From the NCBI GenBank assembly GCA_015066525.1, contig SVOG01000005.1, positions 1 to 64,000 on the forward strand: a DNA stretch of 64,000 bases, in the 5' to 3' direction. This stretch comes from Oscillospiraceae bacterium (GTDB lineage: Bacteria; Bacillota; Clostridia; Oscillospirales; Acutalibacteraceae). A program made the translations under genes and the position numbers. Under the pieces are notes generated by a model, which saw only the letters and a program-made list of their open reading frames with translations, did no database searches and had not been told where the DNA came from. This document shows, one piece after another, positions 1 through 64,000 of the stretch; within the stretch, counting starts at the first letter, position 1; each line of letters starts with the position of its first letter.

Positions 1-82
1 CGGGATTTTTGGTGCTTTTTGTCTTTTGCTCGGGGGCAGTACCGTCGTACAGCTCCCACTCGCAAAATACAAAATTCTGCAT
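1..82 (-). CDS. possible 5' part of an ORF leaving the window (MQNFVFCEWELYDGTAPEQKTKSTKNP...)
   Basis: Open frame on the minus strand from ATG at 82 to the left edge; weak ribosome binding site; too short to assign. Confidence 0.25.
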   Translation of the reverse strand, partial: MQNFVFCEWELYDGTAPEQKTKSTKNP

Positions 83-100
83 CTTTTTCAATAGTCTCAC

Positions 101-138
101 AGCGTGTCGAACTTGTTTACATAGTTTTTCGACACGCT
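101..138. repeat. inverted repeat CAGCGTGTCGAA...TTCGACACGCTG
   Basis: About 12-bp complementary arms around a 15-nt loop. Confidence 0.6.
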
Positions 139-168
139 GAAGGGCTATCTCGTAAGAGATAGCCCTTG
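139..168 (-). terminator. hairpin AGGGCTATCTC-gtaa-GAGATAGCCCT downstream of radC
   Basis: Perfect inverted repeat right after the radC stop. Confidence 0.6.
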
Positions 169-180
169 TTTGTATTCTCG

Positions 181-873
181 TTAGTTGTCAAAGTATTTGG
201 CGTACCGCAGATCGCCTTTAATCGACTGTACTGTGCCGTCGCCGCCCACCACAATATGGTCGAGAAGTGCAATATTGATTTGTCTGAGAAATTGGGAGAG
301 CGAGATGGTCGCGTCGATGTCCGCTGCCGAAGGCACTGCGCTGCCGCTGGGATGATTGTGCGCCACGACCACGGAGGACGCATTATCGCGAATGACGAAT
401 TGTGCCACGTCCTTCTTGTTGAGTACGGCGCTGTTTACTTCGCCACCGGTCAGAATATGCGTGTTGATAATCGACTTGGCGTTGTCGAAGGTGACAATCA
501 GTACCGTCTCCGTTTGGTAGTCCTTGAGTTTCATCGAGGCGAAATCCATCAGTTGCTCAAAGGTGCGGTACTGCACGTCCGCCTTCTGCTGATTGAGACG
601 GCGATGCACGTCACGAAACAGCGTCAGCAAAATTGCCGAGTGCTCCTGGATGCCGTCAACCTGTATCAATTCGCTCACGTCGGCGTTCAGAACGTTCTCG
701 AGACTGCCAAAATGGTTGATGAGATTGTATGCGATTGGTTTGACATCCTTCTGCGGTATTGCGTAAAACAATATCAACTCGAGAATGTTGTGGTCGGGCA
801 TCGCGTCAAACGAGTTCTTGAGATAACTCTCCTTGACCCGCTGGCGGTGTCCTTTTCTGCTGAGATTTTCCAT
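181..873 (-). CDS. radC: RadC family protein (JAB/MPN domain)
   Basis: JAB metal-binding motif VVVAHNHPSGSAVPSAADID; start taken at MENLSRKGHRQR. Confidence 0.85.
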   Translation of the reverse strand: MENLSRKGHRQRVKESYLKNSFDAMPDHNILELILFYAIPQKDVKPIAYNLINHFGSLENVLNADVSELIQVDGIQEHSAILLTLFRDVHRRLNQQKADVQYRTFEQLMDFASMKLKDYQTETVLIVTFDNAKSIINTHILTGGEVNSAVLNKKDVAQFVIRDNASSVVVAHNHPSGSAVPSAADIDATISLSQFLRQINIALLDHIVVGGDGTVQSIKGDLRYAKYFDN

Positions 874-877
874 AGCT

Positions 878-1054
878 TTATCTGAAACAGTTATGTTCTT
901 CGTCGTAGGTGAAGCCCGCTGCGCTGAGCAGTTCTTCAATTTCTTTTCTGTCTTCGTCCAAATCCTCGCACAGTGCGTCGAGCGATGGATAAGCGTCGCG
1001 CAGTTTCATATTCACCATACTGTACAGGATGAAGGGGTCTTTCGGTAATGCCAT
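878..1054 (-). CDS. DUF4250-like small protein (58 aa)
   Basis: Own translation, below the ORF-track size cut-off: MALPKDPFILYSMVNMKLRDAYPSLDALCEDLDEDRKEIEELLSAAGFTYDEEHNCFR; packed between the neighbouring genes. Confidence 0.7.
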   Translation of the reverse strand: MALPKDPFILYSMVNMKLRDAYPSLDALCEDLDEDRKEIEELLSAAGFTYDEEHNCFR

Positions 1055-1055
1055 C

Positions 1056-2111
1056 TTAAATAAAGTTCATATTCACGAGGTGCTCCGCCTGGCGCTGTGC
1101 GCGGCGCTGGTCCTTCGTGGTAAGGTTCATAAATTTTGTAATATCGTCGAGACTGTATCCGTTGTCGAGGAGTTCCGCACGACAGAGGAAGTAGAGCGAA
1201 ATATTGCTCGAAATCCAGTTGAGCTTGTTCGTCTCGAAGGTGTGGCGCGCGAGCTTCAGCGCTTTTTCGCGGTTTTCAAAGAGCATCAGCTCGATGTCGC
1301 CGATGGTTTTCTTGCCGAGAAAATTGAGCTGCTCGATATAACTTTCGGGGCTGAACTTTCTGCGCTTTGCACCGCTCATCTGGATGAGCTCATTGGAAAA
1401 CGAGGTGATGTTTTCGTTATGCTCGAGGTATTGCTTGAGGGTGACAAGGTCGATGAGCACCTCGTTGAGCTTGCCCTGCTCGAGGAGGCGTTCGATTTCC
1501 TCGCCGTACTTGCGTATATCGTCGCGGATGCTGATGAATTGGTCGTCCGCAATTTCGAGCAGTCCGGCAACGCGTGACATCTCGCGCGTGATTTTCTTCG
1601 GTACGCCGAATTCGCTCTTGTATCCGAGGTCGTGGCTGATTTCCGCCCAGGTGTGTTGGAGGGTGGAGCGAATCTGAATTTCGAACTTTTTATTTTTCAA
1701 ATCCTTCGGGTACTTCGAATCCTTCGGAAGCGAGCATATGTAGTGCAGCGAGAGATAGCCGAACGAGTCGGGCGTGAGGCTGTTGCGCTTATTGACGGAA
1801 TTGCTCCAGTCGATGTGGAATAACCCTTCCACGAGCGATGCCACCTTGTCCACGTCGTCCGAGAAGAAACAAATGACCCTTGCCCCGAGAATATCGGTGA
1901 TGTCGTCGAGCGATTTGTACTTTTCACCTTTGAGTTCGAGCTTGCCTTCGAGGCTCTGCTCCTCTTTAATACGGTGCTCCACCGCCATAATATCAATATC
2001 CGAGTCATCGAGCGCACTCTTGAGTATGCCGCTGACAATATCCCCGAGGCGGACAAAGATGTCCCTGTCCTGTTGATACTGTTCGATAATCTCTTTATTT
2101 TTCATATCCAT
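1056..2111 (-). CDS. RelA/SpoT synthetase-domain protein (stand-alone GTP pyrophosphokinase-like)
   Basis: Motifs RIKEEQSLEGKL, DITDILGARVICFF, GYLSLHYIC, FEIQIRSTLQHTWAEISHDLGYK. Confidence 0.85.
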   Translation of the reverse strand: MDMKNKEIIEQYQQDRDIFVRLGDIVSGILKSALDDSDIDIMAVEHRIKEEQSLEGKLELKGEKYKSLDDITDILGARVICFFSDDVDKVASLVEGLFHIDWSNSVNKRNSLTPDSFGYLSLHYICSLPKDSKYPKDLKNKKFEIQIRSTLQHTWAEISHDLGYKSEFGVPKKITREMSRVAGLLEIADDQFISIRDDIRKYGEEIERLLEQGKLNEVLIDLVTLKQYLEHNENITSFSNELIQMSGAKRRKFSPESYIEQLNFLGKKTIGDIELMLFENREKALKLARHTFETNKLNWISSNISLYFLCRAELLDNGYSLDDITKFMNLTTKDQRRAQRQAEHLVNMNFI

Positions 2112-2338
2112 TAAATCACATCCGTTATTGTACATTATATGTACTTGTCAAATAGATTATTTATATGATTTTGCCTGACCGAAAATGCCGCTGCCGGTCA
2201 ACAAACGCTTCCTATGACTATAATATTACATTATAGCATAATGTGTCGAAAAATGATATATCTTTTTGAAAATTATTTTTCTTTACAATAAAGCGGTTTA
2301 TGGTATAATTGAGATATAAATAAGTGGAGGTGAAATGT

Positions 2339-2497
2339 ATGGAAAAATATGTATGCAATATCTGCGGTTATGAATATGACCCCGCAGTCGGCGCGCCCGA
2401 GCTCGGCATTGCTCCCGGAACTCCGTTTGACGAGCTTCCCGAGGATTTCGTATGTCCTCTCTGCGGCGTAGGCAAGGATAATTTCTCAGTAGTATAA
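2339..2497 (+). CDS. rubredoxin (52 aa)
   Basis: Own translation [52 protein letters not shown]; two CxxCG knuckles. Confidence 0.95.
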
Positions 2498-2542
2498 GAT
2501 GAAGCGCCCTTTTTTCGGGGCGCTTTTTTACGAGGTGATGAT

Positions 2543-3532
2543 ATGTATCAGGCAAAGGAAAACAGATATGAAAACGCACAGTTTAACTATCTCCCGAACG
2601 GACTCGCGTTGCCGAAGATTTCCGTCGGACTGTGGCAGAATTTCGGCTGCGACGCCGATTATGACGAGATTCGGGATATCATTCTCACGGCGTTTGACCG
2701 GGGCGTGACCCATTTTGACCTGGCGAATAACTACGGACCCGCGCCGGGTGACGCGGAACGCAATTTCGGCAAAATCTTTGCTGAGAATCTCCGTCCCTAC
2801 CGCGACGAGTTGATTATCTCCACAAAGGCGGGTTACGAGATGTGGGACGGTCCCTACGGCGGCAGGGGCGGCACGCGTAAATACCTGATGGCGTCGCTCG
2901 ACCAGTCGCTTAAACGTATGGGACTTGACTATGTGGATGTTTTTTACCACCACTGTATGACGCCCGAAACCCCGCTTGACGAAACGGCGCTCGCGCTCTC
3001 GGATATTGTCCGTCAGGGCAAGTCGCTCTACGCCGGAATCAGCAATTACGACGGCAAGACGATGCACCGTATGCATCACCGCTGCGAGGATTACCACGTG
3101 CCGTTTATTATTAACCAGAATCGCTATTCCATCCTCGACCGCCTTGTTGAGGAGAATGGACTGAAGGAACAGTGCAAAAAGAAGGAGAAGGGACTGATTG
3201 CTTTTTCACCGCTTGCACAGGGCAGACTTTCGGATAAGTATATGAACGGTATCCCCGAGGACTCCCGCCTCTTCGGACGCGAGGAATACCAGAAGAATAT
3301 CGGGCTTGACGCAAAGCAGCTTTCTATCATTCACGACCTCGGCGTTCTCGCGCACGAGAGGGGAGAGACCTTGTCGCAGATGGCGATTCAGTGGTTGCTT
3401 GCCAAGGGCGTGACCTCCGTGCTCGTCGGTGTGCGTACCAAGGCGCAGCTTCTCGAAAATCTCGACGCATTAGAAAAAGCGCCGCTGACCGAGACTGAAC
3501 TCGCAAAGATTGATGCGATTTGCAACCGTTAA
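2543..3532 (+). CDS. aldo/keto reductase, YghZ/L-glyceraldehyde-3-phosphate reductase-like
   Basis: FDLANNYGPAPGDAERNFG, ELIISTKAGYEMWDGPYG, YVDVFYHH. Confidence 0.85.
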   Translation: MYQAKENRYENAQFNYLPNGLALPKISVGLWQNFGCDADYDEIRDIILTAFDRGVTHFDLANNYGPAPGDAERNFGKIFAENLRPYRDELIISTKAGYEMWDGPYGGRGGTRKYLMASLDQSLKRMGLDYVDVFYHHCMTPETPLDETALALSDIVRQGKSLYAGISNYDGKTMHRMHHRCEDYHVPFIINQNRYSILDRLVEENGLKEQCKKKEKGLIAFSPLAQGRLSDKYMNGIPEDSRLFGREEYQKNIGLDAKQLSIIHDLGVLAHERGETLSQMAIQWLLAKGVTSVLVGVRTKAQLLENLDALEKAPLTETELAKIDAICNR

Positions 3533-3541
3533 TTTTGTGTA

Positions 3542-3567
3542 AAATCACGATTGACAAATCGTGATTT
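3542..3567 (+). terminator. hairpin AAATCACGATT...AATCGTGATTT
   Basis: Inverted repeat after the aldo/keto reductase. Confidence 0.5.
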
Positions 3568-3624
3568 CATTGCGATAATATTGTTGTAATTCGTTTGTGT
3601 TCATTTTTCAGCGGAGGATTTATT

Positions 3625-4107
3625 GTGAGCGATAACGAAAGATACAATTTAGCACTTGCCTATGCGACCCGAATGCACCGCGGTCAGTACCGCATCGGCG
3701 GCGATGAGTATATTACGCATCCCGTGGCGGTGGCAGGCATCGTCCGTCAGCAGGGCTACGGCATTGACTATCAGATTACGGCGCTCTTCCACGATTTGCT
3801 CGAGGATACGGACGCGACCGAGCACGATTTGATGGTCAACGGCGGCACGGCGGAAATTGTTGAAGCGGTGCGCCTTCTGACGAAGGATGAAAACTGCGTG
3901 ATGCATGAGTATGTCGGCGCGATTCGCCGTAACAAGATGGCGTTCGTTGTGAAGAATGCCGACCGCCTCCATAACCTGCGCTGTGCCGTGTGCACGAGCG
4001 AGGAATTCAAGCGCCAGTATATCCGCGAAACGAAGGAATGGTACCTCGATTTCTCCGATGAGATTAAAGAAGCGGTCTCGCTCCTCTCCGCCAACACTGA
4101 AATGTAA
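3625..4107 (+). CDS. HD-domain protein resembling the RelA/SpoT hydrolase domain (small alarmone hydrolase/MESH1-like)
   Basis: THPVAVAGIV, ALFHDLLEDTDAT, VVKNADRLHNLR; GTG start after GGAGG. Confidence 0.75.
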   Translation: MSDNERYNLALAYATRMHRGQYRIGGDEYITHPVAVAGIVRQQGYGIDYQITALFHDLLEDTDATEHDLMVNGGTAEIVEAVRLLTKDENCVMHEYVGAIRRNKMAFVVKNADRLHNLRCAVCTSEEFKRQYIRETKEWYLDFSDEIKEAVSLLSANTEM

Positions 4108-4112
4108 GAGTA

Positions 4113-4145
4113 AAACCGACTGAAGGAAACTTCAGTCGGTTTTTT
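4113..4145 (+). terminator. Rho-independent terminator
   Basis: AAACCGACTGAAG-gaaa-CTTCAGTCGGTTTTTT. Confidence 0.85.
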
Positions 4146-4177
4146 AGTGGCTCTGAGAATGAATGCCACCGAGGTTC

Positions 4178-4873
4178 TTATTTGTTGAATCGGTAGCCCC
4201 GTCCCCAGACGGTGTTGATGAATTTGAACTCCTTGTCGACGGCGAAAATCTTGTCGCGGATGCGGTTGACGTGTACGGTGACCGTCGAGGTTTCGCCCAT
4301 CGAGTCGTATTTCCAGATTTTTTCAAAGAGTTCGTCCTTCGAGAAAATCCTGTCGGGCTTTTCGGCAAGACAGGTCAGAAGGTCGAATTCTTTATTCGTC
4401 ATTATGACTTCCTCGCCCTTGACATAGACGCGGCGCGCCACGGTATCAATCGTGAGCGTGCCGATTTCAATTATCTTGCTCTTTTCCTCGTGCTGCGCGG
4501 TCAGCCGCTCGTAACGGTTGATATGAGCGATAACTCTTGCGGTGAGTTCCGACGGGCTGAACGGTTTGACGATGTAGTCGTCCGCGCCGAAACCGAGCCC
4601 CTTGATTTTATCGAAATCATCCTTCTTCGCGCTGACGAGCAGAATCGGGATATTGCTCTCCTTGCGCACTCTCTTGCATATTTCGAGCCCGCTTACGCCC
4701 GGCAGCATAATGTCGAGCATAATGAGATTGTAGTTCCCCTCGAGCGCCATTTTCAGTCCTGCGGTGCCGTCCTTAGCGGCGTCCACCGTGAAGCCGTTTG
4801 CCTCGAGATAATCGGTTTCGAGTCTGAGGATGCTCTCGTCATCCTCGACGATGAGTATTTTTTTACTGCTCAT
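4178..4873 (-). CDS. OmpR/PhoB-family response regulator
   Basis: Receiver ILIVEDDESILRLE, IMLDIMLPGVSG plus C-terminal winged helix. Confidence 0.93.
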   Translation of the reverse strand: MSSKKILIVEDDESILRLETDYLEANGFTVDAAKDGTAGLKMALEGNYNLIMLDIMLPGVSGLEICKRVRKESNIPILLVSAKKDDFDKIKGLGFGADDYIVKPFSPSELTARVIAHINRYERLTAQHEEKSKIIEIGTLTIDTVARRVYVKGEEVIMTNKEFDLLTCLAEKPDRIFSKDELFEKIWKYDSMGETSTVTVHVNRIRDKIFAVDKEFKFINTVWGRGYRFNK

Positions 4874-6383
4874 AGTGTTCCTCCGTTCGTGGAAGTGAGA
4901 TTAAGATGGTCAGCCCTTTTCCTTCTCTGCCCGTTGCCCAGATTTTGCCGCCGTGCAGCTCGACAATCTGCTTCGATACGGCGAGTCCGATGCCCGAGCC
5001 TTCGCTTGTTTTCGTGCGCGCGGGGTCGGCGCGGTAGAAATTGTCAAAAATCTTTGTCAGACTTTCACCCTCGAGCCCGATGCCGTTATCGGAGAGGGTG
5101 ATGATGACGGATTTCTGATAGCTCTGCGCCGCCAGCTCAATCCTTCCCCTGATATCCTTCTTGGCATATTTAATCGAGTTTGAGACGATATTGCGGATGA
5201 CACGCTGGAATCTGTCCGTGTCGAGCATCACGCTGAAATCGTCGTCGCAGTGGTTGACATAGGAGAAATCAAAGTCGAGTTCACCAAGTTCTGCGCCGAT
5301 TTCTTCGGCACAGTCTGTTAGAAAATCGTTGATATTAATCGGTTTGAGGTCGAGTTCGATATTGCCGAGTTCGAGCCGCGACACCGTTAAGAGTTCATCG
5401 AGTAGCCGCTCCATACTGAGGGTGGAGGAGTAAATCGTCTTGAGATACAGCGCCTGCTTTTCGGGCGTATTTGCGATGCCGTCCATCAGCCCCTCAACAT
5501 ATCCCTTGACCGAGGTCAGCGGTGTTCTGAGGTCGTGCGCCACGCCTGCTATCATTTCTTTTCGCGATTCCTCGATGCTGTTTTGCCGCTTAAGCGACTG
5601 CTTGAGTCGGTCCGTCATATGGTTGAAGGATTTGACCGTCACGCCGATTTCGTTCGTGGAATCGTAGTCGATGACATAGTCGAGATTGCCGTTGGCAATT
5701 TCATTGGCGCCCGAGGATAATTCCCTGAGCGGCTTGCTGATGGTCTTGGAGGTGATGAGCGAAATAATGATAATCGCCAGAATGAATACCCCTGCAATCA
5801 GCAGCATAATGAAGCCCGTCTTGGAAAAGAGCAGATGCGTGATATTCTGCGGCGCAAATCGCTGCGAAACATCGTTTACGGTGTAGTTTTCGTTGGCGAT
5901 AATCAGCGTGTAGCGCTCGCTTTTGCGCTGGGCGTGGCTGACGATAACCATTCCGTTCTCACCGAAGAAATTGATGTTGTTTTCCGTGTTAATCGGCACG
6001 ATTGCCTCCGCCTTGGCGATGGTGTCCGCTTTGCTCGTCGTGGCGTAAAGCGGAGCGCCGTTTTTTTCGATGTAAATCACGGAGCCGAGCTTTTCGAGCG
6101 GCGTAACGAATTCGTTAATACTCTTGATTTTATGTGCTTCATTGCTGTCCGAGACTAATTCGTCCGAGATAGAGAGTACCGTCTGGCTCCACTGAATCTG
6201 ATTGAGCGTGGAGTAGGAATTCGTCGTTACCGTCGAGAAACCGAAGTACGACGCCATGACATTCTGAAATACCGGGAGTACCGCCAAGAGGATGATAACG
6301 GGCACGAGTATGCCCACCACCGCCGATAGCGTGATGCGCGTGCTGATTCTTAAATTTTTAGAACTTCTCTTTTTTGTTTTCAT
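4863..6383 (-). CDS. HAMP-domain sensor histidine kinase
   Basis: Two TM segments, HAMP, H-box AGVAHDLRTPLTSVKGY, G boxes; overlaps the response regulator. Confidence 0.93.
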   Translation of the reverse strand: MKTKKRSSKNLRISTRITLSAVVGILVPVIILLAVLPVFQNVMASYFGFSTVTTNSYSTLNQIQWSQTVLSISDELVSDSNEAHKIKSINEFVTPLEKLGSVIYIEKNGAPLYATTSKADTIAKAEAIVPINTENNINFFGENGMVIVSHAQRKSERYTLIIANENYTVNDVSQRFAPQNITHLLFSKTGFIMLLIAGVFILAIIIISLITSKTISKPLRELSSGANEIANGNLDYVIDYDSTNEIGVTVKSFNHMTDRLKQSLKRQNSIEESRKEMIAGVAHDLRTPLTSVKGYVEGLMDGIANTPEKQALYLKTIYSSTLSMERLLDELLTVSRLELGNIELDLKPININDFLTDCAEEIGAELGELDFDFSYVNHCDDDFSVMLDTDRFQRVIRNIVSNSIKYAKKDIRGRIELAAQSYQKSVIITLSDNGIGLEGESLTKIFDNFYRADPARTKTSEGSGIGLAVSKQIVELHGGKIWATGREGKGLTILISLPRTEEHYEQ

Positions 6384-6488
6384 ATCGCTATTATATCGTT
6401 TTCCGTCGGGATTGTAAATAGATTGCTGGACAAAATAATATATATCTGTTATAATAAAAATGGTATTTTATGAGAAGGAGGCGAGACC

Positions 6489-7697
6489 GTGAAACGAAAG
6501 AAACTGACCGCAGTATTGCTGACATTCGTGTTGATTGTGAGCGGTCTTGCTTTCGGCGCGATAGAGTCCTTCGCGCAGACGGTGACCATTACAGATTCGC
6601 TGCTGAATACGGATATTAATAAGACTGTGAGCGGTTATGACGATAATATCTGGTATGTCTATACCCCGAGTGAATCGGGTATTTACACCCTATACGGACT
6701 GAGCACCAATGTGCTTGCCACCGAGGCGTATCTCTTTTCCAAAACGGAGGACGAGGACGGCAAGAAACTGTATACCCAGCTTGCCTATTCCAACTCCAAC
6801 CCTGACTACGCGCAGTATGAGGGCTCGGCAGCACGGCAGTTCTGCCTGAAGTATCATCTGACAGCGGGCGAGACATATTACTACGCCGCGGGATGGAATA
6901 ATCCGCAGCGCACGAGCGGAACGGTCGGCGTGCGGATGATTTGCGAGTCCTATGATACGGCGACGGTGGTGCGGGTGACGCCGACGTGCGACGCGTCTCT
7001 GACCTGGTATACCGACGGCTCGTGGGAAACGGATGCCAAGGGGCAGTCGTATTATCGCTATAATATCTCGAAGATCATGCAGAATATGGTCGTGACGGTG
7101 GAGTTTGACGACGGCACCGTCCTGACTTCAAAAAAAGGCGAAACCACGGTGAACGGTTACCCGATTACCTATACCCATAAGCAGGACGAGGTGCATTGGT
7201 ACAACCGCGACAACGAGCTGTATACCGCCAATACGTTGCGGGTTTCCGTGCTCGGTGTCAGCGCTGATTACGAGGTCAATATTGCGCAGGACGCGCTCTT
7301 TAATGTAAAGGGCAGGGTGACCGATGCTTTTGACGGCGCCGTAATCGCGGGCGTAGGAATAGAAATCGGCGGCAACGTGGTCGCCACGACGGACGAAAAC
7401 GGCGTATTTCAAATTCTTTCCGCACCGGGAACGATGTCGGCGTATGTGACGGGCGGCAGTGTCGTCAGACGCGCTTTTACGCTTACGGTGGATGCGGCGA
7501 GTACATCGGGTAATGACCATACCGCCACTCCGATTGCAGTTTATAATGTGGATTATATCGACGATGATGTTGTAAACGGCAGGGACTATGCCTATATTCA
7601 GCGCAGTCTCTCGTCGGATACACAGGCGAAGGCAAAGAAGGAATTTGCCTCCTGTGTCGGATTTGCGAGCGGCGACTATCCCGCCCTCGTGTTATAG
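6489..7697 (+). CDS. secreted multidomain protein with carboxypeptidase-regulatory-like domain and dockerin-like half-repeat
   Basis: Signal peptide; VKGRVTDAFDGAVIAGVGIEIGGNVVATTDENGVFQI; C-terminal VDYIDDDVVNGRDYAYIQR. Confidence 0.7.
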   Translation: MKRKKLTAVLLTFVLIVSGLAFGAIESFAQTVTITDSLLNTDINKTVSGYDDNIWYVYTPSESGIYTLYGLSTNVLATEAYLFSKTEDEDGKKLYTQLAYSNSNPDYAQYEGSAARQFCLKYHLTAGETYYYAAGWNNPQRTSGTVGVRMICESYDTATVVRVTPTCDASLTWYTDGSWETDAKGQSYYRYNISKIMQNMVVTVEFDDGTVLTSKKGETTVNGYPITYTHKQDEVHWYNRDNELYTANTLRVSVLGVSADYEVNIAQDALFNVKGRVTDAFDGAVIAGVGIEIGGNVVATTDENGVFQILSAPGTMSAYVTGGSVVRRAFTLTVDAASTSGNDHTATPIAVYNVDYIDDDVVNGRDYAYIQRSLSSDTQAKAKKEFASCVGFASGDYPALVL

Positions 7698-7709
7698 AAA
7701 GGATTTGAT

Positions 7710-7973
7710 ATGAAGATTAAACAAGGCTTTGCCAAGCGGAATATCGCAGGCTCGAATATTGTCGTACCCGTGGGGAAGAATTCGCTGGAATTTAACGCGA
7801 TGATTACGCTGAATGATACCGGCTCATTTTTGTGGGACGCATTTCAGAAGGACATCACCGTTGACGACGCGGTGGCACTCATTACGGCGGAGTACGATGT
7901 CGCACCCGAGAGGGCAAGAGAGGATATCGAAAAGTTTGTCGCCCTGCTTCGGGATAACAATTTATTTGAATAA
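7710..7973 (+). CDS. PqqD family protein (RiPP recognition element-like)
   Basis: 87 aa; LNDTGSFLWDAFQKDITVDDAVALITAEYDVAPERAREDIEKFVALLRDNNLFE. Confidence 0.75.
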   Translation: MKIKQGFAKRNIAGSNIVVPVGKNSLEFNAMITLNDTGSFLWDAFQKDITVDDAVALITAEYDVAPERAREDIEKFVALLRDNNLFE

Positions 7974-7987
7974 CCTGTATTGTACAG

Positions 7988-8018
7988 AAAAAAGCGGTCA
8001 AAACGACCGCTTTTCTAT
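7988..8018 (+). terminator. Rho-independent terminator
   Basis: AGCGGTC-aaaac-GACCGCT plus T-tract. Confidence 0.75.
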
Positions 8019-8080
8019 TGACAAATACAATTTTATTGTGTACAATTAAATTGCTTCATCAAGCAATGGGAGAATAGATT

Positions 8081-8512
8081 ATGGCAGATAATTATAACGC
8101 ACTGAAATTGGAGAATCAGCTTTGTTTTCCGCTTTATGCCTGCTCGAAAGAGGTCGTTAAGCGCTACAAGCCGTTCCTCGATAAACTCGACTTGACCTAC
8201 ACCCAGTACATTACGATGATGGTACTGTGGGAGGAGAAGAGGATTAATGTCAAGGAACTCGGCGAGAGACTTTACCTCGACTCGGGCACCCTGACCCCGC
8301 TGCTCAAGAAACTGGAGGCGAAGGGCTATATCAAGCGTGAGCGCTCCAAATCCGACGAGCGTAACCTGATTGTCTCGATTACCGACAGGGGCGACGCGCT
8401 GAAGGATGCCGCCGTCGATATCCCGACGCAGATGGGCAGCTGTGTGAATCTCACCTCCGAGGAGGCGCAACAGCTCTATCGCATCCTCTATAAACTCCTT
8501 GGCGAGTTATAA
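8081..8512 (+). CDS. MarR family regulator, OhrR-like
   Basis: N-terminal LCFPLYACSKEVVKRYKPFLDKLDLTYTQYI with OhrR-type Cys, winged helix LYLDSGTLTPLLKKLEAKGYIKRER. Confidence 0.85.
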   Translation: MADNYNALKLENQLCFPLYACSKEVVKRYKPFLDKLDLTYTQYITMMVLWEEKRINVKELGERLYLDSGTLTPLLKKLEAKGYIKRERSKSDERNLIVSITDRGDALKDAAVDIPTQMGSCVNLTSEEAQQLYRILYKLLGEL

Positions 8513-8547
8513 AGAAATCACCCGTATTCAGATGAATATGGGTGATT

Positions 8548-9687
8548 TTATTTCGTTACAATGCTGACAACTTTTGACCATTTGGAATGGTATTTGCCGT
8601 TGGCGCAGCGGATGCGGATATAGTAGCGCTTTTTCGATTTCAGGTTTTTCACCGTCTTTTTGGTGGTGTTGAGATTCCGAACGGTAATCGTTTTCGCGTT
8701 TTTGAAATGAGGATTGGTGCTGTACTGAATCTGATAGGCTTTCGTCTGCGGTTTATGCTTTTTCCACTGCAGAGTGAAGCCTTTTTTCTGCCGCGTGATG
8801 CGGGTTATCTTCGTATTCTTAGGGTTAATGGTGAAATACAGGGTCTTGCTGCCGCTGTAATTTCCCTGCATCTTAACCTTCACCGCGTAGGTGCCGACGG
8901 TTTTGCGCCCTTTCGGATAGGTGAGCGTATAGGCGGATGGCGGTACCTTGTGCTTGCCGTCGTATACGGTGACTTTCGGTGTCTTGACCTCTTTGGTGTA
9001 ATAGTAGGTGTCGCAGGAGAGCTTTGCCGTAAATTTTGTCTGCGGCGTGATACGGAAACTCTTTTCAGATACTCCTTCAAAACACCCGATGCCCGTGACA
9101 GTGACGGAGGCAGTGCCAACGTTCTTATTGTTACGGTAGGTCAGTTCATAGTCCGTGCCGTTTTTGAGCGTAATGCCTTTATGGACGACGGTGACGGCGG
9201 GTCTTACACCGTCGGGCGAGTAGATATAACTTTCGCCGCCCGGTAGGGAAATGTCGCCTTCGTCAATACTGCCGTGCACCCCGATGTGATACGCATCTAA
9301 ATTATAGATGTACATAAAGTGACCGCTCGTATCCGTTAGTTTCATCCGCGCGAGATTCCAGTACCCCGCGTCCGTGTCGCCGTCCACCGTAAAATCGTAA
9401 TAGTAGAGGTCGTCGCCCGCAGAATGCATATTCTCGACGATATTATGTGTGCCGTCGGGGGAGGCGAGTTCGAACCAAAAGTCCGCTATCCCTACATTAT
9501 CGGTGGCGTAAACGCTGATGCGCACCGTGTCGCCTACCGTCGCAAATTCTTTGCCGTCGGGGTAGGTGATGGAGAGCGTCTGCATCCAGATGAGTGGCGA
9601 ATCCGTGTCCTCCGCTTCCTGCGCCCATACGGGCGTTGCCGTCAGCAGTAGCAGGAGGCACAGTATCAGGGCGACTGCTTTCTTCAA
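8548..9687 (-). CDS. secreted Ig-like/fibronectin type III-like protein, Lys-rich C-terminus
   Basis: Signal peptide MKKAVALILCLLLLLTATPVWA; C-terminal module YQIQYSTNPHFKNAKTITV...YYIRIRCANGKYHSKWSKVVSIVTK. Confidence 0.75.
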   Translation of the reverse strand: MKKAVALILCLLLLLTATPVWAQEAEDTDSPLIWMQTLSITYPDGKEFATVGDTVRISVYATDNVGIADFWFELASPDGTHNIVENMHSAGDDLYYYDFTVDGDTDAGYWNLARMKLTDTSGHFMYIYNLDAYHIGVHGSIDEGDISLPGGESYIYSPDGVRPAVTVVHKGITLKNGTDYELTYRNNKNVGTASVTVTGIGCFEGVSEKSFRITPQTKFTAKLSCDTYYYTKEVKTPKVTVYDGKHKVPPSAYTLTYPKGRKTVGTYAVKVKMQGNYSGSKTLYFTINPKNTKITRITRQKKGFTLQWKKHKPQTKAYQIQYSTNPHFKNAKTITVRNLNTTKKTVKNLKSKKRYYIRIRCANGKYHSKWSKVVSIVTK

Positions 9688-9691
9688 ATCC

Positions 9692-10846
9692 TCACCTCTT
9701 GATGTGTTTTATCACTTCGTCAATTTCACCGTTTTTTATATAAACGCGCGGCACTCTGCGCGTAATGCGGCAGGGAAGTTCGTAGTTGAAGGAATGCGCC
9801 TTTTCGCTGACTTCCTCCATCGTGAGTGTCTCGCCGCCCTGCGTGCCGACGAGCACAACCTCGCTGCCGATTTCGACGCCGTCAATTCCGCTGACGTCAA
9901 TCATAAACTGGTCCATACAGATTCTGCCGGCGATTTTTACCCGCTTGCCGCCCACGAGTACCTCGCCGATACCCGAAAGGCACCGCGGATAACCGTCGGC
10001 GTAGCCCACGGGGATGGTGGCAATGTCCGTCTCGTGCCGGGTGAGAAATTCACCGCCGTAGGAGATTTCGCGTCCTGCAGCAAGGGTTTTCAGATGGGAA
10101 ATGCTAGTCACCCATTTCATCGCGGGACGGATGTCGAGCAGGCTCTTGTCCACTTCGCTTGAGGGGTAGAGTCCGTAGAGAATGATACCCATGCGGCACA
10201 TATTGAACTGCTTGTCAAAATTCATAATGCCCGCGCTGTTGTTGATATGCTTTATCGGGATATTTACCCCGCGCGCTTCAAGTTTTTCGCAGAAGGTTTC
10301 AAATACCTTTTGCTGTGCGAGCGCCTTGTCGAGACTCGCTTCGTCCGCCGTCGCGAAATGGGAGAAAATACCCTCCGTCTCAAGGTTCGGCAGTTTTGCA
10401 ATTTCAGCGCAGAGGTCGGCGCTTTCGTCGTCCGCCTGGAATCCGATGCGGCTCATCCCCGTGTCGATACAGAAATGAAACGGCACCGTTTTACCCTGCT
10501 TTACCGCTTCGTCAGAGAGTGCCTTTGCGTCCTCTTCGTGAAAAATCGGGATGCGGATATCATACTTGACAATCTCTTCGAAATCCTCGGGTGAGACATA
10601 GCCGAGAATGAGCAGCGGCGTTTTGATGCCCGCGTCGGTAAGTTCGAGTGCTTCCTCAATACACGCAACGCCGAAGAAATCGAAATCGTCCTCGAATTCT
10701 CTTGCAATCTTCACTGCGCCGTGTCCGTAGGCGTCCGCTTTGATGACGCCGAGCAGCTTTACCCCCTCCTGCAATCGGGATTTCGTGTTGTCAATATTAT
10801 ATTTTATTGCGTCTAAATCAATTTGTGCGTAAGTTCTTAAGTACAT
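9692..10846 (-). CDS. alr: alanine racemase
   Basis: YAQIDLDAIKYNI, LLGVIKADAYGHGA, CMDQFMIDVS; start at MYLRTYAQ. Confidence 0.95.
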   Translation of the reverse strand: MYLRTYAQIDLDAIKYNIDNTKSRLQEGVKLLGVIKADAYGHGAVKIAREFEDDFDFFGVACIEEALELTDAGIKTPLLILGYVSPEDFEEIVKYDIRIPIFHEEDAKALSDEAVKQGKTVPFHFCIDTGMSRIGFQADDESADLCAEIAKLPNLETEGIFSHFATADEASLDKALAQQKVFETFCEKLEARGVNIPIKHINNSAGIMNFDKQFNMCRMGIILYGLYPSSEVDKSLLDIRPAMKWVTSISHLKTLAAGREISYGGEFLTRHETDIATIPVGYADGYPRCLSGIGEVLVGGKRVKIAGRICMDQFMIDVSGIDGVEIGSEVVLVGTQGGETLTMEEVSEKAHSFNYELPCRITRRVPRVYIKNGEIDEVIKHIKR

Positions 10847-10962
10847 AATACCACCTCGATACACTTATATTATAACTTTTACTCTTAAAATTCAAGTCTT
10901 ATTCATTGTAAAAGCGGTCGGGTTGTGATATACTATCCATAATTATTGTTTGAGGTGATTAT

Positions 10963-13557
10963 ATGAAACTTCTGGTCCTCGACGGAAACAGTATCGTAAA
11001 CCGCGCCTTTTACGGCATAAGGCTGCTCACCAACAAAAAAGGCGAGTATACGAATGCGATTTACGGATTTTTGAATATACTTCTTAAACTGCAGGAGATG
11101 AGCGGCGCCGAGGCGGTAGCCATTGCTTTTGATGTGCACGCTCCGACCTTCCGCCATAAGATGTACGACGCTTACAAGGCGGGCAGAAAGGGAATGCCCG
11201 ACGAACTCCGCCAGCAGATGCCCGTGCTGAAGAATTTGCTGCACCTGCTCGGCTATCGGACGATTGAGTGCGAGGGCTGGGAGGCTGACGATATTCTCGG
11301 CACCCTTGCCGCACAGTGCCGCAAAAACGGCGACGAATGCTTTATCGCGACGGGCGACCGCGATTCGCTCCAGCTTGCCCACGACGGCGTAAAAGTGCTG
11401 CTCGCCCGCACCAAGGGCGGACAGGCGGTCACCGATGTCTATGATGAAAAAGCGATTATGGACGAGTACGGCGTGACCCCGCAGCAACTCATTCAGGTCA
11501 AGGCGCTCCAGGGCGACAGCTCGGATAATATTCCCGGCGTGAAGGGTATCGGCGCGAAAACCGCGCTCGACCTCATCGCGCGCTTTGAGAGCGTGGATAA
11601 GATTTATGAGAATATCGACACGATTGATGTGACCAAGGGCGTCCGCGCGAAACTCATTGATGATAAGGACAGCGCCTATCTCTCACTGAAACTCGGCGAG
11701 ATTGTCTGCGACGCACCGATTGATACGGATATTCAGTCCTATGTGATGGCTGACGGCGACAGAAAAGCGGCGGCGACCGAGTTTGTACGCCTTGAACTCT
11801 ATTCGCTGATTGACCGCTTCCGCCTTGACGGTAACGATGCCGCCGTGACCGAAACGGACGAGAAACCGCGCGAGATTACCTGCACACCGTGTACGGATTG
11901 CAGCGCGCTGCTTGCGCGTTTTGATGGCAGGGCGTATGTCTACCCCGTCATCGTGGACGGCGGTATCAGCGATATGCTCTTTGCCTTTGGTGATGAGATT
12001 GTCAGCCTCCCGTCCGAGAGTGCGGGATATGATGATTTTGTCAAAGCCTTTTTTGAAAATGAGAAGATACAGAAATACACCTACCATTCCAAATATCTCC
12101 ACCGCCTTGCGGCGCAGCGCGGTATCGAGTGCCGCGGCGTGAGCGGCGATTTGATGCTCTCGGCGTATCTGCTGAAACCGTCGGACAATAAATACGACAT
12201 CGAGCACCTCTGTCTCGAGTACGGCGTGGCGCTCCCGAAATACGATAATTCCCTCGGCGGCGAGGATGAGAATGTGTCCTTTGCCTGCGTTCTCGCGCCC
12301 CTTTTTGAAAAGACGGACGCGCTTCTTGCCGAGGCGAACCAGACGCACCTTCTGACCGATATCGAGTTGCCGCTTGCGCGTGTGCTCGCCAAGATGGAGG
12401 TGGTCGGCTTTGCTGTCGATAAGAACGGCATCGAAGCGTTTGGCAAGAGTCTCTCCGTCAGAATCGACGAGTTGACCGATTTGATTTACGACGCGGTCGG
12501 TTATGAGTTCAATATCAATTCGCCGAAGCAGCTCGGCGTGGCGCTCTTTGAAGATTTGGGACTTCCTGCGAAGAAAAAGACGAAGAGCGGCTACTCCACG
12601 AATGCCGAAGTGCTGGAAGGATTGCGCTACGACCACCCCGTGGTCGAGCAAATTCTCGAGTACCGCTCGCTGACGAAACTGAAATCCACCTACTGCGACG
12701 GACTGCTGAAGGTCATCGCCCCGGACGGCAGAATCCACACCTCGTTTAATCAGGTCGAGGCGCGCACAGGCAGAATCAGTTCGCTCGAGCCGAATCTCCA
12801 GAATATCCCCATCCGTACCGAGCTCGGACGCGAGATGCGTAAGTTCTTTATCGCAAACGACGGCGCGCTGCTGGTCGACGCGGATTACAGCCAGATTGAA
12901 CTGCGTGTTCTCTCCGACCTGGCAAACGATGAGAATATGATAAACGCCTTCAACAACGGCGACGACATCCATACCATCACCGCCTCGCAGGTGTTCGGAT
13001 TGCCCGTCGATATGATTACCAAGGAACTGCGCTCCCGTGCAAAAGCCGTTAATTTCGGCATCGTTTACGGCATCGGCGCGTTCTCCCTGTCGAAGGATAT
13101 CGGCGTTACCCGTAAGGAAGCGCAGGAATATATCGACAATTATCTTGCCACTTACAGCGGAGTCGACCATTATATGACGCATATGATTGACCTTGCCCGC
13201 GATAAGGGGTACAGCGAGACGCTCTTCCACCGTCGTCGCTACCTGCCCGAACTCGCCTCGTCGAATCATATGATGCGCGCCTTCGGCGAACGCGTCGCAC
13301 GTAATATGCCCATCCAGGGCACGGCGGCGGATATTATCAAGATTGCTATGATTAAAGTCGACAAGCGCCTGACTGATGAGGGGATGAAATCCCGTCTGAT
13401 TCTCCAGGTGCACGACGAATTAATCGTCGAGGCGCCTGAAAACGAGGCGGAAAAAGCGCTGCAGATTGTCACTGAAGAAATGGAATCCGCCTGCCGGATG
13501 AAAGTAAAACTCCGCGCAGACGGCGCAATAGGTAAGACCTGGTATGACGCACATTAA
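10963..13557 (+). CDS. polA: DNA polymerase I
   Basis: 5'-nuclease domain plus polymerase motifs DADYSQIELRVL, RSRAKAVNFGIVYG, QVHDELIVE. Confidence 0.97.
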   Translation: MKLLVLDGNSIVNRAFYGIRLLTNKKGEYTNAIYGFLNILLKLQEMSGAEAVAIAFDVHAPTFRHKMYDAYKAGRKGMPDELRQQMPVLKNLLHLLGYRTIECEGWEADDILGTLAAQCRKNGDECFIATGDRDSLQLAHDGVKVLLARTKGGQAVTDVYDEKAIMDEYGVTPQQLIQVKALQGDSSDNIPGVKGIGAKTALDLIARFESVDKIYENIDTIDVTKGVRAKLIDDKDSAYLSLKLGEIVCDAPIDTDIQSYVMADGDRKAAATEFVRLELYSLIDRFRLDGNDAAVTETDEKPREITCTPCTDCSALLARFDGRAYVYPVIVDGGISDMLFAFGDEIVSLPSESAGYDDFVKAFFENEKIQKYTYHSKYLHRLAAQRGIECRGVSGDLMLSAYLLKPSDNKYDIEHLCLEYGVALPKYDNSLGGEDENVSFACVLAPLFEKTDALLAEANQTHLLTDIELPLARVLAKMEVVGFAVDKNGIEAFGKSLSVRIDELTDLIYDAVGYEFNINSPKQLGVALFEDLGLPAKKKTKSGYSTNAEVLEGLRYDHPVVEQILEYRSLTKLKSTYCDGLLKVIAPDGRIHTSFNQVEARTGRISSLEPNLQNIPIRTELGREMRKFFIANDGALLVDADYSQIELRVLSDLANDENMINAFNNGDDIHTITASQVFGLPVDMITKELRSRAKAVNFGIVYGIGAFSLSKDIGVTRKEAQEYIDNYLATYSGVDHYMTHMIDLARDKGYSETLFHRRRYLPELASSNHMMRAFGERVARNMPIQGTAADIIKIAMIKVDKRLTDEGMKSRLILQVHDELIVEAPENEAEKALQIVTEEMESACRMKVKLRADGAIGKTWYDAH

Positions 13558-13978
13558 AGAAGCAACACTTTGTGATGTTGCAGAAATACTAAGAATTGAA
13601 CAGGCGTGTTTTTCCACGCCGTGGACCGAGCAGGGAATACGCGAGAGTATCGAGAATGAAAATACCCATCTCTATCTCGCCCTTGCCGACGGAAAAACGG
13701 CGGGGTATATGGGCGTGCAGATTTTCAGCGGTGAAGGATATGTGACAAATGTCGCAACCCTGCCCGCGTACAGACGCCAAGGCGTTGCCAAAGCGCTGAT
13801 AGAGCGCGTGCTTGGAAATGAAATGGACTTTCTCACCCTCGAGGTGCGCGAGAGCAACGCCCCCGCCATCGCGCTTTATGAGAGCCTTGGTTTTGCGCGC
13901 ATCGGCGTGCGCCCGCATTTCTACCGCAACCCCGACGAAAACGCTCTGTTAATGACAAAATATAAGGAAAAAGTATGA
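13544..13978 (+). CDS. rimI: ribosomal protein S18-alanine N-acetyltransferase
   Basis: GNAT fold, LPAYRRQGVAKALI, ALYESLGFARIGVRPHFY; adjacent to tsaD. Confidence 0.9.
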   Translation: MTHIKEATLCDVAEILRIEQACFSTPWTEQGIRESIENENTHLYLALADGKTAGYMGVQIFSGEGYVTNVATLPAYRRQGVAKALIERVLGNEMDFLTLEVRESNAPAIALYESLGFARIGVRPHFYRNPDENALLMTKYKEKV

Positions 13979-14988
13979 AAATTTTAGGAATTGAAAGTTC
14001 GTGTGATGAGACGGCGGCAGCCGTCGTCGAGGACGGACGCAAGGTTTTATCGAATGTGATTGCCACCTCGCTCGAGGAGCATAAGCTTTACGGCGGCGTT
14101 GTGCCCGAGATTGCCTCGCGCCGCCACGCCGAGAGTATCAGCGGCGTTGTGGGGGAGGCACTTGCGCAGGCGAACTGCACCGTGCGCGACATTGACGCAA
14201 TTGCCGTAACCTATGCCCCCGGACTCATCGGCTCGCTGCTTGTCGGCGTGAATTTTGCGAAGGGGCTGGCGCTTTCGTCCGATATTCCGCTCGTACCCGT
14301 GCATCATCTTCGGGGACATATTGCCTCGAATTATATCACCTCCGACATCGAGCCGCCGTTTCTCTGCCTCGTGGTCAGCGGCGGACACTCGCATATCGTG
14401 TCGGTGAAATCCTATACGGATTTTGAGGTAATCGGCAAAACGCGCGACGACGCTGCGGGCGAGGCGCTCGACAAGGCGGGGCGCACGATGGGACTCGCGT
14501 ACCCCGGCGGCATCAGTATTGATAAACTCGCGCCATCAGGCGATGAAAACGCCTTTGTATTCCCCGTGCCGAAGGTCAGCACTTCACCCTACGACTACTC
14601 GTTCAGCGGGCTGAAAACCGCGGTAATTAACCTCGTCCACAATGCCGCGCAGAAGGGTGAAGAAATCCGTACCGCCGACCTTGCCGCATCGTTTCAAAAA
14701 GCGGTTGTCGGCTGCCTGTTAACGAATCTCGAGAAGGCTGCGGTGGATTTCGGCTTTGACAGAATTGTGATTGCCGGCGGTGTTTCGGCAAACAGCAAAC
14801 TCCGTGCCGAAGCACAGGCGCTCTGCGACAGCCACGGCTGGATTCTCCATATCCCCGAACTGAAATACTGCGGCGACAATGCTGCGATGATTGCGTCGCA
14901 GGGCTATTATGAATTTCTTGCGGGCGTGCGCGCCGACGCGAGTCTGAATGCCTATGCGACGATGCCGCTTGATGATATTCATATATAA
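13975..14988 (+). CDS. tsaD: tRNA N6-adenosine threonylcarbamoyltransferase
   Basis: GIESSCDETAAAVV, VVSGGHSHIV. Confidence 0.97.
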   Translation: MKILGIESSCDETAAAVVEDGRKVLSNVIATSLEEHKLYGGVVPEIASRRHAESISGVVGEALAQANCTVRDIDAIAVTYAPGLIGSLLVGVNFAKGLALSSDIPLVPVHHLRGHIASNYITSDIEPPFLCLVVSGGHSHIVSVKSYTDFEVIGKTRDDAAGEALDKAGRTMGLAYPGGISIDKLAPSGDENAFVFPVPKVSTSPYDYSFSGLKTAVINLVHNAAQKGEEIRTADLAASFQKAVVGCLLTNLEKAAVDFGFDRIVIAGGVSANSKLRAEAQALCDSHGWILHIPELKYCGDNAAMIASQGYYEFLAGVRADASLNAYATMPLDDIHI

Positions 14989-15136
14989 TGGCAGGGGCGA
15001 TGCCTGCATTGCTCCGATTTTATGACTTTTTAGTGAATTTTATCACAATGCTATTGCACTTTAATGCAAAATTCAGTATAATCAATACTGATAAACTATA
15101 AGAGGTTTAATCTAAAGAACCAAAAGGAGATAAGAT

Positions 15137-16915
15137 ATGAACACAAATCTTACGAAAAATCCTTCACTCCTTGCATGGCTTGATGAAAAGGTTGATTTCC
15201 TTAAGCCCGCACAGATTGTATGGATTGACGGCTCTAAGGAGCAGATTGACGCGCTGAAGGCTGAAGCTTGTGAGACAGGCGAGATGATTAAGCTCAACGA
15301 GGACCTTCTTCCCGACTGCTATCTTCACAGAACTGCTGAGAACGACGTTGCCCGTGTAGAGGCGCGCACCCTCATCTGTACTTCTAAGGAAGAGGATGCA
15401 GGTCCGACCAACCACTGGATGGACCCGAAAGAGTGCTATGCAATGCTCGACGAGATTGCCAAGGGCTCCTATGCCGGCAGAACGATGTACATCATCCCTT
15501 ATTCCATGGGCCCCGTTGGCTCACCGTTCTCCAAAATCGGTATTGAGATTACCGACTCCATCTACGTTGTACTCAATATGAATATTATGACCAGAGTCGG
15601 CAAGGCAGTGCTCGATTGCCTCGGCGATTCCGATGACTGGGTACGCGGTATGCACTGCAAGTGCGATGTTGACCCCGAGAAGCGCTGGATTGTACAGTTC
15701 CCCGAGGATAACACCATCGTATCCGTTAACTCCGCTTACGGCGGTAACGTACTGCTCGGTAAGAAGTGCTTTGCACTCCGTATCGCATCCTACCTCGGCA
15801 AGAACGAGGGCTGGCAGGCTGAGCATATGCTCATCCTCGGTCTCACCAAGCCGGGCGAAGAGACGAAGTACATCTGCGCGGCATTCCCCTCCGCTTGCGG
15901 CAAGACCAACCTTGCGATGCTCATCCCGCCCGAGGGATATCTCCGCAAGGGCTACAAGGTTGAGTGCGTAGGCGACGATATCTCCTGGATTCGTAAGGGT
16001 CCGGACGGCAGACTCTATGCGATTAACCCCGAGAACGGTTTCTTCGGCGTAGCACCGGGTACGAACGACAAGTCCAACCCGAACGCTCTCGCTGCGACCA
16101 AGAAGGGCACCATCTTCACCAATGTCTGCCACAACCTTGATAATAACACCGTATGGTGGGAGAAGCTCGACAAGAACCCGCCGACTCACTGCATTAACTG
16201 GAAGGGCGAGGAGATTAACGGCACCTCCGACGAGCCGCTTGCTCACCCGAACTCAAGATTTACGGCTCCCGCAGTGAACTGCCCCTGCCTGTCACCCGAG
16301 TTTGAGAATCCGAACGGCGTTCCGATTTCGGCATTTGTATTCGGCGGCAGACGCGCTAAGCTCACTCCGCTGGTTTATCAGTCAAAGAGCTGGAACAACG
16401 GTGTATTCGTTGGCTCCATTATGGGCTCTGAGACCACGGCTGCTGCAACGGGTGCAGTCGGTGTCGTTCGCCGTGACCCGATGGCAATGCTGCCGTTCTG
16501 CGGTTACAATATGGGCGACTATTGGAAGCACTGGATTGAAATCGGCGCTACCCTCGACCCCGAGAAGGCTCCTAAGATTTTCAATGTTAACTGGTTCCGC
16601 AAGGATGAAAACGATGACTTCATCTGGCCCGGTTTCGGCGATAACCTTCGTGTCCTCGACTGGATTATCGACCGTTGCGAGGGCAAGGTTGACGCGCAGG
16701 AGACTCCGATTGGTTACCTTCCTTATGCGAAGGATATTAACCTCGACGGTCTCGATATGACCGAAGAGCAGCTTAACGCTATCCTCGATGTAGATAAGGA
16801 TGCCTGGGCTGAAGAGTTCAAGGGCGTTGACGAACTTTATGCGAAGTTCGGCGACAGACTCCCGAAGGAGCTTGCAGACGAGCTTGCTTCCGTCAGAGCC
16901 GCATTCAACGACTAA
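15137..16915 (+). CDS. pckG: phosphoenolpyruvate carboxykinase (GTP)
   Basis: AAFPSACGKTNLAML, SVNSAYGGNVLLGKKCFALRIASYLG. Confidence 0.95.
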   Translation: MNTNLTKNPSLLAWLDEKVDFLKPAQIVWIDGSKEQIDALKAEACETGEMIKLNEDLLPDCYLHRTAENDVARVEARTLICTSKEEDAGPTNHWMDPKECYAMLDEIAKGSYAGRTMYIIPYSMGPVGSPFSKIGIEITDSIYVVLNMNIMTRVGKAVLDCLGDSDDWVRGMHCKCDVDPEKRWIVQFPEDNTIVSVNSAYGGNVLLGKKCFALRIASYLGKNEGWQAEHMLILGLTKPGEETKYICAAFPSACGKTNLAMLIPPEGYLRKGYKVECVGDDISWIRKGPDGRLYAINPENGFFGVAPGTNDKSNPNALAATKKGTIFTNVCHNLDNNTVWWEKLDKNPPTHCINWKGEEINGTSDEPLAHPNSRFTAPAVNCPCLSPEFENPNGVPISAFVFGGRRAKLTPLVYQSKSWNNGVFVGSIMGSETTAAATGAVGVVRRDPMAMLPFCGYNMGDYWKHWIEIGATLDPEKAPKIFNVNWFRKDENDDFIWPGFGDNLRVLDWIIDRCEGKVDAQETPIGYLPYAKDINLDGLDMTEEQLNAILDVDKDAWAEEFKGVDELYAKFGDRLPKELADELASVRAAFND

Positions 16916-16923
16916 TATCACCA

Positions 16924-16952
16924 AAGGCGCCGGGTAACCGACGCCTTTTATT
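16924..16952 (+). terminator. terminator-like hairpin after pckG
   Basis: AAGGCG-c-CGG-gtaa-CCG-a-CGCCTTTT. Confidence 0.55.
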
Positions 16953-16967
16953 GAAGGAGAGAGTTTT

Positions 16968-18104
16968 ATGAAAAAAATATTATCTTTCGCACTGTCCGTT
17001 GTGCTGCTGATTTCCTGCATCACCGTAGGCGGAATGAACGCTTTTGCGTATAAGTTGGCGGATGTTCCCACCGTGAATCTCGGCGATACTTTCAGCGTCA
17101 ATGCGCCCGTGCTCAACGTCGATGAAGATATGGATGAAGAGGACGCGGACGTTTACTTTGCGAAATTCACCCCCGAGGTGAAGGGTTACTATGAGTTCGT
17201 GTTTGATACCGGCTTCAGCGGCAAGGATGACGAAGCGGTGATGACGGGTATCTATTCCTATAAGCAGCAGGATTTAATCTGCTATGCGCTTTGTATGAAG
17301 GTGCCGGCTGAGATGAAGGAACTGGCGGACTTGCTCGGCGTGACCGATTCCTATAATGTGGCGAGCGAACTGAACGCCGGCGAGGATTATGCGCTGGTTG
17401 TGATGAATGAGACGAAGAAGGCGCTCACCGCCAATGTTACCCTGCAGACCCATACCCATTCCTTTAAGACATATAACGAGAGAGCCTTCGTCGACGGCGA
17501 GGATATGGACTTTAACTGGGACGGCGAGAAGTACACCGGCTGCACCGTGAATAACTGCACCTATCACAAGACGATACAGACCTATTATTCCGTGAAGTCC
17601 GTGAAACTTTCCAAGACCGCCTACACTTATGACGGCAAGACGAAGAAACCCGCCGTTACCGTCAAGGACCGCAAGGGCAATAAGCTGAAGAAGGATAAGG
17701 ACTACACCGTCACGTACTCCAAGAACAAGGCAATCGGCACCGGCAAGGTGACCGTGAAGTTCAAGGGAAACTACGAGGGCAAGGTCGTCAAGAACTTCAA
17801 GATTAACCCGAAGGGTACCTCGCTCTCCAAAGTAACGGCGAAGAAAAAGGGCTTTACTGCGAAATGGAAGAAGCAGACGAAGAATACCACGGGTTACCAG
17901 ATTCAGTACTCCACCAGCAAGAAATTCACGAAGAAGACGACCAAGACCGTCACCGTTTCGAAGAATTCCGCCACATCCAAGACTGTTACCAAACTCAAGG
18001 GTAAGAAAAAGTACTATGTCCGCGTGCGTACCTATAAGACCGTGAGCAAGAAGAAGTACTACTCCTCCTGGAGCAAGGTCAAAACAGTGACTACGAGGAA
18101 ATAA
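16968..18104 (+). CDS. secreted Ig-like/fibronectin type III-like protein, very Lys-rich C-terminus
   Basis: Signal peptide; C-terminal half resembles the protein at 8548..9687. Confidence 0.75.
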   Translation: MKKILSFALSVVLLISCITVGGMNAFAYKLADVPTVNLGDTFSVNAPVLNVDEDMDEEDADVYFAKFTPEVKGYYEFVFDTGFSGKDDEAVMTGIYSYKQQDLICYALCMKVPAEMKELADLLGVTDSYNVASELNAGEDYALVVMNETKKALTANVTLQTHTHSFKTYNERAFVDGEDMDFNWDGEKYTGCTVNNCTYHKTIQTYYSVKSVKLSKTAYTYDGKTKKPAVTVKDRKGNKLKKDKDYTVTYSKNKAIGTGKVTVKFKGNYEGKVVKNFKINPKGTSLSKVTAKKKGFTAKWKKQTKNTTGYQIQYSTSKKFTKKTTKTVTVSKNSATSKTVTKLKGKKKYYVRVRTYKTVSKKKYYSSWSKVKTVTTRK

Positions 18105-18412
18105 TGGCATCGAGTAAAGACTATCTCACTTTTGTCCTCGGGCAGTTGTCCGCCCTCGACGGTATCACCTACCGCGCGATGATGGGGGAGTACGTTCTCT
18201 ATTATCAGGGCAAGGTCATCGGCGGAATTTATGACGACAGATTTCTGCTGAAACCGACCGCATCGGCAAAGGCACTGATGCCCGACGCACCGCTTGAGAT
18301 TCCCTATGACGGCGCGAAGGGGATGTTGCTTGCCGATATTGATAACCGAGAACTGATGGCGCGTGTGATTCCGGCGCTTGCCGCCGACCTCCCCGCACCT
18401 AAGAAGAAATGA
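18104..18412 (+). CDS. TfoX N-terminal domain-like protein
   Basis: YRAMMGEYVLYYQGKVIGGIYDDRFLLKPT; start overlaps the upstream stop (TAATG). Confidence 0.75.
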   Translation: MASSKDYLTFVLGQLSALDGITYRAMMGEYVLYYQGKVIGGIYDDRFLLKPTASAKALMPDAPLEIPYDGAKGMLLADIDNRELMARVIPALAADLPAPKKK

Positions 18413-18446
18413 AAAAGACTGCCTCTTCGTGAGGCGGTCTTTTTTG
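18412..18446 (+). terminator. Rho-independent terminator
   Basis: AAAAAGACTGCCTC-ttcgt-GAGGCGGTCTTTTTT. Confidence 0.85.
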
Positions 18447-18490
18447 TAGCAATGCGGGTGAAAATGTGCTATAATAGGAGCGGTGATAGT

Positions 18491-19267
18491 ATGACACAAA
18501 CAGAAAGACGATTATTTCTCATTAAAGAGCTCCTTGCCGAGGATAGCCGTTTTGAGCGCTATTTTCCCGAGGAGATGAGTACTGAGGAGCAGAAGAATCT
18601 GCTGCGCGCGCTGATGAATGTGCGCCTGCCCGCGCCGCTCAGCGACGCGTTTTTGAAGGTGCAGGATGCGTATCTGAAGCAGGAACTCGAAGGCAAAGGC
18701 ATAACGGATTTGGACGATTTGACCCCGACGGAAGAGGATATCTATCTCTGGCAGGGTGATATTACGACCCTGCGGTGCGACGCGATTGTGAATGCCGCGA
18801 ATTCTCAGATGCTCGGGTGTTTTCATCCGCTGCATAACTGTATTGATAATTGTATCCATACCTATGCGGGGCTTGCGCTGCGCAATAAGTGCCACGAACT
18901 GATGCAAAAGCAGGGTTATGAGGAGCCGACAGGCGCGGCGAAAATTACCCCCGCGTACAATCTCCCGTGTCAGTATGTGCTCCACACGGTCGGACCGATT
19001 GTGAGCACAGCGCTGAATGACGAGCATCGCGCGCTTTTGCGCTCCTGTTATACCTCCTGCCTGGCGCTTGCCGAGGAAAACGGGGTGAGGAGCCTCGCCT
19101 TTTGCTGCATCTCGACGGGCGTGTTTGGCTTCCCGCAGCAGGCGGCAGCCGAGATTGCTGTCAGCACCGTACGGGAGTATAAGCAGCGCACGGGCAGCAG
19201 GATGAAAATTATCTTTAATGTATTCAAGGACGAGGACAGAAGGATTTATGAATCCCTGCTCGGATAG
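18491..19267 (+). CDS. macrodomain protein-ADP-ribose hydrolase, zinc-containing macrodomain type
   Basis: WQGDITTLRCDAIVNAANSQMLGCFHPLHNCIDNCIH, CCISTGVFGFPQQAAAEIAV. Confidence 0.85.
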   Translation: MTQTERRLFLIKELLAEDSRFERYFPEEMSTEEQKNLLRALMNVRLPAPLSDAFLKVQDAYLKQELEGKGITDLDDLTPTEEDIYLWQGDITTLRCDAIVNAANSQMLGCFHPLHNCIDNCIHTYAGLALRNKCHELMQKQGYEEPTGAAKITPAYNLPCQYVLHTVGPIVSTALNDEHRALLRSCYTSCLALAEENGVRSLAFCCISTGVFGFPQQAAAEIAVSTVREYKQRTGSRMKIIFNVFKDEDRRIYESLLG

Positions 19268-19270
19268 GTC

Positions 19271-19299
19271 TTGCTATTCCGTCCTTTTCGTGCTATAAT
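19271..19299 (+). promoter_or_regulatory. sigma-A-type promoter upstream of pnuC
   Basis: TTGCTA-17 bp-TATAAT. Confidence 0.6.
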
Positions 19300-19305
19300 G
19301 CATTT

Positions 19306-19391
19306 TGTTAACTGCCACCGGGTAGTGAATGTAATAACATTCGTTTCCGTATCATCAGGTCTCAGAAGATACGGGGACGAATTTTTCTTTT
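19306..19391 (+). promoter_or_regulatory. structured 5' leader of pnuC with terminator and competing hairpin (candidate riboswitch or attenuator)
   Basis: Hairpin GAATGT-aata-ACATTC (19327-19342) overlaps the 5' arm of terminator ATTCG-ttt-CCGTATC...GATACGG-gga-CGAAT plus T-tract (19339-19390). Confidence 0.65.
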
Positions 19392-19403
19392 ATGAGGCGT
19401 TTT

Positions 19404-20114
19404 ATGAAACAATTATCGCGTGCTTTTTCCTATTTCTCCAAATTTGAGCTTGCTCTGTGGGTCGCGTCCGTCGTGGCGATTACAGCGGCGTTCTGTCTGT
19501 TTGACGGCAGTCAGTATCTGACGCTCGCCGCCTCCCTCATCGGCGTGACCTCGCTGATATTTAATGCGAAGGGCAACCCCTTCGGACAGTTTCTGATGGT
19601 TGTTTTCAGCCTCTTTTACGGTTATATCTCATTTACTTACGATTACTTTGGTGAGATGATGACCTATCTCGGTATGACGATGCCGATGGCGGCGTTTGCG
19701 CTCGTGTCGTGGCTGCGCCATCCGTATCGCGGCAAAAAATCCGAGGTGGAGGTCAACCGCCTCGAAAAAAAGGAAATTGTCCTGATGTCCCTGCTGACCC
19801 TCGCGGTCACGGTGGCGTTTTATTTCATCCTGCGGCATTTCCATACGGCAAACCTCCTGCCGAGCACCCTCTCCGTCACGACGAGTTTCGCTGCGGTGTA
19901 CCTGACGTTTCGGCGCAGTCCGTACTTCGCCGTGCTCTATGCGATGAATGATGTGGTGCTGATTGTCCTGTGGATTCTCGCGAGCAGGGAGAACACGGCG
20001 TATGTTTCGGTTACCGTGTGCTTTGCCGCCTTCCTCCTGAATGACGCCTATGGTTTCTATAACTGGAAGCGTATGGAGCGGCAGCAAAAAGCAGCGCCGC
20101 CCGATAAAAGCTGA
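19404..20114 (+). CDS. pnuC: PnuC family nicotinamide riboside/vitamin transporter
   Basis: Multi-TM; LIGVTSLIFNAKGNPFGQFLMVVFSLFYGYISFTYDYFGEMMTYLGMTMP. Confidence 0.85.
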   Translation: MKQLSRAFSYFSKFELALWVASVVAITAAFCLFDGSQYLTLAASLIGVTSLIFNAKGNPFGQFLMVVFSLFYGYISFTYDYFGEMMTYLGMTMPMAAFALVSWLRHPYRGKKSEVEVNRLEKKEIVLMSLLTLAVTVAFYFILRHFHTANLLPSTLSVTTSFAAVYLTFRRSPYFAVLYAMNDVVLIVLWILASRENTAYVSVTVCFAAFLLNDAYGFYNWKRMERQQKAAPPDKS

Positions 20115-20124
20115 TACCTGAAAA

Positions 20125-20156
20125 AACGGACGACAATCTGTCGTCCGTTTGTTTTT
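20125..20156. terminator. terminator between convergent pnuC and gpsA
   Basis: AACGGACGACA-atc-TGTCGTCCGTT. Confidence 0.8.
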
Positions 20157-21165
20157 ATCTCGTTTCCGGTTTCTTATTGCGGGTCATCAGCTGACGGACC
20201 GCCTCTTTCGGGGTCACTCTGCCGCCGACTACCGCGTCCGCCATCTCGACGATGGGCATCTCGACGTTGTATTGCTGCGCCAGGCGCATTGCCGCAGGGA
20301 TGGCGTGGATTCCTTCGACGACCATACCGACCTCATGTACCGCCTGGTCGACGGGGATACCCTGACCGATGCGGTAGCCGCAGCGGTTATTACGGCTGTG
20401 CATACTCGTCGCAGTAACAATAAGGTCGCCGATGCCGGCAAGTCCGAGGAAGGTCTGCTCGCTGCATCCCATCGCGAGTCCGAGGCGGGTGATTTCCGCC
20501 ATACCTCTCGTAATCAGCGCCGCTTTGGCGTTGTCGCCGAAACCGAGTCCGCTCGATACACCCGCCGCGAGCGCCATAATATTCTTGAGCGCGCCGCAGA
20601 GTTCGACGCCGAGCATATCGGTGTTGGTGTACACGCGCATACAGGTATTCATAAACACTTCCTGCACGTATTTTGCCGCCGCGTCATCCTTCGATGACGA
20701 TACAATGGCGGTCGGCAGGTCGCGCGCCACTTCTTCGGCGTGGGTCGGTCCTGAGAGTGCGACGATTCTGAATGCAGCCTGCGGCTGTGCCTTTTTCAGT
20801 TCGTCCTCAATGATTTGCGACATCGTCATCAGTGTGTCTGCTTCGATGCCCTTTGCCACATCGACAATGACCTGCGCAGGTGTGAGAAACGCTGCCGCCT
20901 TCGCCGCCGTCGCTCTGACATAGGGGGAAGCCACCGAGAACATCACGACGTCCTTGCCCACGCACGCCTCCTCGACGGAAGGGGTGTAGACGATTTCTGC
21001 CGGAATGGTGACGCCGCTGAGATTCGGGTGCCTGTGCGTTTCGGTCAGCGCGTCGAGTTCTTTTTGTACCGCTGACCAGACCGTGACCTCGTGCCCGTTT
21101 TCACTGAGCATTTTCGCGAGCGCGATACCCCAGGTACCCGCTCCGAGTACACCTATCTTTGCCAT
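20155..21165 (-). CDS. gpsA: NAD(P)H-dependent glycerol-3-phosphate dehydrogenase
   Basis: IGVLGAGTWGIALAKMLSENGHEVTVW, GALKNIMALAAGVSSGLGFGDNAKAALITRGMAEI. Confidence 0.95.
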   Translation of the reverse strand: MAKIGVLGAGTWGIALAKMLSENGHEVTVWSAVQKELDALTETHRHPNLSGVTIPAEIVYTPSVEEACVGKDVVMFSVASPYVRATAAKAAAFLTPAQVIVDVAKGIEADTLMTMSQIIEDELKKAQPQAAFRIVALSGPTHAEEVARDLPTAIVSSSKDDAAAKYVQEVFMNTCMRVYTNTDMLGVELCGALKNIMALAAGVSSGLGFGDNAKAALITRGMAEITRLGLAMGCSEQTFLGLAGIGDLIVTATSMHSRNNRCGYRIGQGIPVDQAVHEVGMVVEGIHAIPAAMRLAQQYNVEMPIVEMADAVVGGRVTPKEAVRQLMTRNKKPETR

Positions 21166-21212
21166 AAATGCCTCCTGAAACTGTGGGGGCAGGTTGATTA
21201 CCCGCCCCGAAT

Positions 21213-21650
21213 TTATTTGCTGTTCTTATTTTTAGGGAAGAGGGTAAAAATCTTCGTTCCCGTATAAATATTGACCATGTTTGCGAGAATATATACCAGC
21301 GCCGCTGCGATGACGATGAGTTTCTCGCGCGTGGCGGCACCCGTTACGCCGACATAGACGAAATAAAGGCTGATTGCCGCGGGGATAAACGCCCATATAA
21401 TCGGGAACTCCACCGTCACTTCCTTCTTCTCATATTCGCCGACAAGCATCACAAGGACGACGCCGAGCAGCGCCGCTCCGATGCAAAAGAGCGCCATATT
21501 GAAGAACAGGCTTTCGTTATAATTCAGACCGCTGATGATGAACACCGCGATGAAGTTTTGCTTTAAGAGCTTAATCAGCAGCACGGCAATTCCTACCCCG
21601 TAGGTGCAGAGATTGGTGAATACTGCGAGTGCTTTTGCGATGTTCTTCAT
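21213..21650 (-). CDS. hypothetical membrane protein
   Basis: Four predicted TM segments; overlaps hisC by 4 nt. Confidence 0.65.
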   Translation of the reverse strand: MKNIAKALAVFTNLCTYGVGIAVLLIKLLKQNFIAVFIISGLNYNESLFFNMALFCIGAALLGVVLVMLVGEYEKKEVTVEFPIIWAFIPAAISLYFVYVGVTGAATREKLIVIAAALVYILANMVNIYTGTKIFTLFPKNKNSK

Positions 21651-22711
21651 TGTTTGTCCTCCAAGAAACTTTTGACTTCGGCTAAGAATCTGTCCATTTC
21701 GTCATCCGTGCCGATGGTGATGCGTATATATTTTTCGATACGCGGCAGGCTGAAATAGCGGATAAATACCTTCTTTGCCTTGAGATACTCGAAGAGTTCC
21801 TTCATACTGTACCCGTCGTGGGTCGCCATAATGAAATTCGTCTGTGAGTCGAGCACTTCAAAGCCGCGTTTTCTGAGCTCGTTCGTTACCCTCGTGCGGG
21901 TTTTGATGACCTTGTCCACCGTCGTGCGAAAATATGCCTCATCCTCGACGGACGCGATGCCCATTGCGATGGAAAGACTGTCGACGGTGTAGGAGTTGTA
22001 GGAGTTCTTGACCGCCTCGAGCACGCCGATGAGTTCCGCCGAGCCGATGGCAAAGCCGATGCGCATTCCCGCGAGGGAGCGGGATTTGGAGAAGGTGCCG
22101 CATACGAGCAGATTCTCGTATTCCTTCGTCAGCGCTACCGACGAGTATCCGCCGAAATCGACATATGCCTCGTCGATGATGACCACGCTGTCGGCGTTAT
22201 AGTCGAGTAGCCTGCGGATAAAATCCTCGCCCTCGCCGAGTGAGGTCGGCGCGTTTGGATTCGGCAGCACGACGCCGCCGTTTTTTTCGCGGTAATCCTC
22301 GACATTCACGCGAAAATGCTCATCGAGGGGATAGGTTTTGTAAGGGATGTGAAACAACTCGCACCACACGGGGTAGAAACTGTATGTGATGTCGGGGTAG
22401 GCGATTGCCTCCCTGCCGCAGAAGAACGACTGAAACGCGAGCGCCAGCACGTCGTCCGAGCCGTTTCCGACAAAGACGTTCTCCACGCCCACGCCGTAAT
22501 ACTTTGCGAGCGCTTCCTTGAGCAGCGTGGCGTTCGCATTCGGATAAAAGCGCAGCGCGTCGGTATTAAAATTTTTGAGCGCCTCTACCGCCCTGGGCGA
22601 CGGGGGATAGGGGTTTTCGTTAGCGTTAATCTTAACGATGTCCGTATCCTTGCTCTGTTCACCCGGAACGTAGGGCGTAATCTTTCGTAGCTTGTCTTTG
22701 TAACTGTTCAT
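21647..22711 (-). CDS. hisC: histidinol-phosphate aminotransferase
   Basis: INANENPYPPSPRA, NPNAPTSLGE, VIIDEAYVDFG, TFSKSRSLAGMRIGFAIG. Confidence 0.88.
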   Translation of the reverse strand: MNSYKDKLRKITPYVPGEQSKDTDIVKINANENPYPPSPRAVEALKNFNTDALRFYPNANATLLKEALAKYYGVGVENVFVGNGSDDVLALAFQSFFCGREAIAYPDITYSFYPVWCELFHIPYKTYPLDEHFRVNVEDYREKNGGVVLPNPNAPTSLGEGEDFIRRLLDYNADSVVIIDEAYVDFGGYSSVALTKEYENLLVCGTFSKSRSLAGMRIGFAIGSAELIGVLEAVKNSYNSYTVDSLSIAMGIASVEDEAYFRTTVDKVIKTRTRVTNELRKRGFEVLDSQTNFIMATHDGYSMKELFEYLKAKKVFIRYFSLPRIEKYIRITIGTDDEMDRFLAEVKSFLEDKQ

Positions 22712-22763
22712 TTTATTTCCTTGCTCTTTGAGCCTTGAGCCTTGAGCCTGTGACCGAAGGGAA

Positions 22764-23711
22764 CTATATTCTGTCCTCGTATCTTTCGGCAGTCAGAATG
22801 CCGTCGTTTACATTGATTTTACAGATGCGGGCGTTGCGCGCGTCAAACGCGTCTGCGCCGAGACCGTCGTCAAAGTCGCGTGCGTGATATACCGCGTACC
22901 ACTGACCGTCCTTTTTCATCATCGAGTGATGTCCCGTACCTTCCTCGAATGTATTTGCCGCAAGTATCGGGTGATAGGTGTTGTCGTCGGGGTATTTCTC
23001 AAATTTGATTTTGGTGAGGTCGGTTTCGTCCGTCTTTGCCCGCGCGTAGCCGATATAATAGGTCGGCTGCTGGTAGCAGTTACCCGAGTACATCAGATAA
23101 TGCCAGTCGCCCTCGCGGAAATAAAACGCCCCCTCAATCGTGTGCCAGTGCTGACCTTCTTTGTATCGGTCGCGCTGGTAGATGTCCTCGTCGAGCGTCG
23201 GCTCAATCACCGTCTGCGGTTTGCCTTCGGGTGTAAACGGGTCGAGCATTCTGTCGACGACGATATAGGTGCCGATTCTGTCGCCCTCAAAACGGTTCGT
23301 CGAGTAGAAGAGGAAGAGACCGCTCTCGTTCTTTACAATATGTGAGTCAATCGAAAACGGGGGCAGTATCTGCTTCGTCCCCGTAAACGGACCGAGTGGG
23401 TTATCTGCCACGCTGACGTGCATCGTCTGGCGGTGCCCGCCCTTGTCGGGCGTGTCGCCGTAGAATTCGAAGGAGTTGTACATATAGAATTTACCGTCAA
23501 GTTCAATAACGCTCGGCGCCCAGAATTCTTCGTGTCCGGGCACGGTCATCACCCTGCCGTAGAATTTCCAGTCGTCGAATAAATCGTCCGCGTGGTAGGC
23601 GTAGATGCCGTCGTGTCCCGTGGTGTAGATATAGTATCTGCCGCCGCTTTCGAATATGTAGGGGTCAGCCTGACCGATGTAATGGTCTTTGTCAATGTGA
23701 AGTAAATGCAT
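22764..23711 (-). CDS. glycoside hydrolase family 43-like protein
   Basis: Five-bladed-propeller signatures QADPYIFESGGRYYIYTTG, EFWAPSVIELDGKFYMYNS, HIVKNESGLFLFYS. Confidence 0.85.
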   Translation of the reverse strand: MHLLHIDKDHYIGQADPYIFESGGRYYIYTTGHDGIYAYHADDLFDDWKFYGRVMTVPGHEEFWAPSVIELDGKFYMYNSFEFYGDTPDKGGHRQTMHVSVADNPLGPFTGTKQILPPFSIDSHIVKNESGLFLFYSTNRFEGDRIGTYIVVDRMLDPFTPEGKPQTVIEPTLDEDIYQRDRYKEGQHWHTIEGAFYFREGDWHYLMYSGNCYQQPTYYIGYARAKTDETDLTKIKFEKYPDDNTYHPILAANTFEEGTGHHSMMKKDGQWYAVYHARDFDDGLGADAFDARNARICKINVNDGILTAERYEDRI

Positions 23712-23815
23712 ATTCAGTACCTTAAGAATGGAAAATTGAGAGTGGAGAGTTGAGAATGGTGGTTCCTCGCTTCGCTCAAACAATTATTATCATTGAATGT
23801 GGGCAATAACTCCCT

Positions 23816-24316
23816 TTAATTCTCTGTTCTTTTTTCCTCTTCGAGTTCTTTGATTTCCTTATAGAACATATTGGCTTTGAGGTAAACCTCGATGAAATCG
23901 TGGATGATGTCGGCGAGCTCGCCCTCGTTGTATTGAATCGGGAGGATGCGCTCGTCGTCGTCGATGGCAAGCGGACCCTTTTCGTAGTCGTAGAAGGTCG
24001 GCATCAGCGAGTAGCCCGTCTGCATCTTAACAATGGAGATGAGCATAAAATCCTCGCACGCCTTGACGAAGCCCTTTTTCTTCGTATAGCGCTCGATGGT
24101 CGAGGTCTCGACATCGTCGTTGTGCTTTTTGGTATAGCACGCGTCGATGACCTTTTCAATATAGCTTTCCACCTGCTTTGCCGTGTAGGGCGCTTTGAGC
24201 AGCATGACCGTGTCGATGTCGGCGATGCCGTACTTGTCGCTCTCACCGCAGGGGATACCGACGAGATTTTCGTCCTTGTCCACATAAACGGAAATGGTAT
24301 AGAATTCTCTGTCCAT
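23816..24316 (-). CDS. conserved hypothetical protein
   Basis: Single 166-aa ORF with no recognised domain. Confidence 0.6.
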   Translation of the reverse strand: MDREFYTISVYVDKDENLVGIPCGESDKYGIADIDTVMLLKAPYTAKQVESYIEKVIDACYTKKHNDDVETSTIERYTKKKGFVKACEDFMLISIVKMQTGYSLMPTFYDYEKGPLAIDDDERILPIQYNEGELADIIHDFIEVYLKANMFYKEIKELEEEKRTEN

Positions 24317-24403
24317 AGCAGTCTCCTGAAAGAATTTTTATTAATTATATACTATATATTTGCAAAATTCAATAATAAATGGTAATATATTTGCGGTGAT
24401 ACG

Positions 24404-25072
24404 ATGAAAAAGGTATTGATTACGGGCGGCGCCACCGGTATCGGAAAAGCCTGCGCCGACCTGTTTTTGAAAAACGGATATCAGGTTTACGTCACCTGCC
24501 ACGAAACGCCCTGCGATTTGGCGGGCGTTACCACGGTGCCGTGTGATTTGCAGAATACGGACGATATTCGCGCGCTTTTTGCCGCCGTGGGCGAGGTGGA
24601 CATCCTCGTTAATAACGCGGGCGTAAGCCTCATTAAGATGATAAACGACACCACCGAGGACGATTTCGAGACGGTGAGCGCAATCAACGAGAGAGCCGTG
24701 TATTTCTGCTCGAAATATGCCGCCCTTTCGATGATAAAGCAGCATAGCGGCGCGATTATCAATATCTCGTCGATGTGGGGACAGTGCGGCGCCTCGTGCG
24801 AAACGCTGTACTCGATGACGAAGGCGGCGGTCATTGGACTGACGAAGGCGCTCGCGCAGGAGCTTGCCCCCTCGGGCGTGACGGTGAACTGCGTGTGCCC
24901 CGGTATTATCGACACGCGGATGAATGCGCCGTTTGACCGTGAGGAACTCAAAAGTGAAGTCCCGCTCGGCAGACTTGGCACGCCTGAAGAAATTGCAGCG
25001 GCAGTTCTCTTCTTTGCCGAAAACGCGTATGTCACGGGTCAGATTCTCGGCGTGAACGGAGGTATCGTATGA
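24404..25072 (+). CDS. SDR family oxidoreductase (3-oxoacyl-ACP reductase-like)
   Basis: TGGATGIGKACAD, NNAGVS, YSMTKAAVIGLTKALAQELAPSGVTVNCVCPG. Confidence 0.9.
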   Translation: MKKVLITGGATGIGKACADLFLKNGYQVYVTCHETPCDLAGVTTVPCDLQNTDDIRALFAAVGEVDILVNNAGVSLIKMINDTTEDDFETVSAINERAVYFCSKYAALSMIKQHSGAIINISSMWGQCGASCETLYSMTKAAVIGLTKALAQELAPSGVTVNCVCPGIIDTRMNAPFDREELKSEVPLGRLGTPEEIAAAVLFFAENAYVTGQILGVNGGIV

Positions 25073-25812
25073 GTGTTACCTATGAGCGTCTCTCCGACGA
25101 GATTGAGATTGCTGTCAGCAGCGACCACACCTTCGGCACGGACGCGGTGATACTCGCATATTTCGCCCGTCCGAAGCGCAAGGATAGGTGCCTTGATATG
25201 GGAACGGGCTGTGGGATTATCCCGTTTTTGTGGCTGCGCGACGCGGGACAGAGTCCCGTCCACTGCCTCGACATTCAGGAGAATGCTATCGCGCAGGTCA
25301 AGGCGTCGATTGCGCATAATTCCCTCGGCGACCGTATGACGCCCCATCTCTGCGATTTAAGGGAAATTGAAAAGGAATTTTCCGCCGAGTGCTTTACCCT
25401 CGTGACGATGAATCCGCCGTATAAGCCGATGAATACCGGCTTTGAATCCCTTGGCGAGAGCGCAAGAATTGCGCGCCACGAGGTCTGCTGTAACATCGAG
25501 GACGCGGTGAAGGCGGCAAACTACCTGCTGAATTATGCCGGCAGATTCTGTATGTGCCACCGCCCCGAGCGTCTGGTCGACGCGCTGACTTTGATGCGGC
25601 AGTATAAACTCGAACCGAAGCGTCTGCGATTCGTGATGGACAGGGAGGGCGAGGAACCATTTTTATTCCTTGTCGAGGGTAAGAAGGGCGCAAAGCCGTT
25701 TCTCCGCGTGGAGCCGCCCCTCGTGATTAAGGGCGCGGACTCGCGCTTTACGCAGGAAATGCTGGCTGTCTACGGCTCCTATGCCGACGGTTATGAGGAT
25801 AAGATACGATGA
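25069..25812 (+). CDS. tRNA1(Val) adenine-N6 methyltransferase-like
   Basis: LDMGTGCGIIPFLWL, TMNPPYKP. Confidence 0.85.
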   Translation: MSVTYERLSDEIEIAVSSDHTFGTDAVILAYFARPKRKDRCLDMGTGCGIIPFLWLRDAGQSPVHCLDIQENAIAQVKASIAHNSLGDRMTPHLCDLREIEKEFSAECFTLVTMNPPYKPMNTGFESLGESARIARHEVCCNIEDAVKAANYLLNYAGRFCMCHRPERLVDALTLMRQYKLEPKRLRFVMDREGEEPFLFLVEGKKGAKPFLRVEPPLVIKGADSRFTQEMLAVYGSYADGYEDKIR

Positions 25813-26627
25813 ATGGAAAGTTATATGTAGTCGGCACCCCCATCGGTAATCTCGGCGACCTTTCGCCCCGTGCGGTGGAAACGCTTGAAGGGGTTGATTT
25901 CATCGCAGCCGAGGATACGCGGGTAACGCTGAAACTTTTGAACCATTTTGGTATTAAAAAAGAAATGGTCAACTATTTTGAACATAATAAGAGAGAACGC
26001 GGCGAGGTCATTACCGCGCGGATTCAAAACGGGGAGACCTGTGCGATTGTGACCGACGCGGGTATGCCCGCCATCTCCGACCCCGGGGAGGATTTGGTGT
26101 ACCTCTGCCATGAACGCGGCATTGAGGTGGAGTCCGTGCCCGGACCGACCGCCTTTGCCACGGCGCTCGCTATTTCAGGTATGCACACGGGTAGGTTCAC
26201 CTTTGAGGGTTTCCTCTCGGTTAATAAGAAATCCCGCCGCGAGCACCTCGAGGAACTTGTCGGCGAGAAGCGGACGATGGTATTTTACGAGGCGCCGCAT
26301 AAACTGAGCGCCACTCTCGATGATATGCTTGCGTATTTCGGCGACCGTCCGATTGCCATCGTGCGCGAGATTACGAAGATTCACGAAGAGGTGATTCGCA
26401 CCACCCTCGCCGAGGCGTCTGCCCGCTACCATGAGGAGAAACCGAAGGGCGAAATTGTGCTGATTATCGAGGGAAAGCAGGAGACGGAAAATGACCTCAC
26501 CCTCGACGATGCGATTGCCAAAGCGCAGAAACTCGTTGACGGCGGAATGAGTATCAACGCCGCCGCGAAGGAAATCGCAGGCGTTACTCCGTTTAAGAAA
26601 GGCGATATTTACAAGGCTTTAATTTAA
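25809..26627 (+). CDS. rsmI: 16S rRNA (cytidine(1402)-2'-O)-methyltransferase
   Basis: LYVVGTPIGNLGDLSPRAVETL, AEDTRVTLKLLNHF, VTDAGMPAISDPG. Confidence 0.95.
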   Translation: MNGKLYVVGTPIGNLGDLSPRAVETLEGVDFIAAEDTRVTLKLLNHFGIKKEMVNYFEHNKRERGEVITARIQNGETCAIVTDAGMPAISDPGEDLVYLCHERGIEVESVPGPTAFATALAISGMHTGRFTFEGFLSVNKKSRREHLEELVGEKRTMVFYEAPHKLSATLDDMLAYFGDRPIAIVREITKIHEEVIRTTLAEASARYHEEKPKGEIVLIIEGKQETENDLTLDDAIAKAQKLVDGGMSINAAAKEIAGVTPFKKGDIYKALI

Positions 26628-26630
26628 CAA

Positions 26631-26794
26631 ATAGGCTCAAGTAGCGCTGACGCTTAAGGATTTGCTTTGCAAAAAGGAGCGCTTCGCTAAGGCGTTGGTT
26701 ACTCGCTGCGCTCAAACAATAGAATCGGGTGCGGGTGTCCCGCCTTTCCCTTGAGCCTTGAGCCTTTTGACCGAAGGGCAATCCTTGAGCCTAT
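26631..26794. repeat. 164-bp intergenic element bounded by perfect 11-bp inverted repeats (MITE-like)
   Basis: ATAGGCTCAAG at 26631-26641 and CTTGAGCCTAT at 26784-26794. Confidence 0.6.
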
Positions 26795-26819
26795 ACTGTA
26801 TTAAAGAATATTTATTCAT

Positions 26820-27689
26820 ATGAACTGTAATTCTTGCCCGCGAAAATGTGATATTGACAGAGACACGACGCTCGGATTCTGTAACAGTCCCGAGCGTTTT
26901 CGCGTTGCCCGCGCAGCGCTGCATTTCTGGGAGGAGCCGTGCATCAGCGGCACCAAGGGGAGCGGCACCGTCTTTTTCAGCGGGTGCAATCTGCGCTGCG
27001 TTTACTGCCAGAATTATGAAATCAGCAGTGAGAATAAGGGCGTTCAAATCAGCGACGAAAAACTGATTGCCGTTTTTGATAATCTGATTGCGCAGGGCGC
27101 GCATAATATCAATCTCGTCAATCCTACCCACTACGCGCCGCAGCTTGCGCGCGTGCTGAGCCGCTGGCATTCTCCCGTGCCGATTGTCTATAACACCTCG
27201 GGTTACGAGAGCGTCAAAACCCTGAGGATGCTTGATGGGCTCGTGGATATTTACCTCACGGATTTTAAGTACAGCCGCCCCGAGAAAGCAAAACTGTACA
27301 GCCGCGCCTCGGATTATCCCGCCGTTGCGAAGGACGCGCTTTGTGAGATGCGGCGGCAGATTCCGACGGATATTTTCAATGGGGACTTGATGCAAAAGGG
27401 TGTTATCATCCGTCATCTGATTCTCCCGTCAAACACGAATTCCTCGCTTGAAATCCTTGATTACCTCGCCGAAAAATACGCCGATACCTATCTCTCGCTG
27501 ATGGCGCAGTATACCCCCTGCGGCGACCTTGCCTCCCATCCCGAACTGACGCGCCGCATTACGCCGCGCGAATATAATAAGGTGGTCGATTATGCCTTAT
27601 CAAAGGGATTTGAAAAACTCTTTTTGCAGGAACTGACCTCGGCTGACAAAAATTTTATTCCCCCATTTGATTTTACGGGCGTAATGTGA
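26820..27689 (+). CDS. radical SAM protein, pyruvate formate-lyase-activating enzyme-like
   Basis: SGCNLRCVYCQNYEIS plus N-terminal CNSCPRKC. Confidence 0.9.
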   Translation: MNCNSCPRKCDIDRDTTLGFCNSPERFRVARAALHFWEEPCISGTKGSGTVFFSGCNLRCVYCQNYEISSENKGVQISDEKLIAVFDNLIAQGAHNINLVNPTHYAPQLARVLSRWHSPVPIVYNTSGYESVKTLRMLDGLVDIYLTDFKYSRPEKAKLYSRASDYPAVAKDALCEMRRQIPTDIFNGDLMQKGVIIRHLILPSNTNSSLEILDYLAEKYADTYLSLMAQYTPCGDLASHPELTRRITPREYNKVVDYALSKGFEKLFLQELTSADKNFIPPFDFTGVM

Positions 27690-27736
27690 TATAGTATAGA
27701 TGTTAAAATTATACATAACATAAAGGAGTAAAAATT

Positions 27737-28153
27737 ATGAAGAAGTTTATGGCAGAATTCAAGGAATTTATTTCAAAGGGTAATGTGCTGGATATGGCAG
27801 TCGGCGTTATCATCGGCGGTGCGTTCGGCGCCATCGTCAATGCGCTGATTGACAACATCATTAATCCGCTTATCGCGATGATTGGCGGCACAGATGTCGG
27901 ACTTGCAGTAGTGATTAATGGTCAGAAGCTTAATTTCGGAGCATTCATCTCCGCGATTCTGAATTTCCTTATCATCGCGTTCATCGTATTCCTTATCGTG
28001 AAGTCCGCGAATAAGGCGAAGGACCTCGTCAGCAAGAAAGAGGAAGCAGAAGAAGCGGCAACGACCAAGACCTGCCCGTTCTGTAAGAGTGAGATTGCAA
28101 TCGACGCTACGAAGTGCCCGCACTGTACATCTGATATCCCCGAAGAAGCATAA
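27737..28153 (+). CDS. mscL: large-conductance mechanosensitive channel with C-terminal zinc ribbon
   Basis: FISKGNVLDMAVGVIIGGAFGAIVNALIDNIINPLI; C-terminal CPFCKSEIAIDATKCPHC. Confidence 0.93.
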   Translation: MKKFMAEFKEFISKGNVLDMAVGVIIGGAFGAIVNALIDNIINPLIAMIGGTDVGLAVVINGQKLNFGAFISAILNFLIIAFIVFLIVKSANKAKDLVSKKEEAEEAATTKTCPFCKSEIAIDATKCPHCTSDIPEEA

Positions 28154-28154
28154 T

Positions 28155-28204
28155 GTAGGGGCGATTCACGAATCGCCCGCGGGTCAATCGTGATTGACCC
28201 CTAC
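28155..28204. repeat. double-hairpin repeat with 7-bp terminal inverted repeats GTAGGGG/CCCCTAC
   Basis: GTAGGGGCGATTCacGAATCGCCC-GC-GGGTCAATCgtGATTGACCCCTAC. Confidence 0.8.
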
Positions 28205-28243
28205 AATCTTAAACTAAGGACCGTAAAACAAGGAGTTTAGATT

Positions 28244-29176
28244 ATGAAAATAGAGGCATATAGTTTCCCGTCAGCGACGGGCGTTTGTGAGATTTACGGT
28301 AATGCGTATACCCCCGACGAGGGCGATGTCAAAGCGGTGCTTGTCATCCACCACGGTATGGCGGAACACCAGGAGAGATACCGCGGCTTTATCGAGTTTA
28401 TGACGGAGAACGGCTTTGCCGTTTATATCCACGATATGGCGAATCACGGCAAGTCGAACTCCAATTTTGACGAGACGGGTTATTTCGGCGACAGCGATGG
28501 TTATAAAAAACTCGTCGAGGACTTTAAGACCACGTTTGACAAGGCGAAGTTCACGCATCCCGATAAGAAGATTATTGTGATGGGTCACTCGATGGGCTCG
28601 TTCATCGTCCGCTGCTTCACCGCGTGGTACCCGAATGAAGGCTTTGCCGGCGCCATCTATATGGGTACGGGCGGCGCCAATCCGATTGCCGGTATCGGCG
28701 ACAAGATTTCCGCGCTCGTTGCCAAGGTAAAGGGCACGAAGCATAAGAGCAAAACGCTCGATAAGATGACCTTCGGCTCCTACGGTAAGAGATGCGAGGG
28801 CAGAACGAATTTTGACTGGCTCACACGCGACACCGAGATTGTCGACAAGTATATCGCTGACGATTACTGCGGCTTCCTCTTCAGCGCGCAGGGTATGAAC
28901 GACCTTGTGAAGATTAATATCGCAGCAAATACCGACGAGTGGTATAAGAGCGTCGACGCTGACCTTCCGATTCTGCTCACGAGCGGTGCGGAGGACCCGG
29001 TCGGCGAGTACGCGAAGGCTATCCGCGATATTTATCAGCGCCTTCTCGCGTCGGGTCATAAGAAGGTCACGCTGAAACTCTATGACAACTGCCGCCACGA
29101 GATTCTCAACGAGCTCAATAAGGACGAGGTGATGAACGACATCCTCGCCTGGATAAATACCGAAGTTTTAGCATAA
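28244..29176 (+). CDS. alpha/beta hydrolase (S33/monoacylglycerol lipase-like)
   Basis: VIHHGMAEHQERY, MGHSMGSFIVR. Confidence 0.9.
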   Translation: MKIEAYSFPSATGVCEIYGNAYTPDEGDVKAVLVIHHGMAEHQERYRGFIEFMTENGFAVYIHDMANHGKSNSNFDETGYFGDSDGYKKLVEDFKTTFDKAKFTHPDKKIIVMGHSMGSFIVRCFTAWYPNEGFAGAIYMGTGGANPIAGIGDKISALVAKVKGTKHKSKTLDKMTFGSYGKRCEGRTNFDWLTRDTEIVDKYIADDYCGFLFSAQGMNDLVKINIAANTDEWYKSVDADLPILLTSGAEDPVGEYAKAIRDIYQRLLASGHKKVTLKLYDNCRHEILNELNKDEVMNDILAWINTEVLA

Positions 29177-29184
29177 ATCAGCAT

Positions 29185-29216
29185 AAAAAGAGCAAGGCTA
29201 TGCGCCTTGCTCTTTT
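29185..29216. terminator. bidirectional terminator
   Basis: AAAAGAGCAAGG-ctatgcg-CCTTGCTCTTTT. Confidence 0.8.
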
Positions 29217-29713
29217 GCTATGTTTGAGATTGTTTCGATGAAATCCTCTGTATTTTGCAGCGGCAGGCGTACCTCCTTGCGTCCGCCGTAGCCGTAGCGA
29301 ATCAGTACATACGCCTCGTTGTAAGCGCCGCCTTCGACTTCTTCGATGCGCTGGCTGACGGGGTCGGTGCAGAGCGTCGCCTCTTCAATACCCTTTATCA
29401 GTATCTCCGTTTTGAACGTGTGAACGGGCGGTACGATGCAGCAGTAGTCGACGATGAGTTTTTCATCGGTGACGGTGACACCCTTGTGTCCCGCCCAGTA
29501 CTTTGTCTGCAACACGATGAAGATGATTGCCGTCAGGCACCATCCGACGGGCACGCAGATGCTGTCGAGCGCGTCAATGCCAAAGAGATTCAGCAGTAGC
29601 GCTATCAGTACCGCTACGGGCAGCGCCACGAGCGCGAGAATGAAATTCTGCAGGCAGATATAGACCGTGTTCAGTACTTTCGAACGGTATTTGAACTTGT
29701 ATCGTTTCTTCAT
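29198..29713 (-). CDS. membrane protein, PH-domain-like
   Basis: Two TM segments followed by VTVTDEKLIVDYCCIVPPVHTFKTEILIKGIEEATL. Confidence 0.6.
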   Translation of the reverse strand: MKKRYKFKYRSKVLNTVYICLQNFILALVALPVAVLIALLLNLFGIDALDSICVPVGWCLTAIIFIVLQTKYWAGHKGVTVTDEKLIVDYCCIVPPVHTFKTEILIKGIEEATLCTDPVSQRIEEVEGGAYNEAYVLIRYGYGGRKEVRLPLQNTEDFIETISNIAKEQGA

Positions 29714-29718
29714 TCACA

Positions 29719-31338
29719 TCATCCGTTCAGGATTTCAAAGTTTTTCTTGTTACAAGCGTAGAGATTCTTGAATGCCTTGAAGTTTCTGTCGTAAACCGCC
29801 TTGTTCTCCTTGTTTGGATGATAAACCACTTTGGCAGGAATCAGTTTCTTGACGTCGCGGATGGTTGGAATCATACCCGTACCGACCGCAATCAACGCCG
29901 CTGCGCCGACCGCACCGATATTCTGGGGAGAGTCAACAACCTCGACATCGCGCTGGAGTACGTCCGCGAGAATCTGACAGGTTGCCGCGCCGAGTGCGCC
30001 GCCGCCGCAGAAACGAACGGAGTTAGAAATATGTACTTCCTTCTTCTTATCCTGTCGCTCGAGCATCCATCTCATATGGAAGCAGATACCCTCGACTACC
30101 GAGCGGATGAGTTCCGTCTTACCCGTTTCGAGCTTGATATTGAAGAACATACCCGCCGCGTTCGGGTCCTCGAACGGACAGCGGTTTCCGTGGAGCCACG
30201 GGGTGAATACGACGCCGTTTGAGCCGGGCTCTGCGCGCTCAATAACCTCTTCGAGATAGTCGTAGAGATTGACGGCGATGTCCTCGTAACTGTCGGACGG
30301 GCTTGCGTGGTGGGAGAGGTAAACGCCGATTTCGTCGAGCGCAAGATGGTCCTTCACCCAGCTGACGCATTTATTAGAGGTTTCGAGTTCGCCGAAATAG
30401 TTATAAGCATCGGGGTCTGCGCCGACCGTAGCCGCCATCAGTGCGCCGGTATCCACAACCTGCTTGTCAACGACCGTGCTGACCCAGCCCGAGGTGCCGG
30501 AGTAGATATGGGTATCGCCGATTTCTACCGCACCTGCGCCAACGCCGATGAGCGACGCGTCGCCGCCGCCGCCGAATACTGCCGTGCCGGGTGCCAGTCC
30601 GAGTTCCTCGGCTGCCTTGTCAGTCACTTCGCCGACCTTATCGGTGCATTTCATTACCTTTGCGAGATGGTCCATATTGACGCCGAACATATCACACAGC
30701 GGCTTGCACCATCCCTCGTGTCCCTTTCTCGTGTCATAGATGAGAGTGGCGAACGCCGAGTCGGTCGTCATCACGAACTCACCGCTTGCTCTGAGAATGA
30801 GATATTCTTTTACATCGAGCCATTTATAGAGCTTCTTGAAATTCTCGGGCTCGTGCTTTTCGAGCCACTTGTATTTCCATACGGGGTCCTTTACCGAGAG
30901 GGGAGCAGCGCCCGTGTATTTCAGACATTTGAGGAGTTTGGTCGCGTCGGCGCCGGCAATCTGAAAACCGTGCGCGATGCCATCCTTGAGTTCCTCGGTC
31001 GCGCGCTGGTCCATATAGGTCATCGGACGGCGGATGCAGTTACCCTCCTTGTCGACGGGAACGAAGCCCTGCATTGCCGAGCAGAAACTGATGCCCTCAA
31101 TCTGTTCTTTTTCGATACCGGGAGCCTTGCGGAATACCTCTTTGGTTGTGAGGCACATCGCCTGCCACCATTCGTCCGCATCCTGCTCTGCGCCGCCTTT
31201 GACGCCGGTCTCTTCGTCCACGCGGAGACTGTAACCCGCCGTCTGCGAGGCAATAATTCTGATTTCCTTGTCAATCTCGATAAGACAGGTTTTAATTCCG
31301 GTTGTACCCGTATCGTATGTGATAACAAACTTTCCCAT
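29719..31338 (-). CDS. FGGY-family carbohydrate kinase (xylulokinase-like)
   Basis: YDTGTTGIKTCLIEID, GGGALGAATCQILADVLQRDVEV; start at MGKFVITYDTG after AGGAGG. Confidence 0.9.
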   Translation of the reverse strand: MGKFVITYDTGTTGIKTCLIEIDKEIRIIASQTAGYSLRVDEETGVKGGAEQDADEWWQAMCLTTKEVFRKAPGIEKEQIEGISFCSAMQGFVPVDKEGNCIRRPMTYMDQRATEELKDGIAHGFQIAGADATKLLKCLKYTGAAPLSVKDPVWKYKWLEKHEPENFKKLYKWLDVKEYLILRASGEFVMTTDSAFATLIYDTRKGHEGWCKPLCDMFGVNMDHLAKVMKCTDKVGEVTDKAAEELGLAPGTAVFGGGGDASLIGVGAGAVEIGDTHIYSGTSGWVSTVVDKQVVDTGALMAATVGADPDAYNYFGELETSNKCVSWVKDHLALDEIGVYLSHHASPSDSYEDIAVNLYDYLEEVIERAEPGSNGVVFTPWLHGNRCPFEDPNAAGMFFNIKLETGKTELIRSVVEGICFHMRWMLERQDKKKEVHISNSVRFCGGGALGAATCQILADVLQRDVEVVDSPQNIGAVGAAALIAVGTGMIPTIRDVKKLIPAKVVYHPNKENKAVYDRNFKAFKNLYACNKKNFEILNG

Positions 31339-31354
31339 AATATGTATTCCTCCT

Positions 31355-31389
31355 GAATGGAGAATTGAGAGTTGAGAATTGAGAATTGC
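31355..31389. repeat. heptamer-period tandem repeat (GAATGGA GAATTGA GAGTTGA GAATTGA GAATTGC)
   Basis: 7-bp period read directly. Confidence 0.8.
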
Positions 31390-31444
31390 GGGCGGGGCAC
31401 CCGCACCCGATACTATTATCAGGTGTGGACAGAGTCCACCCCTA

Positions 31445-31479
31445 AATTCTCCATTCTCCATTCTCCATTCTCAATTTTT
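31445..31479. repeat. heptamer-period tandem repeat (AATTCTC CATTCTC x3 AATTTTT)
   Basis: 7-bp period read directly. Confidence 0.8.
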
Positions 31480-32133
31480 TTCAAATGTAAACGCGCTCTC
31501 AACAAACTTTAAGAGCTGGCTTACTACCTTTTCCTCGTCCATTTCTTCTACATTAACTCCCGTGTAAATCTCAAATCTCTGACGGTAGTAGTCGCAGGTG
31601 TAGGAGAACTGCAGCGCCATCAGCAGATTGTCGAGGAAGAAGGCAAAGAGCCGCGGGTCGAGGTCGGGACGCACGTCGTCCTTGGCAAGCGCCTGCGCAA
31701 TCGAGGTGATGTACTTGCGGCTCGTGCTCGTCTCGATTTCCTCCGCGAGTGCGCGCGCTCGCTCGGAGTTCTTCTCGCTCGTGATTTCGTTATAGAGTTT
31801 AATGTAATGCGCGTTTGCCTTTGAGTGGCGGCAGGTCGTGCGGATGACCTTCTCCGCTTTGGTGAGGAGCTTGTCGTCGCTGTTCATAATCTCCTCAAGC
31901 GCGTCGTCGAGTATCTGCATACCTCTCTGCAGGCAGGTGACGAATAAATCTTCCTTCGTCGCGAAATATTTATACATCAGTCCGATGCTGATGCCCGCTT
32001 TTTTGGCTATTACATTTATATTAGCGTTTTCATAACCCTTCGACGCGAACTCCTCGATACCAATTTCGAGAATTTTCTCTTTTCGCTCGTCGCTCGCTCT
32101 GTCGAAGGCGTCTTTATATCTTTTTTCAATCAT
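31471..32133 (-). CDS. TetR family transcriptional regulator
   Basis: KILEIGIEEFASKGYENANINVIAKKAGISIGLMYKYFATKEDLF. Confidence 0.92.
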   Translation of the reverse strand: MIEKRYKDAFDRASDERKEKILEIGIEEFASKGYENANINVIAKKAGISIGLMYKYFATKEDLFVTCLQRGMQILDDALEEIMNSDDKLLTKAEKVIRTTCRHSKANAHYIKLYNEITSEKNSERARALAEEIETSTSRKYITSIAQALAKDDVRPDLDPRLFAFFLDNLLMALQFSYTCDYYRQRFEIYTGVNVEEMDEEKVVSQLLKFVESAFTFEKN

Positions 32134-32283
32134 AACAATTTTTGTTTAGTTGCACAAATATTGCAGTTTTCTCTTGTGCAAAGCACACAAAACCGCGCTC
32201 AATATTTCGTAATCGTTATTAGTATAGTATCACCATTTTGGTCTTTTTGCAAGAATATTAGCTAATTTTTTATAACTTTTCAT

Positions 32284-32311
32284 TTGACAAATTGTTAAAT
32301 AGTGATATAAT
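32284..32311 (+). promoter_or_regulatory. consensus sigma-A promoter for the aminotransferase operon
   Basis: TTGACA-16 bp-TATAAT. Confidence 0.8.
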
Positions 32312-32326
32312 TAAACTGTAAATTTA

Positions 32327-32342
32327 GTGAGCGAGCGCTCAC
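32327..32342. promoter_or_regulatory. operator-like palindrome GTGAGC-gagc-GCTCAC
   Basis: Perfect inverted repeat just downstream of the promoter. Confidence 0.7.
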
Positions 32343-32354
32343 ACGCCCGAAAGG

Positions 32355-32370
32355 GTGAGCAGCCGCTCAC
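32355..32370. promoter_or_regulatory. operator-like palindrome GTGAGC-agcc-GCTCAC
   Basis: Second copy of the same inverted repeat, 28 bp away. Confidence 0.7.
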
Positions 32371-32398
32371 ACTACATAATTTCAAGGAGGAATTTACT

Positions 32399-33883
32399 AT
32401 GGATACAAGATTCGCTATTACAGAGTATCCTAACGCTGCTGCGCTTACCGCACAGCTCGACGCACTCATCAAAAAGCCGATTTACTCAATCAACAGAAAT
32501 TCTCTTAAGAGATATGAGGAAGAGTATTTCGAAAAGAAGTGCAAGAAGTCTAAGGAAATGATTACCGAGGCTAAGAATGTTATCCCCGGCGGTGTTCAGC
32601 ACAACCTGGCATTTAACTATCCTTTCCCGATTGTTATGACCAAGGCTAAGGGCAACAAACTTTATGATATCGACGGAAACGAGTATTTCGACTTCCTTCA
32701 GGCAGGTGGCCCGACCATCATCGGCTCTAACGACGATGTTGTGAAGGAAGCTGTTAAGAAGCTCCTCGACGACTGCGGTCCGTCCACGGGTCTCTTCCAC
32801 CCCTATGAGTATAAGCTCGCTAAGAAAATCAGCGAGTGCGTACCTTCGGTAGAGATGTTCCGTATGCTCGGTTCGGGCACTGAGGCTTGTATGTGTGCCG
32901 TTCGTGTAGCGCGTCTTGCAACCGGTCATAAGAATATTATCAAGATGGGCGGCGCTTACCACGGCTGGTCCGACCAGCTCGCTTGGGGTATGCGTGTACC
33001 GGGTACTCTGAATACCCAGTCCCACGGTGTACCGCTTTTCGTATTCAAGCACACCCAGGAGTTCTTCCCCAACGACCTTAAGTCCCTCGAGAAGAAACTC
33101 ATCATCAATAAGTTCCGCGGCGGCACGGCAGCCGTATTTATCGAGCCTTGCGGACCCGAGTCCGCTACCCGTCCGGTGGACAGAGATTTCCCGAAGGGTG
33201 TTCAGGCACTCTGCCGCAAATACGGCGCTCTCCTCGTATGTGACGAGGTTGTTACCGGCTTCAGAATCGGCATTTCAGGCGCACAGGGTTACTACGGCAT
33301 CGACCCCGATATCACCATTTTCGGTAAGATTATTGCAGGCGGTTATCCGGGTGCAGGCGGCATCGGCGGCCACAAGGAAGTTATGAAGTACCTCGGCGCA
33401 GGTCTTGACAAGGCTGAGGGCAAGAAGATTCATAAGGCAATGTGCGGCGGCACCATGGCAGCTACGCCTCTTTCCTGTGTAGCAGGTTACACCGTTATCT
33501 GTGAAATTGAGAAGAGAAATGCTTGCCAGGTAGCAGGTCAGATGGCTGACAGACTGGTTAAGGGTATTAACGAGTCCATTAAGAAGTATGACCTTCCGTT
33601 CGTTTGCTACAATGTCGGCTCTATTTGCCAGCTTCATACCGTAGCAACCATGCACTTCAGAATTAACTGGAAGAAGCCTTGGGAAGTTCCATACGTACTC
33701 AAGCAGACCGGCATTCGCCAGACAGAGATGCAGTATATGGGCGCTGCTTATATGGCAGAGGGTCTCGTTACTCTTGCAGGCTCCCGTCTTTACACCTCGA
33801 GCGCTTACACCGAGGAGGATATCGACGAGTGCATCCGTCGCTTCGACAAAGTACTTTCTCAGTGCGAGAAGATTGATTATTAA
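32399..33883 (+). CDS. class III aminotransferase (glutamate-1-semialdehyde aminomutase-like)
   Basis: RMLGSGTEACMCAVRVARLATGHKNIIKMGGAYHGW, LVCDEVVTGFRIG, TIFGKIIAGGYPGAGGIGG. Confidence 0.88.
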   Translation: MDTRFAITEYPNAAALTAQLDALIKKPIYSINRNSLKRYEEEYFEKKCKKSKEMITEAKNVIPGGVQHNLAFNYPFPIVMTKAKGNKLYDIDGNEYFDFLQAGGPTIIGSNDDVVKEAVKKLLDDCGPSTGLFHPYEYKLAKKISECVPSVEMFRMLGSGTEACMCAVRVARLATGHKNIIKMGGAYHGWSDQLAWGMRVPGTLNTQSHGVPLFVFKHTQEFFPNDLKSLEKKLIINKFRGGTAAVFIEPCGPESATRPVDRDFPKGVQALCRKYGALLVCDEVVTGFRIGISGAQGYYGIDPDITIFGKIIAGGYPGAGGIGGHKEVMKYLGAGLDKAEGKKIHKAMCGGTMAATPLSCVAGYTVICEIEKRNACQVAGQMADRLVKGINESIKKYDLPFVCYNVGSICQLHTVATMHFRINWKKPWEVPYVLKQTGIRQTEMQYMGAAYMAEGLVTLAGSRLYTSSAYTEEDIDECIRRFDKVLSQCEKIDY

Positions 33884-33897
33884 TTTGTTTTTAATGA

Positions 33898-33919
33898 GGG
33901 GCGGGGCAACTCGCCCCTA
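33898..33919. repeat. GGGGCG-type intergenic hairpin repeat
   Basis: AGGGGCG-gggcaact-CGCCCCT. Confidence 0.55.
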
Positions 33920-33969
33920 TAACCGACTTTAGCCGTTTGTAAATCGGCGGCTATTTAAGGAGAAAATTT

Positions 33970-35187
33970 ATGTCATACGAAATTCAGGAAGCAAAAGAAT
34001 TAGTAGTAAAAGCAGGTAAGGAACTGATTGAAAAGGGACTTATCGCTCGTACTTGGGGTAATGTTTCTGCGCGTATTTCGGACACACAGTTTGTCATTAC
34101 TCCTTCGGGCAGAGCTTACGAGGACCTCACTCCCGAGGAAATCGTGGTTGTCAATATCGACGACTGCTCCTACGAGGGCGACATTAAGCCTTCGTCGGAG
34201 AAGGGTGTACACGCTGCCGCATACCGCCATCATCCCACCGTTGATTTCGTGATTCATACCCACCAGAAGGCGGCGACCATCGTATCCATCACCGGCATGG
34301 AGATTCGCAATGTCTACGACGAGTTTAAGCCCGTCCTCGGCGACAAGGTGCCCTGCGCTGCGTATGCGATGTCGACGACCGACTCCCTTCGCAAGAAGGT
34401 TGAGATGTGCATTATGATGAACCCGAATGCGCGTGCTATTATGATGATGCACCACGGTACGGTTTGTATGGGCGACGATTATGACCACGCGTTTGCACTC
34501 GCTGAGAATCTCGAGCGCTGCTGCGAGAAGGTGATTAAGGATAACTACCTTCGCCATTCGTGGGCTAAGACATACAGCGACGAGGACAAGAGAAATTACT
34601 TCCTCGGCAAGAGAAATTGCGACAAGATGCCCGCGTCCATTCCGGACCTCGGCTCTTCTGTCAGAAACGGCAATACCTTTACCCTTACCGTCGGCGGCAA
34701 GAGTGTGGATGTCGATATCGACACCGGCGTCGGCATTAACGGTATTCCGCCCAAAGTGGAGAAACTCCACCGTGCAATTTATAACACCGAGGACGTTACC
34801 TTTATCCGTCAGCTTGCTACTCCCGATGTTGTAGCAGTATCCTGCACGGGCGACGGTATGACCCCGATGATTGATGACTTTGCCCAGATTGTCGGCACGG
34901 ACGTGAAGAACGTTCCGTGGATTGACGGCGACACAGACGCTTGCGCGAAGGAAGCGGGCGAGGCGATTGACCAGCGCAACGCCGTTCTTATCGACGGTGC
35001 GGGCGCACTCATTACAGGTAATACCGAGGGCGACCTTCAGGCACTCGAGATTATTATGGACAAGGCGTGCCAGGCAGTGATCGATGTCGATATCTTCAAC
35101 CGTGCACACTATGTACCGAAGCTCGAATGTATGCTGATGCGTACCGTCTACCTCGCAAAATACTCAAAGAAAATCGACGAGAAATAA
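33970..35187 (+). CDS. tandem class II aldolase/adducin-domain protein
   Basis: N-terminal domain FVIHTHQKAAT and AIMMMHHGTVCMGDD; C-terminal half repeats the fold without the His ligands. Confidence 0.85.
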   Translation: MSYEIQEAKELVVKAGKELIEKGLIARTWGNVSARISDTQFVITPSGRAYEDLTPEEIVVVNIDDCSYEGDIKPSSEKGVHAAAYRHHPTVDFVIHTHQKAATIVSITGMEIRNVYDEFKPVLGDKVPCAAYAMSTTDSLRKKVEMCIMMNPNARAIMMMHHGTVCMGDDYDHAFALAENLERCCEKVIKDNYLRHSWAKTYSDEDKRNYFLGKRNCDKMPASIPDLGSSVRNGNTFTLTVGGKSVDVDIDTGVGINGIPPKVEKLHRAIYNTEDVTFIRQLATPDVVAVSCTGDGMTPMIDDFAQIVGTDVKNVPWIDGDTDACAKEAGEAIDQRNAVLIDGAGALITGNTEGDLQALEIIMDKACQAVIDVDIFNRAHYVPKLECMLMRTVYLAKYSKKIDEK

Positions 35188-35199
35188 GACGAAAACATA

Positions 35200-35222
35200 A
35201 GCACCCTGCGGGGTGCTTTTTG
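35200..35222 (+). terminator. Rho-independent terminator
   Basis: AGCACCC-tgcg-GGGTGCTTTTTG. Confidence 0.8.
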
Positions 35223-35301
35223 TTTTCAAAAAAAGATTGCAACACTTTGGCGGATATTTTATACTTAGTTTATGAAAGGTCTTTCAAAAGGAAGTGACAC
35301 G

Positions 35302-35817
35302 ATGAACGAAAAGGAGCTAATTACCCGCGCTAAGTCGGGCGACAGGGAGGCGTTTGCCGCGCTGTACGGTCTGTATAAAGACAGATTGTACCGCTATGCG
35401 TTTTATCGCTTGCAAAACGAGTCGGATGCCGAGGACGCAGTGCAGGACGCGGTTATTTCCGCTTACATACAAATCGGCTCGCTTAAAAAAGCCGAGGCGT
35501 TTCCCGCGTGGATATTCCGCATTCTTTACTTTTCCTGCGGTGCCCAGATGAAGCGGCAGGAGATGATGCGCAAAAACAGCAATATCGACGATATGGCAAA
35601 TCAGCTCTGTGACACCTCCGCCGAGCGTACCGCGCTGAAAACCGAGCTGCAAAACGCGCTCACCATTCTCTCGGATGAGGAGCAGGAGATTGTGCTCCTG
35701 TCCGCCGTCGCGGGATTTAACAGCAGGGAAATCGGCAAAATCGTGGATATGACGGCGGGCGCCGTGCGGTCAAAACTGTCGCGTAGCCTGAAGAAAATGA
35801 GAGATTTTTTGGAGTGA
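35302..35817 (+). CDS. ECF-type RNA polymerase sigma factor
   Basis: AFAALYGLYKDRLYRYAFYRLQNESDAEDAVQDAVISAY and a sigma-4-like C-terminus. Confidence 0.9.
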   Translation: MNEKELITRAKSGDREAFAALYGLYKDRLYRYAFYRLQNESDAEDAVQDAVISAYIQIGSLKKAEAFPAWIFRILYFSCGAQMKRQEMMRKNSNIDDMANQLCDTSAERTALKTELQNALTILSDEEQEIVLLSAVAGFNSREIGKIVDMTAGAVRSKLSRSLKKMRDFLE

Positions 35818-35822
35818 TTCAT

Positions 35823-37643
35823 ATGAAGGATTTGGATTTTATCACATCAAAACTGAAGGAAGAAAATATCACCGCTCCCGATGCGCTCAGCGAGGAGAAT
35901 ATCGAGGCACGCCTTGCGCAGGGAACGAGCGTCAGCAGTATTGTGAAAACAAAGAAGAATAAAAAACGTATCTTAAAACCGCTGGTATCCGTCGCTGCCT
36001 GTATTGCGCTCGTCATCGGTTCCTTTGCCTCGGTGAACGCCCTGCGCGATGCACGATTTACGCGTGCGATTGAGGGTAACACCAAGAACGGCGTGGTCTA
36101 TTTCGACAGCTATGACGAGATTAAAACCTTCACAGGAAAGATGGATGCCGTTACATCCGATTTTGACTTCGGATTCTTTTTGCCGCGTGTTCGCAATCTT
36201 TACTCTACTACCGCCAAGAGTGAGATAGCAGTCGACGGCGCGATGGAATCGTCCGCCGAGAGTTTCAGCCGCACTTATACGCAGGTGGCGGATGTCGACG
36301 AGTCGGATATCGTCAAGACGGATGGCAAGTATATCTATATTCTCGATACTGCAGACGGCACGCTCGTGATTTATGCGGCGCAGGACGGCGATGCCGAGCT
36401 GATGTCGAAGTATTATACCGACGAGGACGACTGCGATTACGAGGAAATGTATATCGACGGCGACCGTGCATATCTCCTTGGCACGGAGTATGACGAGGGT
36501 GACGAAGAGACGCGCGTCCTCAGCCTTGACATCGGCGATAGGGAAGAGGTGGAGGAAGTCGATACCTACCGCCAGAGCGGCGCTTACAGCACTTCACGGA
36601 TGGTTGACGGCTGCCTCTATGTGATTTCGAATACCTATACCTATGATAAGAAATTCATCCCCTGCTACACGGGCGACGACGGTAAATTCCGCAAGCTTCC
36701 CGCCGAGGACATCTGCGCCTTTGCGTACTGCAGCAGACCCGATTACGCGGTTGTCGGCGCCCTCAATACGAGGAGCGGCGATAGTAAGAGCCGCAAGGTT
36801 AAGGCGGTCATGGGCGGCGCGGACCATGTCTACTGCACGAGCGAAAACCTCTATGTCTCCTGCGTGAATACCGAAGATTACAATGCCACGACAATTATCA
36901 AGTACGCCTTCGACGGCGTGAAAATAAAGGAGCAGGCAGTCGGCAAGGTCAAGGGTACAGTGAATAACCAGTGGTCGTTTGACGAAAGCCGCGGTTATCT
37001 GCGCGTTGCCACCACCGCTTACAATAAGAGCGGCGAGCAGGTGAATAAGCTGTATATCCTCGACGAAAATCTCAAAAAGGTCGGCGATGTCGGCGGCTTT
37101 GCGCGCGGTGAGCATATCGAGGCAGTGAAGTATATCGGCGATATGGCGTATGTCATTACCTATGAGACGACGGACCCGCTGTTTTGCATTGATGTCAGCA
37201 ACCCGAAGAATCCCCGGATTACCGGCAAGGTCAAGATTGACGGCTTTTCGACCAATCTTGTGCCCGTCGGTGAGGATAAACTCGTCGGCATCGGCTACCA
37301 TACCCGCACGAATGCCGAGTGGGGCGGCGTGGAGCGCGCCGGTGTGAAACTCGCACTCTTTGATATCAGTGATAAGAACGCGCCGAAGGTGCTTGACGAA
37401 AAGATTTATGAAAGCGCCACCAGCCCCGCGCAGGAAACGCACAAAGCAATTCTGAAAAAGGGCGACCTTCTTGCCATTCCCGTCACAGACAAAGCGGTCG
37501 TCTTTACCGAAAAGGACGGCAAACTCGATATGCTAAAGGAGCAGACAGTCGCCAGTGAATTTGACCGTATTGTATGCATCGGTGATGATTACTACACGGT
37601 CGACGCTACGGGAGATACGGTGAATTCCTTCAGAATAAAATAA
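35823..37643 (+). CDS. membrane-anchored C-terminal beta-propeller protein, candidate anti-sigma factor
   Basis: Cytosolic N-terminus, TM PLVSVAACIALVIGSFASV, extracellular YTQVADVDESDIVKTDGKYIYIL beta-propeller signature. Confidence 0.8.
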   Translation: MKDLDFITSKLKEENITAPDALSEENIEARLAQGTSVSSIVKTKKNKKRILKPLVSVAACIALVIGSFASVNALRDARFTRAIEGNTKNGVVYFDSYDEIKTFTGKMDAVTSDFDFGFFLPRVRNLYSTTAKSEIAVDGAMESSAESFSRTYTQVADVDESDIVKTDGKYIYILDTADGTLVIYAAQDGDAELMSKYYTDEDDCDYEEMYIDGDRAYLLGTEYDEGDEETRVLSLDIGDREEVEEVDTYRQSGAYSTSRMVDGCLYVISNTYTYDKKFIPCYTGDDGKFRKLPAEDICAFAYCSRPDYAVVGALNTRSGDSKSRKVKAVMGGADHVYCTSENLYVSCVNTEDYNATTIIKYAFDGVKIKEQAVGKVKGTVNNQWSFDESRGYLRVATTAYNKSGEQVNKLYILDENLKKVGDVGGFARGEHIEAVKYIGDMAYVITYETTDPLFCIDVSNPKNPRITGKVKIDGFSTNLVPVGEDKLVGIGYHTRTNAEWGGVERAGVKLALFDISDKNAPKVLDEKIYESATSPAQETHKAILKKGDLLAIPVTDKAVVFTEKDGKLDMLKEQTVASEFDRIVCIGDDYYTVDATGDTVNSFRIK

Positions 37644-37919
37644 AACAAAGACGGCACAGCATAACGCTGCGCCATCTTTGTTTGTGGAGTAAAATTTATG
37701 TAAAAAATCTAAAAAGGCTATATTGTAAGGCTGATTTTTTCAGCCGTTGTCGTTATATGTAAATGAGGGTGAGCCAGTTGGTTATCGCTCGTTCTTCCCT
37801 CAACTTGATTGACATTATACACCGCTTTTTTCAAAAATCAAGCCTTTTTTGCAGTTTTTTACCACTTATATACATTATACAAAACTATCGAGAATATTTT
37901 GTACAAAATGCACAAAAGC

Positions 37920-38456
37920 TCACTCCATCTGCTTGCCCAAAAACGCTGCTGCTACCTGTACGAGTTTAATATCCGTCTCGCTCGGCAGCTCGTGGCTGTC
38001 ATCCTCTAAGAGTGCGATAGCGCCGCTGACGTCACCGCCGTAAATAATCGGGTACACGACCTCCGCCTGGCGGTTATAGCCCTCTATGGCGTTGAGCGCG
38101 GGCACCGAGTCGGTCTTGATGTGTATCTGTCGGTTTTCCATCAACTCCTCGAGACTCTTCGTCACCCTGCGTTCGAGCACTTCACGCTTGCTGATGCCCG
38201 AGCAGGCGATGACATGGTCGTTATCCATAATCGCAATCGGCAGCCCGCCGCTTTTGTGCAGCACCTCGGCATACTGCGAGGCGAAGTTCGACAGCTCACC
38301 TATCGGTGAGTATTTTTTGAATATGACCTCGCCCTCCGCATCGGTATAAATCTCCAACGGGTCACCCTCCTTAATACGAAAACTTCTTCTGATTTCCTTT
38401 GGAATGACAATTCTGCCCAAATCGTCAATCCTTCTTACAATTCCCGTTGCCTTCAT
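37920..38456 (-). CDS. spoVT: stage V sporulation protein T (AbrB-like N-terminus, GAF C-terminus)
   Basis: MKATGIVRRIDDLGRIVIPKEIRRSFRIKEGDPLEIYTD. Confidence 0.93.
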   Translation of the reverse strand: MKATGIVRRIDDLGRIVIPKEIRRSFRIKEGDPLEIYTDAEGEVIFKKYSPIGELSNFASQYAEVLHKSGGLPIAIMDNDHVIACSGISKREVLERRVTKSLEELMENRQIHIKTDSVPALNAIEGYNRQAEVVYPIIYGGDVSGAIALLEDDSHELPSETDIKLVQVAAAFLGKQME

Positions 38457-38613
38457 ACAACCGCTCCTCTTGTCAAATTTGTTACACACCTATTTTGCAC
38501 AAAAACAAGAAATATATGTAAAACCCGCATTGTAAAAATATGTAAATATTGATTTTATCTTGCTAAAGCGTTATAATACTGTCGTATTCGATTTTATGTC
38601 AGGAGGTTTTGGA

Positions 38614-40011
38614 ATGAAAACGGCAAAATTTTTCGGCAAATCCGCCAAAGCAATCGTTGTATTTTTGGTGGCGGCGCTTATAGTATGCGCGCAACTGCCC
38701 TTTGCGGCGCTGGCAGCGGTGGATGATTTTATCGAACAGGGCAACCTGATTTATCTGGTGACCGAAGAGGGCAGCGCCTCCGCGCCCGGCAAGGTGACTG
38801 CCGCGTTTAACGAAAATCTTGACCCCGCAACCGTCACCGGCATTACGGTGCCTGCCACCGTGGAAAACGCGGGCAGAAGCTACCGCGTAACAGCGCTTTC
38901 CGGCAGTGCGTTTGGCGGCTGTGTCGCGCTCGAAACGCTTGATTTATCCGCCTGCACAGCACTTGGCGCCATTGGCGAGGGTTCTTTTCTTGATTGCGAA
39001 AAGTTGACAAGCATCGTGCTTCCTTGTGGTTTTAATAAGGATTTGTTTGCCGACACGGGCGTTGTTCCCGACGGGGACAAGTTCACGATTGAATACGCCG
39101 TGATGGGTGAGCCTCCGACCACCGTTACCGTCTCGTCCGGTCAGTTCAGCTATGTACATCACTATACGGTGAATAATAAAAACTATGCCGAGCACAAATG
39201 CTCCGGTTGCGGACGGAAGGAGCGCCACAAATGGGCGCTCGATAATAACAATACCGCGCAGCACAAATGCACGGTGTGCGGTTATACAGAAACGCACTAC
39301 GGCGGCAACGCCAACTGTGACGGAGAAGCCGTTTGCGTTGCCTGCGGCAGTACCTATAAAACAGCGGCGGGCAAGCATTATTGGGAAGTGGTTCCCGAAA
39401 CCATCGGCGCCACCGCTGCCAATTACACCTGCACAACCTGTGAAAAGGTGGAAAAGCAGCAAATCAGCGCCGATAAAACCGGTGTGAATTATAACGAGAA
39501 GACACTGAACATTATTTTACAGGACCCATACAAAGTTCTGCCCGATGGCACAACCATAGAGGGCACACCGTCTCAGCCGGGCGACAAGCGATACAACGAG
39601 CTGACGGCGCAGCTGGACAATACAAATAATATCGAAAGGCTTGCGTTCTTTGAGCTGGAGCTCTTTGACGCGCAAGGTAAATCCATCAGCGGAAAAATTG
39701 ACGGCTCCGTTCGCGTGCTGATTCAGATTCCCGACGGATGGGATAAGGAGGACCTGAAAGCCGTTCTGGTGACGGAAGGGAAGGACATCGACAATTTTGA
39801 AGAAAGTATAATCACCATCGACGGCGTGAATTATCTGGCGTTCTGGACAGACCATTTCAGCCCCTATGCGCTGATTGACAAAAAGACCGCAAAAGAGAAC
39901 AAAAAGACCTCGCCCGCCACGGGCAGCACGGGCGGCGCACTGTGTGCCCTTGTCGCAGCAACGGCATCGGCGGCAGCCCTCGGCTTCATCGCCCGCAAGA
40001 AGAGAAAATAA
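38614..40011 (+). CDS. secreted leucine-rich-repeat (BspA-like) surface protein with SPATG sorting-like tail
   Basis: Signal peptide; GSAFGGCVALETLDLSACTALGAIGEGSFLDCEKLTSIVLP; C-terminal SPATGSTGGALCALVAATASAAALGFIARKKRK. Confidence 0.8.
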   Translation: MKTAKFFGKSAKAIVVFLVAALIVCAQLPFAALAAVDDFIEQGNLIYLVTEEGSASAPGKVTAAFNENLDPATVTGITVPATVENAGRSYRVTALSGSAFGGCVALETLDLSACTALGAIGEGSFLDCEKLTSIVLPCGFNKDLFADTGVVPDGDKFTIEYAVMGEPPTTVTVSSGQFSYVHHYTVNNKNYAEHKCSGCGRKERHKWALDNNNTAQHKCTVCGYTETHYGGNANCDGEAVCVACGSTYKTAAGKHYWEVVPETIGATAANYTCTTCEKVEKQQISADKTGVNYNEKTLNIILQDPYKVLPDGTTIEGTPSQPGDKRYNELTAQLDNTNNIERLAFFELELFDAQGKSISGKIDGSVRVLIQIPDGWDKEDLKAVLVTEGKDIDNFEESIITIDGVNYLAFWTDHFSPYALIDKKTAKENKKTSPATGSTGGALCALVAATASAAALGFIARKKRK

Positions 40012-40029
40012 AATATCCGTATAAAAAAA

Positions 40030-40064
40030 GCCACGCCCTGATGAACGATAAAGGGCGTGGCTCT
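40030..40064. terminator. terminator hairpin between convergent genes
   Basis: GCCACGCCC-loop-GGGCGTGGC. Confidence 0.65.
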
Positions 40065-40068
40065 TATA

Positions 40069-40596
40069 TTATTGTTCTGCCTTTTCTTTTGGTTTTTTGA
40101 ATACGAACAGCTTGGAAAATACATAGTTGAGTATGACCACGATGACGGATACCGAAATCTTTGAGCACATTCCGCTGCTGTACAGCACGGCGATGTTGAT
40201 GTGTAACTTTGTCAGTATCGTTGTGAAAAAGGCGTCGATGCCCACGCTGACAAACAGCGGCACGCACAATACCTCGAGGATTCCCGTAAAGGCGCGTGCC
40301 CCGAGAAAACCGAAGAATTCCCTGACGGCGATTTTTCTCTCCCAGCTCTTCGATTCAAATACCCATAATTTATTGGTAATGAAGGCGAAGATGAAGGCGC
40401 TCAGCCAGCTGAACAGACTCGCCAGAAAAACATTCACATCAATATCCCGTACGATGTGCACGATATGAGGCACGCCGAACGCGGCGTTAAACAGCTTCAG
40501 AAAGAGGGGATAGGTGCCCCAGCTGATGACCGTCGCCAGCACGCCCGTGATAAGGTAGGTCCATATCTCGCGGTATTTCGTTAATAACTTCTTCAT
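40069..40596 (-). CDS. GtrA family membrane protein
   Basis: FLASLFSWLSAFIFAFITNKLWVFESKSW, VIVVILNYVFSKLFVFKK. Confidence 0.88.
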   Translation of the reverse strand: MKKLLTKYREIWTYLITGVLATVISWGTYPLFLKLFNAAFGVPHIVHIVRDIDVNVFLASLFSWLSAFIFAFITNKLWVFESKSWERKIAVREFFGFLGARAFTGILEVLCVPLFVSVGIDAFFTTILTKLHINIAVLYSSGMCSKISVSVIVVILNYVFSKLFVFKKPKEKAEQ

Positions 40597-40647
40597 TGTA
40601 TCACTCCGATAAGGATATTTTAAGTCATAACCGAAAAAATGTCAACA

Positions 40648-40674
40648 AAAAACCGCCTCGTATGAGGCGGTTTT
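40648..40674 (-). terminator. terminator downstream of rpsR
   Basis: AAAACCGCCTC-gtat-GAGGCGGTTTT. Confidence 0.8.
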
Positions 40675-40693
40675 GTACTTTGTACTTTTGTCC

Positions 40694-40927
40694 TTAGTCT
40701 GAAATGTAAGGAAGCAGAGCGAGGTGACGAGCTCTCTTGATAGCGGTGGTGAGCTCTCTCTGGTGCTTTGCGCAAGTGCCGGTTACACGGCGGGGAAGAA
40801 TCTTCGCTCTCTCAGAAGTGAACTTTCTGAGCTTAGCTGCGTCCTTGTAGTCGATTACCTCAACCTTTTCTACGCAAAACTGACAAACCTTTCTGCGTCC
40901 CTTTCTCGGGCCTTTGTTGTATGCCAT
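40694..40927 (-). CDS. rpsR: 30S ribosomal protein S18
   Basis: [60 protein letters not shown]. Confidence 0.98.
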
Positions 40928-40953
40928 AGTTTTATCTCCTTATTCGTTAACGA

Positions 40954-41394
40954 TTAGAATGGAAGGTCGTCATCGTCATCCACGATTTCTTCAAAATCGC
41001 TGGTACCTGCGCTCGAGTAGCTCGGTGCGGGCTGGATGAACTCCTGTGAGGGAGCAGCGCTCGTGCCGCTGTCTGCCTTCGAGCCGCAGAAGGATACGTT
41101 GTTGGCAACGACCTCTACTGATTTTCTGTTGTTACCGTTTTTGTCGGTATAGTTCTGAGTCTGGATAGAACCCTCAATCGCAATCATCGAACCCTTGTGG
41201 AAGAAACGGCTGATGAATTCAGCTCTCTGTCTCCATGCGACGCAGTCGATGAAGTCCGCCTGTCTTTCCTGACCCTGTGACTGATAACTTCTGTCGCAGG
41301 CAACCTGGAAACGGATGACGGATACTCCGCTGGGAGTGGTCTTGAGTTCGGGCTCGTAAGTCAATCTGCCCATTAAGGCTACCATATTAAGCAT
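40954..41394 (-). CDS. ssb: single-stranded DNA-binding protein
   Basis: MLNMVALMGRLTYEPELKTTPSGVSVIRFQVACDR; acidic tail DDDDLPF. Confidence 0.97.
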   Translation of the reverse strand: MLNMVALMGRLTYEPELKTTPSGVSVIRFQVACDRSYQSQGQERQADFIDCVAWRQRAEFISRFFHKGSMIAIEGSIQTQNYTDKNGNNRKSVEVVANNVSFCGSKADSGTSAAPSQEFIQPAPSYSSAGTSDFEEIVDDDDDLPF

Positions 41395-41405
41395 AGTCAG
41401 CCTCC

Positions 41406-41696
41406 TTATTCGCCTTTAGCGACGATGAGTGAGCGGAGCACGCCGTCTGTAATATTGATTACACGGTCAAGCTCAGCCGGGAATGATTCCTCACAAGCAA
41501 AGTTAATCAGAACGTAGTAGCCCTCTGTTTCGTAGTTGATAGGATATGCGAGCTTCTTCTTGCCCCAATCCTCAACTTCGCCGAGAGTGCCATTCTTCGA
41601 AATAAGGTCAGTGAACTTAGCCTTAAGTGCGTCAACTGCCTCGTTACCCTTTGAAAGAGAGTAAACCATAACGATTTCGTAGTTTCTTAATGCCAT
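41406..41696 (-). CDS. rpsF: 30S ribosomal protein S6
   Basis: Position in the rpsF-ssb-rpsR operon; LRNYEIVMVYSL. Confidence 0.97.
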   Translation of the reverse strand: MALRNYEIVMVYSLSKGNEAVDALKAKFTDLISKNGTLGEVEDWGKKKLAYPINYETEGYYVLINFACEESFPAELDRVINITDGVLRSLIVAKGE

Positions 41697-41774
41697 CTTT
41701 CAGCACCTCCTTCTGGTCTATTGGCGTGATTTCTCCTCACGCAAGGATATTTACTTGCCTTTGCAAGCCCTAAC

Positions 41775-41803
41775 ATTATAACAATATTATTTTATAATGT
41801 CAA
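41775..41803 (-). promoter_or_regulatory. consensus promoter of rpsF-ssb-rpsR
   Basis: Minus strand TTGACA-17 bp-TATAAT. Confidence 0.8.
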
Positions 41804-43383
41804 GATTTAATTATTTTCGGCTTTTTAATCATATCGCAGATGCGCTGCACGTCCTGGGAGAAACGGCGCTGGGATATGAGTATAACGAGGGTGTCGCCCT
41901 CTTTGAGGAGGGTGTCGCCCTTCGGGGTAATCGGTGTTTCGTCGCGCTCGACGGAGATAATGACGCAGTGTTTGCCCCAGTCGATGTCCGCGATGGTCTT
42001 ATTCGCTACGGGGCTGCCCACGGGGATGGTAAAGGTCTGGAGTACCTTCTCGACCTCTTTTGTGTTGAGCACGGGCGCGTTGGTGTTTTCCACCGCTTTT
42101 TCGAACAGTATGGAGTAAAACGGCGCCGTGCCGATGGTGTTTGCCACCGCGTAGGAAATGAGGCTGACCGTCGCAATCGGCAGCAGCGAGTGCATATCGC
42201 CCGTCAGTTCGAATACGAGGATAATACCCGTCAGCGGCGCGCGCACGATGGAGGAGAAAAGTCCTGCCATTCCGATGACGACGAATTCCTCGTAGAGTCC
42301 GCCGCGGATGCCGATATTGTTAATCGCAATATTGCCGAAAATCGCGCCAATGTATGCGCCAAGCACGCACAGGGGATAGAGCGTTCCGCCGGGCGCACCC
42401 GACGCAAACGAAAACGCGCCGAAGATGAATTTCGCAAACAGCAGTACAAAGAGTACCGTCAGCTCGGGACGGTCGTGCATCAGCATGGCAGCCATACTGT
42501 GTCCGCCGCAGAGTATCTGCGGCATTGTCAGTCCGACAATACCGCTGACGAGGAACACGCATCCCATCTTGAGCCACGCGGGGATTTTTGTGATTCGTTT
42601 GTACATCTTTTGCGCCCATACCATCGCGATATTGTAGCCAGCGCCGGCAAAGCCAAGCACGACGCCCATCAGTACTAAAATCCAGTAGTGATGCAGCGCG
42701 AGGGTGACGGTGTCGTAGTTAAAGGTCGTCTCGTGACCGAAAAAGGCGATGGAGATGAAGTCCGCTGTGATGGATGCCACGATGCTCATACAGAGCATCG
42801 CCTTGTCGAGCGAGTGGTGGATTTCCTCGAGTACGAACATCGTACCCGCAATCGGTGCGTTAAACGCTGCCGCCATACCTGCGCCCGCGCCGCAGGAAAT
42901 CATCCGCAGTTCGGTCGTCTTGTCCGCTTTGGTAAGACGGGAGGCGCCTTTCGCCGCCATACCGCCGAGCTGGACAGACGGTCCCTCTCTGCCGAGTGAC
43001 AGACCGCTGAAAACGGCGGTTGTGCCGCCGATGAATTTGGCGAGGATGACGCGCCACCAGTTGAGGGAGAAGTAGCCGCGGATTTCGCCCGAGGTCTGTG
43101 GAATGCCCGAGCCTGCCGCGTCCGGCTCCCATTTGTTGATGAAATTTACCGTGACGCCGAGCGCAAAGAGAAGCACGAGCCACAGCGTAATCCTTGCGGG
43201 TGAGCCCTTGACAATGTCGAGTACCTGCATCAGTCCCTTTTCCGCCCATTCGAGCGCGAAGCGGTAGCCGACGCAAACAAGACCCGAAGCGATACCGACT
43301 TCAAGTCCTCTGATAATTAAGTATATGCTCTCGCTGTTGTGCGGAGCCGTTTTTCGCAAAGTGGTTTTCTCCTGATTTCTCAT
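41800..43383 (-). CDS. ClC-type chloride channel/antiporter with C-terminal TrkA-C domain
   Basis: GLSLGREGPSVQLGG, GAGAGMAAAFNAPIAGTMFVLEE, ASGAPGGTLYP. Confidence 0.92.
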   Translation of the reverse strand: MRNQEKTTLRKTAPHNSESIYLIIRGLEVGIASGLVCVGYRFALEWAEKGLMQVLDIVKGSPARITLWLVLLFALGVTVNFINKWEPDAAGSGIPQTSGEIRGYFSLNWWRVILAKFIGGTTAVFSGLSLGREGPSVQLGGMAAKGASRLTKADKTTELRMISCGAGAGMAAAFNAPIAGTMFVLEEIHHSLDKAMLCMSIVASITADFISIAFFGHETTFNYDTVTLALHHYWILVLMGVVLGFAGAGYNIAMVWAQKMYKRITKIPAWLKMGCVFLVSGIVGLTMPQILCGGHSMAAMLMHDRPELTVLFVLLFAKFIFGAFSFASGAPGGTLYPLCVLGAYIGAIFGNIAINNIGIRGGLYEEFVVIGMAGLFSSIVRAPLTGIILVFELTGDMHSLLPIATVSLISYAVANTIGTAPFYSILFEKAVENTNAPVLNTKEVEKVLQTFTIPVGSPVANKTIADIDWGKHCVIISVERDETPITPKGDTLLKEGDTLVILISQRRFSQDVQRICDMIKKPKIIKS

Positions 43384-43430
43384 AATATCCATATTAGCAC
43401 ACTTCGACAACTTTTTCAATTATGAATAAT

Positions 43431-43461
43431 TGTGTCATTGGGGACAGTCCCCAATGACACA
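43431..43461. repeat. perfect 14-bp-arm palindrome TGTGTCATTGGGGA-cag-TCCCCAATGACACA
   Basis: Read directly. Confidence 0.85.
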
Positions 43462-43474
43462 AAATGCGTTGTTA

Positions 43475-43510
43475 TTTTGCACAAAAGCATCCCTCTCCTT
43501 TTGTGCAAAA
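43475..43510. promoter_or_regulatory. paired TTTTGCACAAAA / TTTTGTGCAAAA operator-like inverted repeat
   Basis: Two perfect reverse-complementary 12-mers with a 12-bp spacer upstream of the LRR/peptide operon. Confidence 0.5.
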
Positions 43511-43601
43511 CAGAGAAACGACATCTTTTTTGTCCAAAAGTGAGATTTGAGCCCCCCTGAATGTGACTAACATATAGAGGGCAAAAAAAGGAGGCATAAA
43601 G

Positions 43602-45047
43602 ATGAAACGATTATTATCAACAGTTCTGGCACTGACGATGCTGCTTGCGTCACTGTCAGCCACCCTCAGCGCACAGGCAGCAACCCCAAACGCTCCGGCG
43701 TTTTCTACGGATAGCGGCGCCTACACGGACAGCGTAACAATCGTTTTGCGCTCAGGCTCACTGCTCAACACCGTGTATTACAGGATTTACGAGTACGGAA
43801 TGAACAACCACGCAGGAGCGTTAAAACAGGACACAACAAGATATGTCCTGCCATTCAAAATTACCGAGTCTTGCTACATAGATGCCTGGTCGGATAATGG
43901 CGATGAAACAAGTGAAGTTGTAACCAACCGATACTATATCCGTTATTCAAGCGATGAGGGCAGGTTTACGGTTGACGAGGACGGCGTGCTGAGGGGTTAC
44001 ACGGGCAACACACCCAACCTGGTTATTCCGGATAAGGTGGACGGAATAACCGTTACCAAAATCGGCAGTCAGGTTTTTACCCAGTACAAAAGAGATAACT
44101 ATTACGGCACTATCCACTACTACAACAACGATGATTATTCAAACTTTCTTGAAAGCGTTACGCTGCCTGACACCTGCACCGAGATTGAGTATGCGGCGTT
44201 CTGTGCCTGTGTACATTTGAAAAATGTTTACGGCGGAAATCTGAAAATAATTGGCGATTATGCGTTTGATCGATGCGTTTCGCTGGAAAGTATTGATTTG
44301 TCAAATACAGAACTAATTGACAGGTACGCTTTTGAATATAACCAATCGCTGAAAACGGTTGAAAGCGATACCGTCAAAACGGTGCGTGACAAAGCGTTTG
44401 AATACTGCACGCTTGAGCGCCTTGTTCTGCCAAATCTGGAAACGCTCGGCGATGGCGACATTTATAGCAAGTACATCAATATCGGCAAGGTTGAGGAGCT
44501 TCGTTCGCGTGACCAATACCATGTAGGCAACCGCATCACTACCTCCACGATGCTGGCACCAAACTTAAAAAAGATAGGCGGAACAACCATCGTTCACTAT
44601 GCTTCATCTCCGCGCGATGTAATTGTCCCCAAACTTGCGGGGGCGCTTGGTGCGTCTATTCGTCTGAGTGACAGCGGTCTGCGTTTTGGCTTCAACTGGG
44701 ATAACGGTACCGATTATCAGGCGGCACATACGGACGATGTGGAGTACGGTTTTGTGTATGCGTATGAACGCACCGACGATTTGACCGTGGAAAACGGCAA
44801 AAGGCGTGTTGCTGAAAAGCGTGTGGACGCGGACGGAAAAACCTCATTTAACCTCGTGTTTACCGACATTCCAAAAGCGAATTACGATACCGAGATTTCG
44901 GCTCGCGCGTATGTTCGCATAAATGGCGTATACTTCTATTCCGACATTCTGACGCGCTCGTTTGAGGGCGTGGCAAACGCCGTGCTTGCCGACCCCGATA
45001 TTGACGAGAATATCAAGTCGCAACTCAGACTGACTCTGGAGGCGTAA
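43602..45047 (+). CDS. secreted leucine-rich-repeat (BspA-like) protein
   Basis: Signal peptide MKRLLSTVLALTMLLASLSATLSAQA; LRR pattern FLESVTLPDTCTEIEYAAFCACVHLKNVYGGNLKIIGDYAFDRCVSLESIDLS. Confidence 0.8.
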   Translation: MKRLLSTVLALTMLLASLSATLSAQAATPNAPAFSTDSGAYTDSVTIVLRSGSLLNTVYYRIYEYGMNNHAGALKQDTTRYVLPFKITESCYIDAWSDNGDETSEVVTNRYYIRYSSDEGRFTVDEDGVLRGYTGNTPNLVIPDKVDGITVTKIGSQVFTQYKRDNYYGTIHYYNNDDYSNFLESVTLPDTCTEIEYAAFCACVHLKNVYGGNLKIIGDYAFDRCVSLESIDLSNTELIDRYAFEYNQSLKTVESDTVKTVRDKAFEYCTLERLVLPNLETLGDGDIYSKYINIGKVEELRSRDQYHVGNRITTSTMLAPNLKKIGGTTIVHYASSPRDVIVPKLAGALGASIRLSDSGLRFGFNWDNGTDYQAAHTDDVEYGFVYAYERTDDLTVENGKRRVAEKRVDADGKTSFNLVFTDIPKANYDTEISARAYVRINGVYFYSDILTRSFEGVANAVLADPDIDENIKSQLRLTLEA

Positions 45048-45048
45048 T

Positions 45049-45165
45049 ATGAAAGAGGAATACATAAAACCCATCACACAGGTTGACGAATATGAAACCA
45101 CCGACATCATCACTGCCAGCACCGTCGGCGTTGACGACGAGGGCTGGATTGATAAGTGGTATTAA
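45049..45165 (+). CDS. small peptide 1 (38 aa), putative precursor-like peptide
   Basis: Own translation MKEEYIKPITQVDEYETTDIITASTVGVDDEGWIDKWY; starts 1 nt after the upstream stop (TAATATG). Confidence 0.7.
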   Translation: MKEEYIKPITQVDEYETTDIITASTVGVDDEGWIDKWY

Positions 45166-45183
45166 TGATAAAGGAGAATAATG

Positions 45184-45303
45184 ATGAAAGAAAAATACAC
45201 CAAACCCGAAACAAGAATTGACGAATATGAAACTGTTGATGTTATCACGACAAGTGCGGCGGATGTGCAGGACGACGACAACGATGTGCCGTTCGGCAGT
45301 TAA
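45184..45303 (+). CDS. small peptide 2 (39 aa), paralogue of peptide 1 in its N-terminal half
   Basis: Own translation MKEKYTKPETRIDEYETVDVITTSAADVQDDDNDVPFGS; ribosome binding site AAGGAG at 45171. Confidence 0.72.
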   Translation: MKEKYTKPETRIDEYETVDVITTSAADVQDDDNDVPFGS

Positions 45304-45682
45304 TATAAAGCGGCTGATTATCGTATTATCCGTGCTTGTTACTTTTGCTGCGTTGCTCACCGCCTGCGCTGTGCCCAAAATAACGGGCAGCGCGGCTCGC
45401 AAAACTGCTGAAAAAGAGGCGGAACTCTTCGATACCACCGAGGAGAGCGAGATTGTCGTGACTGGCGTTCCACAGAGCACAACAAAAGCGGCAGAAAGTA
45501 ACGAAACAACAACCAGAACAAACTCAAACTCCGATACTTTAACACAAATTGCGGATAACGATGTAACCTTCAGCACTTCAAAATCAGAAACAATGCACGC
45601 CGCCGCACAATCTACCACACAAAAAGAAAAGCCCACTCAGTCGCAAACCGACGCGGAGGGCTGGATTGACAAGTGGTACTAA
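45284..45682 (+). CDS. small Ser/Thr-rich lipoprotein ending in EGWIDKWY
   Basis: Lipobox IVLSVLVTFAALLTAC, Ser/Thr-rich linker, C-terminal DAEGWIDKWY; overlaps the end of peptide 2. Confidence 0.7.
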   Translation: MCRSAVNIKRLIIVLSVLVTFAALLTACAVPKITGSAARKTAEKEAELFDTTEESEIVVTGVPQSTTKAAESNETTTRTNSNSDTLTQIADNDVTFSTSKSETMHAAAQSTTQKEKPTQSQTDAEGWIDKWY

Positions 45683-45945
45683 TTCAGGTTTTAGGTTATA
45701 GGTTTCAGGTGTCAGTAGGGACAGGCATTGCCCGTCCGCATTACAATCGGGTGCGAGTGTCCCACCCACAATTCGTAACTCGTAACTCGTAACTCGTCAT
45801 TTATGCGGACCGATGTGGTCATCGGTCCCTACATACTCAATGCATCGAGCAACCGTAGGGAGCGGCGACCACGACGCTCCGCATAATCGGGTGCGGGTGT
45901 CCCGCCCGACACTAACCACTAATCACTTATCACTCCACACTAAAA
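45683..45945. repeat. intergenic repeat island: GGTTTTA-type, CTCGTAA-type and ACTAATC-type heptamers plus hairpins and GGGTGCGGGTGTCCCGCCC
   Basis: Arrays at 45683-45715, 45772-45799 and 45911-45945; hairpins at 45716-45740 and about 45809-45885. Confidence 0.75.
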
Positions 45946-45968
45946 AAGCACCCCGAGGGGTGCTTTTT
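45942..45968. terminator. bidirectional terminator
   Basis: AAAAAGCACCCC-ga-GGGGTGCTTTTT. Confidence 0.8.
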
Positions 45969-45971
45969 GCA

Positions 45972-47225
45972 TTACAGATAATTCATTGGGTTTACTCTGG
46001 TGCCGTTGATTCTGACCTCAAAGTGACAGTGCGGACCGGTGGAATTACCCGTCGAGCCGCTGCGGGCGATGACCTGACCCTTTGTAACATGCGTGCCAAC
46101 GCCGACGAGCAGCGTGGTGTTGTGCGCATAGAGGGTGGAGAGTCCGTTGCCGTGGTCGATAATCAGATAGTGACCGTAGCTGTAATTGAGATTCTTGGCG
46201 AGGATAACCGTACCCGATGCCGCCGCGTAGACCGAACTGCCGCTCGGACACGGGAAGTCAACACCGCCGTGGTAACGACCGCTCGAGTAGCAGGGAAAGC
46301 CTGCCGAAATACCGCGGTAATCCGTCGGATAGCCGAGTCTGCCGCTGTGCGAGCCGCTGCCCGAACTGCCTGAAATGGAGCCGCTGCCCCTCGACGCTCT
46401 CGCGTATGCCGCGTCGATTTCCTGCTGTACTTCTCTGAGACGGGACTCATTCTTTTCGATGGATTCCTGATACTCCGCCGACTGGCTGGAGAGCTGCTTC
46501 ATCTTCGCGTTGAGTTCTGCGACTTCTTTGTCGAGTTCTGCCTTGGATGAGGCAATCTTGGCAATGTTTTTGTCGAGTTCCGCCTTATCCTCTTTGAGCT
46601 TTGCTTTATCCTCGTTGAGCTTGATGCGGCTCTTTTCGAGGTCAGCCTTCTGCTTTTCGATTTCGCTCATCTGCTCCATCAGCGAGTCGAGCACCGCGCT
46701 GTCCTTCTCGGACACGGATTTAATCATCTGGCTGCGCGTGAGGATGGAGCTGATGTCCTCGCTGGTGAGCAGCACTTCGAGATTGCTGGCGCTGCCCGAT
46801 ATGTACATTGCTCTCAGACGCTGGCAGTATTCGGCGTAATTCTTGTCGAATTCTGCCTGCTTTGCGTCAATTTCCGCCTGTGTCTTTTCGATTTTTGCCT
46901 CGGTTTTGTCGATATCGCTCTGTACCTTATTGATTTCGCCCTGGAGTGCGTTTGCGTCCTCCTGGAGCACGTCAATCTGGTCCTGCTTGAGTTTAATCTT
47001 CTTGTCGAGTGCGGTGATGTATTCCTGCGTTTCGGCTTTCTTTTCTTTCAGACCCGAAATCTTCTTTTCCGCCTCGTCAATCTGCTGCTGAATTTTTGCT
47101 TTTTTCTCCTTCAGCGCGGAGGTACTCTCCGCGTAAGCAGTGGAGCCGAGGGTACAGAATACAAAACCGATGCAAAGGATTAACGATATGATTTTGGAAA
47201 ATTTATTATACTGCACTAATCTCAC
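45972..47225 (-). CDS. coiled-coil M23 peptidase, murein hydrolase activator (EnvC-like)
   Basis: Long coiled coil then HGGVDFPCPSGSSVYAAASGTV, GNSTGPHCHFEVRING; downstream of ftsX. Confidence 0.93.
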   Translation of the reverse strand: MRLVQYNKFSKIISLILCIGFVFCTLGSTAYAESTSALKEKKAKIQQQIDEAEKKISGLKEKKAETQEYITALDKKIKLKQDQIDVLQEDANALQGEINKVQSDIDKTEAKIEKTQAEIDAKQAEFDKNYAEYCQRLRAMYISGSASNLEVLLTSEDISSILTRSQMIKSVSEKDSAVLDSLMEQMSEIEKQKADLEKSRIKLNEDKAKLKEDKAELDKNIAKIASSKAELDKEVAELNAKMKQLSSQSAEYQESIEKNESRLREVQQEIDAAYARASRGSGSISGSSGSGSHSGRLGYPTDYRGISAGFPCYSSGRYHGGVDFPCPSGSSVYAAASGTVILAKNLNYSYGHYLIIDHGNGLSTLYAHNTTLLVGVGTHVTKGQVIARSGSTGNSTGPHCHFEVRINGTRVNPMNYL

Positions 47226-48144
47226 TGCCTTCCTTATTAAGATATCTTCTCATTGTAATGAGTGAGCCGCCGACACCGCTGACAATACCGATGGCGATGA
47301 AGATGCCGAGCATCGGCAATGCGTAGTCGGTGAAACTCAGCGCCTCGAGTCCGAGCGAGGTAATCAGTTCGTCGAAACTGCGTGTCGCGAGTTCATAGAC
47401 GCCCCACACTGCACCGAGTGAGAGTACGCCCGAAATAATGCCGAGCACGATGCCCTCTACGACAAACGGCAAGCGTACAAATGAATTTGTCGCGCCGACG
47501 GATTTCATAATGCTGATTTCGAGACGGCGGGAATAAACGGTCAGTTTAATCGTGTTCGATATGATGAACAGCGAAATGGCAAAGAGCACCGATATGATGA
47601 CGATTGCGATAATGCTGATGCCGTGGCTGATGGTGTCGAGCTTTTTGGCAAGGTCGCTGTTTTCGCGTACGGTGACATTGTCGAGCTGCTTAATCTCCCT
47701 GACCGTTTCCTTGAACTGTCCGAGATTGGCGACCGTTACCTTGTACGCGTCGGGCAGGGGAATGTCGCTGCTGACGGTGGTGAAGAATTCAGCCTGCGCC
47801 GACTCCATCGTCTTGAGCTGCTGCTTCCATGCGGATTCTTTGCTGACGAAATCCACGCTTGCCACATTTGTCATGCCCTTGAGCTGTTCGCCGATGGCGG
47901 TGACGCCTGCCTCGTCGACGATGATGTTGCCTTCCTTGTCCTTGTCGTTGATGTATACCATAATAACGTTCTCGTTTTCAATACGGTCAACGAGCGCGTT
48001 AATGTTGAGGAAAATCATCGCGGTTGAGCCGATGATAACGAGGCATGAGAGGAGGACACAGATGGACGCAACGGACATCATTCTGTTGGACCAGGTGTTG
48101 CGAAAGCCCTCTTTAATGAGATACTTCAGACTTGCTGCGTTCAT
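47206..48144 (-). CDS. ftsX: cell division permease-like protein FtsX
   Basis: LIKEGFRNTWSNRMMSVASICVLLSCLVIIGSTAMI; adjacent to ftsE. Confidence 0.95.
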   Translation of the reverse strand: MNAASLKYLIKEGFRNTWSNRMMSVASICVLLSCLVIIGSTAMIFLNINALVDRIENENVIMVYINDKDKEGNIIVDEAGVTAIGEQLKGMTNVASVDFVSKESAWKQQLKTMESAQAEFFTTVSSDIPLPDAYKVTVANLGQFKETVREIKQLDNVTVRENSDLAKKLDTISHGISIIAIVIISVLFAISLFIISNTIKLTVYSRRLEISIMKSVGATNSFVRLPFVVEGIVLGIISGVLSLGAVWGVYELATRSFDELITSLGLEALSFTDYALPMLGIFIAIGIVSGVGGSLITMRRYLNKEGSEISAV

Positions 48145-49001
48145 ACTTCCTCACCTCCCGTCTCTTCTTTCGCATCCGTTTCGGGTGCAGCCTCTTCGGG
48201 CTTGTCCTCGCCGCTGACGATGTCGCCGAGATTGTCGAATACTTCGCTGACGTTCTCCTGCTTGACATCCTCTTCGTAGTAGAACATATCGGTTACCTTT
48301 TCCTGCTCCTTCGTCTTGAACTTCGCGAAGGTCGGGTCGGGTGTGTCGGATACGACCTGTCCGTTCTGGATGACGATAACGCGGCGCTGGAAGGAGCGCA
48401 CGAGTTCGTGTTCGTGGGTTACCATTACGACGGTCGTGCCGCTGTTATTAATCTTGGTGAGTAAGTCCACAATCTCGTGGCTCATTTCGGGGTCTACGTT
48501 ACCCGTCGGCTCATCGGCGATGATGAGGTCGGGGTTGTTGACGAGTGCGCGCGCGAGCGATACACGCTGCTGCTCGCCGCCCGAAAGCTCGTTGGGCATC
48601 GAGCGCGCCTTCTTCGAAAGACCGACGAGGTTTAAGATATAGGGCACACGTTTTCTGATTTCTGCTTCCTTCGTGCCAATGACGCGCATCGCAAATGCGA
48701 CGTTGTCGTAGACGCTCATCTTGGGGATGATGCGGAAATCCTGGAAGACGATACCCATCGTTCTTCTGTAATACGGCACCTTGCGCTTCTTGAGCTCGGA
48801 GGACTTGTAACCGTTGACGATGACTTCGCCCTCGGTGGGTTTCTCCTCGTGCATAATGAGCTTGAGAAACGTACTCTTGCCGGCGCCCGAGGAGCCTACG
48901 ACAAATACGAATTCGCCGTCCTCAATCTTGATGTTGACGTTATCAAGCGCCTTTGTGCCGTTGCTGTCATATACTTTAGTGACATCCTTGAATTCTATCA
49001 C
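48141..49001 (-). CDS. ftsE: cell division ATP-binding protein FtsE
   Basis: GSSGAGKSTFLKLI, LSGGEQQRVSLARALVNNPDLIIADEPTGNVDP; GTG start assumed. Confidence 0.95.
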   Translation of the reverse strand: MIEFKDVTKVYDSNGTKALDNVNIKIEDGEFVFVVGSSGAGKSTFLKLIMHEEKPTEGEVIVNGYKSSELKKRKVPYYRRTMGIVFQDFRIIPKMSVYDNVAFAMRVIGTKEAEIRKRVPYILNLVGLSKKARSMPNELSGGEQQRVSLARALVNNPDLIIADEPTGNVDPEMSHEIVDLLTKINNSGTTVVMVTHEHELVRSFQRRVIVIQNGQVVSDTPDPTFAKFKTKEQEKVTDMFYYEEDVKQENVSEVFDNLGDIVSGEDKPEEAAPETDAKEETGGEEV

Positions 49002-49246
49002 GGCTTTTCTCCTAACCTGTTTTATTGAACTGCACCCGCGTGGGCGCACTTCCATATATACAAAATATATAATACATCACATAGGGTGAAAATTCAAGTG
49101 TTAAGTGTTATTTTTTTGTAAATATTGTAACATTTGTGTAAACTGCTCCCTATTCTGCCTCGGGTTTTCTTACGGGAGGGGAAAACGATTGACTTTGCCT
49201 TTTCTTAATAGTATAATACTTAAACAACCTTAATTTGGAGCAGTAT

Positions 49247-49897
49247 ATGGATATTAAGATTTCACCCTCAATTCTATCGAGCGACTATGCGAATCTCCAG
49301 CGTGAGCTCGGGCGCATTGACAACGCGGATTTGATACATATTGACGTGATGGACGGGCACTTTGTGCCGAATATCACCATCGGCATCCCTGTGATTCAGG
49401 CGCTCAAGAAGGTGTGCGACATCCCGTTTGACGTTCATCTGATGATTAGCCAGCCGTATGATTATATCGAAGCGTTTGCGAATGCGGGCGCGGATATCAT
49501 CTGCTTTCACGCTGAGAGCGAGGGCAACATCGGCGCCACCGTCGACAGAATCCTTTTCTTTGGTAAGAAGGCGGCAATCGCCGTAAAACCCGATACGGAT
49601 ATTGACGTCGTCCTGCCGTATCTCGATAAACTCTCGATGGTGCTCGTGATGACCGTGGAGCCGGGCTTCGGCGGTCAGAGCTTTATGGAGCGCGTGCTCC
49701 CGAAAATTCAGAAGGTGCGCGAAATTCGTCCCGATATTGATATCGAGGTGGACGGCGGCGTGGATTATTCCACGGTGACGCTCGCCGCCGAGGCGGGGGC
49801 GAATGTCTTTGTCGCAGGCTCCGCCGTGTTCGGCGCTGCATCCCCCGCGGACGCGATTGAAACGCTCAGAAATAACGCACAGTCAGTGATGTCATAA
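49247..49897 (+). CDS. rpe: ribulose-phosphate 3-epimerase
   Basis: KISPSILSSDYANLQRELGRI, IHIDVMDGHFVPNITIG, EVDGGVD. Confidence 0.97.
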   Translation: MDIKISPSILSSDYANLQRELGRIDNADLIHIDVMDGHFVPNITIGIPVIQALKKVCDIPFDVHLMISQPYDYIEAFANAGADIICFHAESEGNIGATVDRILFFGKKAAIAVKPDTDIDVVLPYLDKLSMVLVMTVEPGFGGQSFMERVLPKIQKVREIRPDIDIEVDGGVDYSTVTLAAEAGANVFVAGSAVFGAASPADAIETLRNNAQSVMS

Positions 49898-50937
49898 TGA
49901 AGAAAAAACGCTTTTATAACGATAAGAAACGCAATCAGAAGTGGACCGAGCCCGAGCAGGGGCGCAAGATTGCCTTTGCCGATAAGTATATTGAGGGCGG
50001 CACGTCGGATAAATTCGATGCCAAGCGCCCGAAGTATAAGGGCTACTCCACCGAAAATCAGAATAAGAATGAAATCCGTCTGAGGCGCTTTATCATCCTC
50101 GTGTGCAGCCTTGCGCTCATTGCGGTCGGCTATATCGGGATGGACGTTTATCTTACGCGCCACGCCCGACCCGTCGAGAATCTCAAGCAGAGCGTGACGG
50201 CGCAGAGCAGTATGGCGGATATGCAGGTGAATTTCTCCGCGGCTCAGACCGACGGCATCAGCCTCGATAACTCGGTGATGCTCTCGGCAGTGATGAACGG
50301 CGTGCAGAAAAACGGCTACACCGCCATCGCCTTTGAGGCAAAGCGCGCCGACGGCACCGTCGGCTACGCTTCCAAACTGGCGTCGGTCGACACCTTTGCG
50401 GCAATCAGCTCGCCCGCGGCAAAACCCGCGCAGTCGATTAAGGCGATGCTGCAAAACGATGTGCTGCCCATTGCCGAAATCTGTTGCTACAAGGATAATG
50501 TTCTTGCGCTGCAGGCAAACGGCGCCGCGATTATGCAGGGCAAGAAACCCTATAAGGACGCGGACGGCAACGCCTACCTGAATCCCGACAGCGCGTTCAC
50601 TTATAACTATATCAAGGACATCATCGTCGAGCTGAATTCCTACGGCGTGACGGTGTTCGTGCTCTCGGGCTGTGATTTGCCCGAGGACATCAGCGGGAAA
50701 TACGGCGACGGCTTTCAGACGCTTTCAAAGAAGCTTTATGCCGATATTGATGCGAATATCAAACTGCTTGAGGCAGTCGAGGTCAGCGTCAATCCAAAAT
50801 CGTTGCAAAAGGATGTTGCCGCTATGAAAAAGGCGGATAAGCATCACGCCTATGTCGTGAAAACGACGGTCGAGGATAAGAAACTCATCGCAGCCCTGCT
50901 GAAGAAAAATATCACCACATTTGTGATTGAGAATTAA
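49897..50937 (+). CDS. single-TM protein with a glycoside-hydrolase-like extracellular domain
   Basis: TM RFIILVCSLALIAVGYIGMDVYL; no confident catalytic assignment. Confidence 0.5.
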   Translation: MKKKRFYNDKKRNQKWTEPEQGRKIAFADKYIEGGTSDKFDAKRPKYKGYSTENQNKNEIRLRRFIILVCSLALIAVGYIGMDVYLTRHARPVENLKQSVTAQSSMADMQVNFSAAQTDGISLDNSVMLSAVMNGVQKNGYTAIAFEAKRADGTVGYASKLASVDTFAAISSPAAKPAQSIKAMLQNDVLPIAEICCYKDNVLALQANGAAIMQGKKPYKDADGNAYLNPDSAFTYNYIKDIIVELNSYGVTVFVLSGCDLPEDISGKYGDGFQTLSKKLYADIDANIKLLEAVEVSVNPKSLQKDVAAMKKADKHHAYVVKTTVEDKKLIAALLKKNITTFVIEN

Positions 50938-50947
50938 GAGGTGCTCC

Positions 50948-51775
50948 GTGAAAAAAGCAAAGAAAGTAGTATTACTCAGTCTCGCGCTGCTGATGATAGC
51001 GGTACCGCTTACCGCGTTCGGCGCAACGGGAGAACTGCAGGCGGTGTCCTTCAGAAATGCGCAGATTGTGGAGAAATTCTCTCCCGAGAAGTATGACTAT
51101 ACGCTGAAACTCACCGACCCTAAGACAACGCCGACGCTCAAGGATTATCGCCTCAGCGGCGACGCCAATCTCTTCGTTACCTATTCCTATGATGACGCGC
51201 GGCACCAGACGGGCGTTCAGGTAACGCTCGAGTACGCGAGCGGCTCGACGATTTACTCGTTTCATTATCAGAATGCCGCGTTTTACGACAAGAGCGAGAA
51301 TAATTATCTCAGAGAGATTCAATGCCCGTTCGGTGTGGTAGACCCTGCGATTACGCGCGATACGACGGACTACCGACTCTATATTCCGAGCGACCTGACA
51401 ACGCTGAATTTATCAGCGGCGACCGAGGATATCGGCGCGTACTGCGAGATGCCGACCGAGATTGCCCTGTCCGCCGAGCAGGAACTCGATATTCCGGTGA
51501 CCGTCACCGCCTCAAACGGGGAAAAGCGCCTGTATTCCTTTTCCGTAAAACGCACGGATAAGACGACGAAGGAATTTGCCCTGCTTGTAGAGAGCGGCAA
51601 TACGGATATCCTCGTCAGGAGCGAACGCTTTTATCAGAAACCCGCATTTTTGATTGCCGTACTTGCCACTGCGGGTGCGATTCTGCTGTTGATGCTCCTT
51701 GTGAGAATCGCCAAGCGCCTCACGGTGGAAGTCAGCGACACGGACGAAAAAGAATTTTTTGATACAACCGAATAA
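50948..51775 (+). CDS. secreted protein with cadherin-like beta-sandwich repeats and a C-terminal TM
   Basis: GTG start, signal peptide, paired EKYDYTLKL / TDYRLYIP repeats, C-terminal TM. Confidence 0.65.
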   Translation: MKKAKKVVLLSLALLMIAVPLTAFGATGELQAVSFRNAQIVEKFSPEKYDYTLKLTDPKTTPTLKDYRLSGDANLFVTYSYDDARHQTGVQVTLEYASGSTIYSFHYQNAAFYDKSENNYLREIQCPFGVVDPAITRDTTDYRLYIPSDLTTLNLSAATEDIGAYCEMPTEIALSAEQELDIPVTVTASNGEKRLYSFSVKRTDKTTKEFALLVESGNTDILVRSERFYQKPAFLIAVLATAGAILLLMLLVRIAKRLTVEVSDTDEKEFFDTTE

Positions 51776-51821
51776 ACGGCAAAACTTTGCCGTGTGACAA
51801 CGAAAGGAGGATTGATTCTGA

Positions 51822-53204
51822 ATGGAATTTGAAATGGAAGAACTCATTGAACGCATCGGTGAGCACTATGAAAAGCGTGAGCTTTCGAAAATCAAAGAAA
51901 TCCTCAGCGAAATCAATCCTGCCGATATTGCGGCGATTCTTGAGGAACTGCCCGAAAATCAGCGATTGCTCTTTTTCCGCCTGCTCTCTAAGGAGGACGC
52001 AGCGGATACCTTTGTCGAACTGGAAGGCGATACCCAGGAGGCGCTGATTCACGGCATTTCGGATACCGAGCTGCGTGAAGTGCTCGACGAACTGTACCTC
52101 GACGATGCCGTTGATATTATCGAGGAAATGCCCGCGACGCTCGTGAAGCGTATCCTCCAGAACACCGACCGCGAGACGCGTAATTCGATTAATATCCTGC
52201 TGAAATATCCCGAGGACTCCGCCGGCTCGATCATGACGCCCGAGTTCGTCGACCTGAAGAAGGATATGACCGTAGAGGATGCCTTTAAGCGCATCCGCCG
52301 TACCGGTGTGGATAAGGAGACGGTGTACACCTGCTACGTCACCGATGCCTCCCGCCATCTGCTCGGCGTTACGACGGTCAAGGATTTGCTCCTGCACGAT
52401 TACGACGATATTATCGAGGATTTTATGGAGACGAATGTCATCTATATCAACACCCTCGATGACCAGGAGCTGGCAGCCCAGCAATTTGATAAGTATAATT
52501 TCCTCGCGCTTCCCGTCGTGGATATGGAGGAGCGCCTCGTCGGTATTATCACCATCGACGACGCTCTCGATGTCATCCAGGAGGAGAACACCGAGGATAT
52601 CCAGAAGATGAACGCGATGCTCCCGACGGAGAAAACCTATCTCAGGACGACCGTCTTTGAGACCTGGAAGAGCCGCTTCCCGTGGCTGCTTCTCCTGATG
52701 GTGTCGGCAACCTTCACGGGCTCGATTATTACGAGCTTTGAGGATAAACTCGCCACGCTTACCATCCTCACCGCCTTTATCCCGATGCTGATGGACACGG
52801 GCGGTAATTCGGGCGGACAGGCGAGCGTTACCGTCATCCGTGCGATGTCGCTCGGCGAGGTGGCGTTTAAGGATTATTTCAAGGTAATCTGGAAGGAAAT
52901 CCGCGTCGGACTTTTCTGCGGACTGACGCTCGCGGCGGTCAATTTTGCGAAAATCTGGCTCGTTGACAAGATGCTCTTCCATAACGATGAGATTACGCTG
53001 CTGATTGATATTGCCATCTGTCTGACGCTCGTCGTGGAGATTGTGTTTGCCAAATTCATCGGCGCGACCCTCCCGATGCTCGCTAAGAAAATCGGATTTG
53101 ACCCGGCTGTTATGTCGTCGCCGTTTATTACGACGATTGTCGACGCCGTGTCCCTTCTCGTATTCTTTAGCATCTCGAGTGCCGTCATCCCGCAACTGAG
53201 ATAA
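51822..53204 (+). CDS. mgtE: magnesium transporter MgtE
   Basis: MgtE N domain, CBS pair, LMDTGGNSGGQASVTVIRAMSLGEV. Confidence 0.97.
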   Translation: MEFEMEELIERIGEHYEKRELSKIKEILSEINPADIAAILEELPENQRLLFFRLLSKEDAADTFVELEGDTQEALIHGISDTELREVLDELYLDDAVDIIEEMPATLVKRILQNTDRETRNSINILLKYPEDSAGSIMTPEFVDLKKDMTVEDAFKRIRRTGVDKETVYTCYVTDASRHLLGVTTVKDLLLHDYDDIIEDFMETNVIYINTLDDQELAAQQFDKYNFLALPVVDMEERLVGIITIDDALDVIQEENTEDIQKMNAMLPTEKTYLRTTVFETWKSRFPWLLLLMVSATFTGSIITSFEDKLATLTILTAFIPMLMDTGGNSGGQASVTVIRAMSLGEVAFKDYFKVIWKEIRVGLFCGLTLAAVNFAKIWLVDKMLFHNDEITLLIDIAICLTLVVEIVFAKFIGATLPMLAKKIGFDPAVMSSPFITTIVDAVSLLVFFSISSAVIPQLR

Positions 53205-53210
53205 AATAAA

Positions 53211-53242
53211 GCGGCTGAGTTTTGAACTCAGCCGCTCTTTTT
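53211..53242. terminator. bidirectional terminator
   Basis: GCGGCTGAGT-tttg-AACTCAGCCGC plus T-tract. Confidence 0.85.
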
Positions 53243-53749
53243 TATTGTCTCAATCAATCGGGAATTGTCTGTCAGTTCAATATAATACGGACAGATGTTT
53301 TCATAGTGCCCGTCCTTCATTCTGAAACCTTTGGGGATAACGCCGAGCCCGGTAAATCCAACACGCTCATAAAGATGTCTTGCGTGGATATTACTTTCAA
53401 CGACGGCGTTGAATTGCAGTATTTTGAAGCCGATTTTCCCGGCATTTTCAATACAGTCAAGCACTAATTTTTCGCCGATATGTTTCCCTCTGCAAGAGGA
53501 ACTGACGGCGTAACTTGCGTTGCAGATATGACCGCATCTGCCGACATTATTCGGGTGAAGAATATAGAGCCCGACGACCTTACCGTTATCCTCCGCTACG
53601 CCGCAGTAACTCTGTGAGGCAAAGAATTGCGCTCCCGTTTCGCAATCGAGTAACTCTTCCTGCGGAAAAGCGACCCCGTCTTCCACGACTTCATTCCAAA
53701 TCGCAATCATTGCCGCTAAATCTTTTTCATTATATTGCCTGATATTCAT
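53228..53749 (-). CDS. GNAT family N-acetyltransferase
   Basis: SSCRGKHIGEKLVLDCIENAGKIGFKILQFNAVVESN. Confidence 0.88.
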   Translation of the reverse strand: MNIRQYNEKDLAAMIAIWNEVVEDGVAFPQEELLDCETGAQFFASQSYCGVAEDNGKVVGLYILHPNNVGRCGHICNASYAVSSSCRGKHIGEKLVLDCIENAGKIGFKILQFNAVVESNIHARHLYERVGFTGLGVIPKGFRMKDGHYENICPYYIELTDNSRLIETIKKSG

Positions 53750-53947
53750 ATCATCATTCCCGTAATTCCTGATTTGTCCGTATCATTATACCACAGCATT
53801 TTGCAAAGAGCAAATCCACTCAGACCGAAAGGAAAACACTCTGTGATGAATGAACAATCTCGCCTTGCCCGATATGGAATGTAAATATCTTTAAGGATTA
53901 ATTAAATATGGAGAACCTTCATAGGAAGGTTCTCCATAGGGTGCGCC

Positions 53948-55513
53948 TTATTCAGCCGTGATATTCAGATTGCCGCTGACGGTGTCAAAGTCAATGTCAA
54001 CCGACCCGTCGCCATAGGTAAGGGTTTTTGCCTTGGTATCCTTCACGGTGTTAAATCCCGTAGCGTCCACACTGCCCGAAACACTGTCGTACTTCACCGC
54101 AAAACCGCCGATGCTCTGCGGCAGGATGAGTGCAAAATCGCCGCTGACGGTGTCAAAATCCATCCGGCTGTTAGTGGCCGCGTTGCTGAGTGCCACATTA
54201 CCGCTGACATTGTCGATGTCCACCGTGTGATAGGTGCCCTTAATGGTTATCGACCCCGAAACATTGTCAATATTAAGTGCATCGGCATCCACGGCATTCA
54301 GCCGTACCGCCGCGTTTACGGAGTCAATATCCAGCGCGCTGAATACTTTGGCGGGAACGCTGATGATTAAATCCTTTTTGCAGTCCTTTAACGAATTTAT
54401 GGTAATGTGCGACTTGCAAAACTGAATTTTCAAATTACCGTTACGGACTAAATAGCGCAGGGTTAAGTCCTCACTTTTTGCCTGCGATTCGGTAAAGGTG
54501 ATGGTGTCGCTGTTCTCAGCCGAAGGTTGAACGGTTACGCTGCCGTTGACCCAGTCGACGCTGATGGTGCTTATCGCAGCAGCATCAACGCTTGCACTGC
54601 CTATCAGGTAGTCGCTCTCGTTTTCGTAGTTGAACATACTGCCGATATTTCCGCTTTGGCTGTTATGGGAGTTCTTTCCGTTCATCGCGGTGTGGCAGAC
54701 CATACCGAAAGTGCTGAAAACGACGACGGAAAAGATAATGGCAAAGGTGATAAAGAGGGAGCTTCTGCCTGCGGCGGGACGGTCGGACTTTTTCAGGCTG
54801 TCGAGTATGATGTAGTAAGCGGGGATGGTCAAAAACAGTATCCACGCAGGATGCCATAAACCGAAACTCATCCCGAGCGCACAAAACAAAGCTGTTACCA
54901 AAAGAGGGTAGGCGAATTTTTGCGCCTTGTTTTCCATTACAGCGTCCACTCCCGTGTCGATTGCGGGAAGCAGGAGGAGGATAATCCAACTGACGCTCCA
55001 ACCGCTCGGGAATACGGCGCCGACAAGAAAGAAGAGGATAATGCCGCCTATCCATATGAAAGGGCTCACCCACGACGGCTTTTTCTTATCCTCGTCGGCA
55101 TAACGGAATATATGGTCGTTGAATGGTTGCTCACGATTCGCATTGACGTTGATGCCGTCAAGTCCGATGTGGACACTGTCGCCGTCCTTACTTTGCACAT
55201 CCACACCGCGCAGGGAAATGTTTACTTTATCCGCGGGCTGCTCCTTGGTTTCTTCAACCTGCGGCGCGTCCTCAGGCTCCGCCTCGGGTTCCTTCGCCTT
55301 GGCAGGTGTACTTTCTCCGTTAATCATTTCGTCAAGGGACACGCGGTACAACTTTGACAGTGCGATAAGATTATCCGTATCGGGACTGCTTTCGCTCCTC
55401 TCCCATTTGGAGATAGCCTGCCGCGAAACGCCGATTTTTTCAGCCAGTTCCTCCTGAGAATAACCGTTTGCCTTGCGGTACTCGTATAATCTGTTTGCAA
55501 TATTGATATTCAT
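53948..55513 (-). CDS. XRE HTH regulator fused to TM segments and a DUF4097-like adhesin repeat domain
   Basis: HTH NGYSQEELAEKIGVSRQAISKWERSESSPD; C-terminal repeated DxVSGS/NVSG beta-helix motifs. Confidence 0.85.
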   Translation of the reverse strand: MNINIANRLYEYRKANGYSQEELAEKIGVSRQAISKWERSESSPDTDNLIALSKLYRVSLDEMINGESTPAKAKEPEAEPEDAPQVEETKEQPADKVNISLRGVDVQSKDGDSVHIGLDGINVNANREQPFNDHIFRYADEDKKKPSWVSPFIWIGGIILFFLVGAVFPSGWSVSWIILLLLPAIDTGVDAVMENKAQKFAYPLLVTALFCALGMSFGLWHPAWILFLTIPAYYIILDSLKKSDRPAAGRSSLFITFAIIFSVVVFSTFGMVCHTAMNGKNSHNSQSGNIGSMFNYENESDYLIGSASVDAAAISTISVDWVNGSVTVQPSAENSDTITFTESQAKSEDLTLRYLVRNGNLKIQFCKSHITINSLKDCKKDLIISVPAKVFSALDIDSVNAAVRLNAVDADALNIDNVSGSITIKGTYHTVDIDNVSGNVALSNAATNSRMDFDTVSGDFALILPQSIGGFAVKYDSVSGSVDATGFNTVKDTKAKTLTYGDGSVDIDFDTVSGNLNITAE

Positions 55514-55673
55514 TCGCTCACCTCACAGGTTTATTTTCACTTCCATTGTAGCGGTTGCGGCAGAATAACTCTACCAATTTCGGTTTGAAATTACGCAACT
55601 ATCGGTTGCATCCCTGTTTATCATACCATTTATCGGCGTGTATCGCAATCATTTTATCCCTTGTTTGTTACAC

Positions 55674-55703
55674 AAAAAACGCATCCCGACGGGATGCGTT
55701 TTT
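55674..55703 (-). terminator. terminator downstream of htrA
   Basis: AAAAAACGCATCCC-gac-GGGATGCGTTTTT. Confidence 0.8.
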
Positions 55704-55710
55704 ACTTTAC

Positions 55711-57141
55711 TTATTTTCCTTCAATCAATTTGCATTTCACATCGCTTATCTGAATGGTGTTGCCATTCACTCTTGCGATGGTGAGCGTGATGGTGTCACC
55801 CGGCTTGGAAGCGGATAATTTCGAGGTCATAATGTCGGTTGAGGTGAGGGTTTCGCCGTCGACTGCGACAATCATATCGTACTGCTTGATACCTTTCTTG
55901 TAGAGGTCGGAATCCTCGCTGATGGTCTGGATGACCATGGTACCCTCAGCGTCCTTGTAACCCTTTTGTGCGAGTGCGCTGAGAATGTTGTCGGCGCTGG
56001 TGTAAGCGGAAAGAGAATTATACTCAATACCGATTCTTGCTCTGCCGGCGACATAGCCGTTTTTGATGATGGAGTTTGCGGCGTCGATGGCGGTGTTTGC
56101 CGGTACGGCAAATCCCATACCTTCGTACTCGGTGGAAGCAATCTTTGAGGAGTTGATACCGATGACCTGTCCCTGCATATTGAAGAGTGCGCCGCCGGAG
56201 TTACCGGGATTAATCGCCGCCGTCGTCTGGATACATTCATTTTTGTAGCCGATGGAGGAGGATACGGGCACATCGAGTGCCGATACGATACCCTCGGTGA
56301 CGCTGTTCTTGAAGGTCAGTCCGCCGGGACAGCCGATAGCGACACAGTCCTGACCGACTTCGATGTCCTTGCTGTTGCCGAAGGTTGCAACCTTCAGTCC
56401 CGTTGCCTTGATGGAGAGCACGCCGATATCCGTCTGGCTGTCGTAGCCGACCATCGTCGCCTCGTATTCCTTGTCATTTTCAAGCGTAACGGTGAAGGAA
56501 CTGCCGTCCTCGATGACGTGGGCGCAGGTGATGATGTAGGTCTTGCCGTTCTTCTCCGCCATGATGACGCCCGAGCCTTCGCCAGATGCGACCTTGTCGC
56601 CGTTTTGCGAACTGTTTTCGCCGTAGTTATAGAAGTTATAGTAACTTGTCTGATCGGTGTAAACCGTAATGCCCACGCACGAGTCCTTGTTGTTCTTGGC
56701 AACACCGACTACGGTGTAATCGCCCGAACTGTCCTTCTCGGGATTTGAGGCACTGTCCTCGACGTTTGCCTGTACATCGTCGCCCGTTTCCTCTTCCTCT
56801 TTGGTGTCGGACTGCGAGGTGCCGGACTTGCCGTCGGTGATTTTGTCGGCGTTTTCCGCTGCCCAGAGTCCGAAACCTGCAACGATGGCACTGATGATAA
56901 GGATGACGATAATCGTGACGAGCGTCTTGTTGCGCTTTGGCTTCTTCGGGGGATTGGTCTCAAACGCGCTGCCCTGCGGCTGGTAGTACTGCCCGTAGGG
57001 GTTTGGATTATACTGCTGCGTCGGGGGCGTGTAAGAGGTGCCGCGCGTCTCGGGTCTCACATTCTGATAAGTGTTTGGGTTATAGTTCGGCTGTGTATTC
57101 TCCGGATTCGGAGTGCCGAAATTGTTGTTAAATTCGTCCAT
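55711..57141 (-). CDS. HtrA/DegP-like trypsin-like serine protease with PDZ domain
   Basis: GSGVIMAEKNGKTYIITCAHVI, INPGNSGGALFNMQGQVIGINS; N-terminal TM. Confidence 0.93.
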   Translation of the reverse strand: MDEFNNNFGTPNPENTQPNYNPNTYQNVRPETRGTSYTPPTQQYNPNPYGQYYQPQGSAFETNPPKKPKRNKTLVTIIVILIISAIVAGFGLWAAENADKITDGKSGTSQSDTKEEEETGDDVQANVEDSASNPEKDSSGDYTVVGVAKNNKDSCVGITVYTDQTSYYNFYNYGENSSQNGDKVASGEGSGVIMAEKNGKTYIITCAHVIEDGSSFTVTLENDKEYEATMVGYDSQTDIGVLSIKATGLKVATFGNSKDIEVGQDCVAIGCPGGLTFKNSVTEGIVSALDVPVSSSIGYKNECIQTTAAINPGNSGGALFNMQGQVIGINSSKIASTEYEGMGFAVPANTAIDAANSIIKNGYVAGRARIGIEYNSLSAYTSADNILSALAQKGYKDAEGTMVIQTISEDSDLYKKGIKQYDMIVAVDGETLTSTDIMTSKLSASKPGDTITLTIARVNGNTIQISDVKCKLIEGK

Positions 57142-57344
57142 CTGTCATTTCTCCTTTGTTGATTTGACACTAATGTATACTGAAAACATTAAATGAATAT
57201 TAAAACTTGTGTTTATGATCTCGCCTTGAAACGCGGTGCGCGTTTTGAAGGATAGTTGTTGTCTCGCGGTAGCCGCAAAACGGGGTTTTCCAAGGGGCAT
57301 CAGACCGTAGGGATGCCGCCCCTTTGGTTTCTTTCCTGGCGATT

Positions 57345-57370
57345 CGTTCTTTCTCGGGCGAGAAAGAACG
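57345..57370. repeat. perfect 12-bp-arm palindrome CGTTCTTTCTCG-gg-CGAGAAAGAACG
   Basis: Read directly. Confidence 0.8.
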
Positions 57371-57391
57371 GTGGAATCATTCATCCATTCA

Positions 57392-58867
57392 TTATTTTGC
57401 GCGTGGAAGCGTAAAGATGAATTCCGCCTCGCTTTGCGAATCGGATTTCGCCCAGATTCTGCCGCCGTGCATCTCGACCATCATCTTGACGATGTAGAGT
57501 CCGAGCCCCGCGCCGCTCGCGTCGAGCGAACGGGATTTGTCGACCTTGTAGAACCGTTCGAAGAGATGCGCAAGTTCCTGAGACTTGATGCCTTCGCCGC
57601 TGTTTTTGATGGAAACCTGTACGAATTCCGTGCCCTCGGTCACGTTGACGGCGATGTAGCCACCCTCGTTGGTGAACTTCACCGCGTTGTCGAAGAGATT
57701 GTATACCACCTGGTAAATCATATCCGTGTCGGCGTGGACGCGGTGCGGCTGCATACTGTCGAGTCCGCGAATTTCGATATGCTTTTTATCTATGTTTTGC
57801 TCAAAGGTGAGCAGAATATGAATAATCTGGTCCGAAATATTGTAATTCTTCGGCTTCATTTCGAAATCGCCCGACTCCATCTTGCTCATATTGAGCATCG
57901 CGACGACGAGCCGCGAAAGCCGGCGTACTTCGCCCGATACAATCTTGAGATAATAATCCTGCTTATCCTTCGGAATCGTGCCGTCGAGAATGCCGTCGAT
58001 GAAGCCTGCGATGGAGGTCATCGGTGTTTTCAACTCGTGCGAAACATTCGCAACGAAGGAGCGGCGCGAACTTTCGAGCTTATCGAGTGCGTCCGCCATA
58101 TCGTTAAAGGCGATACCGAGGTCGGCGAGTTCATCGTTACCCTGGATATTGACGCGGTAGGAGAAATCGCCCACTGCAAAACGCTTTGCCGCCGTGCTCA
58201 TCTGCTGCAGGGGCGTTACCATCTTCTTCGTCAGCAGCCATATCATCAAAAAGCCGACGGAAAGACAGATGATTGCCACAAAGATGAACATCTTGATGAC
58301 CGACTCCACGAGGTCCGTCGTGCCGCTTTCAACCACGGCGAAAACCGAGCCGATGATGCTGTCGTGTGCCTTGATGGCGGTGCCGACGATGTAGCAGCTC
58401 TCATTATTGATAATCGCGCTGGATATCGCGGTGCCGTTTTCGAGCACGCTCTGGATAATCTTGTCGTCCATCTTGAACTGGCTGTGCTCTTCGCAGACCA
58501 TATAGCCCGTGTAAAACGGCTTGTTTCCGATTTGCTCCTTACACAGGATGATGTTGCCCGCGTTGTCGCATACGTAAACATCACTGTCGATGCAGTTGGA
58601 TACCACTGCGAGCGATTCGCATATCATCGCCTTTTCCTGCGAGTAGTCCGCGTTCATATTGTTGACGATGAGCGTCTGCGAAATGTTTTCTGCAATCGAC
58701 TCCGTGTTCTCCTGCAGCAGCTCGGTCTTGGCGTTGATGGAGTAGGAATTTACCATAAATATCAGCGAGGTACCAAGCACCGCAAAGGTGACGAGAAAGA
58801 TGGATGCAAACAGGATGAAATAGGTGATGAAGATATTTCCTCTTGTCTTTTTCTTACTTTTACTCAT
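57392..58867 (-). CDS. HAMP-domain sensor histidine kinase
   Basis: VANVSHELKTPMTSIAGFIDGIL, NLFDNAVKFTNEGGYI, SGAGLGLYIVKMMVEMHGG. Confidence 0.94.
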   Translation of the reverse strand: MSKSKKKTRGNIFITYFILFASIFLVTFAVLGTSLIFMVNSYSINAKTELLQENTESIAENISQTLIVNNMNADYSQEKAMICESLAVVSNCIDSDVYVCDNAGNIILCKEQIGNKPFYTGYMVCEEHSQFKMDDKIIQSVLENGTAISSAIINNESCYIVGTAIKAHDSIIGSVFAVVESGTTDLVESVIKMFIFVAIICLSVGFLMIWLLTKKMVTPLQQMSTAAKRFAVGDFSYRVNIQGNDELADLGIAFNDMADALDKLESSRRSFVANVSHELKTPMTSIAGFIDGILDGTIPKDKQDYYLKIVSGEVRRLSRLVVAMLNMSKMESGDFEMKPKNYNISDQIIHILLTFEQNIDKKHIEIRGLDSMQPHRVHADTDMIYQVVYNLFDNAVKFTNEGGYIAVNVTEGTEFVQVSIKNSGEGIKSQELAHLFERFYKVDKSRSLDASGAGLGLYIVKMMVEMHGGRIWAKSDSQSEAEFIFTLPRAK

Positions 58868-58875
58868 TATACTTT

Positions 58876-58926
58876 GTAGGGGCGACCTGTGGTCGCCCGC
58901 TTAAATTATGAATTATGAATTTATCA
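58876..58926. repeat. GTAGGGGCGACC hairpin followed by an AATTATG heptamer array
   Basis: GTAGGGGCGACCtgtGGTCGCCC then AATTATG AATTATG AATTTAT. Confidence 0.75.
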
Positions 58927-58940
58927 TTAGGAACGCAGTC

Positions 58941-59636
58941 CTAATCCTTCGTTTCAAACTTATATCCTACGCCCCAGACGGTACGCAGTTCCCATTTGTC
59001 GGAAACGCCCTCGAGTTTCTCTCTGAGGCGCTTGACGTGTACGTCGACCGTTCTGCTGTCGCCGTAGTAGTCGAATCCCCATACCTCGTCGAGAAGCTGG
59101 TCGCGGGTGTAAACCCTGTTCGGATTCGAAGCGAAATGATAGATGAGCTCGAGCTCTTTGGGCGGGGTGTCGACTGCCACGCCGTTCACCTTGAGTTCGT
59201 AGTTCGTAATGTTGATTTCGAGTTTGTCGTAGATGACGACCTTCTTCTCGTTTTCGTCGTTGTCGGTGGCGCCCTTCGTTCTGCGCAGTACTGCTTTGAC
59301 GCGCGCCATCACTTCCTTGGCGTCAAACGGCTTTACGACGTAGTCGTCAGCGCCGAGCTCGAGCCCGAGCACCTTGTCAAAGGTTTCGCCCTTCGCTGTG
59401 AGCATAATAATCGGAGCGGATGAGGTCTTGCGGATTTCGCGGCAGACCTGCCAGCCGTCCATCTTCGGCAGCATAATATCGAGCAGTACGAGGTCGGGGG
59501 ATTTGGCGCGGAAGGTGTCCACTGCCTCCTGTCCGTCGTGCGCAGTAAATACGAGATAACCGTCGTTTTCGAGGTAGAGTTTCAGCAGTTCGCTGATATT
59601 GAGGTCGTCGTCCACTACTAAAATTTTGTCAGCCAT
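58941..59636 (-). CDS. OmpR/PhoB-family response regulator
   Basis: ILVVDDDLNISELLKLYLE, LVLLDIMLPKMDGWQ plus winged helix. Confidence 0.95.
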   Translation of the reverse strand: MADKILVVDDDLNISELLKLYLENDGYLVFTAHDGQEAVDTFRAKSPDLVLLDIMLPKMDGWQVCREIRKTSSAPIIMLTAKGETFDKVLGLELGADDYVVKPFDAKEVMARVKAVLRRTKGATDNDENEKKVVIYDKLEINITNYELKVNGVAVDTPPKELELIYHFASNPNRVYTRDQLLDEVWGFDYYGDSRTVDVHVKRLREKLEGVSDKWELRTVWGVGYKFETKD

Positions 59637-59736
59637 AATCTATGTCCTTTCATTTACTGTAAAAGAATGTATCATTTATTTTTGTTCACATTTTTACCTT
59701 CGGGTGAACAATGTTTTAACATTTGTGAATATTTTT

Positions 59737-60966
59737 TTACCACTCTTTGCCCTTGCGGATGCAGGATTCGACATAGTCGATGAACTGCTTTGCACAGCGC
59801 GGGGAGCGTCCGCCGCGGCGGCGTGCCCAGTTCTCCGCTTCGCGCAGGAGCTTGTCGGTGTCGAAGTCGATGCCCCTGTCGCGCGCAATTTGCTCGGTGA
59901 TGTCGAGGAATTCTGCCTTGTCGGGATTCATAAAGGTGATGGTAACGCCGAAACGGTCGGAGAGCGAGAGCTCCTCCTGCATCGTGTCGCTGCGGTGAAC
60001 ATCGTTCTCGCGGTCGGCGTGGTTTTCTTTAATGAGATGACGTCGGTTCGAGGTGGCGTAAATCAGCGTGTTGCTCTGCCTGCCCGAGAGCGAGCCCTCG
60101 AGCGCCGCCTTGAGTTCGCCGAAAGAGTCGTCATGCGTGTCAAAGCTGAGGTCGTCGATGAAGATGATGAATTTCATCGGACTGTTTGCGATGCGCTCGC
60201 GAATCAGTGTCAGACTGCCGATTTCCGTTTTCTTGATTTCTATCATCCGCAGTCCGCGGTATTTGTATGCGTTGAGTACGGCGTGGACGGTCGAGCTCTT
60301 GCCCGTGCCGCGGTCGCCGTAGAGGAGGATGTTGTTTGCCGGCAGCCCGTCGAGGAATGCCTCGGTGTTTTCGAGTACCATATCTCGTTGACGCTCGTAG
60401 TTTTTGAGCTCGGCAAGTTCAATCGGGTCGGTGCTCGTAATCGGTACGAGGTCGCCGCCGTGCCAGGCAAAGGCGCAGTGTGTCGTGAATACGCCGTAGC
60501 CGTTATCCTCGTGGTAGCGGCAGAGCGCGTCGAAATTGCCTGCCCAGTCGTCGCCGAGCGGCGCGGGCGCCGTTCCCGTCTCCCAGCGGGGGAGGGTGAG
60601 GAGGACTTTCTCCTCTTCGCCGTAGGACGCGCCGATGATTTCATCCGCCGTCAGTTTCGCGATTGCCTCAAGCTTTTTCAGGTCGCTGATAACGCCGTCG
60701 TAAAGTGCTCTCGGTATGTCGTCCGCCTCGCCCGCAGCGGCAGCCTTGGTAAAGGCGTTGTCGTCGGTCAGAACGAGATCGGCAATATATTGCGTGAGGC
60801 TGCCGTGATGGCTCAGCTTTCTGAAAAAGGTACTGTAAAGCCGCGGCGTATCTTCGCCCCTTGCTCCGGCGAGCAGGGCGCGCAGCGCTTGCATCACGTC
60901 GTCCTCTTCGATATTGTAGACACAGATGGAGTCAATATAGTATTTGTATTCTTCAAACTTGTCCAT
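59737..60966 (-). CDS. DUF815-like AAA ATPase
   Basis: NILLYGDRGTGKSSTVHAVLN, FIIFIDDLSFD. Confidence 0.88.
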   Translation of the reverse strand: MDKFEEYKYYIDSICVYNIEEDDVMQALRALLAGARGEDTPRLYSTFFRKLSHHGSLTQYIADLVLTDDNAFTKAAAAGEADDIPRALYDGVISDLKKLEAIAKLTADEIIGASYGEEEKVLLTLPRWETGTAPAPLGDDWAGNFDALCRYHEDNGYGVFTTHCAFAWHGGDLVPITSTDPIELAELKNYERQRDMVLENTEAFLDGLPANNILLYGDRGTGKSSTVHAVLNAYKYRGLRMIEIKKTEIGSLTLIRERIANSPMKFIIFIDDLSFDTHDDSFGELKAALEGSLSGRQSNTLIYATSNRRHLIKENHADRENDVHRSDTMQEELSLSDRFGVTITFMNPDKAEFLDITEQIARDRGIDFDTDKLLREAENWARRRGGRSPRCAKQFIDYVESCIRKGKEW

Positions 60967-61121
60967 ATGACACCTCACCATAAAATAACTCACTATGATT
61001 TTACTCCATTTGTTCATAATTTACAAGGGAATTGTGGTAAAAATTACCGAATAATAGTAATTTTATTCAATAAAAACCGTATATTTTTTTATATTTTGTA
61101 GCAATTTACACTTGCAATACG

Positions 61122-62214
<1,093 letters not shown>

Positions 62215-62221
62215 GGAAATC

Positions 62222-62250
62222 AAAAAAGCCGACGCAAGTCGGCTTTTGTT
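62222..62250 (+). terminator. Rho-independent terminator of ilvC
   Basis: AAAAAGCCGAC-gcaa-GTCGGCTTTT. Confidence 0.85.
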
Positions 62251-62255
62251 ATTTC

Positions 62256-62420
62256 GTAGGGGCGGATATCATCCGCCCGCAGGCTCAAGGCTCAAGGCTC
62301 AAGGGTAGGGTGGGCGCTGCCCACACCCATTGTAGGGGTCGGCGCCCTCGACGACCCGTTAATTGTCCGAGGCGGAGCCGAGTAACCAAAACTAACCACT
62401 AAAAACTAACCACTAAAAAT
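62256..62420. repeat. intergenic repeat island: GTAGGGGCGG hairpin, AGGCTCA heptamers, GTAGGGGTCG hairpin, ACTAACC/ACTAAAA heptamers
   Basis: GTAGGGGCGGATatcATCCGCCC; AGGCTCA x3; ACTAACCACTAAAA x2. Confidence 0.75.
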
Positions 62421-62483
62421 AACTCTTGTATTTATAATCATACTATGTTAGAATACTGAAAGACTTTTTAGGAGGTAACTCTG

Positions 62484-64000
<1,517 letters not shown>

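Follow-up and report, generated by a model that had tools for sequence, protein, structure and literature searches.

The window, that is, the whole stretch of 64,000 nucleotides that was analysed, carries at positions 43602-45682 a four-gene operon encoding a leucine-rich-repeat (LRR) surface protein, two micropeptides and a lipoprotein. Its features, together with a stand-alone gene from the first part of the window, are given below, where LPP stands for linear polyphosphorylated peptide.

7710..7973, + strand: stand-alone PqqD/RRE gene (Pfam PqqD, E=2.4e-17)
43602..45047, + strand: LRR protein, a Sec-exported BspA-type leucine-rich-repeat surface protein of 481 aa (Pfam LRR_5 PF13306, E=1.3e-19; signal-peptide-like N-terminus MKRLLSTVLALTMLLASLSATLSAQA)
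44625..45044, + strand: C-terminal domain (CTD) of the LRR protein, predicted beta-sandwich with two C-terminal helices, carrying the 'SF..VA.AVL.D' extension
45049..45165, + strand: peptide 1, a putative LPP-like RiPP precursor of 38 aa (leader MKEEYIKPITQVDEYETTDIITAS, core TVGVDDEGWIDKWY)
45139..45162, + strand: EGWIDKWY, core tail of peptide 1
45184..45303, + strand: peptide 2, a putative LPP-like RiPP precursor of 39 aa with the core ...DDDNDVPFGS
45277..45300, + strand: DNDVPFGS, core motif of peptide 2
45284..45682, + strand: lipoprotein of 132 aa with lipobox LTAC and a Ser/Thr-rich stalk (start codon inferred from the reading frame)
45554..45571, + strand: DNDVTF, internal lipoprotein motif echoing the peptide 2 core
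45656..45679, + strand: EGWIDKWY, C-terminal tail of the lipoprotein, the same as the peptide 1 tail

The ATG of peptide 1 stands 1 nt past the stop codon of the LRR gene, and peptide 2 is preceded by an AAGGAG sequence, with an additional in-frame ATG at 45181 that would lengthen it to 40 aa. The lipoprotein probably starts at the ATG at 45284, within the last codons of peptide 2 and in a different frame, and ends with ...DAEGWIDKWY at 45682. The codons of the tail differ synonymously between peptide 1 and the lipoprotein (GATAAGTGGTAT and GACAAGTGGTAC, respectively). An earlier note on this DNA had described the four-gene order, the ORFs, the shared tail and these synonymous differences, all of which hold on re-reading. 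It had missed that the LRR protein ends in a separate conserved domain of ~140 aa and that the internal DNDVTF of the lipoprotein echoes the DNDVPFGS of peptide 2. No LPXTG motif was seen in the LRR protein, and Rfam and tRNA scans of the 64-kb window gave no matches.

The peptides were searched by profile in 80 genomes of the host genus, which is that of [Eubacterium] coprostanoligenes, and in 391 genomes sampled from the class Clostridia. Peptide loci were found in 64 of the 80 genus genomes, with up to 11 per genome, and in 30 of the 391 class genomes, with up to 15. The genome from which the window comes (1.64 Mb assembled, 74% complete, called here the own genome) carries a second locus on contig C35, where two further peptides lie behind a 1183-aa secreted protein. 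Alignment of 34 genus peptides revealed invariant K2, E3, Y5, P8, D19 and S24; the core that comes next is acidic and varies. Judged from these sequences, the micropeptides are a large, unnamed Clostridia family with a YxKP leader, an invariant Ser in "ITTS" and a variable core. They have no match above cut-off in Pfam or NCBIfam, which makes plausible the earlier remark that such small ORFs often go unannotated, and a profile is now supplied for these genes. A phage origin was rejected, as no peptide match was found in phage records and no match to the tail pattern in viral contigs. One family member (1500-1616 of locus L277, genome G502) has a Cys-containing core (SGCGGCANETEEDVLG) and is followed by a 457-aa protein.

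LPPs are RiPPs described from the lppA-K-B-S-D-N genes of Paenibacillus alginolyticus, in which an RRE binds the YxxP motif, a kinase phosphorylates core Ser3, a SipW-like peptidase cleaves the leader and the ABC exporter is MsbA-like; their biological role is unknown according to the authors (Popov et al. 2026, PMC13381572). The present peptides resemble LPPs as short precursors with a variable C-terminus and a YxxP leader, the RRE-binding motif corresponding to Y5 and P8, invariant in the 34 genus peptides. Further likenesses are a discrete RRE, HprK-like kinase, SipW-like peptidase, ABC exporter and nucleotidyltransferase, found in the same gene order in genomes G365 and G232, and the absence of the lasso leader peptidase from 79 of the 80 genus genomes. 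By contrast, the leader reads YxKP...[DE][FY]xx.D[VI][IL]T[TA]S here and YxxPxVLxHQxIxFETxxS in LPPs, many family peptides having [FY]xT but no HQ, and the spacing from Tyr to the invariant Ser is 19 here as against 18 in published LPPs. Unlike in LPPs, the precursors lie behind secreted surface proteins, their enzymes are mostly encoded in trans and a lipoprotein echoes them; the words 'surface' and 'lipoprotein' have no match in the text of the LPP paper (PMC13381572). Since the operon at 43602-45682 encodes none of the enzymes, which form a single cluster in LPPs, and since the spacing is 19 and not 18, we term the peptides LPP-like and not LPPs. With regard to SynChlorMet, the kinase weakly matches ScmC (TIGR04249, E=3.5e-8) and PqqD weakly matches ScmD (TIGR04248), both below the NCBIfam curated cut-offs. 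The enzymes and the leader type have been known since 2026; the open-access papers searched gave no description of precursors scattered behind genes for secreted proteins, of the CTD or of the echoing lipoprotein.

In some other genera the enzymes are encoded next to a homologous precursor. G365 and G232 have the surface protein and the peptide first, then P-loop kinase, PqqD, SipW-like peptidase, ABC transporter and nucleotidyltransferase; G193 has the same set minus the nucleotidyltransferase and G360 the same set minus the ABC transporter, and the shorter cassettes of G493 and G107 hold kinase, PqqD and peptidase. At 38 class loci these last three genes occur all-or-none, all three being present at 6. 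The kinases are P-loop proteins with weak ScmC/HprK-related matches, and the SipW-like assignment is based on GSSM, LHR and GD motifs and on cassette position, the match to the SipW profile being weak (E=0.05). In the class sample, PqqD is encoded by 30 of 30 peptide-bearing genomes as compared to 150 of 361 others (p=2e-11, a statistic that ignores relatedness) and, after collapsing to genera, by 22 of 22 as compared to 96 of 201 (p=3e-7). With relatedness likewise ignored, the nucleotidyltransferase is present in 27 of these 30 genomes and in 100 of the 361 others; within the genus, peptides occur in none of the 8 PqqD-less genomes versus 64 of the 72 PqqD-bearing ones (p=4e-7), and the peptidase is associated with the peptides at p=4e-7. 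The cassettes and the genome-wide co-occurrence with PqqD give good support to the earlier description of the micropeptides as RiPP-precursor-like, with a leader and a variable core.

The own genome encodes three PqqD proteins, two kinase-like proteins (one adjoining PqqD), three nucleotidyltransferases (PF14907) and one peptidase homologue (G000:C66:1263-1622), which is 36% identical to the cassette protein of G493; peptidase homologues are found in 65 of the 80 genus genomes. The PqqD/RRE at 7710-7973 is a candidate leader-binding protein acting in trans. In G047 and G054, PqqD directly follows a surface protein and a peptide. The peptide-adjacent kinase of G047 (L050) is doubtful as a specific partner, since kinases of this type elsewhere in the genus have unrelated neighbourhoods of a housekeeping-like kind. 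Most genus genomes carry a kinase-like gene whose surroundings are conserved, resemble housekeeping regions and hold no peptides (L230-L237, L243-L247). In many of the genus genomes examined, a second PqqD type adjoins a ~370-aa protein and a LepA-like gene (L252, L254, L257, L258, L261, L265, L270), and the own-genome counterpart of the ~370-aa protein (C35:3142-3849) matches nucleotidyltransferase PF14907. It should also be noted that in the window a gene for a dockerin-like secreted protein (6489-7697) precedes PqqD (7710-7973) by ~13 nt, a similar pair being found in G057 (L264).

Regarding the upstream surface proteins, a peptide gene is nearly always preceded on its strand by the gene for a large exported protein. 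Such a same-strand gene lies at most 150 nt upstream in 52 of 69 cases in the genus and in 39 of 46 in the class sample, with a median gap of 23-24 nt, part of the shortfall being due to contig ends and to the simple gene caller. By a crude, heuristic signal-peptide rule, most of these upstream proteins are likely to be exported by the Sec system. A CTD profile grown from the LRR protein of the window picks up 47 members from the genus and 16 from the class among 98 upstream sequences, in which one protein may count twice when its operon has two peptides. In the genus, the majority of the surface proteins encoded ahead of a family peptide have the CTD, and recurrence of the LRR, peptide and lipoprotein gene order, a test that the earlier note had proposed, was confirmed in relatives. 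AlphaFold2 predicts a beta-sandwich with two C-terminal helices for a 160-aa CTD stretch (mean pLDDT 83, pTM 0.75, residues 1-20 below 50). The CTD of the window has no Pfam match, other members have only stray single-member matches, and a sequence search of the PDB gave no CTD match. Comparison of the predicted fold yielded a weak beta-sandwich match to CBM21 (TM 0.42-0.46, below 0.5), which is not taken as an indication of function.

The tail itself was searched at the DNA level. The degenerate pattern G[WF][IV]xxWY-stop was found at 37 places in 27 of the 80 genus genomes whereas the reversed pattern had no match in the same 80 genomes, which places the sharing of the tail beyond chance. 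A stricter pattern gave 21 loci in the GTDB collection, most of them on contigs visibly identical to those of genus members, and nearly all proved on reading to be the same lipoprotein type. The recurring lipoprotein tail is [DE]G[WF][IV]xxWY; in 29 such tails the G and the last W and Y are invariant, and the other changes are both synonymous and non-synonymous. All 19 of 19 peptide-paired lipoproteins have the tail at their end and, within the stalk, a DNxVxF-like motif, which is degenerate in L039. When the tail was removed, the lipoprotein interior scored 414 against its own peptide core, compared to 326 (sd 10) for shuffled lipoproteins. Own versus foreign pairing of lipoprotein motif and peptide core reached p=0.027 only, and a strict one-to-one covariation between them is therefore not relied on.

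Peptide 1 with an EGWIDKWY-type tail is known from five loci only. Some tail lipoproteins have no recognised peptide nearby, and in E. coprostanoligenes ATCC 51222 a surface protein and a lipoprotein are found with no recognised peptide between them. A secreted protein of G041 (L040) carries both motifs behind a different N-terminal part, so the two motifs act as a module. Outside the genus, one looser echo was found in G398, with the lipoprotein tail GVIELPEIDI and the peptide core DGVILPDDDIEP. An orphan small frame on contig C49 of the own genome (G000, 13568-13621; L106) ends with ISPTDADGWIDRWY, a tail without a recognisable lipoprotein.

Peptide core, lipoprotein and CTD subtype travel together. 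With core type A/B defined by the regular expression D[NT]D/DN[IVF][VI]/WIxKWY, which was set after viewing the sequences, the CTD extension was found in the genus with 22 of 24 peptides of this type and with none of 18 others, the upstream open frame being unrelated in the two exceptions. A tail lipoprotein accompanied 18 of 24 core type A/B peptides versus 0 of 16 others, and 18 of 22 CTDs with the extension versus 0 of 18 without it; some core-A loci have no lipoprotein. As the genes of one operon are co-inherited, this association is no proof of contact, and co-inheritance would account for part of it.

A read-through model bears on contact between tail and CTD. The genes for the surface protein and peptide 1 of G057 (L145) lie in one frame, one stop and 18 codons apart, and an artificial read-through chain of CTD, linker and peptide, with the stop read as Gly, was modelled with AlphaFold2. 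The linker and leader (165-202) had a pLDDT below 50 whereas the last seven residues (211-217) reached a mean of 90, the confidently predicted tail being EGWINKWY. Bridge residues were predicted at 205, 207, 212 and 213; position 147 of the CTD, in a conserved, subtype-specific loop of the extension, gained a single-residue bridge that the CTD alone did not show. The model no more than suggests that the tail inserts into the CTD at the end of the surface protein; the confident tail may also be a self-contained hairpin.

We propose that the operon makes a secreted surface protein plus ligands for its own CTD, with the lipoprotein as a tether, a reading to which we assign a probability of about 0.45. 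PqqD/RRE proteins would bind the YxKP leader of peptides 1 and 2; by analogy with the LPP paper, an HprK-like kinase would phosphorylate the invariant Ser of 'IT[TA]S', a SipW-like peptidase would remove the leader and the core would be exported. The enzymes would be encoded elsewhere in the genome and would serve several precursor operons. The released cores EGWIDKWY and DNDVPFGS may bind the CTD of the co-encoded LRR protein, and the lipoprotein, which bears both core motifs (in the stalk and as the last eight residues), would hold the same CTD at the membrane, so that the peptides might cap, mature, regulate or compete for the CTD. The earlier note had suggested a decoy, immunity or docking role for the lipoprotein; docking, now to the co-encoded CTD, is favoured by the association of core, CTD and lipoprotein and by the read-through model, a decoy being less likely. 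More tentatively, Clostridia might assemble their surface by means of phosphorylated RiPP-type peptides that serve as ligands for a dedicated docking domain at the C-terminus of secreted proteins, with lipoprotein tethers binding this domain too through a short linear tail that mimics the peptide, so that these RiPPs would be surface architecture and not antibiotics or signals. Cohesin-dockerin pairs and LPXTG anchoring both fix a secreted protein to the cell; in comparison, the proposed ligand here would be an 8-residue lipoprotein tail and the receptor an undescribed C-terminal domain.

The leader/core layout, the RRE, kinase, peptidase and exporter cassettes of relatives and the motifs common to lipoprotein and peptides would also suit released RiPP effectors, such as a bacteriocin or a signal, with the lipoprotein as an immunity protein or decoy bearing the same epitope. 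The constant neighbour, however, is a secreted surface protein and not a receptor or transporter, the core type tracks the CTD subtype of this protein and peptides without any tail lipoprotein are common, all of which makes such effectors unlikely; none of the results of this analysis supports a bacteriocin or pheromone role. Alternatively, the shared tail could be a C-terminal tag recognised by some factor that secretes or sorts both the peptides and the lipoprotein, with the CTD uninvolved. Such a tag would fit two findings: in every listed case the motif closes the protein, and in G041 it stands, with the second motif, on a secreted protein whose N-terminal part is different. We hold it to be distinctly unlikely, since the WY tail is absent from most peptides, tail lipoproteins accompany one CTD subtype in the proportions given above and the tail is confidently predicted in a chain with the CTD.

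Gene conversion would be easy in a translationally coupled operon because its genes overlap or abut, and with peptide 1 known to carry the tail at only five loci, the sharing could be a functionless by-product of local duplication or conversion. Against this, the lipoprotein keeps its tail even when the peptides lack it, synonymous changes occur all along the tail with G, W and Y invariant, and the two tail copies of the operon differ in codons; we regard a mere by-product as very unlikely. Paeninodin-type lasso peptides share with the family a YxxP/WxxP leader, a PqqD-like B1 protein, an HprK-like kinase and a nucleotidyltransferase, which would be compatible with lasso precursors. There is scarcely any chance of this: the acidic cores of ~10-18 residues have no constant ring position, the place of a ring-forming Asp/Glu varying among them, and no lasso cyclase (Asn-synthetase-like) was recognised in the peptide cassettes read. 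Lasso precursors were rejected as the main reading because the own genome lacks the leader (B2) peptidase PF13471, as do 79 of the 80 genus genomes.

If the operon indeed makes ligands for the CTD of its own surface protein, the coupling of precursors to surface proteins in many Clostridia genera, together with the echoing lipoprotein, would give LPP-type peptides a testable role as docking-domain ligands. It would also hint at how surface proteins in which no LPXTG was seen on reading may be anchored, in gut bacteria that include the cholesterol-reducing genus to which [Eubacterium] coprostanoligenes belongs.

Two further arrangements were observed in the genus. At L088 (1-1656, minus strand, of contig C83 in G058), a single frame fuses LRR repeats and a truncated CTD to a lipoprotein stalk and tail, as if the peptide genes had been deleted, a layout that could also come from misassembly. 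In E. coprostanoligenes ATCC 51222 (G005; L134 and L255), the stretch VWMIVNELFVAGKAMGIN precedes the tail lipoprotein and also a PqqD gene on one contig, which suggests a duplicated upstream element in this strain.
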